DNA of 64,000 bases from Cristatella mucedo. Lineage: Eukaryota > Bryozoa > Phylactolaemata > Cristatellidae. The stretch lies in assembly GCA_009760855.2 (NCBI GenBank), contig WPIO01000012.1:6631501-6695500 (forward strand), given 5' to 3'. Numbering within the stretch: the stretch's first letter is position 1; each line of letters begins with the position of its first letter. Under the pieces are notes generated by a model that saw nothing but the letters and a program-made list of their open reading frames with translations, was not told the origin of the DNA and did not search any database. Positions 1 through 64,000 of the stretch are shown here, in pieces. Both the position numbers and the translations under genes were made by a program.

Positions 1-745
1 CTCCCTCACTGCATGTATTGATGACATTCGCACGTGGATAAATGCAATTTTTTTAAATTGAACAGCGATAAAACCAACTTCCTAGGTCTGGGTGAACCAA
101 ATTTGATTCATAAATTGGGAAGTTCAATCATAAAAATCGCTTCTTGCACCATTTCCTGTTAAGCCTGCCCGAAATATAAGTATGCTGTTTCAAAGTGACC
201 TTTAATTAGACGACTACATCAGCCCTGCAGTAAAGTCTGCCTACTTTCAGATATTTAGCATTGCTAAAATTCTGGCTGGTTTAGACAGGGTACCGTATCT
301 AAATTTGTCCATGCATTTTTGACATCTCGTTTTGACTTCCGTAACTCACTGCTTGCTGATATACCGGCCTGTGCAATCAGGCGCTTACAGCTGGTGCTAA
401 ACTGCAGCTAGGCTTGTCTGTCGTTAGCGTTGCAGCTGCCACATCACACGCCGTCTACCTGACCTGCACTGGCTTCCAGTCAAGCAACACACCGAATTAA
501 GGTGTTGTCACTCACTTTTAGGTCCTTTTATTATTTAGCTCAAGCCTACCAGTCATATTCACTCCATTACCAGGCTATGCATCGTACCACCGCTTTTTGG
601 ATATTGCTAATCGTTTACCGCTATACCTCGTACGAACCTCTTTGGAACCCGTGCCTTCGACCTCACTACCCTGACTTGACCAAATTTTAAACTAAAAGTG
701 CATTTATTTTTTGACAGCATTTAGTGGGTCCAAATCATTCCCCTA
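1..745 (+). mobile_element. LINE-A 3' half, decayed, cut by window edge
   Basis: Three-frame reading matches the distal part of the LINE-A reverse transcriptase (an 'AACIDDIRTW'-like start, then 'LPTCVR'-like stretches) and the end of the ORF followed by the typical 'CATTTAGTGGGTCC'. It has many stops and frameshifts, and the (ATT)n tail and 3' hairpin are lost. It lies in the same orientation as the copies at 11.6 and 19.2 kb and is clearly older than them. Confidence 0.75.
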
Positions 746-1738
746 GCCGTGAGGCGGTATGACGCGCTCTTTAACTTATGGTGCCCCTATAGGAAATTAG
801 CCTCAGAAGGTCATCTCACAAAAATGAACGTGAAGGGGCCGAGGCGTCACTCAGAAATTGAATAATGTTCATACGTACTGAGATGCCACCTTCTCCATTA
901 GGTGCGGCCCAGTGCGTTACATACAGCTAGTCTCACAGACGTTTATTCTCCGCCCAAAGATTTCCATAATCTTAAATGATCAAGTTTTTAAGCGCACTTA
1001 ATCTTTTGAATTGTTCAGCATTAGAGTTTCCCTCACTAAAGAACCACCTAGCCGAGGAAAACCGCCCGAAACTAGTATGGGTTAGCAAGTGACGTCAAGG
1101 TGTTTTTATTACTAAGCTCCTATGCAGTATTAGACTTTTTTCTTTCACCGATGTGGATCAATATGAGGCGTTAATTGTTCTTGCTCGAATGAAACGACTA
1201 CACCTGTACATGCAACACAACGGTGTCGCTCTTAACACTCCATCAAATTCGATGTCGCGCTCCTAACGGACATCGTAGCTACATGGGTCGTAAGATTTTC
1301 AGTTTTTCAATATAAAGTCTCTGCTAGTGCTGACAGCAATAGTAATGCAGGCCAGTCTTAATCACGTCACTTTCTCGGCCACTGCGGTAGTCTGGTTGTG
1401 TTAAGCCGTCACCTAGTTGACCACTGCAGGCTCGAGATACGCGTCGGCTCGGTAGATCTACTACATAGTTTTACTGCTTGTCGCACGTTCGAACTCGATA
1501 CTGGCGGTTGAAGGGCACGGCATCTCCGGGGCTGCGCACACGCGGACCGTCGCTCTATGTTTGAAAAAGCAGGCGGAAGTCTGGGCGTCACCTCTGGCTA
1601 CGAGCTGCGACTGACGCATTGCGCTAGCCATCTTTGAACGGCCTGGTCTCCTAGAGATGGGCTTGAACACACTCTCGGCTGCTGCCTTCTAGTTACTGCC
1701 ACCCCGCCCAAACTATTCATCTTTGAAATGAGCGCAAG

Positions 1739-1739
<1 letters not shown>
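746..1739. other. Unassigned intergenic DNA
   Basis: No coding signal, RNA gene or recognisable repeat was found. Short open frames on the minus strand near 1409-1670 have no domain-like composition. Confidence 0.4.
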
Positions 1740-1814
<75 letters not shown>

Positions 1815-1834
1815 TTTCTCTCTCTCTCTCTCTC
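1740..1834. repeat. (TC)n microsatellite
   Basis: About 95 bp of TC dinucleotides with one short interruption (TTCCTTTC) at about 1811-1818. Arg-Glu open frames across it are artefacts of the repeat. Confidence 0.97.
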
Positions 1835-1859
1835 CAAGCTGGTAAGGGCGCGGCATTTC

Positions 1860-2190
1860 AAGGCGACAAGTAGGTAGGCGTAGTCGGACGAATCGGCTTC
1901 ACCCAGGCACGCACGTCAACTAATGGCTGCGGTCGAAGACGCCTGTGGTCAAGGCATGGCCGCCGCAGCGACTTGAGCCGTTGCAAAAAATAATCTTAAA
2001 GTATGGTAGGCTGTCTACAGCCGCCTGTTAGCTAGACGCTACAGAGCTTGAGCGCCTAACTATTCGCCTACTCGCTATAGCTACAGCAAGGCTTTTTAGT
2101 GTTTTGTACTTACGCACAAGTTTTGCTAGGCAGAGCATGGCTTGGCAGAAGCTTCAACCTCCGAAACAACAGGCTACCACAAGAAGATGG
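1860..2190. other. Unassigned intergenic DNA
   Basis: Mixed-composition sequence between the TC tract and a SINE. No feature could be supported. Confidence 0.35.
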
Positions 2191-2204
2191 GAGATTGCGG
2201 ACCT

Positions 2205-2395
2205 GAGCGAATAAAAATATTAGCTGATTTAACAGCCTCTTTTGTATAGCGACAGAGTAGCCTTTACGGCTACCACCGCCGCTTGTAGCAGCAATAAAAG
2301 ATCGCCCACCGCACGATTCGAGCCCATGACCTCGGTCCCGAGATCATGAAAAGCAAACGCCTTACCTAGCGCCATCACGGCTCACCATTTGCACA
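2205..2395 (-). mobile_element. SINE-2 copy (tRNA-derived)
   Basis: Read on the minus strand it starts GAGCCGTGATGGCGCTAGG with an A-box-like segment, has a B-box-like GGCTCGAATCG about 45 bp later, then a unit rich in 'CGGCGGTGGTAGCC', and ends in 'AAAGAGGCTGTTAAATCAGC'. The same order of parts recurs at 8.0, 39.3, 39.8 and 55.1 kb, which defines a SINE family with a tRNA-like head and a fixed tail unrelated to the LINE-A hairpin. Confidence 0.75.
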
Positions 2396-3440
2396 TCCAT
2401 CTCTGGTGTCCCTAGTCGTCCTTTCAGCTCACGAATAAGTGATGCCACAAGTCGCCCATTCAGCTCCTGAACCCTGAACATGAGTCGTCGTTTTTTCTTA
2501 GCGTTTCAATATCACTTGAGGTGTTGTAATTATAATTTAAACCTAGCTGATGGTTCGGTCACATTCCAATTTAGCAGAGTTTTTAAGGCATCTTAGTAGG
2601 CCGGCGGAGAATCAATAATTGCCTAGGAGGTGGTGGACTCTACCTAAGAGCACTTTGAGTTTAGATTCGTTTAGGTTCGATGGTTTAGATTGTCGTTTAG
2701 TAGGGCGATATATCGTTTAGAGGTCGTGCTCATAGACCAATTCTCAATTTGACGGCGTTGCTCCGCCATATTTAAAGAGAGAGTGGCACACTGAACAGCC
2801 TGACTCACGCCAATACGCAGGTGGAACGAGCGCCGTCTGAAGGTTGCGATTGAACATACCGAGCCAGACTCCTCTCACCATCGAGATTGTCCTGATTCTT
2901 TAGAACTTGCAGAGCAGGAGCAGAGCTTGCATGTGGTGGTGCAAGGATTGTATGCAACATTTCTTTAGCTGTTCAAATAACCTAAGCAAAGCTCAGTCTG
3001 ACTTGACAATCTCTGAACGCAGCAAAGCTTGATTCGGAGTTCGTGAATAGGCTACGGGCTGCGATAACTCCACTTAAGAGCTTCGTTAATGACGAGCTGC
3101 CTCTGCTACCATCTTGTGCTACCATTTCAGCTTAGATCAAGCTAGCTGGCTTTCAATAGTGGTTGAAGCCAATTTGAGTCGGTGCACGGGTTCTTGGGTT
3201 AAATGCATGGCTAGAGACTAGAGAAACGGAGGCAATGAAGCATGGTAATGTGTTGGGGATGTACGTGCTAATTTACGTGCGAGCTGCTTCCTACTTAGCC
3301 AAAATATGACCACGTAATGCAACAGCAAAGCTTATCCTTGAGTGCTAATTTAGTGGTATGTAGCCCCGCCTTCAGTCCCACTCCACCCTCAGCCACAACA
3401 TTTGCCAGCAGCCACATTGTTTGGCCCCTCCCACAGTGAC
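2396..3440. other. Upstream region of gene 1
   Basis: No gene or repeat recognised. The last about 100 bases (3360-3440) are C-rich and precede the TATA-like element of gene 1. Confidence 0.35.
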
Positions 3441-3442
3441 CC

Positions 3443-3449
3443 TATATTA
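3443..3449 (+). promoter_or_regulatory. TATA-like box of gene 1
   Basis: TATATTA lies 74 bp before the ATG of gene 1, at a spacing that allows a short 5' UTR of about 45 bases. No other TATA-like motif is as well placed. The transcription start itself is inferred. Confidence 0.5.
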
Positions 3450-3522
3450 ACGCCGGTCCGGTACAGGGAGAGCACTGATCGCTGCTTGTGCACAGTCTCG
3501 AGAATCTGACATCAGGTTGGAG

Positions 3523-5115
3523 ATGAACGCGATTCTTCTTTTGGCCCTAGCTGGGTTTGTGTCAGTCCAGGCGCAAGCAGGAATTGGTAACTCGCAACCC
3601 ATTAACCAACTGACAGGTAAGATATTTGCTTTCACTTCATCCGAGCCAACGCAGGACTGCCTTGGTCGGCAATGCTTGTCACCAGCAGGGCTAGCAAAGC
3701 CGCAGCAGTAATTCTCTCGGCTGAAACTAATGGAATCATAGCCCTTCGATAGCTTTACTAGCCACTTGGAAAAAACGCTGTGACTAGCGAAGCATTGTCG
3801 TGTCAGGACCGATCCATGTAAGACATCAAGGATAGTTATTCGTATGCTAAGCAAGTCAGGTTGGAGGGGACCTGAGCTAGACGGAAATGCCACTTAGAAA
3901 TATGGGCACAGTTTAAATGCTTGTATCGGATTAAGGTACGTTTCTGTGTAATATGATGCTCCTTACTCTTGTTTCATGGCCCAGTGGTAAAGGTGCTCGT
4001 TCTTCGCCACCCGGCTTGTGGGTCCTAGTCGGCAGGAAATGCCAAAGCAGGGCGTATTTCCTCTTTAAGGCTCTTGAGCCTCTATACAAATGAGGCTGCA
4101 GCATGTGAGCAGCTAAAGTTTTCCTCTTTCTTTTTACTCGAATAGCTCGCGAATTACATGTTGACGACGAGATTTACCGTTGTAGCCGCTGCAGTGTGTG
4201 CAGCTGATGCGCGCACACTAGTTGCCGATGAAAAGAACATCTGCTGGTTCTACCAGTGTGTCCCAAGTGCTGTTGGAGGCTACACACTGATGCCAAGACG
4301 ATGCGCTGTCGGCGCCTTCGTTGCGCCTAACTTCGTGGTGAGTATTTCGACTTGCCAACGAAATGCGAGCAACTTCCTGTCGGGACCACCGGGAGCAAGC
4401 TTGTGATATCACGGCTAAATTCTCGTAGGCGGGTCTCTACAACCCATGCACTGAGCACTTCCCCATCGTCGGATCGTACGACTGCACGCGTTCCTCGGCT
4501 CAGCCGACCGCTACCTGCAGCAACGTGCTCAACTGTACCAACGGAGCGACCCTTCACCAGGAGGGCAGCCTGTGCTGGTGCAACTGCAGCTTGGACTTCC
4601 AGGGATCGCCAGACTGCAGGTAGATCGCGCGCTGCTGCATGAGCTTCGCCCGCGGCACGTGATCCACCCACGATCCTGGTCCGCGTGGCTCACGCTAACG
4701 CCGCGGTTCTCTGTCGTGCAGCGTGAAGAAGGGAACGACGCCTCCGGCTCCGACCAACCTGCCATGCCCAAACGGAACTCCCCTGGCCAACTGGTGCTCG
4801 CTCGCTCTGCCCAACGCAGCCAACCCGTGCCAGAACGGAGGCAACTGCACGAATCAGTGCACCAACTTCGTCTGCTCGTGCCCAGTGCCTTTCACCAGCA
4901 CCAAGCTGTGTGCTGCTTGTAAGTCAACGCGTGCTTAAAGTGCTGTCACTCTAGTAATTTTAAGCGACACCATTTGCAATGTAAGTATTTTTTTAATCGG
5001 CGACTTCCTCTTTTTATTTACAGTTGACTGCTCCATTCCACCGAACTCGTGTCCACAGGGTAAATCGTGTAAGCGAGGTGTTAACGGAAAGGATGAATTC
5101 TACACTTGCGCCTAA
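3523..5115 (+). CDS. Gene 1: secreted cysteine-rich EGF-like protein (5 exons)
   Basis: Exons 3523-3616, 4195-4337, 4429-4619, 4722-4918, 5024-5115; all introns GT-AG; phases 1,0,2,1; 238 residues. The ATG at 3523 is chosen because it opens a strong signal peptide (MNAILLLALAGFVSVQAQA). The TTG two codons upstream is not a start. Exon 2 carries a four-cysteine module with CWFYQC; exon 3 has NPC, YDCTR and CWCNC motifs; exon 4 is EGF-like (NPCQNGGNC then CSCPVPFTSTKLC). Exon 5 begins another EGF domain (DC, SC, SC, TC) but stops with TAA after the fourth cysteine. Exon 2 could also start at 4204, in the same phase; 4195 is preferred because it keeps a cysteine present in the paralogue at 32.5-38.1 kb. 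The protein is predicted to be extracellular; I do not recognise the family and assign no function. The minus-strand open frame over exon 1 is a shadow. Confidence 0.85.
3976..4100 (+). mobile_element. SINE-2-like copy in intron 1 of gene 1
   Basis: TGGCCCAGTGG fits the polymerase III A box. A degenerate B box (GTGGGTCCTAGTC) follows about 45 bp later, and the end contains 'CTATACAAATGAGGCTG', matching the SINE-2 tail. It lies wholly between exons 1 and 2. Confidence 0.6.
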
Positions 5116-5222
5116 ACGTCTGTTTAGCCGTTCAGTCAGCTCTTCTACAAAACAGTGCTGACGTTATATTGGGTGGCATAGGTAAAAAAATATACTGTTC
5201 TGGTGTCCTGAAATTCTGTGGA

Positions 5223-5228
5223 AATAAA
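5223..5228 (+). terminator. Polyadenylation signal of gene 1
   Basis: AATAAA lies 108 bp after the stop codon, followed by a TG-rich stretch (TGCCTGTCTCTG). This gives a short 3' UTR of about 125-140 bases. Confidence 0.7.
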
Positions 5229-5229
5229 G

Positions 5230-5830
5230 TACGCTGACTAATGCCTGTCTCTGCTTTCAAACGGATCCACACTAGCTTTGATTAACTCAACTATTATTAG
5301 CACTGTTTTAACTGTGTTGTGACGCCGACAAGTTGGTTAGCCACGGTCTGCCACATATATATGTAGGCTTTCGATTGTATGCTGTCGGGAAGCTCTCCGG
5401 TTGATGTTAATAATTTTTTGGGACCATAATTAGTGGAATGTGTAGACCTTGGGCGTCGGCAGCGGTGGCTTTATAAGCGTCTCGTTGACGCCTGGGAGGC
5501 AGGCGTGCAGTCGCTAGAGCAACGCCTTCGCGCCGCCGCCGCACGCTAAGCTTCCGCCGCCGCTGCACTAAGCCGAGCTGCTGCTGCTCATTGTACCCAA
5601 ATTAGGCACAACTGGCTTGCTCAGTAATAGATCGGAGCTCGCGCAAGCGCGGCTACTAGCCGCGCTAGCGCTGTCCCTCTTTGCTTGCTTGTGCCCGTTC
5701 GAGGCTGACGCGAGCATCGACACTTGCTAATTGTGGAGGCGTAGGCGCCGAAAAATGCGTTCTTTTCGTTTACCAACCCGCATAAGGAATGGGCAAATAC
5801 CGGCAAGGATTGGTGGTCTCGCAGCACTAT
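5230..5830. other. GC-rich intergenic DNA
   Basis: From about 5450 to 5730 the sequence is CpG-rich with CGCCGC runs and a TTATAAG motif near 5471, but no supported exon follows. The segment near 5367 ('GCTTTCGATTGTATGCTGTC') recurs inverted near 8480. Confidence 0.3.
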
Positions 5831-5834
5831 GTAA

Positions 5835-7100
5835 TAATAATCGTAATAACTAAAGTAAGAACAATAATGATAATAAATTTCTATTGCACTCTCAGAGAAA
5901 AACTTAATCTCTTTCTAGGCACGTTACATTTGCAGTAACGGAAGAATGACCCTATGATTAGTGGTAGCATGCACAGTATCAACATGCATAATACGGTTAA
6001 TGGTAAGATGCACACTTTTCAGCTCGCGTATGCACACAAAGAAAAATGTATATGGACTTAGCTATGATGTGAGGGACAGATGAGTTTTTAGCTTCTTTTT
6101 TAAATGTCGTCGAGTCAGGGGATGTCGTTACATCAGTCGGAAGTTAGTTCCAGCATTTTGGAACATATGGACTAAAGGCATGGTCTCCATTGGACATGAG
6201 GTTGGTTTGGAGCAAAGCTAAAATATTTGAGTCAGAAGACCTTGTGGTAAGATGCCTAGCCTGATTGGAAAGTAAGTCTGATAGGTAAGCTGGAGCCATG
6301 AGAATGACATAGAGAATGACAGGACCTAAAAGTGAGCGACCAAAAATTTTCAGTCGATACACTTGCTTGAATAAAAGCCGGTGTATGAAGTAAGCAAGAA
6401 ATGGTCTGATATGACAACTGAGACACTTACGACTAAAAAGCCTGACTGCAGAGTTTTCACATCAATTGCAAGCGAGATATTGCACAGGCTGGAAGACATG
6501 CTATCAGTGAGTTACCAGGGAAGTCGACGCAAGATGTCATTAATGCGTGGATCAACTTGGATGATGTACCTCTGTCTAAGCCTGCCAAACTTTGCGGAAT
6601 GTTACGAAACTGAAAGTAGGCTGACTTGTGAAGCCGATATTGTCGTCAAGTGAAAGGTCACTTTAGAACCAGAAACTTTGATTTTATGTAAATGCTAAGC
6701 GAGATTGGTTCCCGATCCGATTTTTTAGCATTATTCTTTCTAATTTTAAGTCACATTAAGTTTTCCCCAAACTAGTAAGTTTATTTCATCGTTATTCAAT
6801 GGGAGAAAGTTTGCTGCCATTTAAGTGCACATTTCAGTAATAAATATGGCAAGGGAGTTTAGAGAGCTTGACGTGTCAGAAGGGTGGGAAGGATCAACGC
6901 ATAACTACCGATATGTGTCTTCGGCTTTAGAGTGAAAGCCTAGATTGTGCTTGGTGATCACTTCGGTAAGACTCAAGAGTAAATATTTTGAAAATAAATG
7001 AACCAAGCACAGAGCCCATGGGTACCCGTACTTTGGAGGCCCCTTTGAAGATTGTTACCAATTGACATCAATCAGTAAACAAGAAGCTACTAGAATATAG
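5835..7100 (-). mobile_element. LINE-A copy, decayed
   Basis: On the minus strand it runs from the RT core (a 'GVPMGSV'-like segment near 7015) through the C-terminal ORF to the 3' hairpin (about 5893-5935) and an AAT-rich tail at about 5830-5875. Frameshifts and stops are throughout. It is more diverged from the 46-kb copy than the copies at 19, 51 and 61 kb are. Confidence 0.75.
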
Positions 7101-8015
7101 ACCATATGACTTAAACGCGCAGCTCATCTGCAAAACCCAAGCTATTTGCTGCTGCAGATCCCAACCCCAAGCATTTCACTAAATTCATCCTCATTAACAA
7201 CCCTTAGCACGAGTTACCCTGTTATTGACTCGTAGCACAATTTACTAGACTAAGCTGACCGCATAGAGTTCTATATGACATATCACCATCACGGATTAGA
7301 ACTTGACATTGGCTACACCCGCAAATAAGGCTAATAACAAAATTCTACGGAATAACTAAAGTATGTGACGCATCCGCACGTGCTGGAGAAATTGCAATCC
7401 CTATTGGCTCAAGTATCACTGAGAGATATTAATAATACTAAAAGAAATAATGAAACAGTTCTATATACTTTTGAAGGAGAACAAAAAAATTCTTCCTACG
7501 GTAGTAATTAGTTTTGATAAGGAAACACTTTAAGTAATTAATAATAATAGTAACAGGTCATTTGCAAAGAGTTCTAAAAGAACTAAAACTCTATCCACGC
7601 ATTACTACACCAGAGGAGGTAATAGCCAAGGATTAGTGACTTGAATGTATAGTGCTTAAATAAACAGAAAGCCACTGTACATGAGGACACGAGAAGACGC
7701 TCGGGAACTTAGTTATGAGCACCTCTGATCGATAAAATGCACTGAATCATGCGCTGGTAAGAAAACAATGAAACACGTTCAAAAAAGGAAGGTTCACTGG
7801 GGGCCCAGAGACAGCTGAGCGAAGCACGTGCTTTCATTTACCTGTGAATTAAATGTTTCGTAGTCGATGCAGTTGGTGACTCTAGTAAGAAGCGAGTTAA
7901 AGACTTCCAACGAATACGACGGTCGATAGGAATTAAACCTGCTTCTGAAACATTGCAAGAGTAGCATCAGCCTAGTCGGAGATATACCTCCTAGTTAGAC
8001 GTATTATTAGCATAT
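7101..8015. other. AT-rich repeat debris
   Basis: The part at 7770-7960, read on the minus strand, resembles a very decayed LINE ORF C-terminus ('FNSYRPS', 'FNSLLTRV') but is too short to classify. The rest shows nothing. Confidence 0.3.
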
Positions 8016-8017
8016 TG

Positions 8018-8190
8018 ATGAGCCGTGATGGGACACTAGGTAAGGCGGTTGCTATTTACGACATCGGTACCGAGTTCGTGGGTTCGAATCCTGCGATGGG
8101 ACATTTTATATTGCCGCTGCAAGCGGTGGTGATGGCCTTTTAGTCTCTTTTGCCACAATTCAAAAGAGGCTATTTATTCAGCTAGTATAT
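8018..8190 (+). mobile_element. SINE-2 copy
   Basis: Begins GAGCCGTGATGGGACACTAGG (A-box region), has an intact B box GGTTCGAATCC at about 8089-8099, the 'GCAAGCGGTGGTGATGGCC' body, and ends in 'AAAGAGGCTATTTATTCAGC'. It has the best preserved B box of the family in this window. Confidence 0.8.
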
Positions 8191-9480
8191 ACATAGCACT
8201 CATAACTAGCATTCAAGAGCCTGCACGCACTGTTCACAAGCAGAAAAACTGAATTCGGAAAATGAAAGAGGCTACCAGCTTTCATTGTTGCTCGCTACTC
8301 AGATTGAAAGCGGTCTTTTAAGAAAGCCTCGAGCCAAGCTAAGAGACAGAAGCTATTAAGACTTTCGTTCAGCCCATAGTCCAAAAAGTTACAATCTTAA
8401 TATGACGTACATTAATAAGATTTTACCTAGGCCTCGGTCTTAAGAGAATATGTCGAACGGTGATATATATATGCAGGACAGCATACAATCGAAAGCCTGC
8501 AGGAACTCGGCATTCCCGGCTCATAGGCCATCTGCAAGCAGCGAGCGAAGCTTGAAATGAGTTTGCTTGCGATCGGACGCCAAAGAACGCACGCTGGCTT
8601 AGCACTCAGCGCTGCGACTTCGGCGTCCTGTCTCAAACTAATAAGTTCCGCCATTCTCTTTTCGCGGCTTAGCCATTAGAAATGCCTACTCCTTTCGTTT
8701 CCCATCGCGCCACCCGCTCCTCCAATTTTGGGTCTTTGACTGTGCATTTGGCAAACCTCAAGTCTTTTAGAAATCGTGCTATCAGTCTCTCGTCTCCGGG
8801 ACTAGCGAATGACATCGGAGCATGTATTGCACAAAAACCACTGCTCCTCGAGCGTGCGCTTTGTCTAGTGTAAAGCGACCTTCGTGCGCTTGTTCGCGAT
8901 GCAATTCATAATGCGGTGTATAGTAATATCGGCATATGTTAGAAACGGAGCCTGGTGGCTTCTTTTTCGCTGATACCTTTCGGGCCGCAAGCACAGCGCT
9001 CGTAAATTTGCCCAAGGTCCTTGCCGCCATGCGTTAAAAACCGCTGAAGCAATTCATGAGCTTTGGCGAACGTCTAACGACTTGCAGTTGCTGCACCGGT
9101 GCACTCACATATGGCGACGGCAGCGGAAAACGACAGCTAAAATGGCGCCCATCTCTCAACTTGACCAGTCACATCCGCGATGTGTGGCAGTCTATTCAAC
9201 CGGCCTCAGCTGGTTACAGACGTCCACCGACACCCGTAAGGTACGTCAGCTCTCGTGAGGCGCCCGAAGCATCACTGAATAGCCGGCCATTGCAAAGGCT
9301 CTGGTGCAGCTCTGCCTGACTGGACGGTCTGGGGTTCAAATCACAGCCTATTACATGATTTTGGGCTTTATTACACCTAACGGTGGATTATGACATGGCT
9401 GATTCCTATCCGTTATCATTCAAGAACCGCGAATAATATTCGGCAGACATAGTCTGGCTGATCTGGAAAGCTGCCATTTC
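8191..9480. other. Unassigned intergenic DNA
   Basis: Includes a moderately GC-rich stretch (8500-9330) with short overlapping open frames on both strands but no domain, splice pattern or repeat that I can name. GGTTCAAATC near 9333 resembles an isolated B box only. Confidence 0.3.
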
Positions 9481-9499
9481 ATAAATCTGCGGGGATGCT

Positions 9500-9590
9500 T
9501 TCTTTCCAGCCTGTGTAAAGCTTCTGGAGAGAAATCGAGTTCTCCACGGATGCTATAGTTATTTTCTATCTTAACTATTATTGCTACTAA
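9500..9590 (+). mobile_element. LINE-A 3' hairpin remnant
   Basis: TGTAAAGC, GGAGAGAAATCGAGTTCTCC and a TATT-rich tail match the LINE-A terminal hairpin. The ORF is absent. Confidence 0.5.
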
Positions 9591-9715
9591 GCCATTAATT
9601 CAAAAACAGGCTGTTCATTTCAGACTACTGTCACCTGTGAATCCGATGCTCGAATTGCTGCTTTCACTTGCACGTAGCACGGTGCTAAAGGAACCGATGA
9701 GCAACTTGCGTCCCA

Positions 9716-9752
9716 TCAGAGGCAGCTGGCCGAGCGGTGCGCCTCTCCCCAC
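9716..9752 (+). other. tRNA-like 5' fragment
   Basis: GGCAGCTGGCCGAGCGGTG resembles the 5' end and D-arm of class II tRNAs (Ser/Leu). No anticodon or T-arm follows, so this is at best a fragment. Confidence 0.25.
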
Positions 9753-9989
9753 AATTCTTGCATTTCACGAAACCCTCCACGGATCTGAAGACATTTCCGG
9801 CAACATATCTCTCAGGATTACATAGTCTGAGCTTACAGATGGTGAACTTGCTCTAGTAATTTCTGCTTAGGCTGCATATGAGCAGCTACCGACACTCTGT
9901 AACTTGGTCCGACTACTGCGATTACAGGCAAAGGTCACGGGAGTAATACTAGTAGTTGAACCAATCTTATGAGCTGGGTCTTTCAACTT

Positions 9990-10110
9990 TCGAGTGACAT
10001 TACGTTTACCCGCAACTGTTAGGTTGATCTTATCATCATTAAGATTCTGGCATTAGCCATCTTAACGAGAATGTCGTCAATGAAGATAGCAAGAGAATTA
10101 AAGTGAGATC
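9990..10110 (-). mobile_element. LINE-A RT fragment
   Basis: The segment with TAGGTTGATCTTATCATC and the following 80 bases matches the same RT region at 43.25 kb and 47.1 kb on the minus strand. Confidence 0.55.
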
Positions 10111-11320
10111 CATTTTAAGATTACTCGTACTACAATCGTGATTGCGGAATTTTCTCGACTTAAACAAAAGCTTCTGCATGTAATTAATCTGCGGCCGATA
10201 GGCTTATAGGAGAAATCAGGCTTTCGGCGCGTAGAAGGTATTTCTTTTGCAAACCTCGAAACTATTTGATTTATCCTTCTCATCGACTAACTGCTATTTT
10301 AAGTAATCTAATAATGTTTTGATTTTACTATGCTAGCATGCATAACGACAGCTTTTTACAGGTTTGGTAGGAAAAATTTAAGGTACTTAATGTTAATCCA
10401 TGATTAAAAAACACATTCAATCTAAATTTGTCCTTGCTAAAAAATTCCATTTTGGATCCATGCAATCCAGTGATTATAACTAGAGTAAATCTCGTAATGT
10501 AATTTTAAGTAAAATGGCTTCAGCCGGATAGAATCTTGAAAAATCGTGATCTTTTTTTAGATGTTGCTATATATTCTGAAGTCTCGAGCTGTTAGGTAGC
10601 AGGAAACACAAATAAATTATCTGACGCACTGGTAAACTAGCAGCCATCAGATTGTTGCCAGTTTCTATCATGATTAAATTTACAACTTGAATTTACAAGA
10701 ATTTGACGTAGTAGATGATTCTTTAAATAATAAAAATTGTACAACTTATAATGTCTTGTTCAGCAAAAGTTAAATCTAAATTTCACTAAGCAATAGATGA
10801 AAAGCTGTCTCCTTCTTTCAAGGAAAATGCAAAAACAGACTGCTTTAAAGATATTGAGGACACACAGCTAATCTTACTATTTTTGAAACTGTGCGTTTGT
10901 ATAATATATTTTAGTTTCTATTGCTTATGAATAGTATGTTCTAGATGACCGACTCCTCAAAATTAGGGTTTTGCTTACGAATGTATCACAACGTGTGTGA
11001 AGTATGAGTTTAGTGTAACAGTTGACGAGATCTCAGCCTCAACTTGCACTCTTCTTTGAAACCGGCAGTGAAATCATGAACTACACTATGCAGCATCATA
11101 AGTAAAATAAATCACTACGATTTCTTGAAATTTGATGCTTTGTGAAAGCTTCAATTTTAATGAATTTCAACTTTAAAAATTCATTTATTCATTCATTCAT
11201 CTTTGAAGGTCTTTTTGCTGGCCACTGGTGCTGTCTTACTAATAAATTTTCTGTGTATCAAATTTTTCTATCGATGTTTGATTCTTAGTTTAACATTTCA
11301 CTTCATCAGATATATAAAAA
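10111..11320. other. AT-rich intergenic DNA
   Basis: Strongly AT-rich. A short (ATTC)n run lies near 11178-11200. No gene or clear element was seen. Confidence 0.4.
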
Positions 11321-11329
11321 TAGTATAAT

Positions 11330-11460
11330 TCGTTTGTATAGCGCCATAAGAGAACTTTATCTCTATTTATGCGTTTCACATATGCCACGGGGTTCGAGCC
11401 CACGACCTCAAGCAAACCTTGGTCGGGGCGAGCACTTTAACCACTGGGCCAAACCAGCAC
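11330..11460 (-). mobile_element. SINE-1 copy (tRNA head plus LINE-A hairpin)
   Basis: On the minus strand: TTTGGCCCAGTGGTTAAAG (A box), then GTGGGCTCGAACCCC (B box), then directly a short stem-loop equivalent to the LINE-A 3' hairpin (AGAGATAAAGTTCTCT inside a GCG/CGC stem) and a short AT-rich end. Length about 130 bp. Other copies are at 14.3, 18.0 and 29.4 kb. Confidence 0.8.
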
Positions 11461-11649
11461 GATGTCAGTGTGCTGCTTTGCGGTTTGCTAATATCATTTA
11501 CTGACTCTATATTCTGATTCAATTCTATTGTTCAATAGTATTCAATAGTTAATTAAAATAAATTTAATGTGCTCGCATGCCTGCTGCATAGCAATGCACT
11601 GCTGGAAATTTATAAAGTTTCTCTGCTTAACATTGTATGCACTTGCTGC

Positions 11650-13125
11650 TGAGACACCGAAAATGACGTGCAAAGCATGCTTCAGGTGTACAACAGCCTA
11701 CTTAAGAATGCAAACATGGGTAGAGTATCTGCTTGTTTTGCTCGATCTTTCGGCAGCTTTTGATACTATCGATCACCAAGTCCTTCTAGAGCACCTCTCA
11801 TCTCGCCTAGGCATCACTGGCGCTGCTCTGCTACAGTTCAGGTCCCATCTTAGTAGAAAACTCAAGAGTATTGATGTGACTGAACAAAGGTCATCCAAGG
11901 AAATTCTGAAATATGGGGTACCTCAGGGCTCCGTGCATGGTCCTGTTCTTTTCAAGGTTTGTACTCTCCCTCTTGCCCATGTGATTGCCAAGCACAATCT
12001 AAGCTTTCATTTCTATGGGGATGACACTCAGTTGTACCTTTGCTTTGATTCCTCCCAGCCCTTGAGCACGTCGAATTCTCTTTACTCCCTTGCTGCATGT
12101 ATTGATGACATCCGCACATAGATGGAAGCAAATTTTCTTGTATTGAATTATGATAAAACAGACTTGCTAGTTATGGGTAACCAAGTTGAATTCAGAAACT
12201 GGAAAGGCTAAAAGCCCAAACTCCGGTCTGCCAGCATATCTCTTTTTGAAACTGCACGAAATCGAGGTGCTATGTTCCAAAGTGACCTTTCGTTAGAAGA
12301 CCACATCAGCTCCACGGTCAATTCTACCTACTTTCAGCTACATAACATTGCTAAAAATCGGGCTTCTTTAGACAGGGATACTAAATCCAAGTTTCTCCAT
12401 GCATTTGTGACATCCCGCATTGACTTTATTGTAACTCACTGCTTGCTAACCTACCGGCCTGCGCAATCAGGTGCTTACAGCTGATGCAAAACTCTGCAGC
12501 TAGGCTTGTCTGTCGTGAGCTTGGAAGTTGCCACATCACACCACTTCTCGACTACCTGCACTGGCTAATAATAAAGCAACATGTCGACTTCAAGGTTTTG
12601 TCGCTCACTTTTAGGTCACTTCATTCTTTGCCCCCAGCCTATCTCTCAGATCTACTACCCCATCAAGCCAAGCATCATACCACCCACTTTTCGGAATCCA
12701 ACCGTTTACCATTAACTCGTACAAACTTCAAATCCTTTTGAGATCGTGCCTTTAGCTCTATGCTCCCAAAGCTTGGAGCTCACTCCCGACTTGCGTCATG
12801 ACATCCCCTGGCTTGACCACATTTATAAAGAAACTAAAAATGCACCTATTTAGCACAGCATTTAGTGGGTCCCTGCGATTCGTCCTTTATGTGTTTATGA
12901 GTTCTGGCACTGTGCAGGCTGCCACTAACCACACTTGCATGCTGAGCCTGCGTCACCCCTAACCATGCTATTCCTGTTGTTTATTGAGCATGGTGACACT
13001 AGCCATTCAATCATTTTTTCTTTGAATCAGATGTAAAGCACCTAGAAAGAGATTGAGTTCTCTGAGAGCGCCTTGTTAGGCGTGTTATTATTATTCCTAA
13101 TTTTATTAAAGACTATTTAAGACTA
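11650..13125 (+). mobile_element. LINE-A copy with RT core, 5'-truncated
   Basis: Encodes 'LLDLSAAFDTIDHQVL', 'GVPQGSVHGPVLF' and 'FYGDDTQLYLCFD', i.e. RT motifs of the L2/CR1 group. The catalytic box reads YGDD instead of YADD. The reading frame is broken near 12120 and 12484. The end shows the hairpin (GTAAAGC, AGAGATTGAGTTCTCT, GAGCGCC at about 13034-13075) and an ATTATTATT tail. It lacks the endonuclease region, the usual 5' truncation of non-LTR insertions. Confidence 0.9.
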
Positions 13126-13249
13126 TTAAAGATTATTTGTCTTCCTTCAGTGTCGGTCTTTGGTATCTCCGCAGTGAAATTCAAAATTTACCTATCGCGT
13201 TAATTCACCTATTCACAGAATTTACCTCCCCAGAGCCACACAGATTAGT

Positions 13250-13320
13250 GGATGATAGGCAGGAGAGTTTTATGTAGCCCACTCACAGCCTCAACGGCTT
13301 TCGGTACGCATTCGGCAGCC
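13250..13320 (-). mobile_element. LINE-B 3' UTR fragment
   Basis: On the minus strand 'TGTTGGCTGCCGAATGCGTA' then 'CGAAAGCCG' matches the LINE-B 3' region at 18.45, 39.6, 58.55 and 62.2 kb. It is cut at 13320 by the AAT tail of the next LINE-A copy. Confidence 0.7.
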
Positions 13321-13500
13321 AACATAATAATAATAATAATAATAATAATTCACTTGATAAAGCGCCCTCAGATAACTTAATCTCTCTCTAGGCGCTTTAC
13401 ATTTGCTGTAAAGTGAAATGCAATTGAATGGTAAGTAAAATCATGCTTGAAAAACAAACGAAATGAATAATATGGTTAGGGGTGACATGCACAGGGTCAG
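13321..13500 (-). mobile_element. LINE-A 3' end (minus)
   Basis: An (AAT)n tail, then CACTTGATAAAGCGCCCTC and the rest of the hairpin, then the 3' UTR with GGTTAGGGGTGACATGCAC. It includes no ORF. Confidence 0.85.
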
Positions 13501-13504
13501 CATG

Positions 13505-13975
13505 CAAATCATTCTTTGGATCCAGCATACCCACCAGATCCACTGCCCCACCAGTCTAACATCTGTCCACCTGCTTTTTGGAAACTAACTGTTTACGTAC
13601 AAATATCAAATCCTTTGGAGACCGTGCCTTTAGTATGTATGCTCGGAAGGTCTGGAACTTGCTTCCGACTTCCGACGAGACTTCTCCTGACAAGACCAAA
13701 TTTCAAAAGAAACTAAAAATGGATCTATATATCACATCACATAATGAGTCTCTATGACTCGTCCTGTATGTGCTTATGCATGATGACACTGTGTATGCTG
13801 CCACTAACCATACTTGCATGTTGACCCTGTGCTTGTCACCCATAACCATGTCATTCTTGTTGTTTATTGAGCATGCTAGCACTAACTATTTGATCGTGCT
13901 TCCTGAGGGCCTAAAAACAAATTGAGTCTCTGTGGGCGATATATTCATTGTATTATTATTATTATTATTATTATA
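13505..13975 (+). mobile_element. LINE-A 3' end (plus), head-to-head with previous copy
   Basis: Starts in the ORF C-terminus ('LDPAYPPDPLPHQSN'), continues through the 3' UTR and a mutated hairpin (about 13905-13950), and ends with (ATT)n at 13957-13972. Confidence 0.8.
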
Positions 13976-14329
13976 AGTTTATTAGAACCGGTGGTACAAC
14001 ATGCGACAGTGATGCAGCAGCCATGCGACTCTAATAGCCTGCACTGAATCACCAAGGAATCGCAGGCAAAGCGCAAGCTTCAATCAGATGGGCGAGCAGA
14101 AAGCAAAACGAAGTGCCTTAGCACAGTGATTGGGTCGGTGATCCAGAGCGAAACAGGTTTTGATGGGACACAATCTCGCCTGATCCTCCTTCCAGCAGTA
14201 TCCTCCTCCTTCATTTCACGTGATTCAGAGCCACCTCTCACTTGGCTGCAGCAGTCTGCCCTGAACGTCTGCATTCATCCTGTGCAAATGGGCGACGGCA
14301 AAAAGTGGTCGATCCAGTGATGATATGAT

Positions 14330-14456
14330 GCAATTCATTTTCAAAGCGCTCAGTGAAAACTCAATCTCTATCCAGGCGCTGCACGTGTGTCGCAGGGCAG
14401 GAGCCCACGACTTCGTCGTCAAGGTGAGGGCCTTAACCCCAGGGCCAAACCAGGGC
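14330..14456 (-). mobile_element. SINE-1 copy
   Basis: On the minus strand: TTTGGCCCTGGGGTTAAGG (A box), a decayed B box near 14395-14408 (GTGGGCTCCTGCC), then the LINE-A-type hairpin at 14344-14378. Confidence 0.7.
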
Positions 14457-14459
14457 AGG

Positions 14460-15345
14460 AGCTAGGTGACATTCACTGTGGCTGCTGTGACCGGTCGTCA
14501 TAAATCTCAGCACAGATACAAAACCAGATTGCGTCAATTGCACGCAGTAATCGCAGGTATCAGACACGGGAACTATTGTGAAAGCAAACTGTAGCCAAGA
14601 AAAATTGCAGCAAAATCTTTTCTCTGCTATGGAGCTACGGATGCGAAATAACTGACAGGCACTTCGCGGTTTCAATGTGCATCTCGGCAATCTGAGACCT
14701 ATTCATCTCAGAGGTTGGAAATTGTCAAAGGTTTCAGAAAAGGTCTCTGAAGCACTTTATTAAGCCTCCGGCAAGCCATGCTTTTTGGCTCCAAAGATGT
14801 AAAAGAATGATGTCGTTCAGCTAAATTCGCGATAAGTGAAAGTGTACGATATATACTTACAAAACACGGCAGGAAGAAGAGCCTGTAGGCTAGGTGCAAG
14901 CATGCAGACTACAGCAGCACATGTCGCGAGGTCCTAAGAAAATGATCGAGCCACTAAGTTTTGCAGACAGCTAGAATCGCCAAAACAGTCAAAACGCTGC
15001 GGTGCCCTGCAAAATTAGAAAGGCGCATTCAATTTTGGACGAGGCAGAGACGACCGCGAAAATCTTAGCATGAACCCGACGTCGAACTTGCCAATGCAAG
15101 CACTTTGGAATTGCAAGTTGTTTTGTTTCGCGACGATACGGGTGCAGCACATCCCTTAAGCCCCAATAAAACGATCTTTTCCAATGAAAGGCCTGCGAAG
15201 AAAATCCAAAGCTGCCCCTGCTCCTACGTACGACAGCAGACAGGGAGAAGCAGCCGGTCTCACACGGTGAACGGAGCACCGGTCGGCAAGCAGCCGAACC
15301 GAAGTCCATGAGAGCAGCGAGTGAAAATAGTCATCACCAGTGGAC
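14460..15345. other. Unassigned intergenic DNA
   Basis: No domain-bearing frame or repeat recognised. Short open frames on both strands at 14.99-15.31 kb overlap each other and lack support. The region ends where the ATTGC-box array begins. Confidence 0.3.
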
Positions 15346-15349
15346 AGGG

Positions 15350-17950
15350 CCCTTCGCCTCAGATTATGTCCAGCCGGCTTCGACGAATTACCGCAATCCA
15401 CAGCAATCCACCTCGATCCATTCGAATTACGCCGACATCGACCAGACATGATGCCAAGCTCAAATTTTGCAGTTATAAAGTAGTACACTTTCGAATTTAT
15501 CTGCCCACCAAATTGCATGATGCTGCATGAAGGCCGACTTATGCAAATGAACTTCGAAGCCGGACGCATGGACCTCAACCCACCACAATCCATTCTAGTT
15601 CCCGTCAAATCCACCAAGCATCAGCTGCACACACCTCTAAACAATTCGGAATATCAAACTAAGCTATGCCTACAATATACCCAGAAGGTTTCGCACGCTT
15701 CTGCTCACGCGTTCTCACAATGTCCACTGAAATAAGATTAGGGTGGTCCAGGCCAATATCGAAATCCACAGCAATCCACTTTATTCCAACAGGGAACCAA
15801 AGAAATCATGTTCGAAAAGCTCCTTGTTTGGTTGCATATACGACAGAGTATACACGAACGAGAAATCTAAATGGCTTCGTCACCCAGCATCTACCAGTCT
15901 ATTTTTAATGAACCGTTATAGATTTCTGCATTTTCTCAGGCCGTTGCTGTTGATTGCCGCGCATCGACCTCGAACATACATTCGCTATTGGATGAAAGAA
16001 TGCGGTTGCACTTTTAATACTGAGCACTGTAATAAGCTAATAAAATCGGATCTTCTCCAACCAGCTTTGTTTGTAATTGTAACCGACAATCGCAGATTCC
16101 TGTATAGTCTTGGGCAATTGCCGTTGATAGCCATGCACTTCCCAAGGTTTAACGCACAAAATGACAGCGTGTGCGCCCAGAGTGAGCGTTATGTGGTAGG
16201 ACAATTGCAAATTCAAACGGCCGATTTCCAGCAAATTTGAAAGTATAGTAGAGGCCGGCGGATTGCCATCGACTGCTGTGCATTGCCCTCGATTGTGTTT
16301 TTATTGATTGTTTAAAGGCATGTGGCCAGGACTTTTAATTCAGTGCATTGCAATAAGCGTGAAAAGTTGGAGCGTCTCTCTGCAATTGTCGGTCCATTTG
16401 TAACTGACCGTTATGAATTGGCGTATTTCTCCGGGCCATTGCCGTCAATTGCCGTGCGTTTCAGTAGATTGAACTCACACAATGGGTGAAAATTATGCAG
16501 GCATGCAGGTATATTTTACGTGGAACGAGAGCTGCAGTTTACTGTAGCCAATCTTGTCAATTTTCCACTGATTCTGCTTTCGGCCCCTACCATGGCTGTG
16601 GAATGCCGTGCATTGCTGACAGTTAACGAGGAAAGCATTTTAAAAGCGCAACGGCTTTACTTTGGACGCAGTGGAATTTTATACGTAATGACAATTGGGG
16701 CTTCGAGCTGCCAAGTTCTCGTCAATTTGAAAGTCTTACAACTTCACTTTTAGCACAAGGAAATGCGAAATGCGATGACAATAAGCACTTCATGCAGGCA
16801 ATTTGTGGACGACTAGCCATGGATTGTAGTAGATTACTCATTCAAACCGAGCCGTTGCCATAGATTGCCATGCATTGCCCGAAATTTTACTGATGCAATT
16901 GATTAAAATGATGTGCGACTTTAAACAGTGTGCTTTTTAACATGCATTCAATATTGGAGCATTGCGAAACGGATTTCAGGGTATTTTGCATGGGATTGCT
17001 GTAGATTTCAGTATTGGCCCGGGCCATTGCAGTCAATTGCAGTGCATTGCTTCCAAATGGTTGAGACAATTGTAGTAATATTATGCTAGTACACAATAAC
17101 CGAAGATTAGAGCACCATGCAATCATTATTCGAGCTTAAAGTGAACGTACTTTGGTCGTTTTGCGGGTAATAGTGGAGTGATGTACTGGCCTGGCAGTTG
17201 CAGTCGATTGCAGTGCATTGCTGCAGAATGGTCGAGGCAATTACAGTAAAGTTATGCGAGTTCACAATAACCAAAGAGTAGAGCAGAATGAACTCATAAT
17301 TAAAGCTTCTAGTGTACTCGTTCTGGTCTCTGTGCGGCGGATTGCCGCGGATTGAGGTGGATTGCAGTTTGGGACCGGGCTGTTGCAGTCGGTTGTAATT
17401 CATTGCATGATAACTCTTGTGCATAATCGGGTAAAACTTTTTGGGTGCACTTTGAACTGAGTAGTCCTGTATGCAACGTCAGTTAGAGATTCGCGATGAC
17501 AATTTGATGATGAATTGCAGTGGATTGCAATAGTTTCCAAGGTCATTTCAGGCGATTGCTGCCCATTGATACAGTGCGAGGATGCACAATTTTTTTTTAT
17601 TTTACGTTGTTTCGCACTAAACACAGTGCACTTTAATATGCAATAAAAACTGGAGCTGGGCCCAATGTATTTCTGTTGTTATGCAGTGGATTCGGTGGAT
17701 TTACTTGGATTGTGGTATTGGTCCGGGTACTACACCGATCACCTTCAATTCTTATCGGAATACCCTGACCACCTTGCCAGTTCGAATAGCGATAGAGCTG
17801 CCATTTACAAAATAGGCTTTCTAAGACTCCACTTTATTCAATGTTAAATGAATGACCGTTCAGATTTCAAATTTAGAGCTCACGTGACTGCAAGTTCTCG
17901 ATTGTAAGCTATTGCCTTCCATAGCCCTGGCCAGCATGCCTCGGCAAATG
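15350..17950. repeat. Diverged tandem array, ~170-190 bp units with 10-bp-phased ATTGC boxes
   Basis: Each unit contains a 50-70 bp block in which ATTGC/GATTGC-type boxes recur every 10 bases (for example at 16990-17050, 17335-17405 and 17510-17570), often around a central CCGGGCC-like step. Block ends (GCATTGC or its variant) fall near 15965, 16140, 16470, 16616, 16878, 17050, 17221, 17405, 17573 and 17760, mostly 146-194 bp apart. The inter-block part often contains AGTGCACTTTAA-like and AATAA-rich stretches. The first part (about 15350-15800) has the same boxes in reverse orientation (GCAATCCAC). Open frames across the array are not conserved between units, so it is not coding. It could be an old satellite or a relic of a minisatellite-bearing element. 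Confidence 0.75.
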
Positions 17951-18029
17951 CGGCAAAAGTAAAGTGCGTAGACAGAGATTTTTCCCCTGAATGCGCCATA
18001 TCAACCTGCATAAAATAACAAATTATATG
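17951..18029. other. Spacer
   Basis: Short AT-rich spacer between the array and a SINE-1 copy; nothing further seen. Confidence 0.3.
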
Positions 18030-18118
18030 TCATTTGTATTGTGCCCCAAGTGAACGTGATCTCTATTCAGGCGCTTCACATGTGCCTTAAGGCTCGAGCC
18101 AACTACCTCAGCATGGCA
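18030..18118 (-). mobile_element. SINE-1 copy, 5'-truncated
   Basis: Keeps the hairpin tail (GAGAT core at 18056-18060 with a GCGCC arm) and the B box region (GGCTCGAGCC at 18091-18100). The A-box half is lost. Confidence 0.65.
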
Positions 18119-18247
18119 CGACTTTTTTTGTTGAAATGGAAGCTGCATGGCCATTAGAATACAGGTGCTGCCTAGATCGTACGGGACATTAAGCCCCGTA
18201 CCACGGACTGATGCTAATGCTCAGTCACGAATTAATATTAATGTGAC

Positions 18248-18248
<1 letters not shown>

Positions 18249-18280
<32 letters not shown>
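18249..18280. repeat. (TA)n microsatellite
   Basis: About 16 TA units. Confidence 0.95.
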
Positions 18281-18281
<1 letters not shown>

Positions 18282-18344
18282 CTTTATATGTAAAGTGTTA
18301 TTACATGAAGCTCAAACGAGGAAAATCGTAAATTTTGAATCGAT

Positions 18345-19195
18345 GGAATGCAACGTATATTAATGCAAAGTATCTCCGTCTGTAACTTCTCGAAGCCATA
18401 GAGACCATGTGGGTGTTACGGAAGAGAGTTGTGTATAACGCATTCAACCGCCGAAGCGACTTTCGGTACGCAATCGATAGCCAACAGACTTTGTCTCACA
18501 CAACAAAGTAAAAGTGGTAAGCCTAGCAGAGTCAGGAGAGCAGTTGAGGTAGTTAGTAGCATGGAAGTAGCAGGTCAGGAACGCTGAAAACGATGAGCCA
18601 TAGTCGGCAGCAGGAGAGTAGTTGTCGTTTCGTAAGAATTGTGGAAGCGAGTTCCACAGTCCAGGACCTGCAGAGCTAAAGCTTCTATCGCCAACGAACT
18701 TTCAGTCGTGGAATGGAATACCTAATTTATTGTCCACTCAGGACCTGAGGGCGCGAACAGGCTGAAACTGTTGCAGCAGGTCAGCTAGGTACGAAGAAGC
18801 CAAGCGGTGGCGGGCGTTGTGGGTCAGCGTAAGAACTTTGCTCTGTATCCTTTGCTTAACCGGCATCCATCCTAGCTCTTTTAGCAAAGGAGACACGTGC
18901 TCAAACCTCTGGGGCTTGATTGCGCATAGAAAGAGATTGAGTTCTCTGAGGGCGCTTTATCAAGTGCATTATCAGCATTATCACTAATATTGAAGACTAG
19001 CCTTGCAGCCATATTCATAGTCAGCTGCAATGGCCTAGTTGCTTTCTTTGGTAGCCCAGCCAAAAGGATATTACAATAATCAAGCCGAGACAGAACTAAG
19101 AAGCTAGTTCAATTTTTTGCATGCCACTGTGGAAGACAGCTGCTAATCTTAAACAGGTATCGGACGTGATGGCTAGCTGTAGAATTAGTCTTCTG
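18345..19195 (-). mobile_element. LINE-B: ORF2 C-terminus and 3' UTR
   Basis: Minus strand, continuing the element at 20331-22760 after the nested LINE-A. It encodes 'LVLSRLDYCNILLAGLPKKA', then 'FEHVSPLLKELGWMPVKQRI' and 'GDRSFSSAGPGLWNSLPQFL', the typical end of an L2/CR1-group ORF2. The 3' UTR (18540-18345) contains 'TCTGTTGGCTATCGA' and ends near 'GTTACAGACGGAGATAC'. A short LINE-A hairpin with its tail (about 18928-18990) interrupts the coding part. Confidence 0.8.
18925..18992 (+). mobile_element. LINE-A hairpin-only insertion inside LINE-B
   Basis: GAAAGAGATTGAGTTCTCT, GAGGGCGCTTTATC and an ATT-like tail, without any LINE-A ORF, break the LINE-B frame between 'AARLVFN' and 'FEHVSPL'. 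It is either an extremely truncated LINE-A or the tail of a SINE-1. Confidence 0.65.
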
Positions 19196-20330
19196 AATGA
19201 TGTGATTGCCAAGCACAATCTAGGCTTTCACTTCTATGCGGATGACACTCAGTTGTACCTTTGCTTTGATCCCTCCCAGCCTTCGAGCACCTCAAATTCT
19301 CTCAACTCACTAGCTGCATGCATTGATGACATCCGCACATGGATGGCAGCAAATTTTCTAAAACTAAACGATGATAAACCTAACTTACTTGTTATGGGCA
19401 AACCCAGTGTGATTCAGAGATTGGAAAGGGTGACGCTCAAAATTGGCTCTGCCAGCATATCTCCAGTTGAATCAGCTCGAAATCTAGATGTCATATTCCA
19501 AAGCGACCTTTCGTTAGACGACCATATCAGCTCCACAGTCAAATCCGCCTATTTTCAGCTTTATAACATTGCTAAAATTCGGGCTTGTTTAGATAAAGAT
19601 ACCACATCTAAGTTGGTCCATGCATTCGTGACATCCCGTCTCGACTTCTGCAACTCACTGCTTACTGGCCTACCAGCATGTGCGATCAGGCGATTGCAGC
19701 TGGTGCAAAACTTGGCAGCTAGACTTGTCTGTCGTGAGTGTCGCAGTTGCCACATTACTCCACTTCTCGCCGACCTGCACTGGCTATCAGTCAAGCAACG
19801 GATTGACTTCAAGGTTTTGTCGCTCACTTTTAGGTCCCTTCATTTTATGGCTCCAGCCTATCTTTCAGATATACTACCCCATCAGGCCAAGCATCGTACC
19901 ACCCGCTTTTCGGAATCCAACAGTCTAGAAATACCTCATACAAACCTTAAATCCTTTGGAGAACGTGCATTTAGTTCGTATGCTCCCAAAGCCTGGAACT
20001 CCCTCCCGACCTGCGTCAGAACATCCCCTGACCTGACCACATTTAAAAGGAACCTAAAAACACACCTATTTAGGACAGCATTTAGTGGGTCCCTGTGATC
20101 CGTCCTTGATGTGCTTATGCGTGCTGACACTGCATGCTGCCACTAACCACATTCGCATGCTGACGCTGTGCATGTCACCCCTAACCATATTATTCATTTT
20201 GTTTGTTTTTCAAGCATGATTTTACTTACCATTTAATTGCATTTCACTTTGCAGCAAATTTAAAGCGCCTAGAGAGAGATTAAGTTCTCTGAGGGCGCTT
20301 TATCAAGTGAATTATTATTATTATTATTAT
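19196..20330 (+). mobile_element. LINE-A copy nested in LINE-B, long open frame
   Basis: One frame runs from the RT box 'FYADDTQLYLCFD' to 'LKTHLFRTAFSGSL' (stop at about 20098), one of the best preserved LINE-A frames here. Motifs include 'IDDIRTWMAANFLKLN', 'SRLDFCNSLLTGLP' and 'APKAWNSLPTCVR'. The 3' UTR follows, with the hairpin stems AAAGCGCC (20262-20269) and GGCGCTTT (20294-20301), then an (ATT)n tail. It sits in the opposite orientation to the host LINE-B and has no obvious target duplication. Confidence 0.92.
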
Positions 20331-22760
20331 AAGCTTTTAAAACTGAGGTAGCTGTCGAAAACACCTAAATTTTGAGCACTTGATGATGGTTGCACAACAG
20401 CATCAACTATTAGAAGAGCAAAGCCTTTTAATCCAGCCACACGCTTAGAGTGTCCTATGAGCAGCAGTTCGGTTTTATCGCCATTTAATTGCATGAAGTT
20501 TTCCTACATCCAGGATCGAAAGTCGGCAAGGCAAGCATTCAGTTTCTTAGTTGCGGCAGCAGATTCCGACCGTTTGAATGACAAGTACATCTGAGTATCG
20601 TCAGCATAAAAGTGATATCCTATTCCATGGGCCTTAATCAATTTTCCCAGAGGTTGAGTATAAATAGAGAACAGCAAGGGACCGAGTACAGACCCTTGGG
20701 GGACTCCACAGGTGAACCGTCACGCGTGTGAGACCTGCCGCCCACACGACATGGATTGAACACGATTAGACAAGTACTATTTAAACCACGCTAGTGTTCC
20801 GTCTGACAGACCGATCGTTGTTCTCAATCGTTCAAGTAGAACATCGTGATCAATTGTGTTGAAGCAGCTGACAGATCTTTCAGAACTAGGGCAGTGATAT
20901 TCCCGTCATCGTTGCCACGTAGAATGTCATTGTTAACACGGAGGAGAGCAGTTTCAGTGGAGTGCTGCCTCTTGAACCCTGATTGAAATGTTTCTGACAT
21001 TTAATTCTTTTCAATAAGTTCAACCAGCTGCTTAGCAACAATTTTTTCAAGAATCTTTGACAAGAAAGGAAGAAGGGAAACTGGGCGATAGTTTGCTAGG
21101 ACCTGTGTATTTAATCCGGGCTTTTTTAAGTATGGGTCTAACGACTGCCGATTTGAAGGACTTGGATACGACCCCTTTTTCCAAAGAAGCATTAAAAATC
21201 TCATTATGGTAGGGCTAAGTTTGTCTGCCAGTGAAGACCATGGAGATGATGGTAGAGTGTCTTCAGGAGACGAGCTCTTTTTACTAGCCCTTATTAAAGT
21301 AGCCACATCGCATGCAAAAACCTCGGAAAACCGTTTACGGAAGGTCGCAGGATGTGAATCCACAACGGCTTTACTTGGAGGGGGCTTAATGGAGGCACGA
21401 ATGTGCACAATTTTTTCAGTTAATATGGCTAAAAACTATGCGGCTGAGCCGTTAGTATCTGGGGAGTCGGACCCACCAGCATTGGCCTGTAAATTGTGTA
21501 CTGTCTTACAAATCTGTTTTTGGTCCGACTGGCAGGAATTCAGTTTTCGAGTAAACCAGAAGCCCTGGCTTTCTTAAGCTTCTGCGTGTAAACTCGAAGG
21601 AAGTCTTTGAAATTGACTAGACCTGCATCAGTCTCCGATTTCTTACAACGACGTTCCAGCCTGCGCTAAACACGGCGCATCTTTTGAAGTTTTTTTTAAA
21701 GTGAAAGGAATCTCTGTGACTCTGGACACGGATAGAATGTACGGGAGCATGCTTATCAAGAGCACTCCTAAGTATCATGTTTACTGCATGAGTTAGGGTA
21801 TCGAGGCTGTCGCTCGAGTCTGGGTGCAGATGAAGAAGACCCGAATCACAAACAGATTTCAAAAATGTGTCTTTGTCAATGCTTTTTAAGTTGCCTGGCT
21901 GGACCAGTTCGACATTACCCTGTAAGTACAAGGGAGCAGGAACAGTAAACGAGACCGAACATGGATCCGTGAGGGTCAGCGGGAACACCAAGAAGTCAGT
22001 GGGAAAGACATCTTCAGTGATCACGAAATCTAGAATATGGCCACCGACGTGCGTGGTATGATTAATGTGTTGGACCAAATCAAAATTCTCCAGACAGTCG
22101 AGAAATGAGCGGACCTGGCTTTTGATAGGATTGTCAACGTGAATATTGAAGTCTCCAGCAATCAGTAACGGCCTGTCACACACACATATTTTAGCGAGGA
22201 ACTCCGAAAACTCCTGTACAAACAAGTTTATACAGCCAGAAGGAGGTCGGTATATCGCAACACAGTGAGAGGCATTGTCTTTGATGAGGACCTGGTTGCC
22301 ACTGATTCAAGCGACGGCCATTGCGAAAAGCTGCACATCGCACAGAGCCAAACAAATCGCGGACAACAATTGCAACGCCGCCACCAACCTTGTCAGATCA
22401 AGCATGGCCGGATAGAATGAGAATCCGGGCGGGGTGGTATCACATATGCAGCTACCGGAACAAGGCGTTATCCAAGCTTCGATCAGCAGAAATGCATCTA
22501 GCTTCTCCTGGACTACCCGATCGCGGATAAGTAGCCCCTTGGTTCTTAGCGAGCGGACAATTAGTAGGCGGAATTTAAGAGGCTGTCTAACAACTGCGAG
22601 ATGCCGATGAAGTGGCTTGTATTCAAGTCGGCGTGTAGCCGTCCCGCCAGACGAGGGCCCTCGAATTCGAATTGGACCTTAGTAACGGCCGCCGGTCGAC
22701 GTTTCACAACATGCTGAGGCATGGCAGGTAAGTTACTACCGCAACGAGCGCTATTCAGCG
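20331..22760 (-). mobile_element. LINE-B: endonuclease and reverse transcriptase part of ORF2
   Basis: Minus strand. N-terminal APE-type endonuclease: 'FRLLIVRSLRTKG' (about 22570), 'IYRPPSGCINLF', 'LLIAGDFNIHVDN' (about 22155) and 'GHILDFVITEDVFPTD' (about 22020). Then the RT: 'ANYRPVSLLPFLSKILEKIV' (about 21080), '[12 protein letters not shown]' and '[13 protein letters not shown]' (about 20600). Several stops and frameshifts make it inactive. The fragment from 22600 to 22760 may hold the ORF2 start or the end of ORF1; I cannot decide. Together with 18345-19195 this is roughly 3.3 kb of LINE-B split by LINE-A. Confidence 0.88.
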
Positions 22761-22899
22761 CTTTAAACTTAAGGATCCTGGGTTTGATAGCCTAGCTGTT
22801 GATATGGCGAACGCAGGATGCAGGAAGGTTCTCACTGACCCGCCGAAGGGGGCCCGCCGGTAGGTATCGACTACTGGCGACATCGCACTTTATGCTAAG

Positions 22900-23205
22900 C
22901 AGGTGGAGGTTATACCTATAGTTCTCATGCTCCCAAAGCCCGTAGCTCACTCCCAGCTGACGCAACAACACCCTCACTTGATTACATTAAAACAGGAGCA
23001 ACATTAGCACCTGTTTCTCACAGAATTCGCTACGCGCTTGTGAATTGTCGTGTATGTGCTTAAGCGCGATGGTGCTATGCATGTTGTAACTAACCACATT
23101 TACATCCTTTCCTTACAGTATTTGTAAAGTGCTTAGAAAGAGATTTTGTTCTCTGGGGGCTATGCACAAAAATATATTATCACTATTGTTATTAATAATA
23201 TCAAA
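22900..23205 (+). mobile_element. LINE-A 3' end, decayed
   Basis: Begins 'GTTCTCATGCTCCCAAAGCC' (the 'SYAPKAW' region of the ORF), has a shortened 3' UTR and a mutated hairpin (GAAAGAGATTTTGTTCTCT near 23136-23154), and ends AT-rich. Confidence 0.75.
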
Positions 23206-23439
23206 TATATATTACATATCCTAGCTCTCTAAGCATATAGGAAAAAGATGGATAGAAAACGAGAAGTAATAATGCACTCAAAATATTCATCCGATAGTGG
23301 CTGGTCATATTTCTAATAGTACAAGAACAGTAGGCTATACGCCCTGGCGCAACTAAAGACGGTATTAGGTTATATGGGTTTGTCAGCCATCGGCTGTTAT
23401 TAAATCTCGAATAGTCTCGCGAGTCGCACGAGATTTCGA

Positions 23440-24660
23440 GCGTCAACAGCAATATTTTACGGGCGCCGTATGACACGTACTTTTTTCCTTCAAAGAGGCC
23501 TCTGCAGCCCCGCAGGCGTGCGATGGTCCGCCCAGGGAAGTCATCGGCTAGAGCTCCTAGCGCTACTGCAGTGGACACTCTCGGGCTTATCACTCGGCGT
23601 TTCAAGATCGCTGGCTTCCACGCGCCTTACGTCGGAACACGTCACGGGCAGCGCCGGCCAACGTCGGCTGGCACCGTCCCCTGTGGGCTTGCTCAGAGTT
23701 CGGGCATCGGGGTGTCCAGCGGCAACGCATTCACGCCGCCGCGATCGCTTCTCAAAAAGCGCGCCACAAAGGTCAGCAAAACGTTGGCACTGTACGCGCG
23801 TTGTCGGATGGACGTGGCCTGCCGCTTTCCGCACTCTCTGCTACACGATTTGGCGACATGAAGACGCGAAGAGCGACGCTAGCGGCCATCACAGCGCAGG
23901 CCGCGGCAGCTGCTAGACGACATTGGCCAGCGGTCTCATGAGGAATGATGGCTGGGCGTGCCGGGGCGCGGTTTTGCGTCAGTGCTGCGGCGAGGACATC
24001 CGCTCCTCCCCCGCCCACTTAGGCTGCTGAATTCCTAAGCTGACAATATAACGGCGGCCTTTTGAGCTCGCGCGCGCGTGCGAATTAGTGACGCATGGCG
24101 CGGAGGACGATCAACCTGCTTTCCCATCACTCAGGCTCGGCGACGGACCGATGCGACTCGAGTGATTAATTTTGCTCCCTTGGCGACGGACCCTCGACAA
24201 CAACCGCAGGCGGCGGACGATTACATCTTCCCCGGTGCCGCTGGCTCGGGCCGACGGAAATGTGAGTACGGCGGCAGCTCGCGGCGTAGCGATGTCTCCG
24301 TCGCAGGCCGCTTTCGCCCCCCCCCCACTGAAGTTGCACATTGCCGCGACCGTTGTTCGACAGCTGAGCGAAAAAAGTGCCTCCGCCACGCGCGACGTGG
24401 CTCCGAGGCAAATGCGCCGTCGACTGCCGGCCACTGCAACGGAGCTGACGGGACGCCGGAAGCGGAGGGGCGATCTAGTGGCACTCTCAATTGCTGCACG
24501 GGCGGTAGCCCGCTTGGGTTAATCTCCACGGAGATGTGCTACGGTACAAGCGGCGATTTGACCGCCAGCAGGCGCAAAAACGTATTTTCTTTTAAGATGC
24601 TGCTCGAGCTCGGTCGTTCATTCGCGGGGTTCAAGTGGCGCCATCAAGATGACATGATAG
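23440..24660. other. GC- and CpG-rich segment
   Basis: A sharp rise in G+C and CpG compared with both flanks, and many overlapping open frames on both strands (the longest from 24078 to 24671 on the plus strand, 197 codons). None shows a recognisable domain or paralogue, and several overlap on opposite strands, as expected of GC-rich DNA. It could be a CpG island or promoter of an unseen gene. Ends at an (AAT)n stub near 24668. Confidence 0.4.
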
Positions 24661-24666
24661 GCCTAC

Positions 24667-24715
24667 AATAATAATAATAATAATAATGCATTTATCAAAT
24701 GTGTTATTATTATAG
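24667..24715. mobile_element. LINE-A tail stub
   Basis: (AAT)n followed by GCATTTATCAAATGTGTTATTATTAT: the extreme 3' end of LINE-A in both orientations, without hairpin or ORF. Confidence 0.4.
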
Positions 24716-24719
24716 GCGA

Positions 24720-25225
24720 AAGGCGGTTAAAATAGTTTCTCCTCTCTCGCTATGTGGCTTTGTCATTTTCCTTATCTCTTCTGCCAACCAAATAGCGTCT
24801 AGTTTCGATAGATAATATCGGAACTGATTTAATCGTGGTCATCTATACGTGCCAATCCAGACACGTTTATGAGCATAGCATGGAGGTCTTGGGTCACGTG
24901 TAGGAGAGATATTTAAATATAGGCATTATCGTTTAAGGAAATCTACTTTCTCAAAAAGTCTGTACAAATAATTTGCCTGGTCAGCCATTTTCAGTCGCGC
25001 CACCTAGCCTCAAATCAAGCCTTCTCGTTCCGCAAGGAATACTAACTCACAACTTTGGGCACAATTTTTATTTGATATTACCATACTTGGCCTTCTAACG
25101 AATCTCAGCTGCTTGGTGATTCCGTATTAGCTTTAAGTAATCACTGAGGCGAAACACCCGCAAAGCTCCGGCTGGGACTCGTGTGTTAAACAATAACTGT
25201 AGCAAGTCATTCATATAGCATCCTC
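24720..25225. other. Unassigned intergenic DNA
   Basis: AT-rich; nothing recognised. Confidence 0.35.
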
Positions 25226-25229
25226 CGAG

Positions 25230-25935
25230 AATTAAACATCCCATACAGACACTAACACGGGATGCAAGGGAAGCATGCCTATTAGTTAATGATAATATGC
25301 GCATTGTCAGCACGCATTTGCAAACCAGGAAAATCTCAGTGACGGAGCAAATGCTGCTACGATTGGTCGAGTTTTCAGCTTGTTTTTTTAAAGTTCGTGC
25401 TCAGAGAACGCCAGTCGGGAGCAAGTCGAGGGTTATGGTAGCGAGCGAACTGACGACACGATCTCCGAAGGATTTTATGTTGGTTGGAGGCACGGCTAAA
25501 TGACGAGTCTAAAGAGTGGGTGTTCCGATGCACAGCCTGATTAGAAAGTGTTTCATGTAGGTAATCCTGAGCTACAGAATAAAGGGACCTATGCGTGAGT
25601 GAAAAAACTTTGACGTTGATTTGCTGCTTGATAGGGAACTCATGCAGGTCGGTGAGAAGTGACATAATGTGGCAAATGCGAAGTTCGTGACTGACAGGCC
25701 TAGCTGCAAATTGTTGCTCCAAATGTAAGCGCGTTATGGCAAAGGCCGAAAGACCTGGTAGTAAGCTACGGAAGATGGAGCCAGGGCGTACCAATGCACT
25801 GACTAACTTGAATCTCCTATCTCTTATTAACCAGGCTGAATTTTTGATGGTACATAGCTGAAAGCAGTCTGACTTTACTGCGGAGCTGATGTGGTCTTCT
25901 AGTACAAGGTCATTGTGGAAAAGGAAAACCAGATG
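25230..25935 (-). mobile_element. LINE-A-related copy, divergent subfamily
   Basis: A single minus-strand frame (25938-25375) reads 'DLVLEDHISSAVKS', 'ELRICHIMSLLTDLHEFPIK' and 'VKVFSLTHRSLYSVAQDYL', aligning with the LINE-A ORF C-terminus but clearly divergent. The 3' UTR carries GTCAGCACGCATTTGC. Confidence 0.75.
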
Positions 25936-26014
25936 CACAATGTTTGAGAACCTCTTTTTCTCCCAGTTTTCCTGTCTGCAGTCAACCGTGACCCGCTTTA
26001 TGACAGCAGACTCC

Positions 26015-26115
26015 CTATACTCATTCCTTTCAAGCGTGTGTAAATTGCCTTAGAAGAGATTTCGTTCTCTTACGGCACTCAACATGTAGAAATAGCATTT
26101 TTAGTATTATTGAAA
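26015..26115 (+). mobile_element. LINE-A 3' hairpin remnant
   Basis: GTAAATTGCC, AGAAGAGATTTCGTTCTCTT and GGCACT resemble the terminal hairpin, followed by an ATT-rich end. Confidence 0.55.
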
Positions 26116-26195
26116 TTATTATCTGCCGCCACCTCCAGTTCTTCTGCACAATGCACCCTATATCGGCAGCAAACTATGCCGTAATGACTAGTCCC

Positions 26196-26262
26196 GGGGC
26201 TTTACAGCTGCTGCTAGGCTCGAGCCCACAGCCTTGGTCGTGGAGGCCAGCAATGGGCGATT
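26196..26262 (-). mobile_element. tRNA-like SINE head fragment
   Basis: GGCTCGAGCCCACAGCC followed by TTGGTCGTGGAGG corresponds, on the minus strand, to the B box and anticodon-like part of SINE-1. No hairpin tail is preserved. Confidence 0.4.
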
Positions 26263-26629
26263 TTTTCTAGCACAAGTGCATAAATTAGTTCACTGCACGA
26301 TATATGACGGCGTGAGGTTTAGACCAGTTCTGCATATGTAACAGTACATGTCAGCATTTTTCGCAGGTGTTCATTGTGATTTTAGAGGAATGTTAGGTTA
26401 TCCAGTTTTTGAGTAGCACTAGGTTTGCCCATTATTTGCATGTTAATTTTATTGTCACCTAATGGGATAAAGTGTGCTCTCATCCAAGTGCGAAAGTCAG
26501 CAAGGCATGCAACAAATGAATTGGGAGATTTCTACGTGCTGGAAGCCAGCGAGAGATCAAACCTCTTGTACAGCGGAGGATTATGTGTACAACAATGGAA
26601 GCCTAGACTTGAGCTTGATGATTGTATAT

Positions 26630-26695
26630 GCAGACTATCGGTAGAGCATGAGACTCTTAATCTCAGGGTCGTGGGTTCGCGCCCCACGTTGGGCG
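26630..26695 (+). tRNA. tRNA-Lys(CTT) pseudogene fused to LINE-A
   Basis: From TCGGTAGAGC to CCACGTTGGGCG the sequence matches animal tRNA-Lys with one mismatch as I recall it (C for A in the T-loop). The anticodon CTT is at 26656-26658, and the anticodon and T stems pair fully. The first 12-15 bases differ and cannot form the acceptor stem with GTTGGGC, so it is not a functional gene. Within a few bases (ATAGTTTTAT) it joins the LINE-A ORF at the 'PHTNLKSFGDRAF' codons. Confidence 0.75.
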
Positions 26696-26701
26696 ATAGT
26701 T

Positions 26702-27112
26702 TTATACCTCATACAAACCTTAAATCCTTTGGAGACCGTGCATTTAGTTCATATGCTCCCAAAGCCTGGAACTCCCTCCCGACCTGCGTCAGAACATCCC
26801 CTGACCTGACCACATCTAAAAGGAACCTAAAAACGCACCTATTTAGGACAGCGTTTAGTGGGTCCCTGTGATCCGTCCTTGATGTGCTTATACTTGCTGA
26901 CACTGTGCATGCTGCCACTAACCACATTTGCATGCTGACCCTGTGCATGTCACCCCTAACCATATTATTCATTTCGTTTGTTTTTTCAAGCATGATTTTA
27001 CTTACCATTCAATTGCATTTCACTTTACAGCTAATGTAAAGCGCCTGGAGAGAGATTAAGTTCTCTGAGGGCACTTTATCAAGTGAATTATTATTATTAG
27101 TATTATTATATA
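26702..27112 (+). mobile_element. LINE-A 3' end, well preserved
   Basis: Frame 'PHTNLKSFGDRAFSSYAPKA' to 'LKTHLFRTAFSGSL', then the 3' UTR, the hairpin (AAAGCGCC at about 27037, followed by GAGAGAGATTAAGTTCTCT) and an ATTATTATTAG tail. Nearly identical to the 19-20 kb copy. Its tail runs into TTTATTTA and a (TA)n tract. Confidence 0.9.
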
Positions 27113-27126
27113 TTTATTTATTTATT

Positions 27127-27128
<2 letters not shown>

Positions 27129-27190
<62 letters not shown>
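27129..27190. repeat. (TA)n microsatellite
   Basis: About 31 TA units directly after the LINE-A tail. Confidence 0.97.
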
Positions 27191-27195
<5 letters not shown>

Positions 27196-28235
27196 TAAAC
27201 TCGGCAGAGTATATACATATATGCGTGTATGTATTTCTAAATATTAGAGACCGATTGATGACTCAATGCATGCACACGTGTCTGTGTCTATAGTTTGATC
27301 CTATTGTCACCCCCTTTCTGAACATCTGATCCTATGCGAATTGTATTCTCTCTGCAACGTGTTTTTGTTTCGGCAGCCAGCATTTCATGGGAGTCGAGAA
27401 ACCTAACGTTTCTTGCGTCGATACAAACTGCAGCAGACGTTAGTCCTCTTCCCTTGTGCCTCAGCCTTCTACCGATCTTCTATTTCTTGTGCCTCAGCCT
27501 TCTACCGATCTTCTATTCGCAGTGTAACGCTAAAATACGACGCAAGGTAATGCTCTAAGTGGTTTGGCAGCTGTTCCTAAACTCGCGCTCGGACCCCGCC
27601 GAAATGATTTTGGTTTACGGCTGGATAAAGGAAACAAGAAATACTAAACGTTGGACTGAAAAGGCTATCAAAGCAAATCACTGTTCGCAGCTTGGCATTT
27701 GAAGACTATTGTAGGTCGTATCTGTCAATTTTAGCTAACGTACGGTACAAATGTTCGTAGAGAAATAGTCTAATCGCAGATCAACGACTCGACATCATTT
27801 AGTGTCACTCCCTCCCATTATCGTAATCGCTCGCTAACAAGCATATCTCCCAGATATCCTGGTGGCAACTTAGCAGAGTGTTTCTCTGAAATTCTTCGTA
27901 GATAATAGAGAACGGATCAGGGACTCTATCGCTTACTGTTATTCCTGCTGGACCGCAGCCTCACTCTTCTATGTATTCTCTTTTTCTCTCTCCTCCGGTA
28001 CCCACGTCTTTATACACAAATCTTGTCGCTATATTTTTTGCCCACGCTAAGAAGTAAACTAGTCCTCCTAACCTTGTGCCGACAGCTCTCCTTACAAGTT
28101 GTATAGACCTGCTGCTTCCAAGCATGATAAATATGATAAATATGTCGCTGGTTTCTGATAAAGTTTGTGCCCTCTCAAAACTAGCTGTATTGGTTTCCGT
28201 ATACGATGTTCGTAAGAACTTCGATTTTCGGTAGA
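27191..28235. other. Unassigned intergenic DNA
   Basis: Contains a direct repeat of 'CTTGTGCCTCAGCCTTCTAC' (27453 and 27488, 35 bp apart). Otherwise nothing was recognised. Confidence 0.35.
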
Positions 28236-28239
28236 GAAT

Positions 28240-29870
28240 TCTGCAGCGGGCAAGTGATGCTAGTAGCGCTTGGTGTCTGGACGTGAGATGCGAGATGGTA
28301 TCGGGAGACGAGACTTGACAATGGATGCAGTGCGTTCATTCAAAGACTGGTCATTTTAAAGCAGAACGACCAGATGTTGGCAGACCTCATAGGAGTGATT
28401 AACAGATGAATCGTCTTGAGGTTGACGCATTATCTAGAGGGCTAGTCATCTTATTAGATTGGAATATGAATTTCGATCTGAGGTGAGCTGGGGCCACGAT
28501 TGAAATTGAATAATGCGGAGCTAGTAACGAAATGTGCGAAAATTCTAAGTAAATTGTTGCTTTGGAAAATGACTCTCTGACCTTGACTTTGCCTTGCGTT
28601 CCTAAAATGGTCTGAATATCCTTGCCAGATCGGTGGCTATTTTTCTGATCTGGGAGGGGCTAATGAGACCGTTTATAGTTTAATTCAGCATGTTTGGACT
28701 TTGCAATTGTGATTCATCTATGTTCTTAACTTGGCCTTAGTTGCGATGGACTGGTACGACCTACATATAATATACATGTTTATACGCTTGTGATGAACAG
28801 TCAATCCGGCTCTTTTAATTGTTTTCAAGCTTGCGCTTAGTTGTCCAAGATAGTTTACGTCAGCATTAAACCATTGGGCATCTCAGTGAGGGTTTAGATT
28901 TTGCTTCAAGCTCATTGATAGCATTAGCTATTATCTTCTTGTATCATTCCATCACTGAGGGACAGTTGCATAAAGTATTGAGCGGACGTGGTAACGTGGA
29001 GGATGCTTTAAAGTCTGCAAGGAGTGACGAATGTCTTGAGGTCTAGACGATTCACTGCAAAGTTTCTGGATACCGAGTGAGATCTAAATAGGATCAGGTG
29101 TCCAGAATTTGAAGTTATTGAATTTAACGGCAGACAGTCGTGGGAAAACTGGTCATCAAAATGCAACTTTTGCTTCGAGCAAGGTCAACATATGAGCCTC
29201 GCAGAAAATGATGCCCATCTATGTATTAAATTCGGCACATTGAAGATCAAAATCACCTTCAACGAGAAAGAGACAATCTCTCAATCGAAATTATCGCTAG
29301 TGTGGGACCCGTTTTCTTTGCCATCGGCATAGGAGAAAAAGAGACGGATTTCGCGATGTCTTTAATAGCCGGCTAGTTAGTACTTTTTCGGGCAGATCGA
29401 GGTCATAGCAATCAGGTAAAGAATTCATTTGTATAGCGCCCCAAGAGAACTTGATCTCTATTCAGGCACTTCACATATGCTTCGGGGCTCGAGCCCACGA
29501 CCTCAGCAAGACCTTGGTCGGGGCGAGCACCTTAACCGCTGGACCAACTTTTAACACTTCTCTTTAAAAAGGGCGATCGATATGCTCATTTTAAAAGAGT
29601 GGTCGCGGCGTTTAAGCAGTTGTGATGAGTTCTGGGTTGAAGCGATTTACTGCGGAGCTTTTGTCGGAATATGCTGAGTAGTTCGAAGCAAGGCAATATA
29701 TACTGGAGGCGTATCTATCGCTACGTCTAGGCTTTCGGCTTCGACACTTCCTGGGAGGTGCGCTGCATGCAGGATGACGAAGTAGCACGTAGACCGCTGC
29801 TTTGTCCAAGTTAGTGGCGCGGCATAAATCAAGTTGAAAATGCACTTTCTATGCTGCTATACTTTCTGTT
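28240..29870 (-). mobile_element. LINE endonuclease-to-RT linker region, decayed
   Basis: On the minus strand: 'AESLDVAIDTPPVYIALL' and 'DKSSAVNRFNPELITT' (29850-29615), then 'EGDFDLQCAEFN' (about 29260; compare GDFN of APE endonucleases), then 'ANAINELEAKSKPSLRC' (about 28920) and 'NGLISPSQIRKIATDLA' (about 28660). The order matches an L2/CR1-type ORF2 from endonuclease towards RT. Many stops are present. It may be the 5' part of LINE-A, whose endonuclease is otherwise missing here. A SINE-1 (29421-29549) is inserted in it. Confidence 0.6.
29421..29549 (-). mobile_element. SINE-1 copy, best preserved
   Basis: On the minus strand: GTTGGTCCAGCGGTTAAGG (A box), an anticodon-like part, GTGGGCTCGAGCCCC (B box), then the hairpin CCTGAATAGAGATCAAGTTC and TCTTGGGGCGC, then ATACAAATGAATTC. 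Total about 129 bp, inserted into the decayed LINE around it. Confidence 0.85.
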
Positions 29871-30209
29871 TTGTGAACGAGGTTCGGGCTTTATTGGCCG
29901 GAACATATCGCCCCGCGCCCTTAGGAGCGACGAACGATTGGACGATTGAAAAGCGGAAAAGCGGAAGCGCTGCGGCCAATTAGCAAGAGCTGCAATCCTT
30001 CTCTTTTTAGCAGCGTCCTAATTGTGTATACGCTCGTCTTTGAAAGCATAGCCTTCCAGTGACTTCAATGTCAAGACTCTGCATATTTTCGTCCTGCTCG
30101 CTGGCGAAAGCATCAGGCTCTCCCCTTTCGTTGTATTTGTGTGAGCCTTTTGTCGGACACACAGTACATCTCAGATATGTCGCAATACCCTTTAGTTAAT
30201 CACTAGAGA

Positions 30210-30215
30210 TACACA

Positions 30216-30284
<69 letters not shown>
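30210..30284. repeat. (CA)n microsatellite
   Basis: About 75 bp of CA with one CATA variant. Confidence 0.97.
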
Positions 30285-30287
<3 letters not shown>

Positions 30288-30289
30288 TA

Positions 30290-31265
30290 CACTGTTTAGT
30301 CCCTTTGCTCAGAGAATATATGAACTTGAGCTGCAGCTTCACCGTAAAGCCTTTAACTGGTCGCTATATGGCTCTCAGACATCCTGTAATCACCGCTGCA
30401 GTTGCTGCAGATATACTGTACGTGATTAGATACTTACAAGTAGGCCGATGCGGCTTTGCAGAGTCATGTGGAGCTCCAGTCACCAATCGAAGCGAATGTG
30501 CTATTGTTCCAATAGGTACCCATGGACTGAGCACCTTTTTGATGAGACTCTGATAGATTTATTCAGAAGACTGCAGAAGACTGAAAGCTAGTCAATAGTA
30601 TCAACAGCCGCCTGGATAGAAATTAAGTTCTCTCAGGGTACTCTATACAAAAACATACTTTTTAGAATATTAATCGGGCTCTCTGGCGCTAAACCGTCAC
30701 AAAGGTGCAGTCTTGGTGTCAGCTTTAAACCATGTCAGCCTCAACCTATTTATATAAGAAGCTGGCGGTTCGAGTGATTTCTAAATTTATAAATCTGAAT
30801 TATTGCTAGTATAAAGACATAACTCGTCAGGACAGAAGCACGTGCGTCATTCACTAACTGCGTTGTTAGTAAGAGAATAACTTACTATAATTCCATTGAC
30901 TTGTCATTCTAGCGAACTCGAAAGTCCCTGGTGCAATTTCAAATTAAAAGCTACCATACATATAAATTCCTAAATTGTAACCAAGCGAAGCCTCTTTAGG
31001 AATAATTTACTTAGAATTATATGAGACTTAACCACTGTGTGTAAGTTGTTAATGAAGCAACATCGTGAAGACTAAGCAAATGAGCTTTGTTCTAGCTTTA
31101 AAATTTCCTTGCAAAATTTTAAAAATTTTAGAAAAATTTTAGAAAATTTTAGACATGACAGCCTTGTATACCGCTTAAATTACAGCTGTCGGATTCTTGT
31201 CTACAGTTTAGTTTGCTCGGCCCCATAAGAGCCGGTAATCTACATCGGCCTTGCTTACGTCATGC
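30290..31265. other. AT-rich intergenic DNA with LINE-A hairpin remnant
   Basis: Near 30609-30655 GCCTGGATAGAAATTAAGTTC and TCTCAGGG resemble the LINE-A hairpin. TAGGTACCCATGGACTGAGC near 30516 resembles the 'GVPMGS' RT box. A local AAAATTTTAGAAA-type simple stretch is at 31115-31155. No gene seen. Confidence 0.35.
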
Positions 31266-31269
31266 TGCG

Positions 31270-31530
31270 GGATAACTTTTCAATTTTTAGCACTGGGGCA
31301 ACCACCAACTGACATCATGACATACCCTGATTGGATGACATGTAAACAGAAGCTAGAAATGCACCTGTTCCTCGCTTGATTTTCTGATCCCTCGTGGATT
31401 TCCTTTTATGTTCTTATGCGTGCTGACGTTACCAGCAGCCATATTGACATGCTTCCTCTATAGTATTTTTTAAGAACGAGATTTGTCATCTGAGATGGAT
31501 ATGTAACTGTATTAGTAGTGTTATTATTGA
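31270..31530 (+). mobile_element. LINE-A 3' end, decayed
   Basis: ORF end ('TTNxHHDIP' type) and 'AGAAATGCACCTGTTCC' (compare AAACACACCTATTTAGG), then a degraded hairpin near 31465-31500 and TATTAGTAGTGTTATTATTG. Confidence 0.6.
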
Positions 31531-32491
31531 ACTCGATGGCCGTAAATGTTGAGCGGTGGCTAATTTGAATTTCGCGACATCAGTGGCCGTCTGCCAGCAT
31601 TACTTGTGCACACCGATACTGCACGACGCTTCTCTTAATTATCCGTTTGTCGGGTGGCTTGATTTATGCGGCGGAAGTACACTTTGCAGATACTTTAAAT
31701 TACGCCCGGTCTCCTTCTGGCTGCAAAGGCTATAGCCCCGCGGACTAGATTGCGGGCGGTGCAGCGCACCCGACGAGTGTGCTTTCTACGTGGAGCAGAC
31801 GCGTACATTCACATACACAAACTTTTGAGCTTTTTATTTTTATTGTTTATTGCGATGGACTGCTGTAGTGACCAGCATCTTTGAAGCTCATTTGCACGAG
31901 AACGTGCAAGCGCAACAATGTGAAATCTTGCAATTACATTATAAAACAAAAATGTGCTACAATATTCACTCGAAGTAATTTGAGCCGGGCACTGCCGATT
32001 TCCGGTAGATTTCGTAATATTAGAGCGAATTGTGGCAGGCTTCTTTGGTCGATTCGTCGAGTCCGTCGAGCCTCCTCAGCCCCATTCCGAAATACCCCTG
32101 ACGTATTGCCTTCCGTTCGGAGACCTACGCGCCTGCGGTTGCTATGCATACTTACCACGTGGTCTACAATTAAGAGCAGTACAGGCTTTCACGTTGCTCG
32201 CGCGCCACGTTCGAGCGAGCGGGGCTCGTGTGCCCGTGTCAGGTTTGCTTCGCGTTGCAGTCAGCTTCTAAAGTCGAGCTGCTTTCGAAAGCATGAGCTC
32301 GAGACGCAGAAGTTGCAGCATAACGTGACTGCGGAGCTTCCTCGCTCGCTGTGACTAATTGTTAGCTGAAGCGCGGCTCGCGGTGTGACTCAGTCAGCGT
32401 TTGCATGGCCGCCCTTCTTTACGTAGAGTTATTACTCCCGAGTCGGGCTACGAGGTGTAATCTGGCTCCGACTTGCCAGATTCTCTTGTAG
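31531..32491. other. Upstream region of gene 2
   Basis: G+C rises from about 31650, with CpG-rich stretches at 32000-32460. No TATA box was convincing. The segment before the ATG (TTCTCTTGTAG) also resembles a splice acceptor, so an untranslated first exon further upstream is possible. Confidence 0.35.
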
Positions 32492-38059
<5,568 letters not shown>

Positions 38060-38439
38060 AGTCCGGGGGGGGCCAGGCTGGATTCGAAGGCGGCACGTGG
38101 CTCTGTGGACATTGCTTTCCAGTACACGGCGGCATGAGGTCGGTTGCCAGCTGCTTGCTTGCTACGCATAAAAGCGGCCGTTACCGATGAGCCATCCAGC
38201 ACTGGAAACTCGTTGGTGGAAATGAGCGTATCTGAATTCAGGCAGATTGCTTAAAGAAATTCAAAAGTATTTGTGCCAACATTGGATGCCTTATGTATCT
38301 GAAAGAGTGACTCCTCTTTCCACTCCAGCGAGAAACAAGTGTACAAACCCACGGCCGGAGCCGCTCTGCTTTTACGGGCGAACTGACCAGCCGACAATAA
38401 TGCTAGGCCGACGTCCAAGCGCTAGTCTCCGAGCAGACG

Positions 38440-38507
38440 ATCATAGCCTTTAGGGCTATTCTGCCTAAATTAAAATAAGGCTTTTGAATCAGCTAATCTT
38501 TAATGAC
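38440..38507 (+). mobile_element. SINE-2 tail in the 3' UTR of gene 2
   Basis: 'AGCCTTTAGGGCTATTC' and 'AGGCTTTTGAATCAGCTAAT' match the 3' end of SINE-2 copies at 2.2 and 8.1 kb. The tRNA head is missing. Confidence 0.55.
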
Positions 38508-38513
38508 AATAAA
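38508..38513 (+). terminator. Candidate polyadenylation signal of gene 2
   Basis: AATAAA lies 449 bp after the stop codon, immediately after the SINE-2 tail. It is the only AATAAA I see between the stop and this point. Confidence 0.5.
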
Positions 38514-38519
38514 GTAGCA

Positions 38520-39260
38520 TATATACATGAACCCGGAGAGGTGAGGCCATTCAAAGAGTCGCTGAAGGTATCGACAGCTGTAAGGATTAGGGTTGACAAA
38601 TTAGCCCTGCTATGTCGGGAGATTTTTAGTTAATTACGTACATTACGAGACACTGGAGTTAATTTCGTACATTCGTAATTTAACGCAATGTCGCAATGTT
38701 AACTTCGCGTAGGGTTGCCCGAGCTCACCAGAGTCTCTCATAGACTCATGGCAATTCATCCAGAGAGACAGTTACTGAAAACGTTATGAGGCACGATAAT
38801 GTACGGCAACTTTTTTGCGAAAGAGACGCCGCTCACCATCCACGGTTCCCCGCCGGTAACAGCCGCCTGCTTAGGGGATTGTTGCTAGTGTCACATGCTA
38901 ACAGCCGGTCGGCTACTTAGGTAGACGTTGCTTTAAATTATGAATGTCCGTAATTAGCTCCATTGTCTCGTCCTGACCTAACGTAGTCTTCGACCAAGAA
39001 GCCGCCGCTGATCATTGACTTCAGGATCCTCTTTACAATAACTGAAGATTAAATAGCGGCATCACTAAAATAATTACAATAATGATAAAACACTTATGTG
39101 GTACCCCGAGAGAACCAAAATCTCCAGACAAGGCAGGGCTAATTGATCAACCCTAAACCTTGCAGTTGGTGAAACCTTCAGCGACTCATCCTTGAATGGT
39201 CTCACCTCTCTGGGCTTATGTATGTATGCCATTTAGTTTTCATTAAAGGTTAGCTTATTC
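38520..39260. other. Unassigned intergenic DNA
   Basis: AT-rich. A LINE-A-like hairpin trace lies near 39095-39140 (ACCCCGAGAGAACCAAAATCTC). Nothing else was recognised. Confidence 0.35.
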
Positions 39261-39264
39261 AAAA

Positions 39265-39405
39265 GCTTTGTTTTAATGTAGGCCTAGTAGCCCTAATGGC
39301 TCTGACCGCCGCTTGAAGTTGGCAATGAAGGATCGCCCAATGCAAGGCTAGAACCTACGATCTGGGTCGTGAAGAGCGAGCATCTTGCCCCTGGGCTGTT
39401 CTATT
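39265..39405 (-). mobile_element. SINE-2 copy
   Basis: Minus-strand order: A-box-like 'CAGGGGCAAGATGCTC', B-box-like 'GTAGGTTCTAGCC', then 'CAAGCGGCGGTCAGAGCC' body and a shortened tail. More decayed than the 8.0-kb copy. Confidence 0.6.
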
Positions 39406-39414
39406 CCTCCGCTT

Positions 39415-39690
39415 AAAGACCATTGGCGACAGAAGCTTTAGCTCTGCAGGTCCTAAACTATGGAGCTCGCTTCCGAAATTCTTACGCAACGACAGCTACT
39501 CTCCTGCTGCCGACTATGGCTCATCCTTTTCAGCGGCCCTGGGCTGCTACTTCCACGCTCTCCTGACTCTGCTATGCTTCCCACTTTCTCTTTGTTGCGT
39601 GAGACAAAGTCTGCTGGCTGTCGAATGCGTACCGAAAGCCGCTTAGGCTGCGAGTGCACTATTACATGACGTTACATTACCTCAGGGCTA
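39415..39690 (+). mobile_element. LINE-B 3' end
   Basis: 'GDRSFSSAGPKLWSSLPKFL' (ORF2 end) then 'CTCTCCTGACTCTGCTATGC' and the 3' UTR with 'AATGCGTACCGAAAGCCGC', ending near GACGTTACATTACC. Same arrangement as at 18.5 kb, with an intact frame up to the last residues. Confidence 0.8.
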
Positions 39691-39734
39691 AGAGATTCCG
39701 CCACTCAGATGAGCAGTCTTGCTTTTGGCGCTTC

Positions 39735-39905
39735 TCCGAAGCACTGGCCATGTATCCATGTGCCGACTGTCGCTATTAACGACCCAGGACGTTGGTTCGA
39801 GTGTGATAGCAGGCAATCATTCGTAACTAACTGACTGCAAGCCGCGAGCAGGTTGCTACGGCTCGGCTACGCTGTCCTATAAATAGTTCTGCTGGATCAA
39901 CTAAT
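39735..39905 (+). mobile_element. SINE-2 copy, decayed
   Basis: B-box-like TTGGTTCGAGTGT at about 39792, then 'CTGCAAGCCGCGAGCAGG' and a tail 'GCTGGATCAACTAATCTTT'. Confidence 0.5.
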
Positions 39906-40159
39906 CTTTGCTCTTTTGCTCCCGTTTCTTCCTGTTAGCTCATGCGTGCGGCTATTGCAAAATCGTAGACTGCCACAGTTGAGCGACGCAGCTGCATGAA
40001 AAGTTCCAGATAACTTGAGGCATCGCAGAATATACCATCAAGACGTTCAATATACTTGAATCCTTAAGCAGAAGTCACACTTGATTTACAAGAGGTTGCT
40101 GACTAATGGAAAAAGAGAAAAGGCAATTTGAATATAAAGTGCTGAAGTTACTAATAACT

Positions 40160-41160
40160 AAATGGTATAGCACTAAAGAGAACTAAATCTCTATCCTTGC
40201 GCAAAGCAATTCGTTGCAAGTAAAGAAAATGACCAAGAATTAACGGCATGCATGGTACCGTGCTTAGACAAGCACGATACCATGCATGGTACCATGCTTA
40301 GACAAGCATGATACCATGCTTAGACAAGCAAACCAAAGTGCATAAGTATCGCGTTTAGACCAGCATGCAAAAGCAAACAAGACACGTGGGTAAACATCAA
40401 TTACTACGAGCCCTGGTTTAAAAAGACCGCTAAATCAAGCGCAAGTCAGAGTTCACACGTGAACAAAAAGGAAAAGTTTACTCTGGGTTCTGTGACCGGA
40501 CTGAGAAGGACAGATGTGTCTTTGGCTGAGACCTGAATGATGTAAAGCCATTGTTGGTGGGACATAAGCCAGAAGCGAGCTCCTGACTTCCGGTGCACGC
40601 GAACTCAAGTCTCCGTCACCGAAACATTTCAATTTAGTGCCTGAAACGGCGAGACGACTGAACGCCGGCGAACGAGTGGTGCGAGAGTACTCTGGAGGAG
40701 TAGCAAGGTAGGATATGTAGCCTGGAGCAAGCGAGTGAAGTGACCTTCAGGTCCCAGATAAGACAAATTGATGTCAATTGTATACTTGCTGAGGAGCTGG
40801 TAAAGCTCAGACAGAAGTGCTGTGGTATGGCAGCTACTTCATTCACTAAAGACCAGACAAGCTGCGATTTGTGCACCAGTAGCTGATGGTAATGTGCCAG
40901 CCAGTAGTCCTTAATAATGGGAATCACAGTAATCTCGAAGCTCTATCACAAATTCGTGGATTAGTTTAGCTATCGTATTCGTGTCTAAGCAGGTCCTGAT
41001 TTTCAAAATTCTCGTCGGCTGAAAGTAGAATCGACTGAATAGTGAAGACAATGTGCTCATCCGATGACAGTTTGATTCGGAATATCACACTCAGATTACG
41101 GATAATCGTCAATGGAGTGAGACATTGCGAGCCAATCTTGACGAGATCTTAACAACAATG
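40160..41160 (-). mobile_element. LINE-A copy, heavily decayed
   Basis: Hairpin trace (GAGAACTAAATCTCTATCC at 40178-40196), an expanded 3' UTR (see the 34-bp repeat), an ORF trace 'LKVTSLACSRLHILPCY' (about 40745-40695), and 'AGCCAATCTTGACGAG' near 41130, which matches the 'KIGSAS' region. The element can be followed only by alignment to better copies. Confidence 0.5.
40247..40329. repeat. 34-bp tandem repeat containing a palindrome
   Basis: Two full 34-bp units (40247, 40281) and a partial third (40315). Each contains GGTACC, TGCTT, AGAC, AAGCA, GATACC arranged as an imperfect hairpin. The segment lies where other LINE-A copies have ATCATGCTTGAAAAAC. Confidence 0.85.
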
Positions 41161-41261
41161 ATGATATTATAATATTTGAGCAGCGCTCTAAGAGAACTAC
41201 ATATATTTCTAGATACTATATTTGTTGGAAAGCATTGTCTCCAAATAATTCGATATTAGTT

Positions 41262-41267
<6 letters not shown>

Positions 41268-41297
<30 letters not shown>
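41268..41297. repeat. (TA)n microsatellite
   Basis: About 15 TA units inside the LINE-A 3' region. Confidence 0.9.
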
Positions 41298-41299
<2 letters not shown>

Positions 41300-41710
41300 G
41301 GCTTGAGTCGGAAGAACCGGCGGCACGATGGCTGACCTGATTGCGAAGTAGTCCGGTTAGGTAGGGCGGGACCAAGAGACTAAGCTGACGTAAAAGTAAT
41401 AAAACAATCTTGGTCTACAGGCTGTTTGATTGAAATCCAGTGCAGGGTAGCGAGAGTAGTGTAATTTGGCAATTTGGACTTCACGGCAGACAACCCTAGC
41501 TGCGGCGTTAAGCACCAAATGTAAACATCCAATTGCACCGGCCTCGAGACCAGTTAGAAGGAAAAGAATTCAAGAATGGGTATCACTAATACACAAACTA
41601 TTTTACATATGGTATCCATGTCTAATCAGGCCCTAATTTTTGCGACGCTAAACAGCTAAAACTTGACCAACTTAACAGCCTGGAGCTGATGTTTTTGTCT
41701 AGTGAAAGGT

Positions 41711-42289
41711 TGCCGTTTGTTCGCACAGCAGAGAGCCAGCCGATGCCCCCAACACCGACAGTCGATTACCTTGAGGGGGGTCCGCACAAGGTGAAGGTCA
41801 TTACTTCGCCTTCCGCTTCATGCAGCTGTTAGCCCTCGCCAAAAACTTGTCATTGAAACTCTTGTCATTTTAATTGTCTGTGTAGTTTGGTCGCACAGCA
41901 AAGAGCCAGCTGATGCCCCCAAAACCGACAGTTTATTACCAACGCACGGAGCCGAAGAGCGAGCGGCTCCCTTCGGCCCCTACTCCCACTCGACTCCCCC
42001 CTCCTCCACGGCTCCAGTCCGCCATCTCGCCACCAGCAGGTTACCGGCCTGTGTCCATGCCACATCGCAGGCGGACCACAGCTCTGCACCGGCCGACCCT
42101 GATGGTGAATCCGCCATCTGGCCACCAGCTGGTTACCGGCCTGTGTCCATGCCACATCGCAGGCGGACCACAGCTGTGCACCGGCCGACCCTGATGGTGA
42201 ATCCACCGTCTGGCTACCATCGGGTTACTGGCTGGTGTCTATGCCACATCACACGCTTATCAGAGGAGCCGGCATACACTCAAACTACA
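41711..42289 (+). mobile_element. TIR element copy 1 (579 bp), with 5-bp target duplication
   Basis: Inserted in LINE-A and flanked by AAGGT on both sides (41706-41710, 42290-42294). The right end is CAAACTACA; the left end TGCCGTTTG is an imperfect partner. A second left end TGTAGTTTG is at 41881. Between them (41770-41880) lies DNA that also flanks copy 2 at 49184-49295. The interior has three units of about 92 bp (from about 42018, 42110, 42202) with CATCTGGCCACCAGCTGG. No transposase gene; it appears non-autonomous. The open frame over it is repeat-derived. Confidence 0.7.
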
Positions 42290-42949
42290 AAGGTCACTGT
42301 GGTATGGGACACTGTGATATCGTGCAGAGGCAGCAGGATATATGCTTGTCGAGCATTAACATTGCGGCTTAGATTGTTTTCACTTTCTGAGTAACATTTG
42401 ATTTGCCCATACATCGCAGGCTAGTTTTTGTCATTTAATTTAAAAAGAATTTCCGCCATCTAAGCGTGAATTTCAGTAATATACTTACTGCAAGGAAGTT
42501 GAGACAGTTCATCTGTCTGTAAGGCTAGGAGAGACCAAGACACAAAGTATAGCTGAGTGTCGTGGGCATACAAGTGAAAGTCTAGATTGTGCTTGGCGAC
42601 TGCATCAGCCAGGCGGGAATATGGACTGTGGCCAAAATTGAACCAAGCATATATACCTAGGGTACCCCTTACTTTAGAGGGTTTTTTCGGATGAATGTTG
42701 TCAGTTGATATCAGTGCTCTGAAATGTCTCACTTAGATCGGACCTAAACCATTACAATTTAACGCTAGTGATGCCCAGGAAAGACGGCAGGCACTCAAGA
42801 ACTTGCTAATTAATAGTACATAATCTCAGCAGTGCTGACTCTGTGGACATTTTAGATCTGATTGGAAATTACTTTCTAGGTTTTAAGCTTAGAAATAAAA
42901 ATGTAACCAGTCTGGCATACTCATTTTCCTGTCCTAGGCTGGAACGGCA

Positions 42950-43560
42950 GTACTGAGACCGGGCAGAAGTTTTTTAAGTTATCGTGATGCTGTCTTGGTA
43001 GTGGTGTCCTGTGGATGCGTTCAAAATTATTGGCCTAACAATAGCAGTTGGGAAGGCTTCAGGAACAATACCTGAGGTAAAGTACACATTGATCGTGCTA
43101 ATTGTGCTCGGTAGCAGCTACTCTATGCATCTCTGAAGGATAGTAGTAGATTCAGTGTCAAGTGGGCACGAAGGTGGACAGTGAATGAATGCAAGGAACT
43201 GACCATGAGGAGTCAGGTTAGCATGGTATTCAAGCTTGAGGGTGACACCAGGCTTACCCATGACTACTAGGTTGATATTATCGTCATTAAGCTTTAGGAG
43301 GTTAGTGGCCATTTAAATGCGAATGTCATAGAAGTAGGTTGCAAAGGAATTAACTGGGTCGAATTCATGGAAAGGCTGGCAAGGGTCGAAGGATAAATAG
43401 AGCTGAGTGTTATTGACATAGAAATAGAAATTAAATCCATGTTGTGTGTTTGGCGATGACATCGGCGAGAGGGAGAGTACAGACAGTGAAAAGAACGGCA
43501 GGGGAGCCTAAGACCAGACCCTTAGGTATCTTCTGGAAGCGAAACTACGCAATTTACGCT
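42950..43560 (-). mobile_element. LINE-A-related RT fragment
   Basis: Minus strand 'MATNLLKLNDDNINLVVMGK' (43312-43253) and, further upstream, the YADD neighbourhood (43440-43400) and 'LFTVC'-type codons near 43490. A separate copy from the one at 41.2-42.9 kb, of another subfamily. Confidence 0.7.
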
Positions 43561-43564
43561 CTCA

Positions 43565-44665
43565 TAGAAAAAATGAAAAATTTAATTTAATATGTTAGTA
43601 AAAACTAATATCGTTTATAAGTACGTCCGTATTACCAGTAAGCATAGAACTTTCCAAGGTTTTTTAGAAGTATGAGTGATTGTATGGTCATTGTAATTTT
43701 TTAATAAATTTGGTTAATTCATAACCGTAATAGTTTCCCAGAAAGGGTTATTGCTTTCCGAGGAAAGATTGACAGTTCTGAAAGTTTTGATTTGCATATT
43801 GAACATGGCTGAAAACGTGCAGGACTTTCGAATCAGGGTGCATTGAAGCACAACGAAGGATGAAGTGAAGATATAAAGGTAAAATAGTGCTCGAAAGTGA
43901 ACAGAGTTAGAGTTTTCAAGTTTATTTGGTGTTGACTCGATGGAAAAACTATGAATAACTAAAGGTCTTTTTCAAAACAGTGACATTTGATAAAAAAAAA
44001 ACCTCAGCAAAAATTTTTAAAAACATTTTCTATTAAGTAAGTAAATACTAGGTTTGATGAAATAAATATTAAACCAGGCTCAATCTCGCGTAAAGATGCT
44101 TTAAAGGAATTTGAATTTCTTCGAGAATTTATTTGTCAAGCTCTGCTCCACAATTTCAATTGTGATATCTCTTGACTTTTCACTGATCTTCGCTAGCGAG
44201 CTACACCTTATATACACTCTCGGAAAAACGACTGCTACGAAGAGGCCGCATTACAGCTGCTTTATTATCTCTTCGTTGTTTCAAAACGACTGCAAATGAG
44301 AGCACCAAGCAATAGCACTGAAAACTCTAATTGATGCATCGCAACAATGTCATCCGCTTCTCCTGAGCAGCTCACATTGCGTGAGTCCCCGACGTCTAGC
44401 GACGATCCCCCCAGTCGACCGCTCTCGTGAATTGCTCTGGATTTCACCTTTCCGGTACACCTCGTTCGTTCGTTTACACATCACCTCTGGGCCAACTTGA
44501 TCGCTTGTCCCACGTACTCGCAATAAAATTAGGTTGATCTCACCTAACTCTAGCGCAAGCTTTTCTTTCCCACCGTAATAGAATCTAAAGGTTTTTAAGC
44601 TGGTAATCGACTGTGAATTTGGAAAGCTGAATTAAGAAAGTCACCAGGGCAAAAAAAGTGAGCAT
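43565..44665. other. AT-rich intergenic DNA
   Basis: No gene, SINE or LINE recognised. Confidence 0.4.
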
Positions 44666-44670
44666 AGAGT

Positions 44671-45188
<518 letters not shown>

Positions 45189-45575
45189 ACCTCAAATCCT
45201 TTGGAGACCGTGCATTTAGTTCGTATGCTCCTTAAGCCTGGAACGCACTCCCGACTTGCGTCACAGCATCCCCTCACTCGACCACATTTAAAAAGAACTT
45301 AAAACACACCTATTTAGGACAGTATTTAGTGGGTCCCTGTGATTCGTCCTTCGTGTGCTTATGCGTGCTGACACCGTGCAAGCTGCCACTAGCCACATTT
45401 GCATGCTGACCCTGTGCATGTCACCCCTAACTATGTTATTCATGTTGTTTATCAAGCATGATTTTACTTACCATTCAATTGCATTTCACTTTGCAGCAAA
45501 TGTAAAGCGCCTAGAGAGAGATTGAGTTCTCTAAGGGTGCTTTTTCACGTGCATTTTTATTATTATCCTTGTCGT
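45189..45575 (+). mobile_element. LINE-A 3' end
   Basis: Starts CTCAAATCCTTTGGAGACCG (ORF), then 3' UTR, hairpin (AAAGCGCC at 45504-45511, GAGAGAGATTGAGTTCTCT) and an ATTTTTATTATTATCC tail. The right arm reads GGGTGCTTTTT, so the stem is weakened. Confidence 0.88.
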
Positions 45576-46190
45576 TTGGTAGTTTCAAGGTCTAGCCTCA
45601 TTCAGCAGAACATCCATCTGTGGGTTTCCACACAGATGTTTTCTCGGTACACTACTTTTATTCATTTATACAGGCTCAGAGAAGATAATTTAGACTCTCA
45701 GCATTAGTCATCACCTCAATGTCAACGGCACCCAGCTGCAGTTGACATTCAAGCACTCCGACTCAGCTGTGTGGATTGATAAACTCTTTGCCTGCCTTGC
45801 AGAGATTTCGTCCTGGATTGCAGCTTATATCTGATGATGAAAGATTATTAACGACAATGATTAAAAACGTGCTGCTGAAATATTAAAATTTTGGTCTCGT
45901 GATTGGTGCTGTTAGTGTGACTATCACGGAGCAATCGCAATTTGTGTATCTTTGTTGACAACTTCTTGAATTTTTATGGTTTCACGCAGAAGACCGCATC
46001 TCTTAACAGCTAGTCGACAAGATCGTTTCCTATCGAGAATAATATTTGACACAGTCGCTGACTTACTTGCTGACTTACTTGCTCGCGATGGTTCACTTTA
46101 AACTACGCTAGTGCCACTCAGTAATTGTATGGTAGCATAAAACAGCCATACAGCCTCTACAGTTTGCATTGAACATGGCCATTAGGTTAA
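45576..46190. other. Unassigned DNA with a LINE-like 5' part
   Basis: 'QLQLTFKHSDSAVWIDKLFA' can be read at about 45735-45795 on the plus strand and resembles LINE RT-adjacent sequence, but it is too short to classify. The rest shows nothing. Confidence 0.25.
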
Positions 46191-46191
46191 T

Positions 46192-47900
46192 AATAATAAT
46201 AATAATTCACTTGATAAAGCGCCCTCAGAGAACTCAATCTCTCTCTAGGCGCTTTACATTTGCTGCAAAGTGAAATGCAATTCAATGGTAAGTAAAATCA
46301 TGCTTGAAAAACAAACGAGATGAATAATATGGTTAGGGGTGACATGCACAGGGTCAGCATGCAAATGTGGTTAGTGGCAGCATGCACAGTGTCAGCACGC
46401 ATAAGCACATCAAGGACGAATCACAGGGACCCACTAAATGCTGTCCTAAATAGGTGTGTGTTTTAGGTTCCTTTAAAATGTGGTCAGGTCAGGGGATGTT
46501 TTGACGCAGGTCGGGAGGGAGTTCCAGGCTTTGGGAGCATATGAACTAAATGCACGTTCTCCAATGGATTTAAGGTTTGTATGAGGTATTTCTAGACTGT
46601 TGGATTCCGAGAAGCGGGTGGTACGATGCTTGGCCTGATGGGGTAGTATATCTGACAGATAGGCTGGAGCCATAGAATGAAGGGACCTAAAAGTGAGCGA
46701 CAAAACCTTGAAGTCAATCCGTTGCTTGACTGGTAGCCAGTGCAGGTCGGCGAGAAGTGGAGTAATGTGGCAACTGCGACGCTCACGACAGACAAGCCTA
46801 GCTGCAGAGTTTTGCACAAGCTGCAATCGCCTGATCGCACATGCTGGTAGGCCAGTAAGCAGTGAGTTGCAGAAGTCGAGACGGGATGTCACGAATGCAT
46901 GGACCAATCTAGACGCGGTATCTTTATGTATACAAGCCCAAATTTTAGCAAAATTATGTATCTGAAAGTAGGCAGACTTGATTGTGGAGCCGATGTGGCC
47001 GTCAAACGAGAGGTCACTTTGGAACGTTACACCTAGATTTCGAGCTGATTCAACAGGAGATATGCTGGCAGAGCCAATTTTGAGCGTTAGCCTTTCCAAT
47101 TTCTGAATCACACTGGGTTTGCCCATAAATAATAAGTTAGTTTTACCATCGTTTAGTTTAAGAAAATTTGATGCCATCCATGTGCGGATGTCATCAATGC
47201 ATGCAGCAAGTGAGTTAAGAGAATTCGAGGTGCTCGAAGGCTGAGAGGGATAAAAGCAAATGTACAGCTGAGTGTCATCCGCATTGAAGTGAATGCCTAG
47301 ATTGTGCTTGGCAAACCCGTCAGCAAGAGGGAGAGTATAAACCGTGAAAAGAACCAGATCTAGCACAGAGCCTTGAGACCCCATATTTCAGAGGTACCTC
47401 GGAAGATCTTTGTCCATGACGTCAATACTCTGGAGTCTCCCACTGAGATAGGACCTGAACCATTGCAGAGCAGTGCCAATGATGCCCAGGCGAGATGAAA
47501 TGCGCTCTTGAAGAACTTTGTGATCGATAGTATCAAAAGCTGCCAAAAGATTGAGCTAAACAAGCAGAGATACTCTACCCATGTCTGCATTCCTAAGTAG
47601 GTCGTTGTACACCCTAAGCAATGCTGCTTCTGTGGAGTGATTAGCTCTGAAGCCAGACTGGAACTTTCTAGCAAGGTTTGAAGTTTCAATATAGTAGTTT
47701 AGCTGGTCCGCACGACCAGCTCCAGTGTCTTTAATGGGAATAGTGGAAGGGAGACTGGGCGGTAGTTACTCAAGTTCTCTTGGTCTAGTGTTGCTTACTT
47801 GAAAAGCGGCCTGACTACAGCTTTTTTTAAAGGTGCTGGGACATGACCTGAGGCTAATGACATATTAATGAAGGATTGGGCATAACCGGATAGGTGGTAC
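46192..47900 (-). mobile_element. LINE-A copy, longest RT in the window
   Basis: An (AAT)n tail at about 46190-46206, hairpin, 3' UTR, then on the minus strand an open frame (47384-46473, 303 codons) with 'MGSQGSVLDLVLFTVYTLPL', 'HFNADDTQLYICF', 'RTWMASNFLKLNDGKTNLLF', 'SRLDFCNSLLTGLPACAIRR'. Upstream (47700-47390) it reads 'FQSGFRANHSTEAALLRVYN' and 'AAFDTIDHKVLQ' across one stop or frameshift. The catalytic box is NADD, so tyrosine is lost. A useful reference for the LINE-A consensus. Confidence 0.92.
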
Positions 47901-47959
47901 AATTAAACCGCACCAGAGTATAATCGGCCATATTCTCACTTTCTCAAGGAAGACCGTAC

Positions 47960-48600
47960 GATCCATTTAGTAAAAAGGTTCTAATATTTCGAGAAAGACC
48001 AAGGCAGCGACGCTACTATCACCGTTGATACGTAGCACGTCATTTTTGGTCACATGGAGGAGAGCAGTTTTAGTGGAACGGTATCGCATGAACCCGACTA
48101 AAATTCTCCTCATACATGATTCTTGTCATCGCGCTCTATACGCGGTTTAAAGGCCATTTTCCTCTAGAATTACGGTAAAAGAAAAACAAGGACAAAGGAG
48201 CTGGGCGATAATGAGCTCAAACCTGCGAATCTAGTCATGTCTTTTAAAATATAGATCCAATAATGATCTATGGTCATGACTTTAGAACAACTCCTTTATT
48301 GAGTATGGCATATGATGTTGATTTTTCAAAATAAGCTTTATTATAAGCTATAATAAGTTTTCTATAGATGGGTAAATTTTTTTTCCACTGAGAATTAGTT
48401 GTCGGGTCTTCAGGCGTTGGTTCTATACGTGGAAGTATTTTTTTACTGGCCTTAGTTGTTGCACCTATGCGATCTGAGATACTGAGATACTGTTGCAGAA
48501 TTCTTAAAGGAATCAGCAAGAAGCTGCAACTCCACACGTGGAGAAGGCGGAGTTGGAAGTATGCGAGCACGTTTGAAAATTGCATCGGCGGATAAAATAC
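47960..48600 (-). mobile_element. LINE-B-like RT fragment
   Basis: ACATGGAGGAGAGCAGTTTT (48053) and the segments around 48190 and 48240 align with the LINE-B RT region at 20.94-21.14 kb ('ETALLRVN', 'YRP', 'ILKKT'). It adjoins the LINE-A copy without an obvious gap. Confidence 0.55.
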
Positions 48601-49180
48601 ACAACTTTACAGCAAGAAATAAAAATGCAAAGAGTGCGTTAGCTTATCTTGATTAAACAAATAATTGTCCTGGAAATTTGCTTAGGGTTTGACTCGCATG
48701 ACTGCAGGCTAAGAAGCCATAGTTTCTGAGTAGTTGTTATGGATGCACTCTAACCTGCGAAATATTAGTTTCGGAACAAGTATTTTTTGTAACGGTTTTA
48801 CTATCTACGCTTTCCGCGGTGCATTTTATTAGTTGTCTCTGCAAGCATAAAGCGATCTTTTGGTTCTGTAAATAAGCAGCCTTAAAGTGAGCATCCCTGT
48901 CGAGAGCATCCCATTAATACTGAAGAATATTTAGATAATAAAAAATTTCTGAGAAGTAATGATGCTCTGCTGTCTATATAGCTTTTCTAGAGGTAAAATT
49001 AAGTAAAGAGTAGCTGACCCTTGTTTATACAGCGACATAAAAACTTCACTCGCTTTCAATCGGCTCGAAGGGGAAATATACAATCGCTTGCTGCTGGACT
49101 CGAATTCATAACCCTAGTTGTAAAATGTGCACCTTACAAGCAAGGGGGTGGCCTGGATTTTTGCACGAAGGGGCTAAACC
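48601..49180. other. Unassigned DNA
   Basis: AT-rich. At 49090-49180 there is a tRNA-like trace (ACTCGAATTCATAACCC, CTTACAAGCAAGG). No gene seen. Confidence 0.3.
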
Positions 49181-49295
49181 TCGACCTTGAGGGGGTCCGC
49201 ACAAGGTGATGGTCATTACTTCGCCTTCCGCTTCATGCAGCTGTTAGCCCTCGCCAAAAACTTGTCATTGAAACTCTTGTCATTTTAATTGTCTG

Positions 49296-49758
49296 TGTAG
49301 TTTGGTCGCACAGCAAAGAGCCAGCCGATGCCCCCAAAACCGACAGTTTATTACCAACGCACGGAGCCGAAGAGCGAACGGCTCCCTTCGGCCCCTACTC
49401 TCCCTCGACTCCCCCCTCCTCCACGGCTCCAGTCCGCCATCTCGCCACCAGCAGGTTACCGGCCTGTGTCCATGCCACATCACAGGCGGACCACAGCTCT
49501 GCACCGGCCGACCCTGATGGTGAATCCACCATCTGGCCACCAGCTGGTTACCGGCCTGTGTCCATGCCACATCACAGGCGGACCACAGCTGTGCACCGGC
49601 CGACCCTGATGGTCCGCCTGTGATGTGGCATGGACACAGGCCGGTAACCAGCTGATGGCCAGATGGTGGATTCACCATCTGGCCGCCATCGGGTTACTGG
49701 CCGGTGTCCACGCCACATCACAGGCTCATCAGAGGAGCCGGCATACGCTCAAACTACA
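49296..49758 (+). mobile_element. TIR element copy 2 (463 bp), with 5-bp target duplication
   Basis: Perfect 9-bp inverted ends TGTAGTTTG (49296-49304) and CAAACTACA (49750-49758), flanked by GTCTG on both sides (49291-49295, 49759-49763). The interior carries the same ~92-bp units as copy 1, plus one unit in inverted orientation (49611-49674 against 49522-49585) that makes a long hairpin. No coding capacity of its own. Confidence 0.75.
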
Positions 49759-49764
49759 GTCTGC

Positions 49765-51020
49765 GTTAACTGCTAGTTGAGCTGCTAAAACGCTTAAAGA
49801 GAGCTGGAAGCTCAGTCTTAAAGGCGGGCAGCCCGACGGCTTCTTTTGGCTCTCTAAAAAAAGCGGTACCCCCTTTTTTAAATCCTGAAGCTGCTCAGTA
49901 AAGAAACCAATCTTGGCAAGCCACTCTGGTCATCCTACGTAAAAAAAAATCACAGCGTCTAAAACCAATCTTATAGAAAGGGAAGAAAACGGACATTGTA
50001 AATTAGAAGAGGTTGGTAGTGTTATGCGAGCAGTTCGTAGTCAATAAGCATTGCCATACATTTCTCTGAGGATTGTTCGGTTGCTCCCGAAAGTTAAACA
50101 TGACCTTCAGCATCGAGAGAAATTCAAAGCCGTTTTCCAATTACAGTAGATGACAGCTGATAGGTAAGTTGGTCGGGCTACTTGCTGAAAACCCAGTTTT
50201 CAATATCAATGCTATGAGGTTGCAACTACTTGCATACTGGAATGTTAAAAATGTTCTCCACTTACGTCCTAGGGCCGAAAGCCCAGCGCTCCTAAGGGTG
50301 CTAGTCCTTGCCGACGCGAGACAAAGACAGACGAAACCCGAACTTTCCAGGACGGCTAGCGACTTGTTTGTGCAGCAGCAATGCATATTGATGGTAAACG
50401 AACGTAGCAGCAGCTTAACATCGCTGTTCATATCCGATGGGTAGAACAGTCGTTCGACACTGAGAGCACCACTCAAACTGTCTGGCTCAAAGTATGGAGC
50501 GAAACTCAACTTCTGGCATACAATCCCCGGGCTCAACTGAACTGCCTTGCACATAGCTTCCGCTTGTACACATCCCGCCGTTAGGTTATGACAACCGGTT
50601 CCGAGCCTTGTATAGTTCAGGAACCACAATGAAATATCTGAGCAGTCGCAATCTTACAGGTGCAGAACGCCGACGCTTGAGGAGTAAGCTGTCTTCTGCT
50701 AGCATATCCGAGCTTCAGATGAAGTAAACCCGTGAAAGATGAAGTAAGCAGGTGTCCAAATGGACATTATAATGTTCCGAAACCGATGCTCACGGCTTCC
50801 TTTAAATCCTACCACGAAATTATCTGCACTCAGTTAAATGTTGGAAAATAATGAGTGCTTGTTTATTCATGCCGCAATGAATGGCCAGGTCATGCCCCCT
50901 AAATACATACGATTCCAATTTCAAATGACTTTCAGCTTCGCAGGACAGCAAGCATATCTCGTGTCAAATACGGCTTTACTGTGGCCTTAATTTTGGTTCA
51001 TACCGACGTCCTGCAAGCCT
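49765..51020. other. Unassigned DNA
   Basis: The minus-strand frame 50629-50141 (162 codons) has cysteines but no domain I recognise, and it overlaps a plus-strand frame. No splice pattern suggests a gene. Confidence 0.35.
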
Positions 51021-51024
51021 AGGC

Positions 51025-52145
51025 TTACCTGGGAAATCTAGGCTTTCACTTCTATGCGGATGACACTCAGCTGTATATTTGCTTTGATCCCTCCCAGCCT
51101 TCGAGCACCTTGAATTCTCTCAACTCACTTGCTGCATGTATTGATGATATCCGCACATGGATGGCATCAAATTTTCTTAAACTAAATGATGGTAAAACTA
51201 ACTGATTCGTTATGAGCAAACCTAGTGTAAATCAGGAATTGGAAAGGTTGACGCTCAAAATTGGCTCTGCCACCATATCTCCTGTTGAATCAGCTCGAAA
51301 TCTAGGTGTAACGTTCCAAAGTGACCTCTCGTTTGACGACCACATTAGCTCCACAATCAAGTCTGCCTACTTTCAGCTACATAACATTAGTAAAATTCGG
51401 GATGGTTTAGATAAGGATACCACGTCTAAGTTGGTCCATGCATTTGTGACATCCAGTCTTGACTTCTGTAACTCACTGCTTGCTGGCCTGCCAGCATGTG
51501 CAATCAGGCGACCACAGCTGGTGCAAAACTCTGCAGCAAGGCTTGTCTGTCGTGAGCGTCGCAGTTGCCACATTACACCACTTCTCGCCGACCTGCACTG
51601 GCTGCCAGTCAAGCAACGGATCGACTTCAAGGTTTTGTCGCTCACTTTTAAGTCACTTCATTCTTTCGCTCCAGCCTATTTATCAGATTTACTCCCCCAC
51701 CAGACCAAGCATCGTACCATCCGCTTTTCGGAATCCAAAAAGTTACCAATACCTCGTACAAATCTCAAATCCTTTGGAGACCGTGCATTTAGTTCGTATG
51801 CTCCCAAAGCCTGGAACCCCCCCCCCCCCCCCCGACCTGCATCAGAACATCCCCTGACCTGACCACATTTAAAAAGAACTTAAAAACACCTATTTAGGAC
51901 AGCATTTAGTGGGTCCCTGTGATTCGTCCTTGATGTGCTTATGCGTGCTGACACAGTGAATGCTGCCACTAACCACATTCGCATGCTGACCCTGTGCATG
52001 TCACCCCTAACCATATTATTCATTTTATTTGTTTTTCAAGCATATTACTCACTATTCAATTGCATTTCCCTTTGCAGCAAATGTAAAGCGCCTAGACAGA
52101 GATTGAGTCCTCTGAGGGCGCTTTACGAAGTGCATTATTATTATT
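51025..52145 (+). mobile_element. LINE-A copy with a poly-C expansion
   Basis: From '[20 protein letters not shown]' to the 3' end. One stop at 51204 breaks the frame, then a 216-codon frame follows (51212-51862). A run of 17 C (51817-51833) replaces the usual CTCCCTCCCG in the 'WNSLPT' codons. The hairpin (AAAGCGCC at 52085-52092) and an ATTATTATTATTG tail are present. Confidence 0.9.
51817..51833. repeat. (C)17 homopolymer
   Basis: A run inside the LINE-A ORF; elsewhere in the family this position reads AACTCCCTCCCGACC. Confidence 0.85.
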
Positions 52146-52149
52146 GTTG

Positions 52150-52740
52150 TAAGCCTAAAAAGGGCGTTCGATGAGAGCCGGTTGCTCCGTTGGCAGCTTC
52201 TGCCCACCTCAGCCTCAGTCTCAAAGCAGTTGTTTCTGGGGACCAGTCGAGCGAGGTCATATTTCCAAAGCCTAGGGTGGTTTCTACGTGCTCAGGTTTG
52301 TGACTAATAGCAACTCAGACAGTAGCGCAAACAGCCCAAGTTCATCACTCCTGCATTCATTCAGAGCCATATAATTTAGCGTGCTTACAATACAGCTTCA
52401 CTGGCTTTGATCAAAGAGTAAAACAGATATAACGGCTATTGCAAAGTAACAAAAAAGGGTAAACGCTCGAACGAAAGAATACTAAGGCAGGACAGTAAAT
52501 TTCATCTGCGATCAGAATAGTAGTGAACTTGCTAACATCCAGCAGCAGAATCGTCATCCGATATTCTTGAGCCCTACATGCAGGCTGTGAAGAGCAGTGC
52601 ACGCACACTCTGGGGCAAAGGAGAACTGCCTACCACGGTGTATCATAGCCATCGACATAAATGTGAACTCATTCCTGCAGTTTATGGGCACAATACCGCC
52701 GCGATACTGGTTATATGCCAACACCCAGCAGGAGTTTCGT
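52150..52740. other. Unassigned DNA
   Basis: Region beyond the likely 3' end of CASK. No feature seen. Confidence 0.35.
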
Positions 52741-52744
52741 GCAG

Positions 52745-52750
52745 TTTATT
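52745..52750 (-). terminator. Possible CASK polyadenylation signal
   Basis: AATAAA on the minus strand, about 1.04 kb beyond the CASK stop. It is the first exact match I find downstream; the 3' UTR would then include the (TA)n tract. Weak without transcript data. Confidence 0.3.
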
Positions 52751-52859
52751 AGACTTACTGAACGATGCACAGCCGGCTATTGCTTGTGTTAGGCCGGTGC
52801 TGCAAATTTGATAAACATTCATTTCTCTCAAGTTCTGCTGCACACAAGAAGAACATGTA

Positions 52860-53008
<149 letters not shown>

Positions 53009-53786
53009 CACAAATGATACCTACTCTAAACACCGTCGAGAGTCATGAGCTTAGGAGCACTGAGGTGATTCCAATATGGTATGATAGAAATGTGATTGTT
53101 ACTATTACAGTCCCTGAAGGCATAGCTTAAATAATTTTGAAGTGCCAAAGTGCAGTCACTGACAGCAGTGGGCAACGAGCACAGCTTATGCTGTTGGCCA
53201 TTATTGAGGGGACAGCACCACATTGGCAGTGCCAAGCCACAATGCACCCACATCGACGTCTAGCTGCTCCTAGTCAGTTTCCAGTGCACATCAAAGATGT
53301 GAAGGTCTTCCAATGAAACAGCCCTCAAAGCAGGCAGATGAGCTGACCTGCGAAGCCATTACGTACCGGGCAGAGTCAAATATAATATGAGAGAATTCAG
53401 TCAGTCACAGACAAATCGGTAAACAAGACCACCAGATCAATAAAAAGCCAGGGCCTCAGCCAACGTGTTAAGATGGGCTCGTTATGACTTAATGAACAGT
53501 AATCGATCGTCATCAGCTGCCTGACCAAAAAGGACGATGAATTGCCACAATCTGAAATGCCGGCAATTTTTAGCCATGGCAGCGCAGAAAGCTAGCGTGG
53601 ACATGGTGGCCAAGGGCGGCGTCAAGGCGCGGTGTGCTTGCTCTCCACACGGTCTTCATTGGCAGAAATCGAATCTCAGCTGACGAACTGAATCAGATCG
53701 GCCATGTAGCTACCGCTGACCCCAACAGCAGACGGGTGAGCAGCATATAGCCCTGATGTTAACGGTGACCGACAGAGTTGACACGA

Positions 53787-56700
53787 TCAGAAGATCCACG
53801 ACACTGGTACCCACGTGGGCAATGTACATGCATCCACCACAGCCTGCTCTAGGATTCTGATAGTGTCCTCAATGTCATTGTTGATGATCTTAAGATCAAA
53901 GTAGTGACCAAACATGCTTTCCAATTGGTCACTCTCCTTCACCAAGCGCTCCAGACTGCCATTCTAAAGAAAAATAAATCAAACTAAATTAATTCTACAA
54001 CATATCGACTGCAAACGACTTTTATTAACCATTGTCATATGTGTACAGCAAGGCAAGCGATCAAAGTTAAATATAAATTGAATTAAAATAATGCTGCAAC
54101 ATGTCGACTTACCACAGGCACTAAAATGGACGTAAGTACAACAAGGCAAGCAGCAAAGTTATAGTTAGTAATAAGTGGTGGCCTACTGCCCTAGAGGATC
54201 GTGTCAAAAGAAATAAGCAGATTGCCTAAAACTATGTCATGGTGCTATACCATCGAAGGCAAAGACTAGAACAAAGAGTCCATGCAAGAGCTATCTATCT
54301 GGAAAACAGTAATGTACCATCAGACGAAGCAGGTAAGATCATGACAAGTCATTATAGCAATGGCTGAGAAGTGTACTTACAGAGCCAGAGGCACCATAGA
54401 GCTAGTCATAAATACATTTGACAAATTCCCTTAGCCTTTATCCTGGGGTAAGGCACTCGCAATGCATGACAACAAAGGGCGTGGGTTTGAGCATGCTTCG
54501 GCAGGCATTGCTCGATCGTTGTTCGATGAAAGTGGGAAAGGTTGTAAGAGGGTCTTCAGTCGCTGTGTAAGTGAGGCTGTTCAATCAGCTGACCCATATT
54601 TTTTTACTTTACGGGGACTTTCGATCACTGGCCACACGTCTAAGGCATTCGGACGGAAAGGAGGAGCAGATTGCAATAGCCTTCGGAAATCCCAAACATC
54701 ACCCGGGCTGCATTTCTGAATTTTACATTGTACCTATGATTGATGCACTGCCAAGGTCACGACCATTGCATGTAGGCTCACGGATGAAGGGGAAATCATC
54801 GCGAGGGAGTAACAGCAAGTCCGAATGGGACGCTGCATGGCCGGGCTGGCCCAACAATTTTTTTCGAGCAAAAGGCAGTGCCGGAATGCCAACACAGCAA
54901 GAGTAGTGGCTTGGTCACGGATCTTGGGCTTTTGGCCAGTCACTGACGGCTCGGGTATTAAACAACACGTGCCTGTCAACTTGCTCGACATCCTGCAAGA
55001 TTGTATTATTACCTGGTCACGTTAAAAAAATACTATCTTATGTAACAGCCTCTTATGTATAGCGACAGAAAAGCCTTTACGGCTATCACCACCGCTTGCA
55101 GTGGCAAGAAAAGATAGCCCACACAGCAGGATTCGAACCCACGACCTCGGGACCATGGTCGTGAAAAGCAACCGCCTTACCCAGTGTGCCACAATGGCTC
55201 ACAGCGAAGCTCACTATACTCGGCAGGTCCAAGCTACTACTCGCTGTCAGACGAACAAAGACCAATTGAGACCGTGGCAGCCGACCTCAAAGGATCGTGT
55301 AGCAAACAATATGGTGGTACAAACGAACGCTTATCGCAGCATCGATTCAGTAGCGGGCCACGCACGGGTCAATGCAACACAAGAATTCTTGCTGCAGACA
55401 CAGTCAGAGCTAAATACGAAAGAAAGCTGCACAACTTTGCAGTGATTCAGCAACTAGCAGCCAGCACTGCTTACCTCTTCAAAAGCTACAGCAAACTCTT
55501 TTGTAAAAGCAAAGTGGCTAACCAAACTTTACATATGAGTAAGCACACGGATCCTGAAGCGGCTTACAAGGGACTTCACTCAAAAATGCTCGGTGGTCCA
55601 TAGCGTGAACGGGCTGCCCCATTTAATTGCACACTTGCACGGGTTTCCCTAGCTTTTCCATGCAGAAATTGAGCTACGGCAGGCATGCATATGCAAGGGC
55701 TCGCAGGTAGGCACGGGCAAACAAGCATGTGCAAACCACTCGTAGGACCACAGTGACACTCACACATTCTCATACAAAAGCAGACGTGAGCATACATTAA
55801 CAACAAATAGACCAGATGCTCAACAACAAGAACTATCAAGCAGGAAATGAACTCAAGTAAATAAATACACCCAAATAGTAAAATACAGTAAATACACCTC
55901 AGTTATCGCATGACAGCAGCAACAAAAAACGAGGGGCGAGCTTGCGCCACAGCAGGCCCTGTTAGCACGTGACATTCGTGCAATGCTGCACTCACCTCGA
56001 GCTGTGCAAGATTCGAAGGTGCCGCAATGAAAACCACGTACGGCGCGTACTCGCTGCACCTCAGTATCCGCAAGGCCTAAAATCAGCGCACGACGGGAGT
56101 GAATGATTAGAGCGCTGCCACCGAGGTGCAGAACATCGTGGGGGGGGCCAGAAGCAGTTCGGCAGTCGCCGAGCATACACCCCTCCTCAAAATAAGAGTG
56201 CAGCCGTAGGACGCTGCGACTAGGCGACAGAAAACGGGTGCAGCAACATTAAAAGAAAACGAAATGGCCTAGAGTGCAACCCTAAAGCAGTGGCTGCCGA
56301 GCAACTGCCACAATCGCCGCTGCTGCCTAGCAGACCTGCGGCTCTACGTCGAGTATAGCCACGCGGCCACTGGTGTTGATCTGCCGTATTGTCTCCAGCT
56401 TAGTGCCGTACATGGCATCGTCGTGTGTGCCGTACTCCAAGTACTCGTTTTTCGCTATGTCCTGCATCATCTTGTCATGGGAGACGAAGTGGTAGCTGGC
56501 CCCATCATGCTCTTCTTTCCGAGGTGCACGTGTCGTGTCTTGGCAATAAAGGGTAGAAGGAGTGACAGCCAATTGACAACTATGTGCAAGGCATGTAGAT
56601 AGCACGGAAGGAAGGTTTTAGCAGCAACGAGGCAGCACCGGGACACAGCATCAGGAGCAGAAAGTCTATTCCTAGTCTAAAAGGGCAGGTGAGCCTACTC

Positions 56701-59700
56701 ACAAGCCATGCCTCATCTAGGTCATTACGCCATGATTTTAGCATCGAACGCATGTGAGTAGAGAACCGTCGAGAGAAAGATGCATACGTGGGCAGAGAGG
56801 TCAAGGAGAGGGGGTAATAACTGTACAGCGAGCAGGACTGTCACTGCATGCGCACAGCATTACACAACCAGTCGATGCTCTTCACATGCCGGCAGTAAGC
56901 AACGCTGCACGTTGCCTAGCCAGACGTAAGAAGGGCCAGCAGACTCACTGACATACCCCTACCCGGCCATTGATAGCAGGATCGGCGACTAAAACAATTT
57001 GCGGTGCGCAATGGGGCATTAGGTTGAGCACTTTGCGCATGAAGCACACACGTCTGAAAGGACACGCCAGACGAGGCTTCATCTAATCAGCTGCAGCAGA
57101 ATCTCTGCAGCAGCTGGTGGGGGCGTTGCCATAACAGGTATGGGCATTGCTTCAAGCTGTGGGGCTCCGTTCAGCAGTTCTGTGAGTCGATTCAGAAAAC
57201 CACAAGCAGCAGGAAGCGTGGCATGTAGCGCAAACGACCGAAGCCGCTAGACCGAAGCCACGGGGACCACGCTAACGTGGCAGGGGAAGAAAGTGATAGT
57301 TTGCACAGCAATTCACCGCAGCAAATGCATCGACGACCCACCATTCGTTCAAGTGGATGAATAGTCTGCATGCTGAACAGAACTAGAAACTCTGGCCGAG
57401 CTCCACTAAGACGCCTGCCTCAGAGCAGTGAGGAATGAATGCAAGCGTCAGAGCACATGAGCAAGCTGGCTACCTATGATACAGGCCCTCGCGCATGATG
57501 TACTGCACAGTGCACGTGAAAATCGATGGCCTCGCACTCACGGCACGCGCCAAGCAAGCTCCCTATCGGGCACAAAGCAGCACACCAGCAGGAAGTGACA
57601 GCGCAGCCGTGCAGTGCTTACGTGGTATAGGGTAAGCGTACTTCTCGGGATGCAGAGAGATCAAACTGTTCTTAATATGCCTGCGCCCAACGCCGTGAGC
57701 ACCTGAAAGGCAGCACAAGGTGCTGACATGAGACTGGAAATGTGAATGCACTGCATGGCCTCCTCCGATCCCACTCGGTTCGCTCGCTGTGTCGAGCTCC
57801 CTCACTGGCACAAGCAGGCTGCGCCAGGCAGCACCAAAGAAGCAAGCCAAGTGGTACGATGAATGCAAAAGTTGCCAGCGTCTGTCCCTCATCCTTTACT
57901 ATCCCTCGGACTTTGTACAAACTAGCTTCGATGTATGCCCCTGACCGAGTGCACCTTATCAGACACAAATTCGGTGCCCCTGGAAAGTTATCCACTGAAT
58001 GCATCAGCACAGACACATGCATAGAAGGATTCCTAACAAATATCACTGCCATGCCCTCAAGCAATGTCCCAGTCACTCAAGTTGAACCGGTAGGCCAATA
58101 AAAACAGCCACTGACTAACCGGAAACTATCAAGCAAGCAACATATTTGTCGGTTGTCTTAAGCGGTGCCTTAATATAAAATCTGCAACCAAATTTGCAAC
58201 TACTGGACTTCGGTATTTTGGGAGTAAAAATTGGTGAAATTTTGGTCTCGGCATGTCTCTTGATTTGTACACAACCTGTTGGTTCAAATAACTACATCGC
58301 ATGTGCATTGCCTGTGCGTGGCAGCCTTTCACACCTACAAAGCAGCAGAGCTCCCCAGCTAGAATGCGAGTATCTACTTACACACAACCCATTCTTACGC
58401 AGCGACAACTACTCTCCAACTGCCGACTATGGCACATCTTTTTCAGCGGTCCTGAACTGCTACTTCTATGCTACTCACTACCTCAACTGCTCTCCTGACT
58501 CTGCTATGCTTCCCACTTTCTCTTTGTTGCGTGAGACGAAGTCTGTTGGCTACCAAATGCGTACCGAAAGCCGCTTAGGCTGTGAGTGCGCTATACAAAA
58601 CTCTCCTGCGTAACACCCACGTGGTCTTTATGACTTTGTGGAGTTACTGACGGAGATACATTACATTAGATACATCAAGGGACACATCGCGGACATAGAA
58701 CACAGACCGAAAAAATCAGATAAACCTGTCAAGCATAAACTAGAGCATAACAACTCGAGAGGACCGAGTGCAGTGTCATGCCCTACTTCGTGATACAATC
58801 TTAATATATACTGCTAAAATTGTAAGCATCCTAACTTTGCCCGGTCAATTCTTGTTCTTAGGCTGTAGCCATGATGGGTGTCACCTCATCAGTTGACAAT
58901 GGCTGCCGGACTCCCAAGCTGCTGCTCTAGTACAGTGAACTCACAACTGTCAGACATCACCAGCGCAGGCCTGTGCCTAAAGCTGATATGCTGAAGCCAG
59001 CTGACCAGAGGAAGCAAGCTGCCACCTTTCGACCTGACAACACTTCTTGGCTCACATCATTATGAAATCGCCAATTAATGAGGTTCCTGTATCTGCAATA
59101 GCTAGCCTCTTACCCGCCTCCACTTCATGATGGTGGCTGAATAAATAGCTGTTTAAATGCATAATGTATACCGATGACTTGGTTCTCAATAAATCATGTG
59201 ACAAACTTTATTTTTTCAGCTCTCGGCACTTCATCGACCTAATAGGGCACACTGCACTGGTAAATCTCCGAGAGGTCAACAATACCACCATAGTCACTCA
59301 ACAAATAGTGCTGACTATACTGAGTAAAAGTGAACCAAGTCATGCTGTGGTGCAGCCTGCTATGCAGTTAATCGAGATACCACACTTGTACATGCAGGGT
59401 TCTATGAGCCTTAACAAGCGAGCACAGGCATTGAAATCGTTCTATTGCACGTTCAAAGACCAATCTCGCTGAGCCCTTAGTGCACCGAAAAGCACCGTGT
59501 GTCATGCGACAATACTTACCGAGAAGGACCACAGTCTTACGCCTGAACGACGGCAGGTGGACGACTTCCTCGTACGTCACAACGTCTAGCTGATCAAAAA
59601 CAGCATTGTGCTTGGCCAGGTATTTATCACGGTACCCATGGCTACTGCCACCTAGAGTGCCCTGCTGCTGCTTCTTCTTCTTGCTCCACCAGTGTGTGCT

Positions 59701-60158
59701 CCCTGCAACCAACCATGCGATGGCACTACCAGTGCACGCAGGCAAGAGGCAGCGCAGGGAACAGCTGCACAACAAATGCAGGCTGCAAACGATCGATGTG
59801 TCATCACGGACGTCCAGCATGAGATGGACCCGTGAGCGTGCAGCTGGCTCGTAACTCACGGGCAGCTTTTCAGAGGCACAAAGCTGGTAATACCAGGGCA
59901 TCAACCGAAGCAAGTTATAGCTAAAAGGGCTAACCTTACAAAATGCCTTAAAGTAGTTGCTGAAAATGTAAACGAGAATGGTGGTGACAAAATTTAGGTG
60001 ACGAGTGCTACACATCCACACACTAATACAAGTTAATGCATGCGCATGCACACAAAGACACACACCGACACACACACACACACCGACACACACACACACA
60101 CCGACATACACACACACAGACGCGCGCGCATGCACGCACACACACGCACGCACGCACA

Positions 60159-60217
<59 letters not shown>

Positions 60218-60654
60218 ATGCACACTCGCTCGTTTGTGCACACACCTATGAACATGCATGCACGTACACAGACCCTTGTGCCACAAATAAAGCACAAACT
60301 TACACAACGAGCACACACAGAAACTCGTAGATACACTTTCACAACCATGCACATGCACCCGTTCGATTGTGTGCATACTGAGGTGCACTGCCACTCACCA
60401 AATACCTCATGCAGACATGTTGCATTGTCTGACGGCACAAATGCAGGCATGCCAGGCAGGCAGTGCGGCCTACCGTGCTCACGCTTAGCCTGCTCAATAG
60501 CTGCGCACATGATCCTCATCTCCTGCATCTTGGGCGATGGTATCAGTCCGGCTTGGCTGGCTTCGCGGTTGCTACTAATTGGCGTGGCCAGCGACCAGTA
60601 GCTGCTACTCCACAGGCGACCTTGCCACCAGTCTGGGTCGTCTTTGCTGATGAC
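53787..60654 (-). CDS. CASK: CASK, 3' part: SH3 end, HOOK and guanylate-kinase domain (6 exons)
   Basis: Minus-strand exons 60654-60474, 59702-59520, 57702-57622, 56538-56336, 56076-55996, 53963-53787 (stop TGA 53789-53787). All introns are GT-AG and all junctions stay in frame; 301 residues. Order: SH3 end ('[13 protein letters not shown]', '[13 protein letters not shown]'), HOOK ('WWSKKKK', '[17 protein letters not shown]'), then the GK domain ('[14 protein letters not shown]', '[16 protein letters not shown]', '[14 protein letters not shown]', '[18 protein letters not shown]', '[14 protein letters not shown]', '[13 protein letters not shown]') and the terminal 'WVPVSWIF'. CASK is a membrane-associated scaffold (MAGUK) that organises synaptic and epithelial junctions; its GK domain is known as a protein-binding module without kinase activity. 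Relative to other CASK proteins as I recall them, the HOOK has extra Gln/Gly/Ser-rich residues ([12 protein letters not shown]) and the SH3 tail an extra Ser-rich loop. The N-terminal kinase-like, L27, PDZ and first SH3 exons must lie beyond 64000. Confidence 0.95.
54425..54510 (+). mobile_element. tRNA-like SINE trace in a CASK intron
   Basis: GGGGTAAGGCACTCG (A-box-like) and GCGTGGGTTTGAGC (B-box-like), about 45 bp apart. No tail is recognised. Confidence 0.35.
55038..55205 (-). mobile_element. SINE-2 copy in a CASK intron
   Basis: Minus strand: GAGCCATTGTGGCACACTGG start, GGTAAGGCGG (A box), GTGGGTTCGAATCC (B box), 'CACTGCAAGCGGTGGTGATAGC' region, and the tail CTATACATAAGAGGCTGTT. Among the best preserved of the family. 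Confidence 0.82.
55206..55990. other. CASK intron sequence
   Basis: Open frames on the plus strand (to 55603) continue out of the SINE and show no domain. No exon of another gene was seen. Confidence 0.35.
58380..58680 (+). mobile_element. LINE-B 3' end in a CASK intron
   Basis: ORF2 end (ACGCAGCGACAACTACTCTC, '[19 protein letters not shown]') and 3' UTR (TGTTGGCTACCAAATGCGTA) ending GTTACTGACGGAGATACATT. It shows the 3' terminus (TACATTACATTA) better than the other copies. Confidence 0.78.
60055..60215. repeat. Compound (CA)n microsatellite in a CASK intron
   Basis: Interrupted ACACCGAC, ACGCACGC and pure CA segments. The long Cys-Val and His-Thr frames here come from the repeat. Confidence 0.95.
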
Positions 60655-60838
60655 CTGAGTGAAGGCAGGCAAAACAGGCTTCAGCAAACAAGAGATTGCT
60701 GTTGGATGCAACACCGCAGCAAAGCTTCACTATAATTTCGATAACTTCCTCATTTACAAATGTTCACCAAAAAAGTATTCACTTCTTTTGCTGGCTGGCT
60801 TTGGCCACAGCATGTGGGTCAAAACCATCCAGGAACCT

Positions 60839-60844
<6 letters not shown>

Positions 60845-60869
<25 letters not shown>

Positions 60870-60897
60870 TCACTTGATAAAGCGCCCTCAGAGAACT

Positions 60898-60964
<67 letters not shown>

Positions 60965-61685
60965 GGCACTTTACATTTGCTGTAAAGTGAAATGCAATTG
61001 AATGGTAAGTAAAATCATGCTTGAAAAACAAACAAAATGAATAATATGGTTAGGGGTGACATGCACAGGGTCAGCATGCAAATGTGGTTAGTGGCAGCAT
61101 GCAGTGTCAGCACGCATAAGCACATCAAGGACGGATCACAGGGACCCACTAAATGCTGTCCTAAATAGGTGTGTGTTTTAGGTTCCTTTTAAATGTGGTC
61201 AGGTCAGGGGATGTTCTGATGCAGATCGGGAGGGAGTTCCAGGCTTTGGGAGCATATGAACTAAATGCACGGTCTCCAAAGGATTTAAGGTTTGTATGAG
61301 GTATTTCTAGACTGTTGGATTCCGAGAAGCGGGTGGTACGATGCTTGGCCTGATGGGGTAGTATATCTGAAAGATAGGCTAGAGCCATAGAATGAAGGGA
61401 CCTAAAAGTGAGCGACAAAACCTTGAAGTCAATCCGTTGCTTGACTGGTAGCCAGTGCAGGTCGGCGAGAAGTGGAGTAATGTGGCAACTGCGACGCTTA
61501 CGACAGACAAGCCTAGCTGCAGAGTTTTGCACAGGCTGCAATCGCCTGATCACACATGCTGGTAGGCCAGTAAGCAGTGAGTTGCAGAAGTCGAGATGGG
61601 ATGTCACGAATGCATGGACCAACTTAGATGTGGTATCTTTATCTAAACAAGCCCGAATTTTAGCAATGTTATGAAGCTGAAAATA
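60845..61685 (-). mobile_element. LINE-A copy with internal (TC)n expansion
   Basis: An (AAT)n tail (60843-60869), then the hairpin whose CTCTCTCT strand is expanded to about 64 bp (60900-60963), the 3' UTR, and on the minus strand a 153-codon frame with 'SRLDFCNSLLTGLPACV'-like sequence ('TSHLDFCNSLLTGLP'), 'ADLHWLPVKQRIDFK' and 'APKAWNSLPICIR'. Truncated at the 5' side at 'FQLHNIAKIRACLDK'. Just upstream of the first CASK exon in this window. Confidence 0.9.
60900..60963. repeat. (TC)n tract inside LINE-A hairpin
   Basis: About 32 TC units where other LINE-A copies have AATCTCTCTCTAGGCG. Confidence 0.97.
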
Positions 61686-61689
61686 GTTG

Positions 61690-62095
61690 AAAGCTTAATG
61701 TTCTTATCTTCAGCAGTGCAACACACAAAGCAGCATGCAGCCGTCGGCACTTGCAGCAAGTTTTGGACACGGCACCAGATCGGTATATGCTGCTGCACCG
61801 AAGCAGTGGAGATTTCTTCTTATTTGCACAGTTCCTATGATGTTCTCTTCTGCCAAGTCCGGTTTTCACCACTACGGCCCTCAGCATCGTCTGGTGCTAG
61901 TGAAACTCCTGCCCTGATGATGGGCTAGTTGCACGGCTTACACAAGCATCCTGTGACTGCAAGGCAGGCATCCAACTCCTGCTCAGAACTTGCAACGCGC
62001 TTACACATTATGTCACACTCACTAGCTGAGAACAGCCACATCTGAAACTTAAGTATGAAGAAACATGTCAACTAAAGTTGCCAACGACCATCAGC
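61690..62095. other. Unassigned DNA (CASK locus, upstream intron)
   Basis: No exon or element recognised. Confidence 0.35.
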
Positions 62096-62099
62096 TAAC

Positions 62100-63178
<1,079 letters not shown>

Positions 63179-63179
63179 T

Positions 63180-63730
63180 AAGATGGTGCTAAACTCGTAG
63201 CTAGGCTTGATCTATCGTGAACATCGGACATGCAGCATTACACTACTTCTCACCGACTTGCACTGGTTCTCCATCAAGCAGCACAACGACAACGGTCGAT
63301 CCTGTCACTCCCTTTTACATCCCTCCATTCTCTCACAACGGTTCAATTATCTGATGTACACGTACTTACTCCCTAGGCTTTCGCTAATAATACCAGCTCC
63401 TCTAACCACTGGTGTTTGAGCTGTGCCAAAAACCAACTTCAAATCCTTTGAAGACCATACCTTCCGTTGCTATGCACTCAAAAGCCCAAAATCGCTACCG
63501 ACTGATATCACGACATTGCCTGACTAAACGACATTTTAAACGAAGCTACAAAAAACATACGTTATTCACAGCCTTTGCTCAGTCTTCGTGAATTTTCATT
63601 TTTATGTGCCTATGCATACCGCAATTGTGCATCACCAATCAGTCGCTATGCTTCTTTTCATGCTCTGTACGTAAAGTCCCTAAAAGGAGATTTAGTTCTC
63701 TAAAAGTGCCATACTAAAAATACTGTAATT
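63180..63730 (+). mobile_element. LINE-A 3' end, decayed
   Basis: Begins GGTGCTAAACTCGTAGCTAG (compare GGTGCAAAACTCTGCAGCTAG), 'ITLLLTDLHWFSIKQ', then the 3' UTR and a mutated hairpin (AAAAGGAGATTTAGTTCTCT at about 63678-63697). Confidence 0.8.
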
Positions 63731-64000
63731 ATTATAGACCAACAGAAAGTAGTAGCAAAGCAGTGAGCACGGGGAGGGGGATAACTCGCTTAGCTCGGTA
63801 GTCAGACCAACTGCCCTCTAATACTGGTGGAGATGAACAAACATCAAAGACGAACGTGAAAAACCTAAAATACCTAGCAATTCACCAGTAGCCATGTTTA
63901 CCAAGCATACTAAACAGGCATAAGAGCTTACTTCCATGGCAACAGGTTCAGCTGCCTTGTTAGAAGTCAGGCTTGAAAGGCCGGTCCAGTCAGCATATAT
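63731..64000. other. Unassigned DNA at window end
   Basis: No CASK exon could be confirmed. A short minus-strand open stretch before a GTAAGC at about 63937 does not resemble CASK. Confidence 0.3.

Follow-up and report, generated by a model that had tools for sequence, protein, structure and literature searches.

A probable Mutator/Foldback-type transposon remnant carrying 10-bp boxes in units of about 175 bp in the bryozoan Cristatella mucedo

Transposons of the Mutator-like (MULE) superfamily create target-site duplications of 8-11 bp, mostly of 9 bp, and the FB elements of Drosophila combine 9-bp duplications with inverted repeats composed of nested 10-, 20-, and 31-bp repeats. The portions of the literature used here describe further elements of this kind. 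Most arthropod MULEs have G or C in their first three terminal bases (PMC13359780). Muta1 and other MULEs of Aedes aegypti have duplications of 8-9 bp, short tandem repeats within their long inverted repeats, and hundreds of non-autonomous derivatives with a variable repeat number; 9-15-bp subterminal tandem repeats are reported in 10 of the 12 long-TIR families of A. aegypti, and Muta1, with nine 12-bp copies, was termed a type 2 Foldback (PMC5225508). The Tm1 Mutator/Foldback family of root-knot nematodes is characterized by 9-bp duplications and 13-15-bp tandem repeats (PMC3169594), Tetris of Drosophila virilis was placed with Mutator on the basis of its duplications (PMC4079207), and Galileo has extra sites in its repeats that are bound by its transposase (PMC3688188).

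We analyzed a window of 64,000 nucleotides (the whole stretch of C. mucedo DNA under study), in which an earlier note had described positions 15350-17950 as a satellite-like array of nucleosome length carrying ATTGC boxes in a 10-bp register. This feature is almost certainly one decayed copy of a dispersed DNA transposon family. The best explanation of the whole, and a likely one, is that the window holds a dead, internally deleted, non-autonomous cut-and-paste copy of the Mutator-like (MULE)/Foldback type. The interval proposed earlier covers the repeat, but its borders have to be redrawn, since the repeat starts at 15376 and homology to other copies ends at about 17734. The transposon remnant thus occupies 15376-17734 on the plus strand (2,359 bp, right end lost), as defined by homology to 20 copies read with their flanks, and the tail of the original interval (17735-17950, no strand applicable), in which no homology to the element was found, lies outside it.

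The remnant opens with the outer terminal motif GGCTTCGACGAATTACC (15376-15392, plus strand), which has one mismatch to the family sequence GGGTTCGACGAATTACC. Because the reverse complement of 15376-15846 is found, whole or in part, to the right of the core in all 20 copies read, this plus-strand segment is the left terminal inverted repeat, and it follows that the right end of the window copy has been lost. Beside the left end, 10-bp boxes lie on the minus strand (GCAATCC, that is, GGATTGC on the other strand) at 15393-15440, and a further opposite-strand box is located at 15771. Two junctions, to which strand does not apply, interrupt the copy. At 15845-15846, 682 bp of copy L030 are absent, about 185 bp of which represent a nested repeat; L033 and L025 also are without the stretch missing here. 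At 16727-16729, an internal deletion has removed about 0.4 kb found in most copies read. Between the junctions lies an interior part of diverged ~175-bp units with boxes (15845-16729, plus strand; blocks near 15938, 16112, 16257, 16433, and 16587), followed by an interior/right-arm part with the clearest units, of about 171 bp (16727-17734, plus strand; blocks near 16849, 17021, 17192, 17377, and 17540). The longest stop-to-stop frame in the window copy has 169 codons, and two window frames over the element had no Pfam match at an E-value of 0.01. Neither an Rfam family at its gathering score nor a tRNA was detected in the window. Elsewhere in the window we observed three reverse-transcriptase fragments (Pfam RVT_1; 11567-12121, 19121-20098, and 46473-47384), the first alone passing the curated cut-off, a (CA) run of 430 copies at 62316-63175, and, at 42018-42250 and 49433-49613, two arrays separated by 7 kb in which nearly identical 92-bp units are repeated in tandem.

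The family was assessed by searching the genome, which comprises 572 Mb in 688 contigs. For window positions 16900-17760, scoring covered 40 of the 1306 candidates from a first look and all 40 were long matches, one being the window itself and the other 39 having 78-82% identity; since 40 candidates were scored, this count is a lower bound. The longest stop-to-stop frame across nine copies, the window copy included, has 198 codons. With at least 40 genomic matches and no longer frame, the segment is multicopy and non-coding, as the earlier note had supposed, and not a single-copy coding sequence. All 20 copies read with flanks have window positions 16727-17734, or most thereof, in common. Over the core, their identity to the majority sequence is 89-96%, that of the window copy is 86%, and the mean pairwise identity is 87%. 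These values are consistent with a history of spread followed by decay, with the window copy as an older or more diverged member of the family.

Family members start with GGGTTCGACGAATTACC or a close variant and finish with its reverse complement. The terminal 26-mer, with at most two mismatches, occurs at 480 places in the genome (246 forward and 234 reverse), with 0 for the backward control, and the terminal 24-mer had 0 matches in viral contigs and prokaryote genomes, collections in which records close to this genome may be lacking. Ends of this type also delimit nine additional loci that were retrieved; eight are elements of 2,753-4,140 bp (with L034 measured from the outer of its left ends), and L032 is the remaining one. 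Among the first twenty copies (L009-L028), four are two-ended (L011, L021, L025, and L027; 2,766-3,602 bp), and the 16 copies without a recognized left end were not placed in the two-ended set. The resulting 12 two-ended copies span 2.75-4.14 kb. The mean identity of their flanks is 0.657 at 9 bp versus 0.25-0.33 at 4-8 and 10-13 bp; flanks with shuffled partners gave a mean of 0.277 and a maximum of 0.454 in 2000 trials. At least six of nine positions match in eight of the 12 copies, and the duplication of L011 is perfect (9/9). It is poor in the remaining four, L025 (2/9), L031 (4/9), L033 (5/9), and L041 (4/9), although by eye a matching CGGTTTAGGG lies a few G ahead of the left end of L031. 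This count leaves out L032, the whole locus of which is palindromic, as well as the inner left end of L034, which was copied together with its flank, and three weak left-end matches with five mismatches (L015, L017, and L021 at 326). A satellite, that is, a head-to-tail array without transposon ends, is ruled out by the element ends and the 9-bp duplications, which identify the locus as a transposon copy; Tandem Repeats Finder, a check suggested by the earlier note, listed no array at 15350-17950.

Two of the loci display large inverted duplications. In L034 (G000:C77:6131110-6134990), positions 428-1016, which contain the inner left end and 46 bp of flank, match the right end and its flank (3834-3246) in inverted orientation at 99.5%. 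The inner left end sits inside an older left end (91), the 9-bp duplication of which still matches at 7/9. Judged from this arrangement, a Foldback-type element has recently undergone a templated inverted duplication here. In L032 (G000:C332:10095910-10097920), the entire 2-kb locus, including element ends and flanks, is a 98% palindrome, which may be either a true inverted duplication or an assembly artefact.

We assign the family, with high confidence, to the Mutator/Foldback type because its duplications are 9 bp long, its ends start with GGG, and its inverted repeats are long and repetitive. As in MULEs, the target duplication is 9 bp (in the 12 copies with the mean identity given above), the family ends begin with GGG, hence with G/C at the terminal bases, and long terminal inverted repeats are present. 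Their lengths vary from 73 to 834 bp, with only 86 and 73 aligned positions in L033 and L040, respectively, 415 in L029, 655 in L030, 401 in L031, and 834 in L042, where the identity is 97%; those of L034 and L041 are rearranged. Being internally repetitive and variable in length, they have the structure of the Foldback class.

The genome contains 59 MULE-domain hits. No transposase was located between family ends, as none of 155 ends (of the 480) was within 32 kb of these hits; the autonomous partner may be missing, extinct, near ends outside the 155, or of another type. Five MULE loci were read, and three of them (L035, L038, and L039) have inverted repeats composed of boxes of about 14-15 bp. 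In L035 and L038, these repeats are about 120-130 bp long and consist of ~15-bp boxes around GACAAAATGTCCC, and in L039 they are shorter and broken, with ~14-bp boxes around GGACAATTCGGAGC. The flanks of L035, GTTTCAGCG and GTTTCAGAG, by eye form an apparent 9-bp duplication. Two proteins were scanned: that of L035 has FLYWCH and MULE domains, and that of L036 a MULE domain only. Around the L036 transposase an inverted repeat was not found, and the inverted repeat of L037 is a repeat common in the genome that is not built from boxes. The ~185-bp repeat nested in L030 (about 971-1158) was also observed near the MULE loci L036 (1604-1786) and L037 (34-222 and 4857-5039). The box-built repeats of L035, L038, and L039, loci that resemble Tm1/Phantom-type Foldbacks, indicate that the same building principle exists on transposase loci, with other box letters and another period. 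It is improbable that the element is instead a non-autonomous member of some other superfamily that makes 9-bp duplications, such as Rehavkus, the transposase of which has a PHD finger. For Rehavkus, duplications of 9 bp are described together with a minisatellite and with inverted repeats of 26-400 bp (PMC6446971), but MULEs with box-built ends reside in this genome.

The two-level repeat within the Mutator/Foldback-type element, of 10 bp and about 175 bp, is real. Autocorrelation of 15350-17950 gave lag 10 as the top value, followed by 186 and 171, and for 16900-17760 lag 171 came first and lag 10 second. Neither the lag-10 value nor the maximum within lags 165-191 was reached by any of 500 dinucleotide-preserving shuffles of 15376-17734 and 16900-17760. 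The peaks that the earlier note expected at 10 and about 175 bp are thus present, the longer period being about 171-175 bp, as are all five blocks that it named. ATTGC is about six-fold enriched in 15350-17950 (26 observed versus 4.0 expected from the window average), and GATTG occurs 16 times versus 3.3 expected. Ungapped repeat families within the interval are mostly 60-85% alike. Parts of the original description needed correction. The period of about 171-175 bp holds, but the unit length is variable, with block-to-block distances in the window copy of 174, 145, 176, 154, 262, 172, 171, 185, and 163 bp (145-262 bp) instead of a spacing of about 170-190 bp. Likewise, the boxes do keep a 10-bp register, but rather than a single row of steps they form two groups about two turns apart with a GC-rich center. 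This design is evident when 43 units taken from three copies are combined into a majority sequence of 175 columns, which has the core GGATTGCAGTGGATTGCGGTATTGGCCCGGGCCATTGCAGTCGATTGCCGTGCATTGC and box groups flanking a GC-rich palindrome. Block matches on one strand numbered 22 in L029, 15 in L030, 20 in L031, and 21 in L033, and on the other strand 9, 9, 4, and 7, respectively; shuffled L030 as a control gave 0.42 block positions. The boxes are oriented outward at both ends, those of the left end being on the opposite strand.

By analogy, with Galileo's extra transposase-binding sites in its repeats as the model, the boxes may be repeated transposase-binding sites, a proposal to which we give even chances. 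A Mutator-type transposase made elsewhere would bind the repeated GGATTGC-type boxes. With successive boxes in a run spaced by one helical turn, several transposase subunits would sit on the same side of the helix, and a site that is short and weak would gain sufficient affinity and specificity. Once the ends had paired, the element would be excised and then reinserted with a 9-bp staggered cut. The ~175-bp unit would have increased in number within the element through unequal duplication. A less likely account, which still deserves weight, accepts the same transposon and takes the boxes for by-products: the 10-bp repeat and the ~175-bp unit would have expanded through slippage and unequal exchange, and any binding role would be confined to the outermost end. 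The 43 units compared were picked by a 30-nt motif, which biases conservation inside that motif, and therefore the part outside it alone was judged. Between units, the half of the block outside the selection motif has 0.82 bits and the rest 0.65, and 62 equal windows elsewhere have at most 0.79. Between units, no other stretch is as well conserved as this half, which argues against a by-product origin, as do the outward box orientation kept at both ends and the other box sequences that MULEs of the same genome carry in the same place. In favor of such an origin, block distances differ, often by about 10 bp, the step that a slipping 10-bp box would produce, most of the interior displays no other sign of function, and the boxes are not conserved above the rest between resident copies. 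Selection on the boxes was not seen in that comparison (0.935 for boxes versus 0.929 for the rest, a value equaled by 21% of shifted masks). Equal conservation is expected if copies are dead after insertion, and the resident copies thus give no evidence of box function. Having hundreds of ends and very regular boxes, and sharing its genome with box-built MULE loci, this family is a good test bed for transposase binding to the boxes.

Within blocks, where boxes are clustered one helical turn apart, phasing is certain. Between blocks, the evidence is suggestive. The A/T dinucleotide signal peaks at 10.18-10.32 bp in all eight copies (scan of 9.6-11.4 bp), and in L030 a period of 10.27 bp tops the full spectrum. 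Block distances, counted between 140 and 200 bp with all others dropped, spread over 142-195 bp and cluster near 154, 165, 175, 185, and 195 bp, the commonest being 174-175 bp (28 of 80). In a test of these distances, the observed value was reached by the following numbers of 1000 random sets: 1 in L029, 222 in L030, 7 in L031, 23 in L033, 66 in L040, 78 in L041, 14 in L042, and 159 in the window copy, with best periods from 9.6 (the scan edge) to 10.94. When 0-9 bp were removed at the borders of blocks, the coherence of A/T dinucleotides fell beyond chance, defined as at most 10 of 200 sets reaching the observed value, in two of eight copies, L029 (6) and L031 (1); the counts were 52 in L030, 153 in L033, 22 in L040, 46 in L041, 27 in L042, and 121 in the window copy. 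As the copies are homologous, these per-copy tests are not independent. We consider it quite improbable that the whole body of this cargo-less transposon, and not its ends alone, is a helically phased binding platform, a reading in which the block spacings of about 154, 165, 175, 185, and 195 bp are near whole helical turns. If it were true, the element could be covered or wrapped along one face by a single transposase or host filament, and end pairing could be coupled to chromatin wrapping.

The chromatin function implied by the earlier note, a nucleosome-phased satellite or an array of bZIP (C/EBP-type) binding sites, is extremely unlikely. It draws on the unit length near 175 bp and on the A/T dinucleotide peak shared by all eight copies, but as an explanation of the sequence itself it is refuted by the transposon ends and 9-bp duplications. 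The block distances are variable and the coherence tests mixed, and a nucleosome role is unsupported beyond the unit length. A C/EBP site is palindromic, with inverted half-sites (TTGCGCAA), whereas the boxes are direct repeats. The palindrome TTGCGCAA was found 0 times in nine copies, in which ATTGCGCAAT with at most one mismatch occurs four times altogether, and an array of C/EBP-type sites is rejected. The locus also carries a warning that nucleosome-length periodicity in raw sequence can stem from a transposon's own repeat units.

The Mutator/Foldback-type elements described here represent a new family of a known kind; a literature search, judged mostly from listings, revealed no published family recognized as identical. 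The FB elements of Drosophila are likened to it by general description and not by sequence. The comparisons that follow refer to the portions of the published descriptions used here. Galileo shares the long, internally repetitive inverted repeats, but belongs to the P superfamily and has a THAP-domain transposase (PMC3688188). Tetris is similar in its Foldback structure, 8-10-bp duplications, lack of an ORF, lack of a detected autonomous partner, and long tandem units (about 220 bp in Tetris) within the inverted repeats (PMC4079207); in the material considered, no 10-bp box layer is named for Tetris, and its units also form satellite arrays. Tm1 likewise has 9-bp duplications, variable-length inverted repeats of short tandem repeats, and gene-less members (PMC3169594), but differs in its asymmetric 7-bp outer motifs, in repeat sequence and period, and in having known transposase-bearing members. 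The A. aegypti MULEs share 8-9-bp duplications, long repeat-built inverted repeats, and hundreds of non-autonomous derivatives. In contrast to Muta1, which has ends of 145 bp and carries a transposase (PMC5225508), the present family has a 10-bp box repeat arranged in ~175-bp units that fill most of a gene-less element of 2.75-4.14 kb, and this is its special trait.
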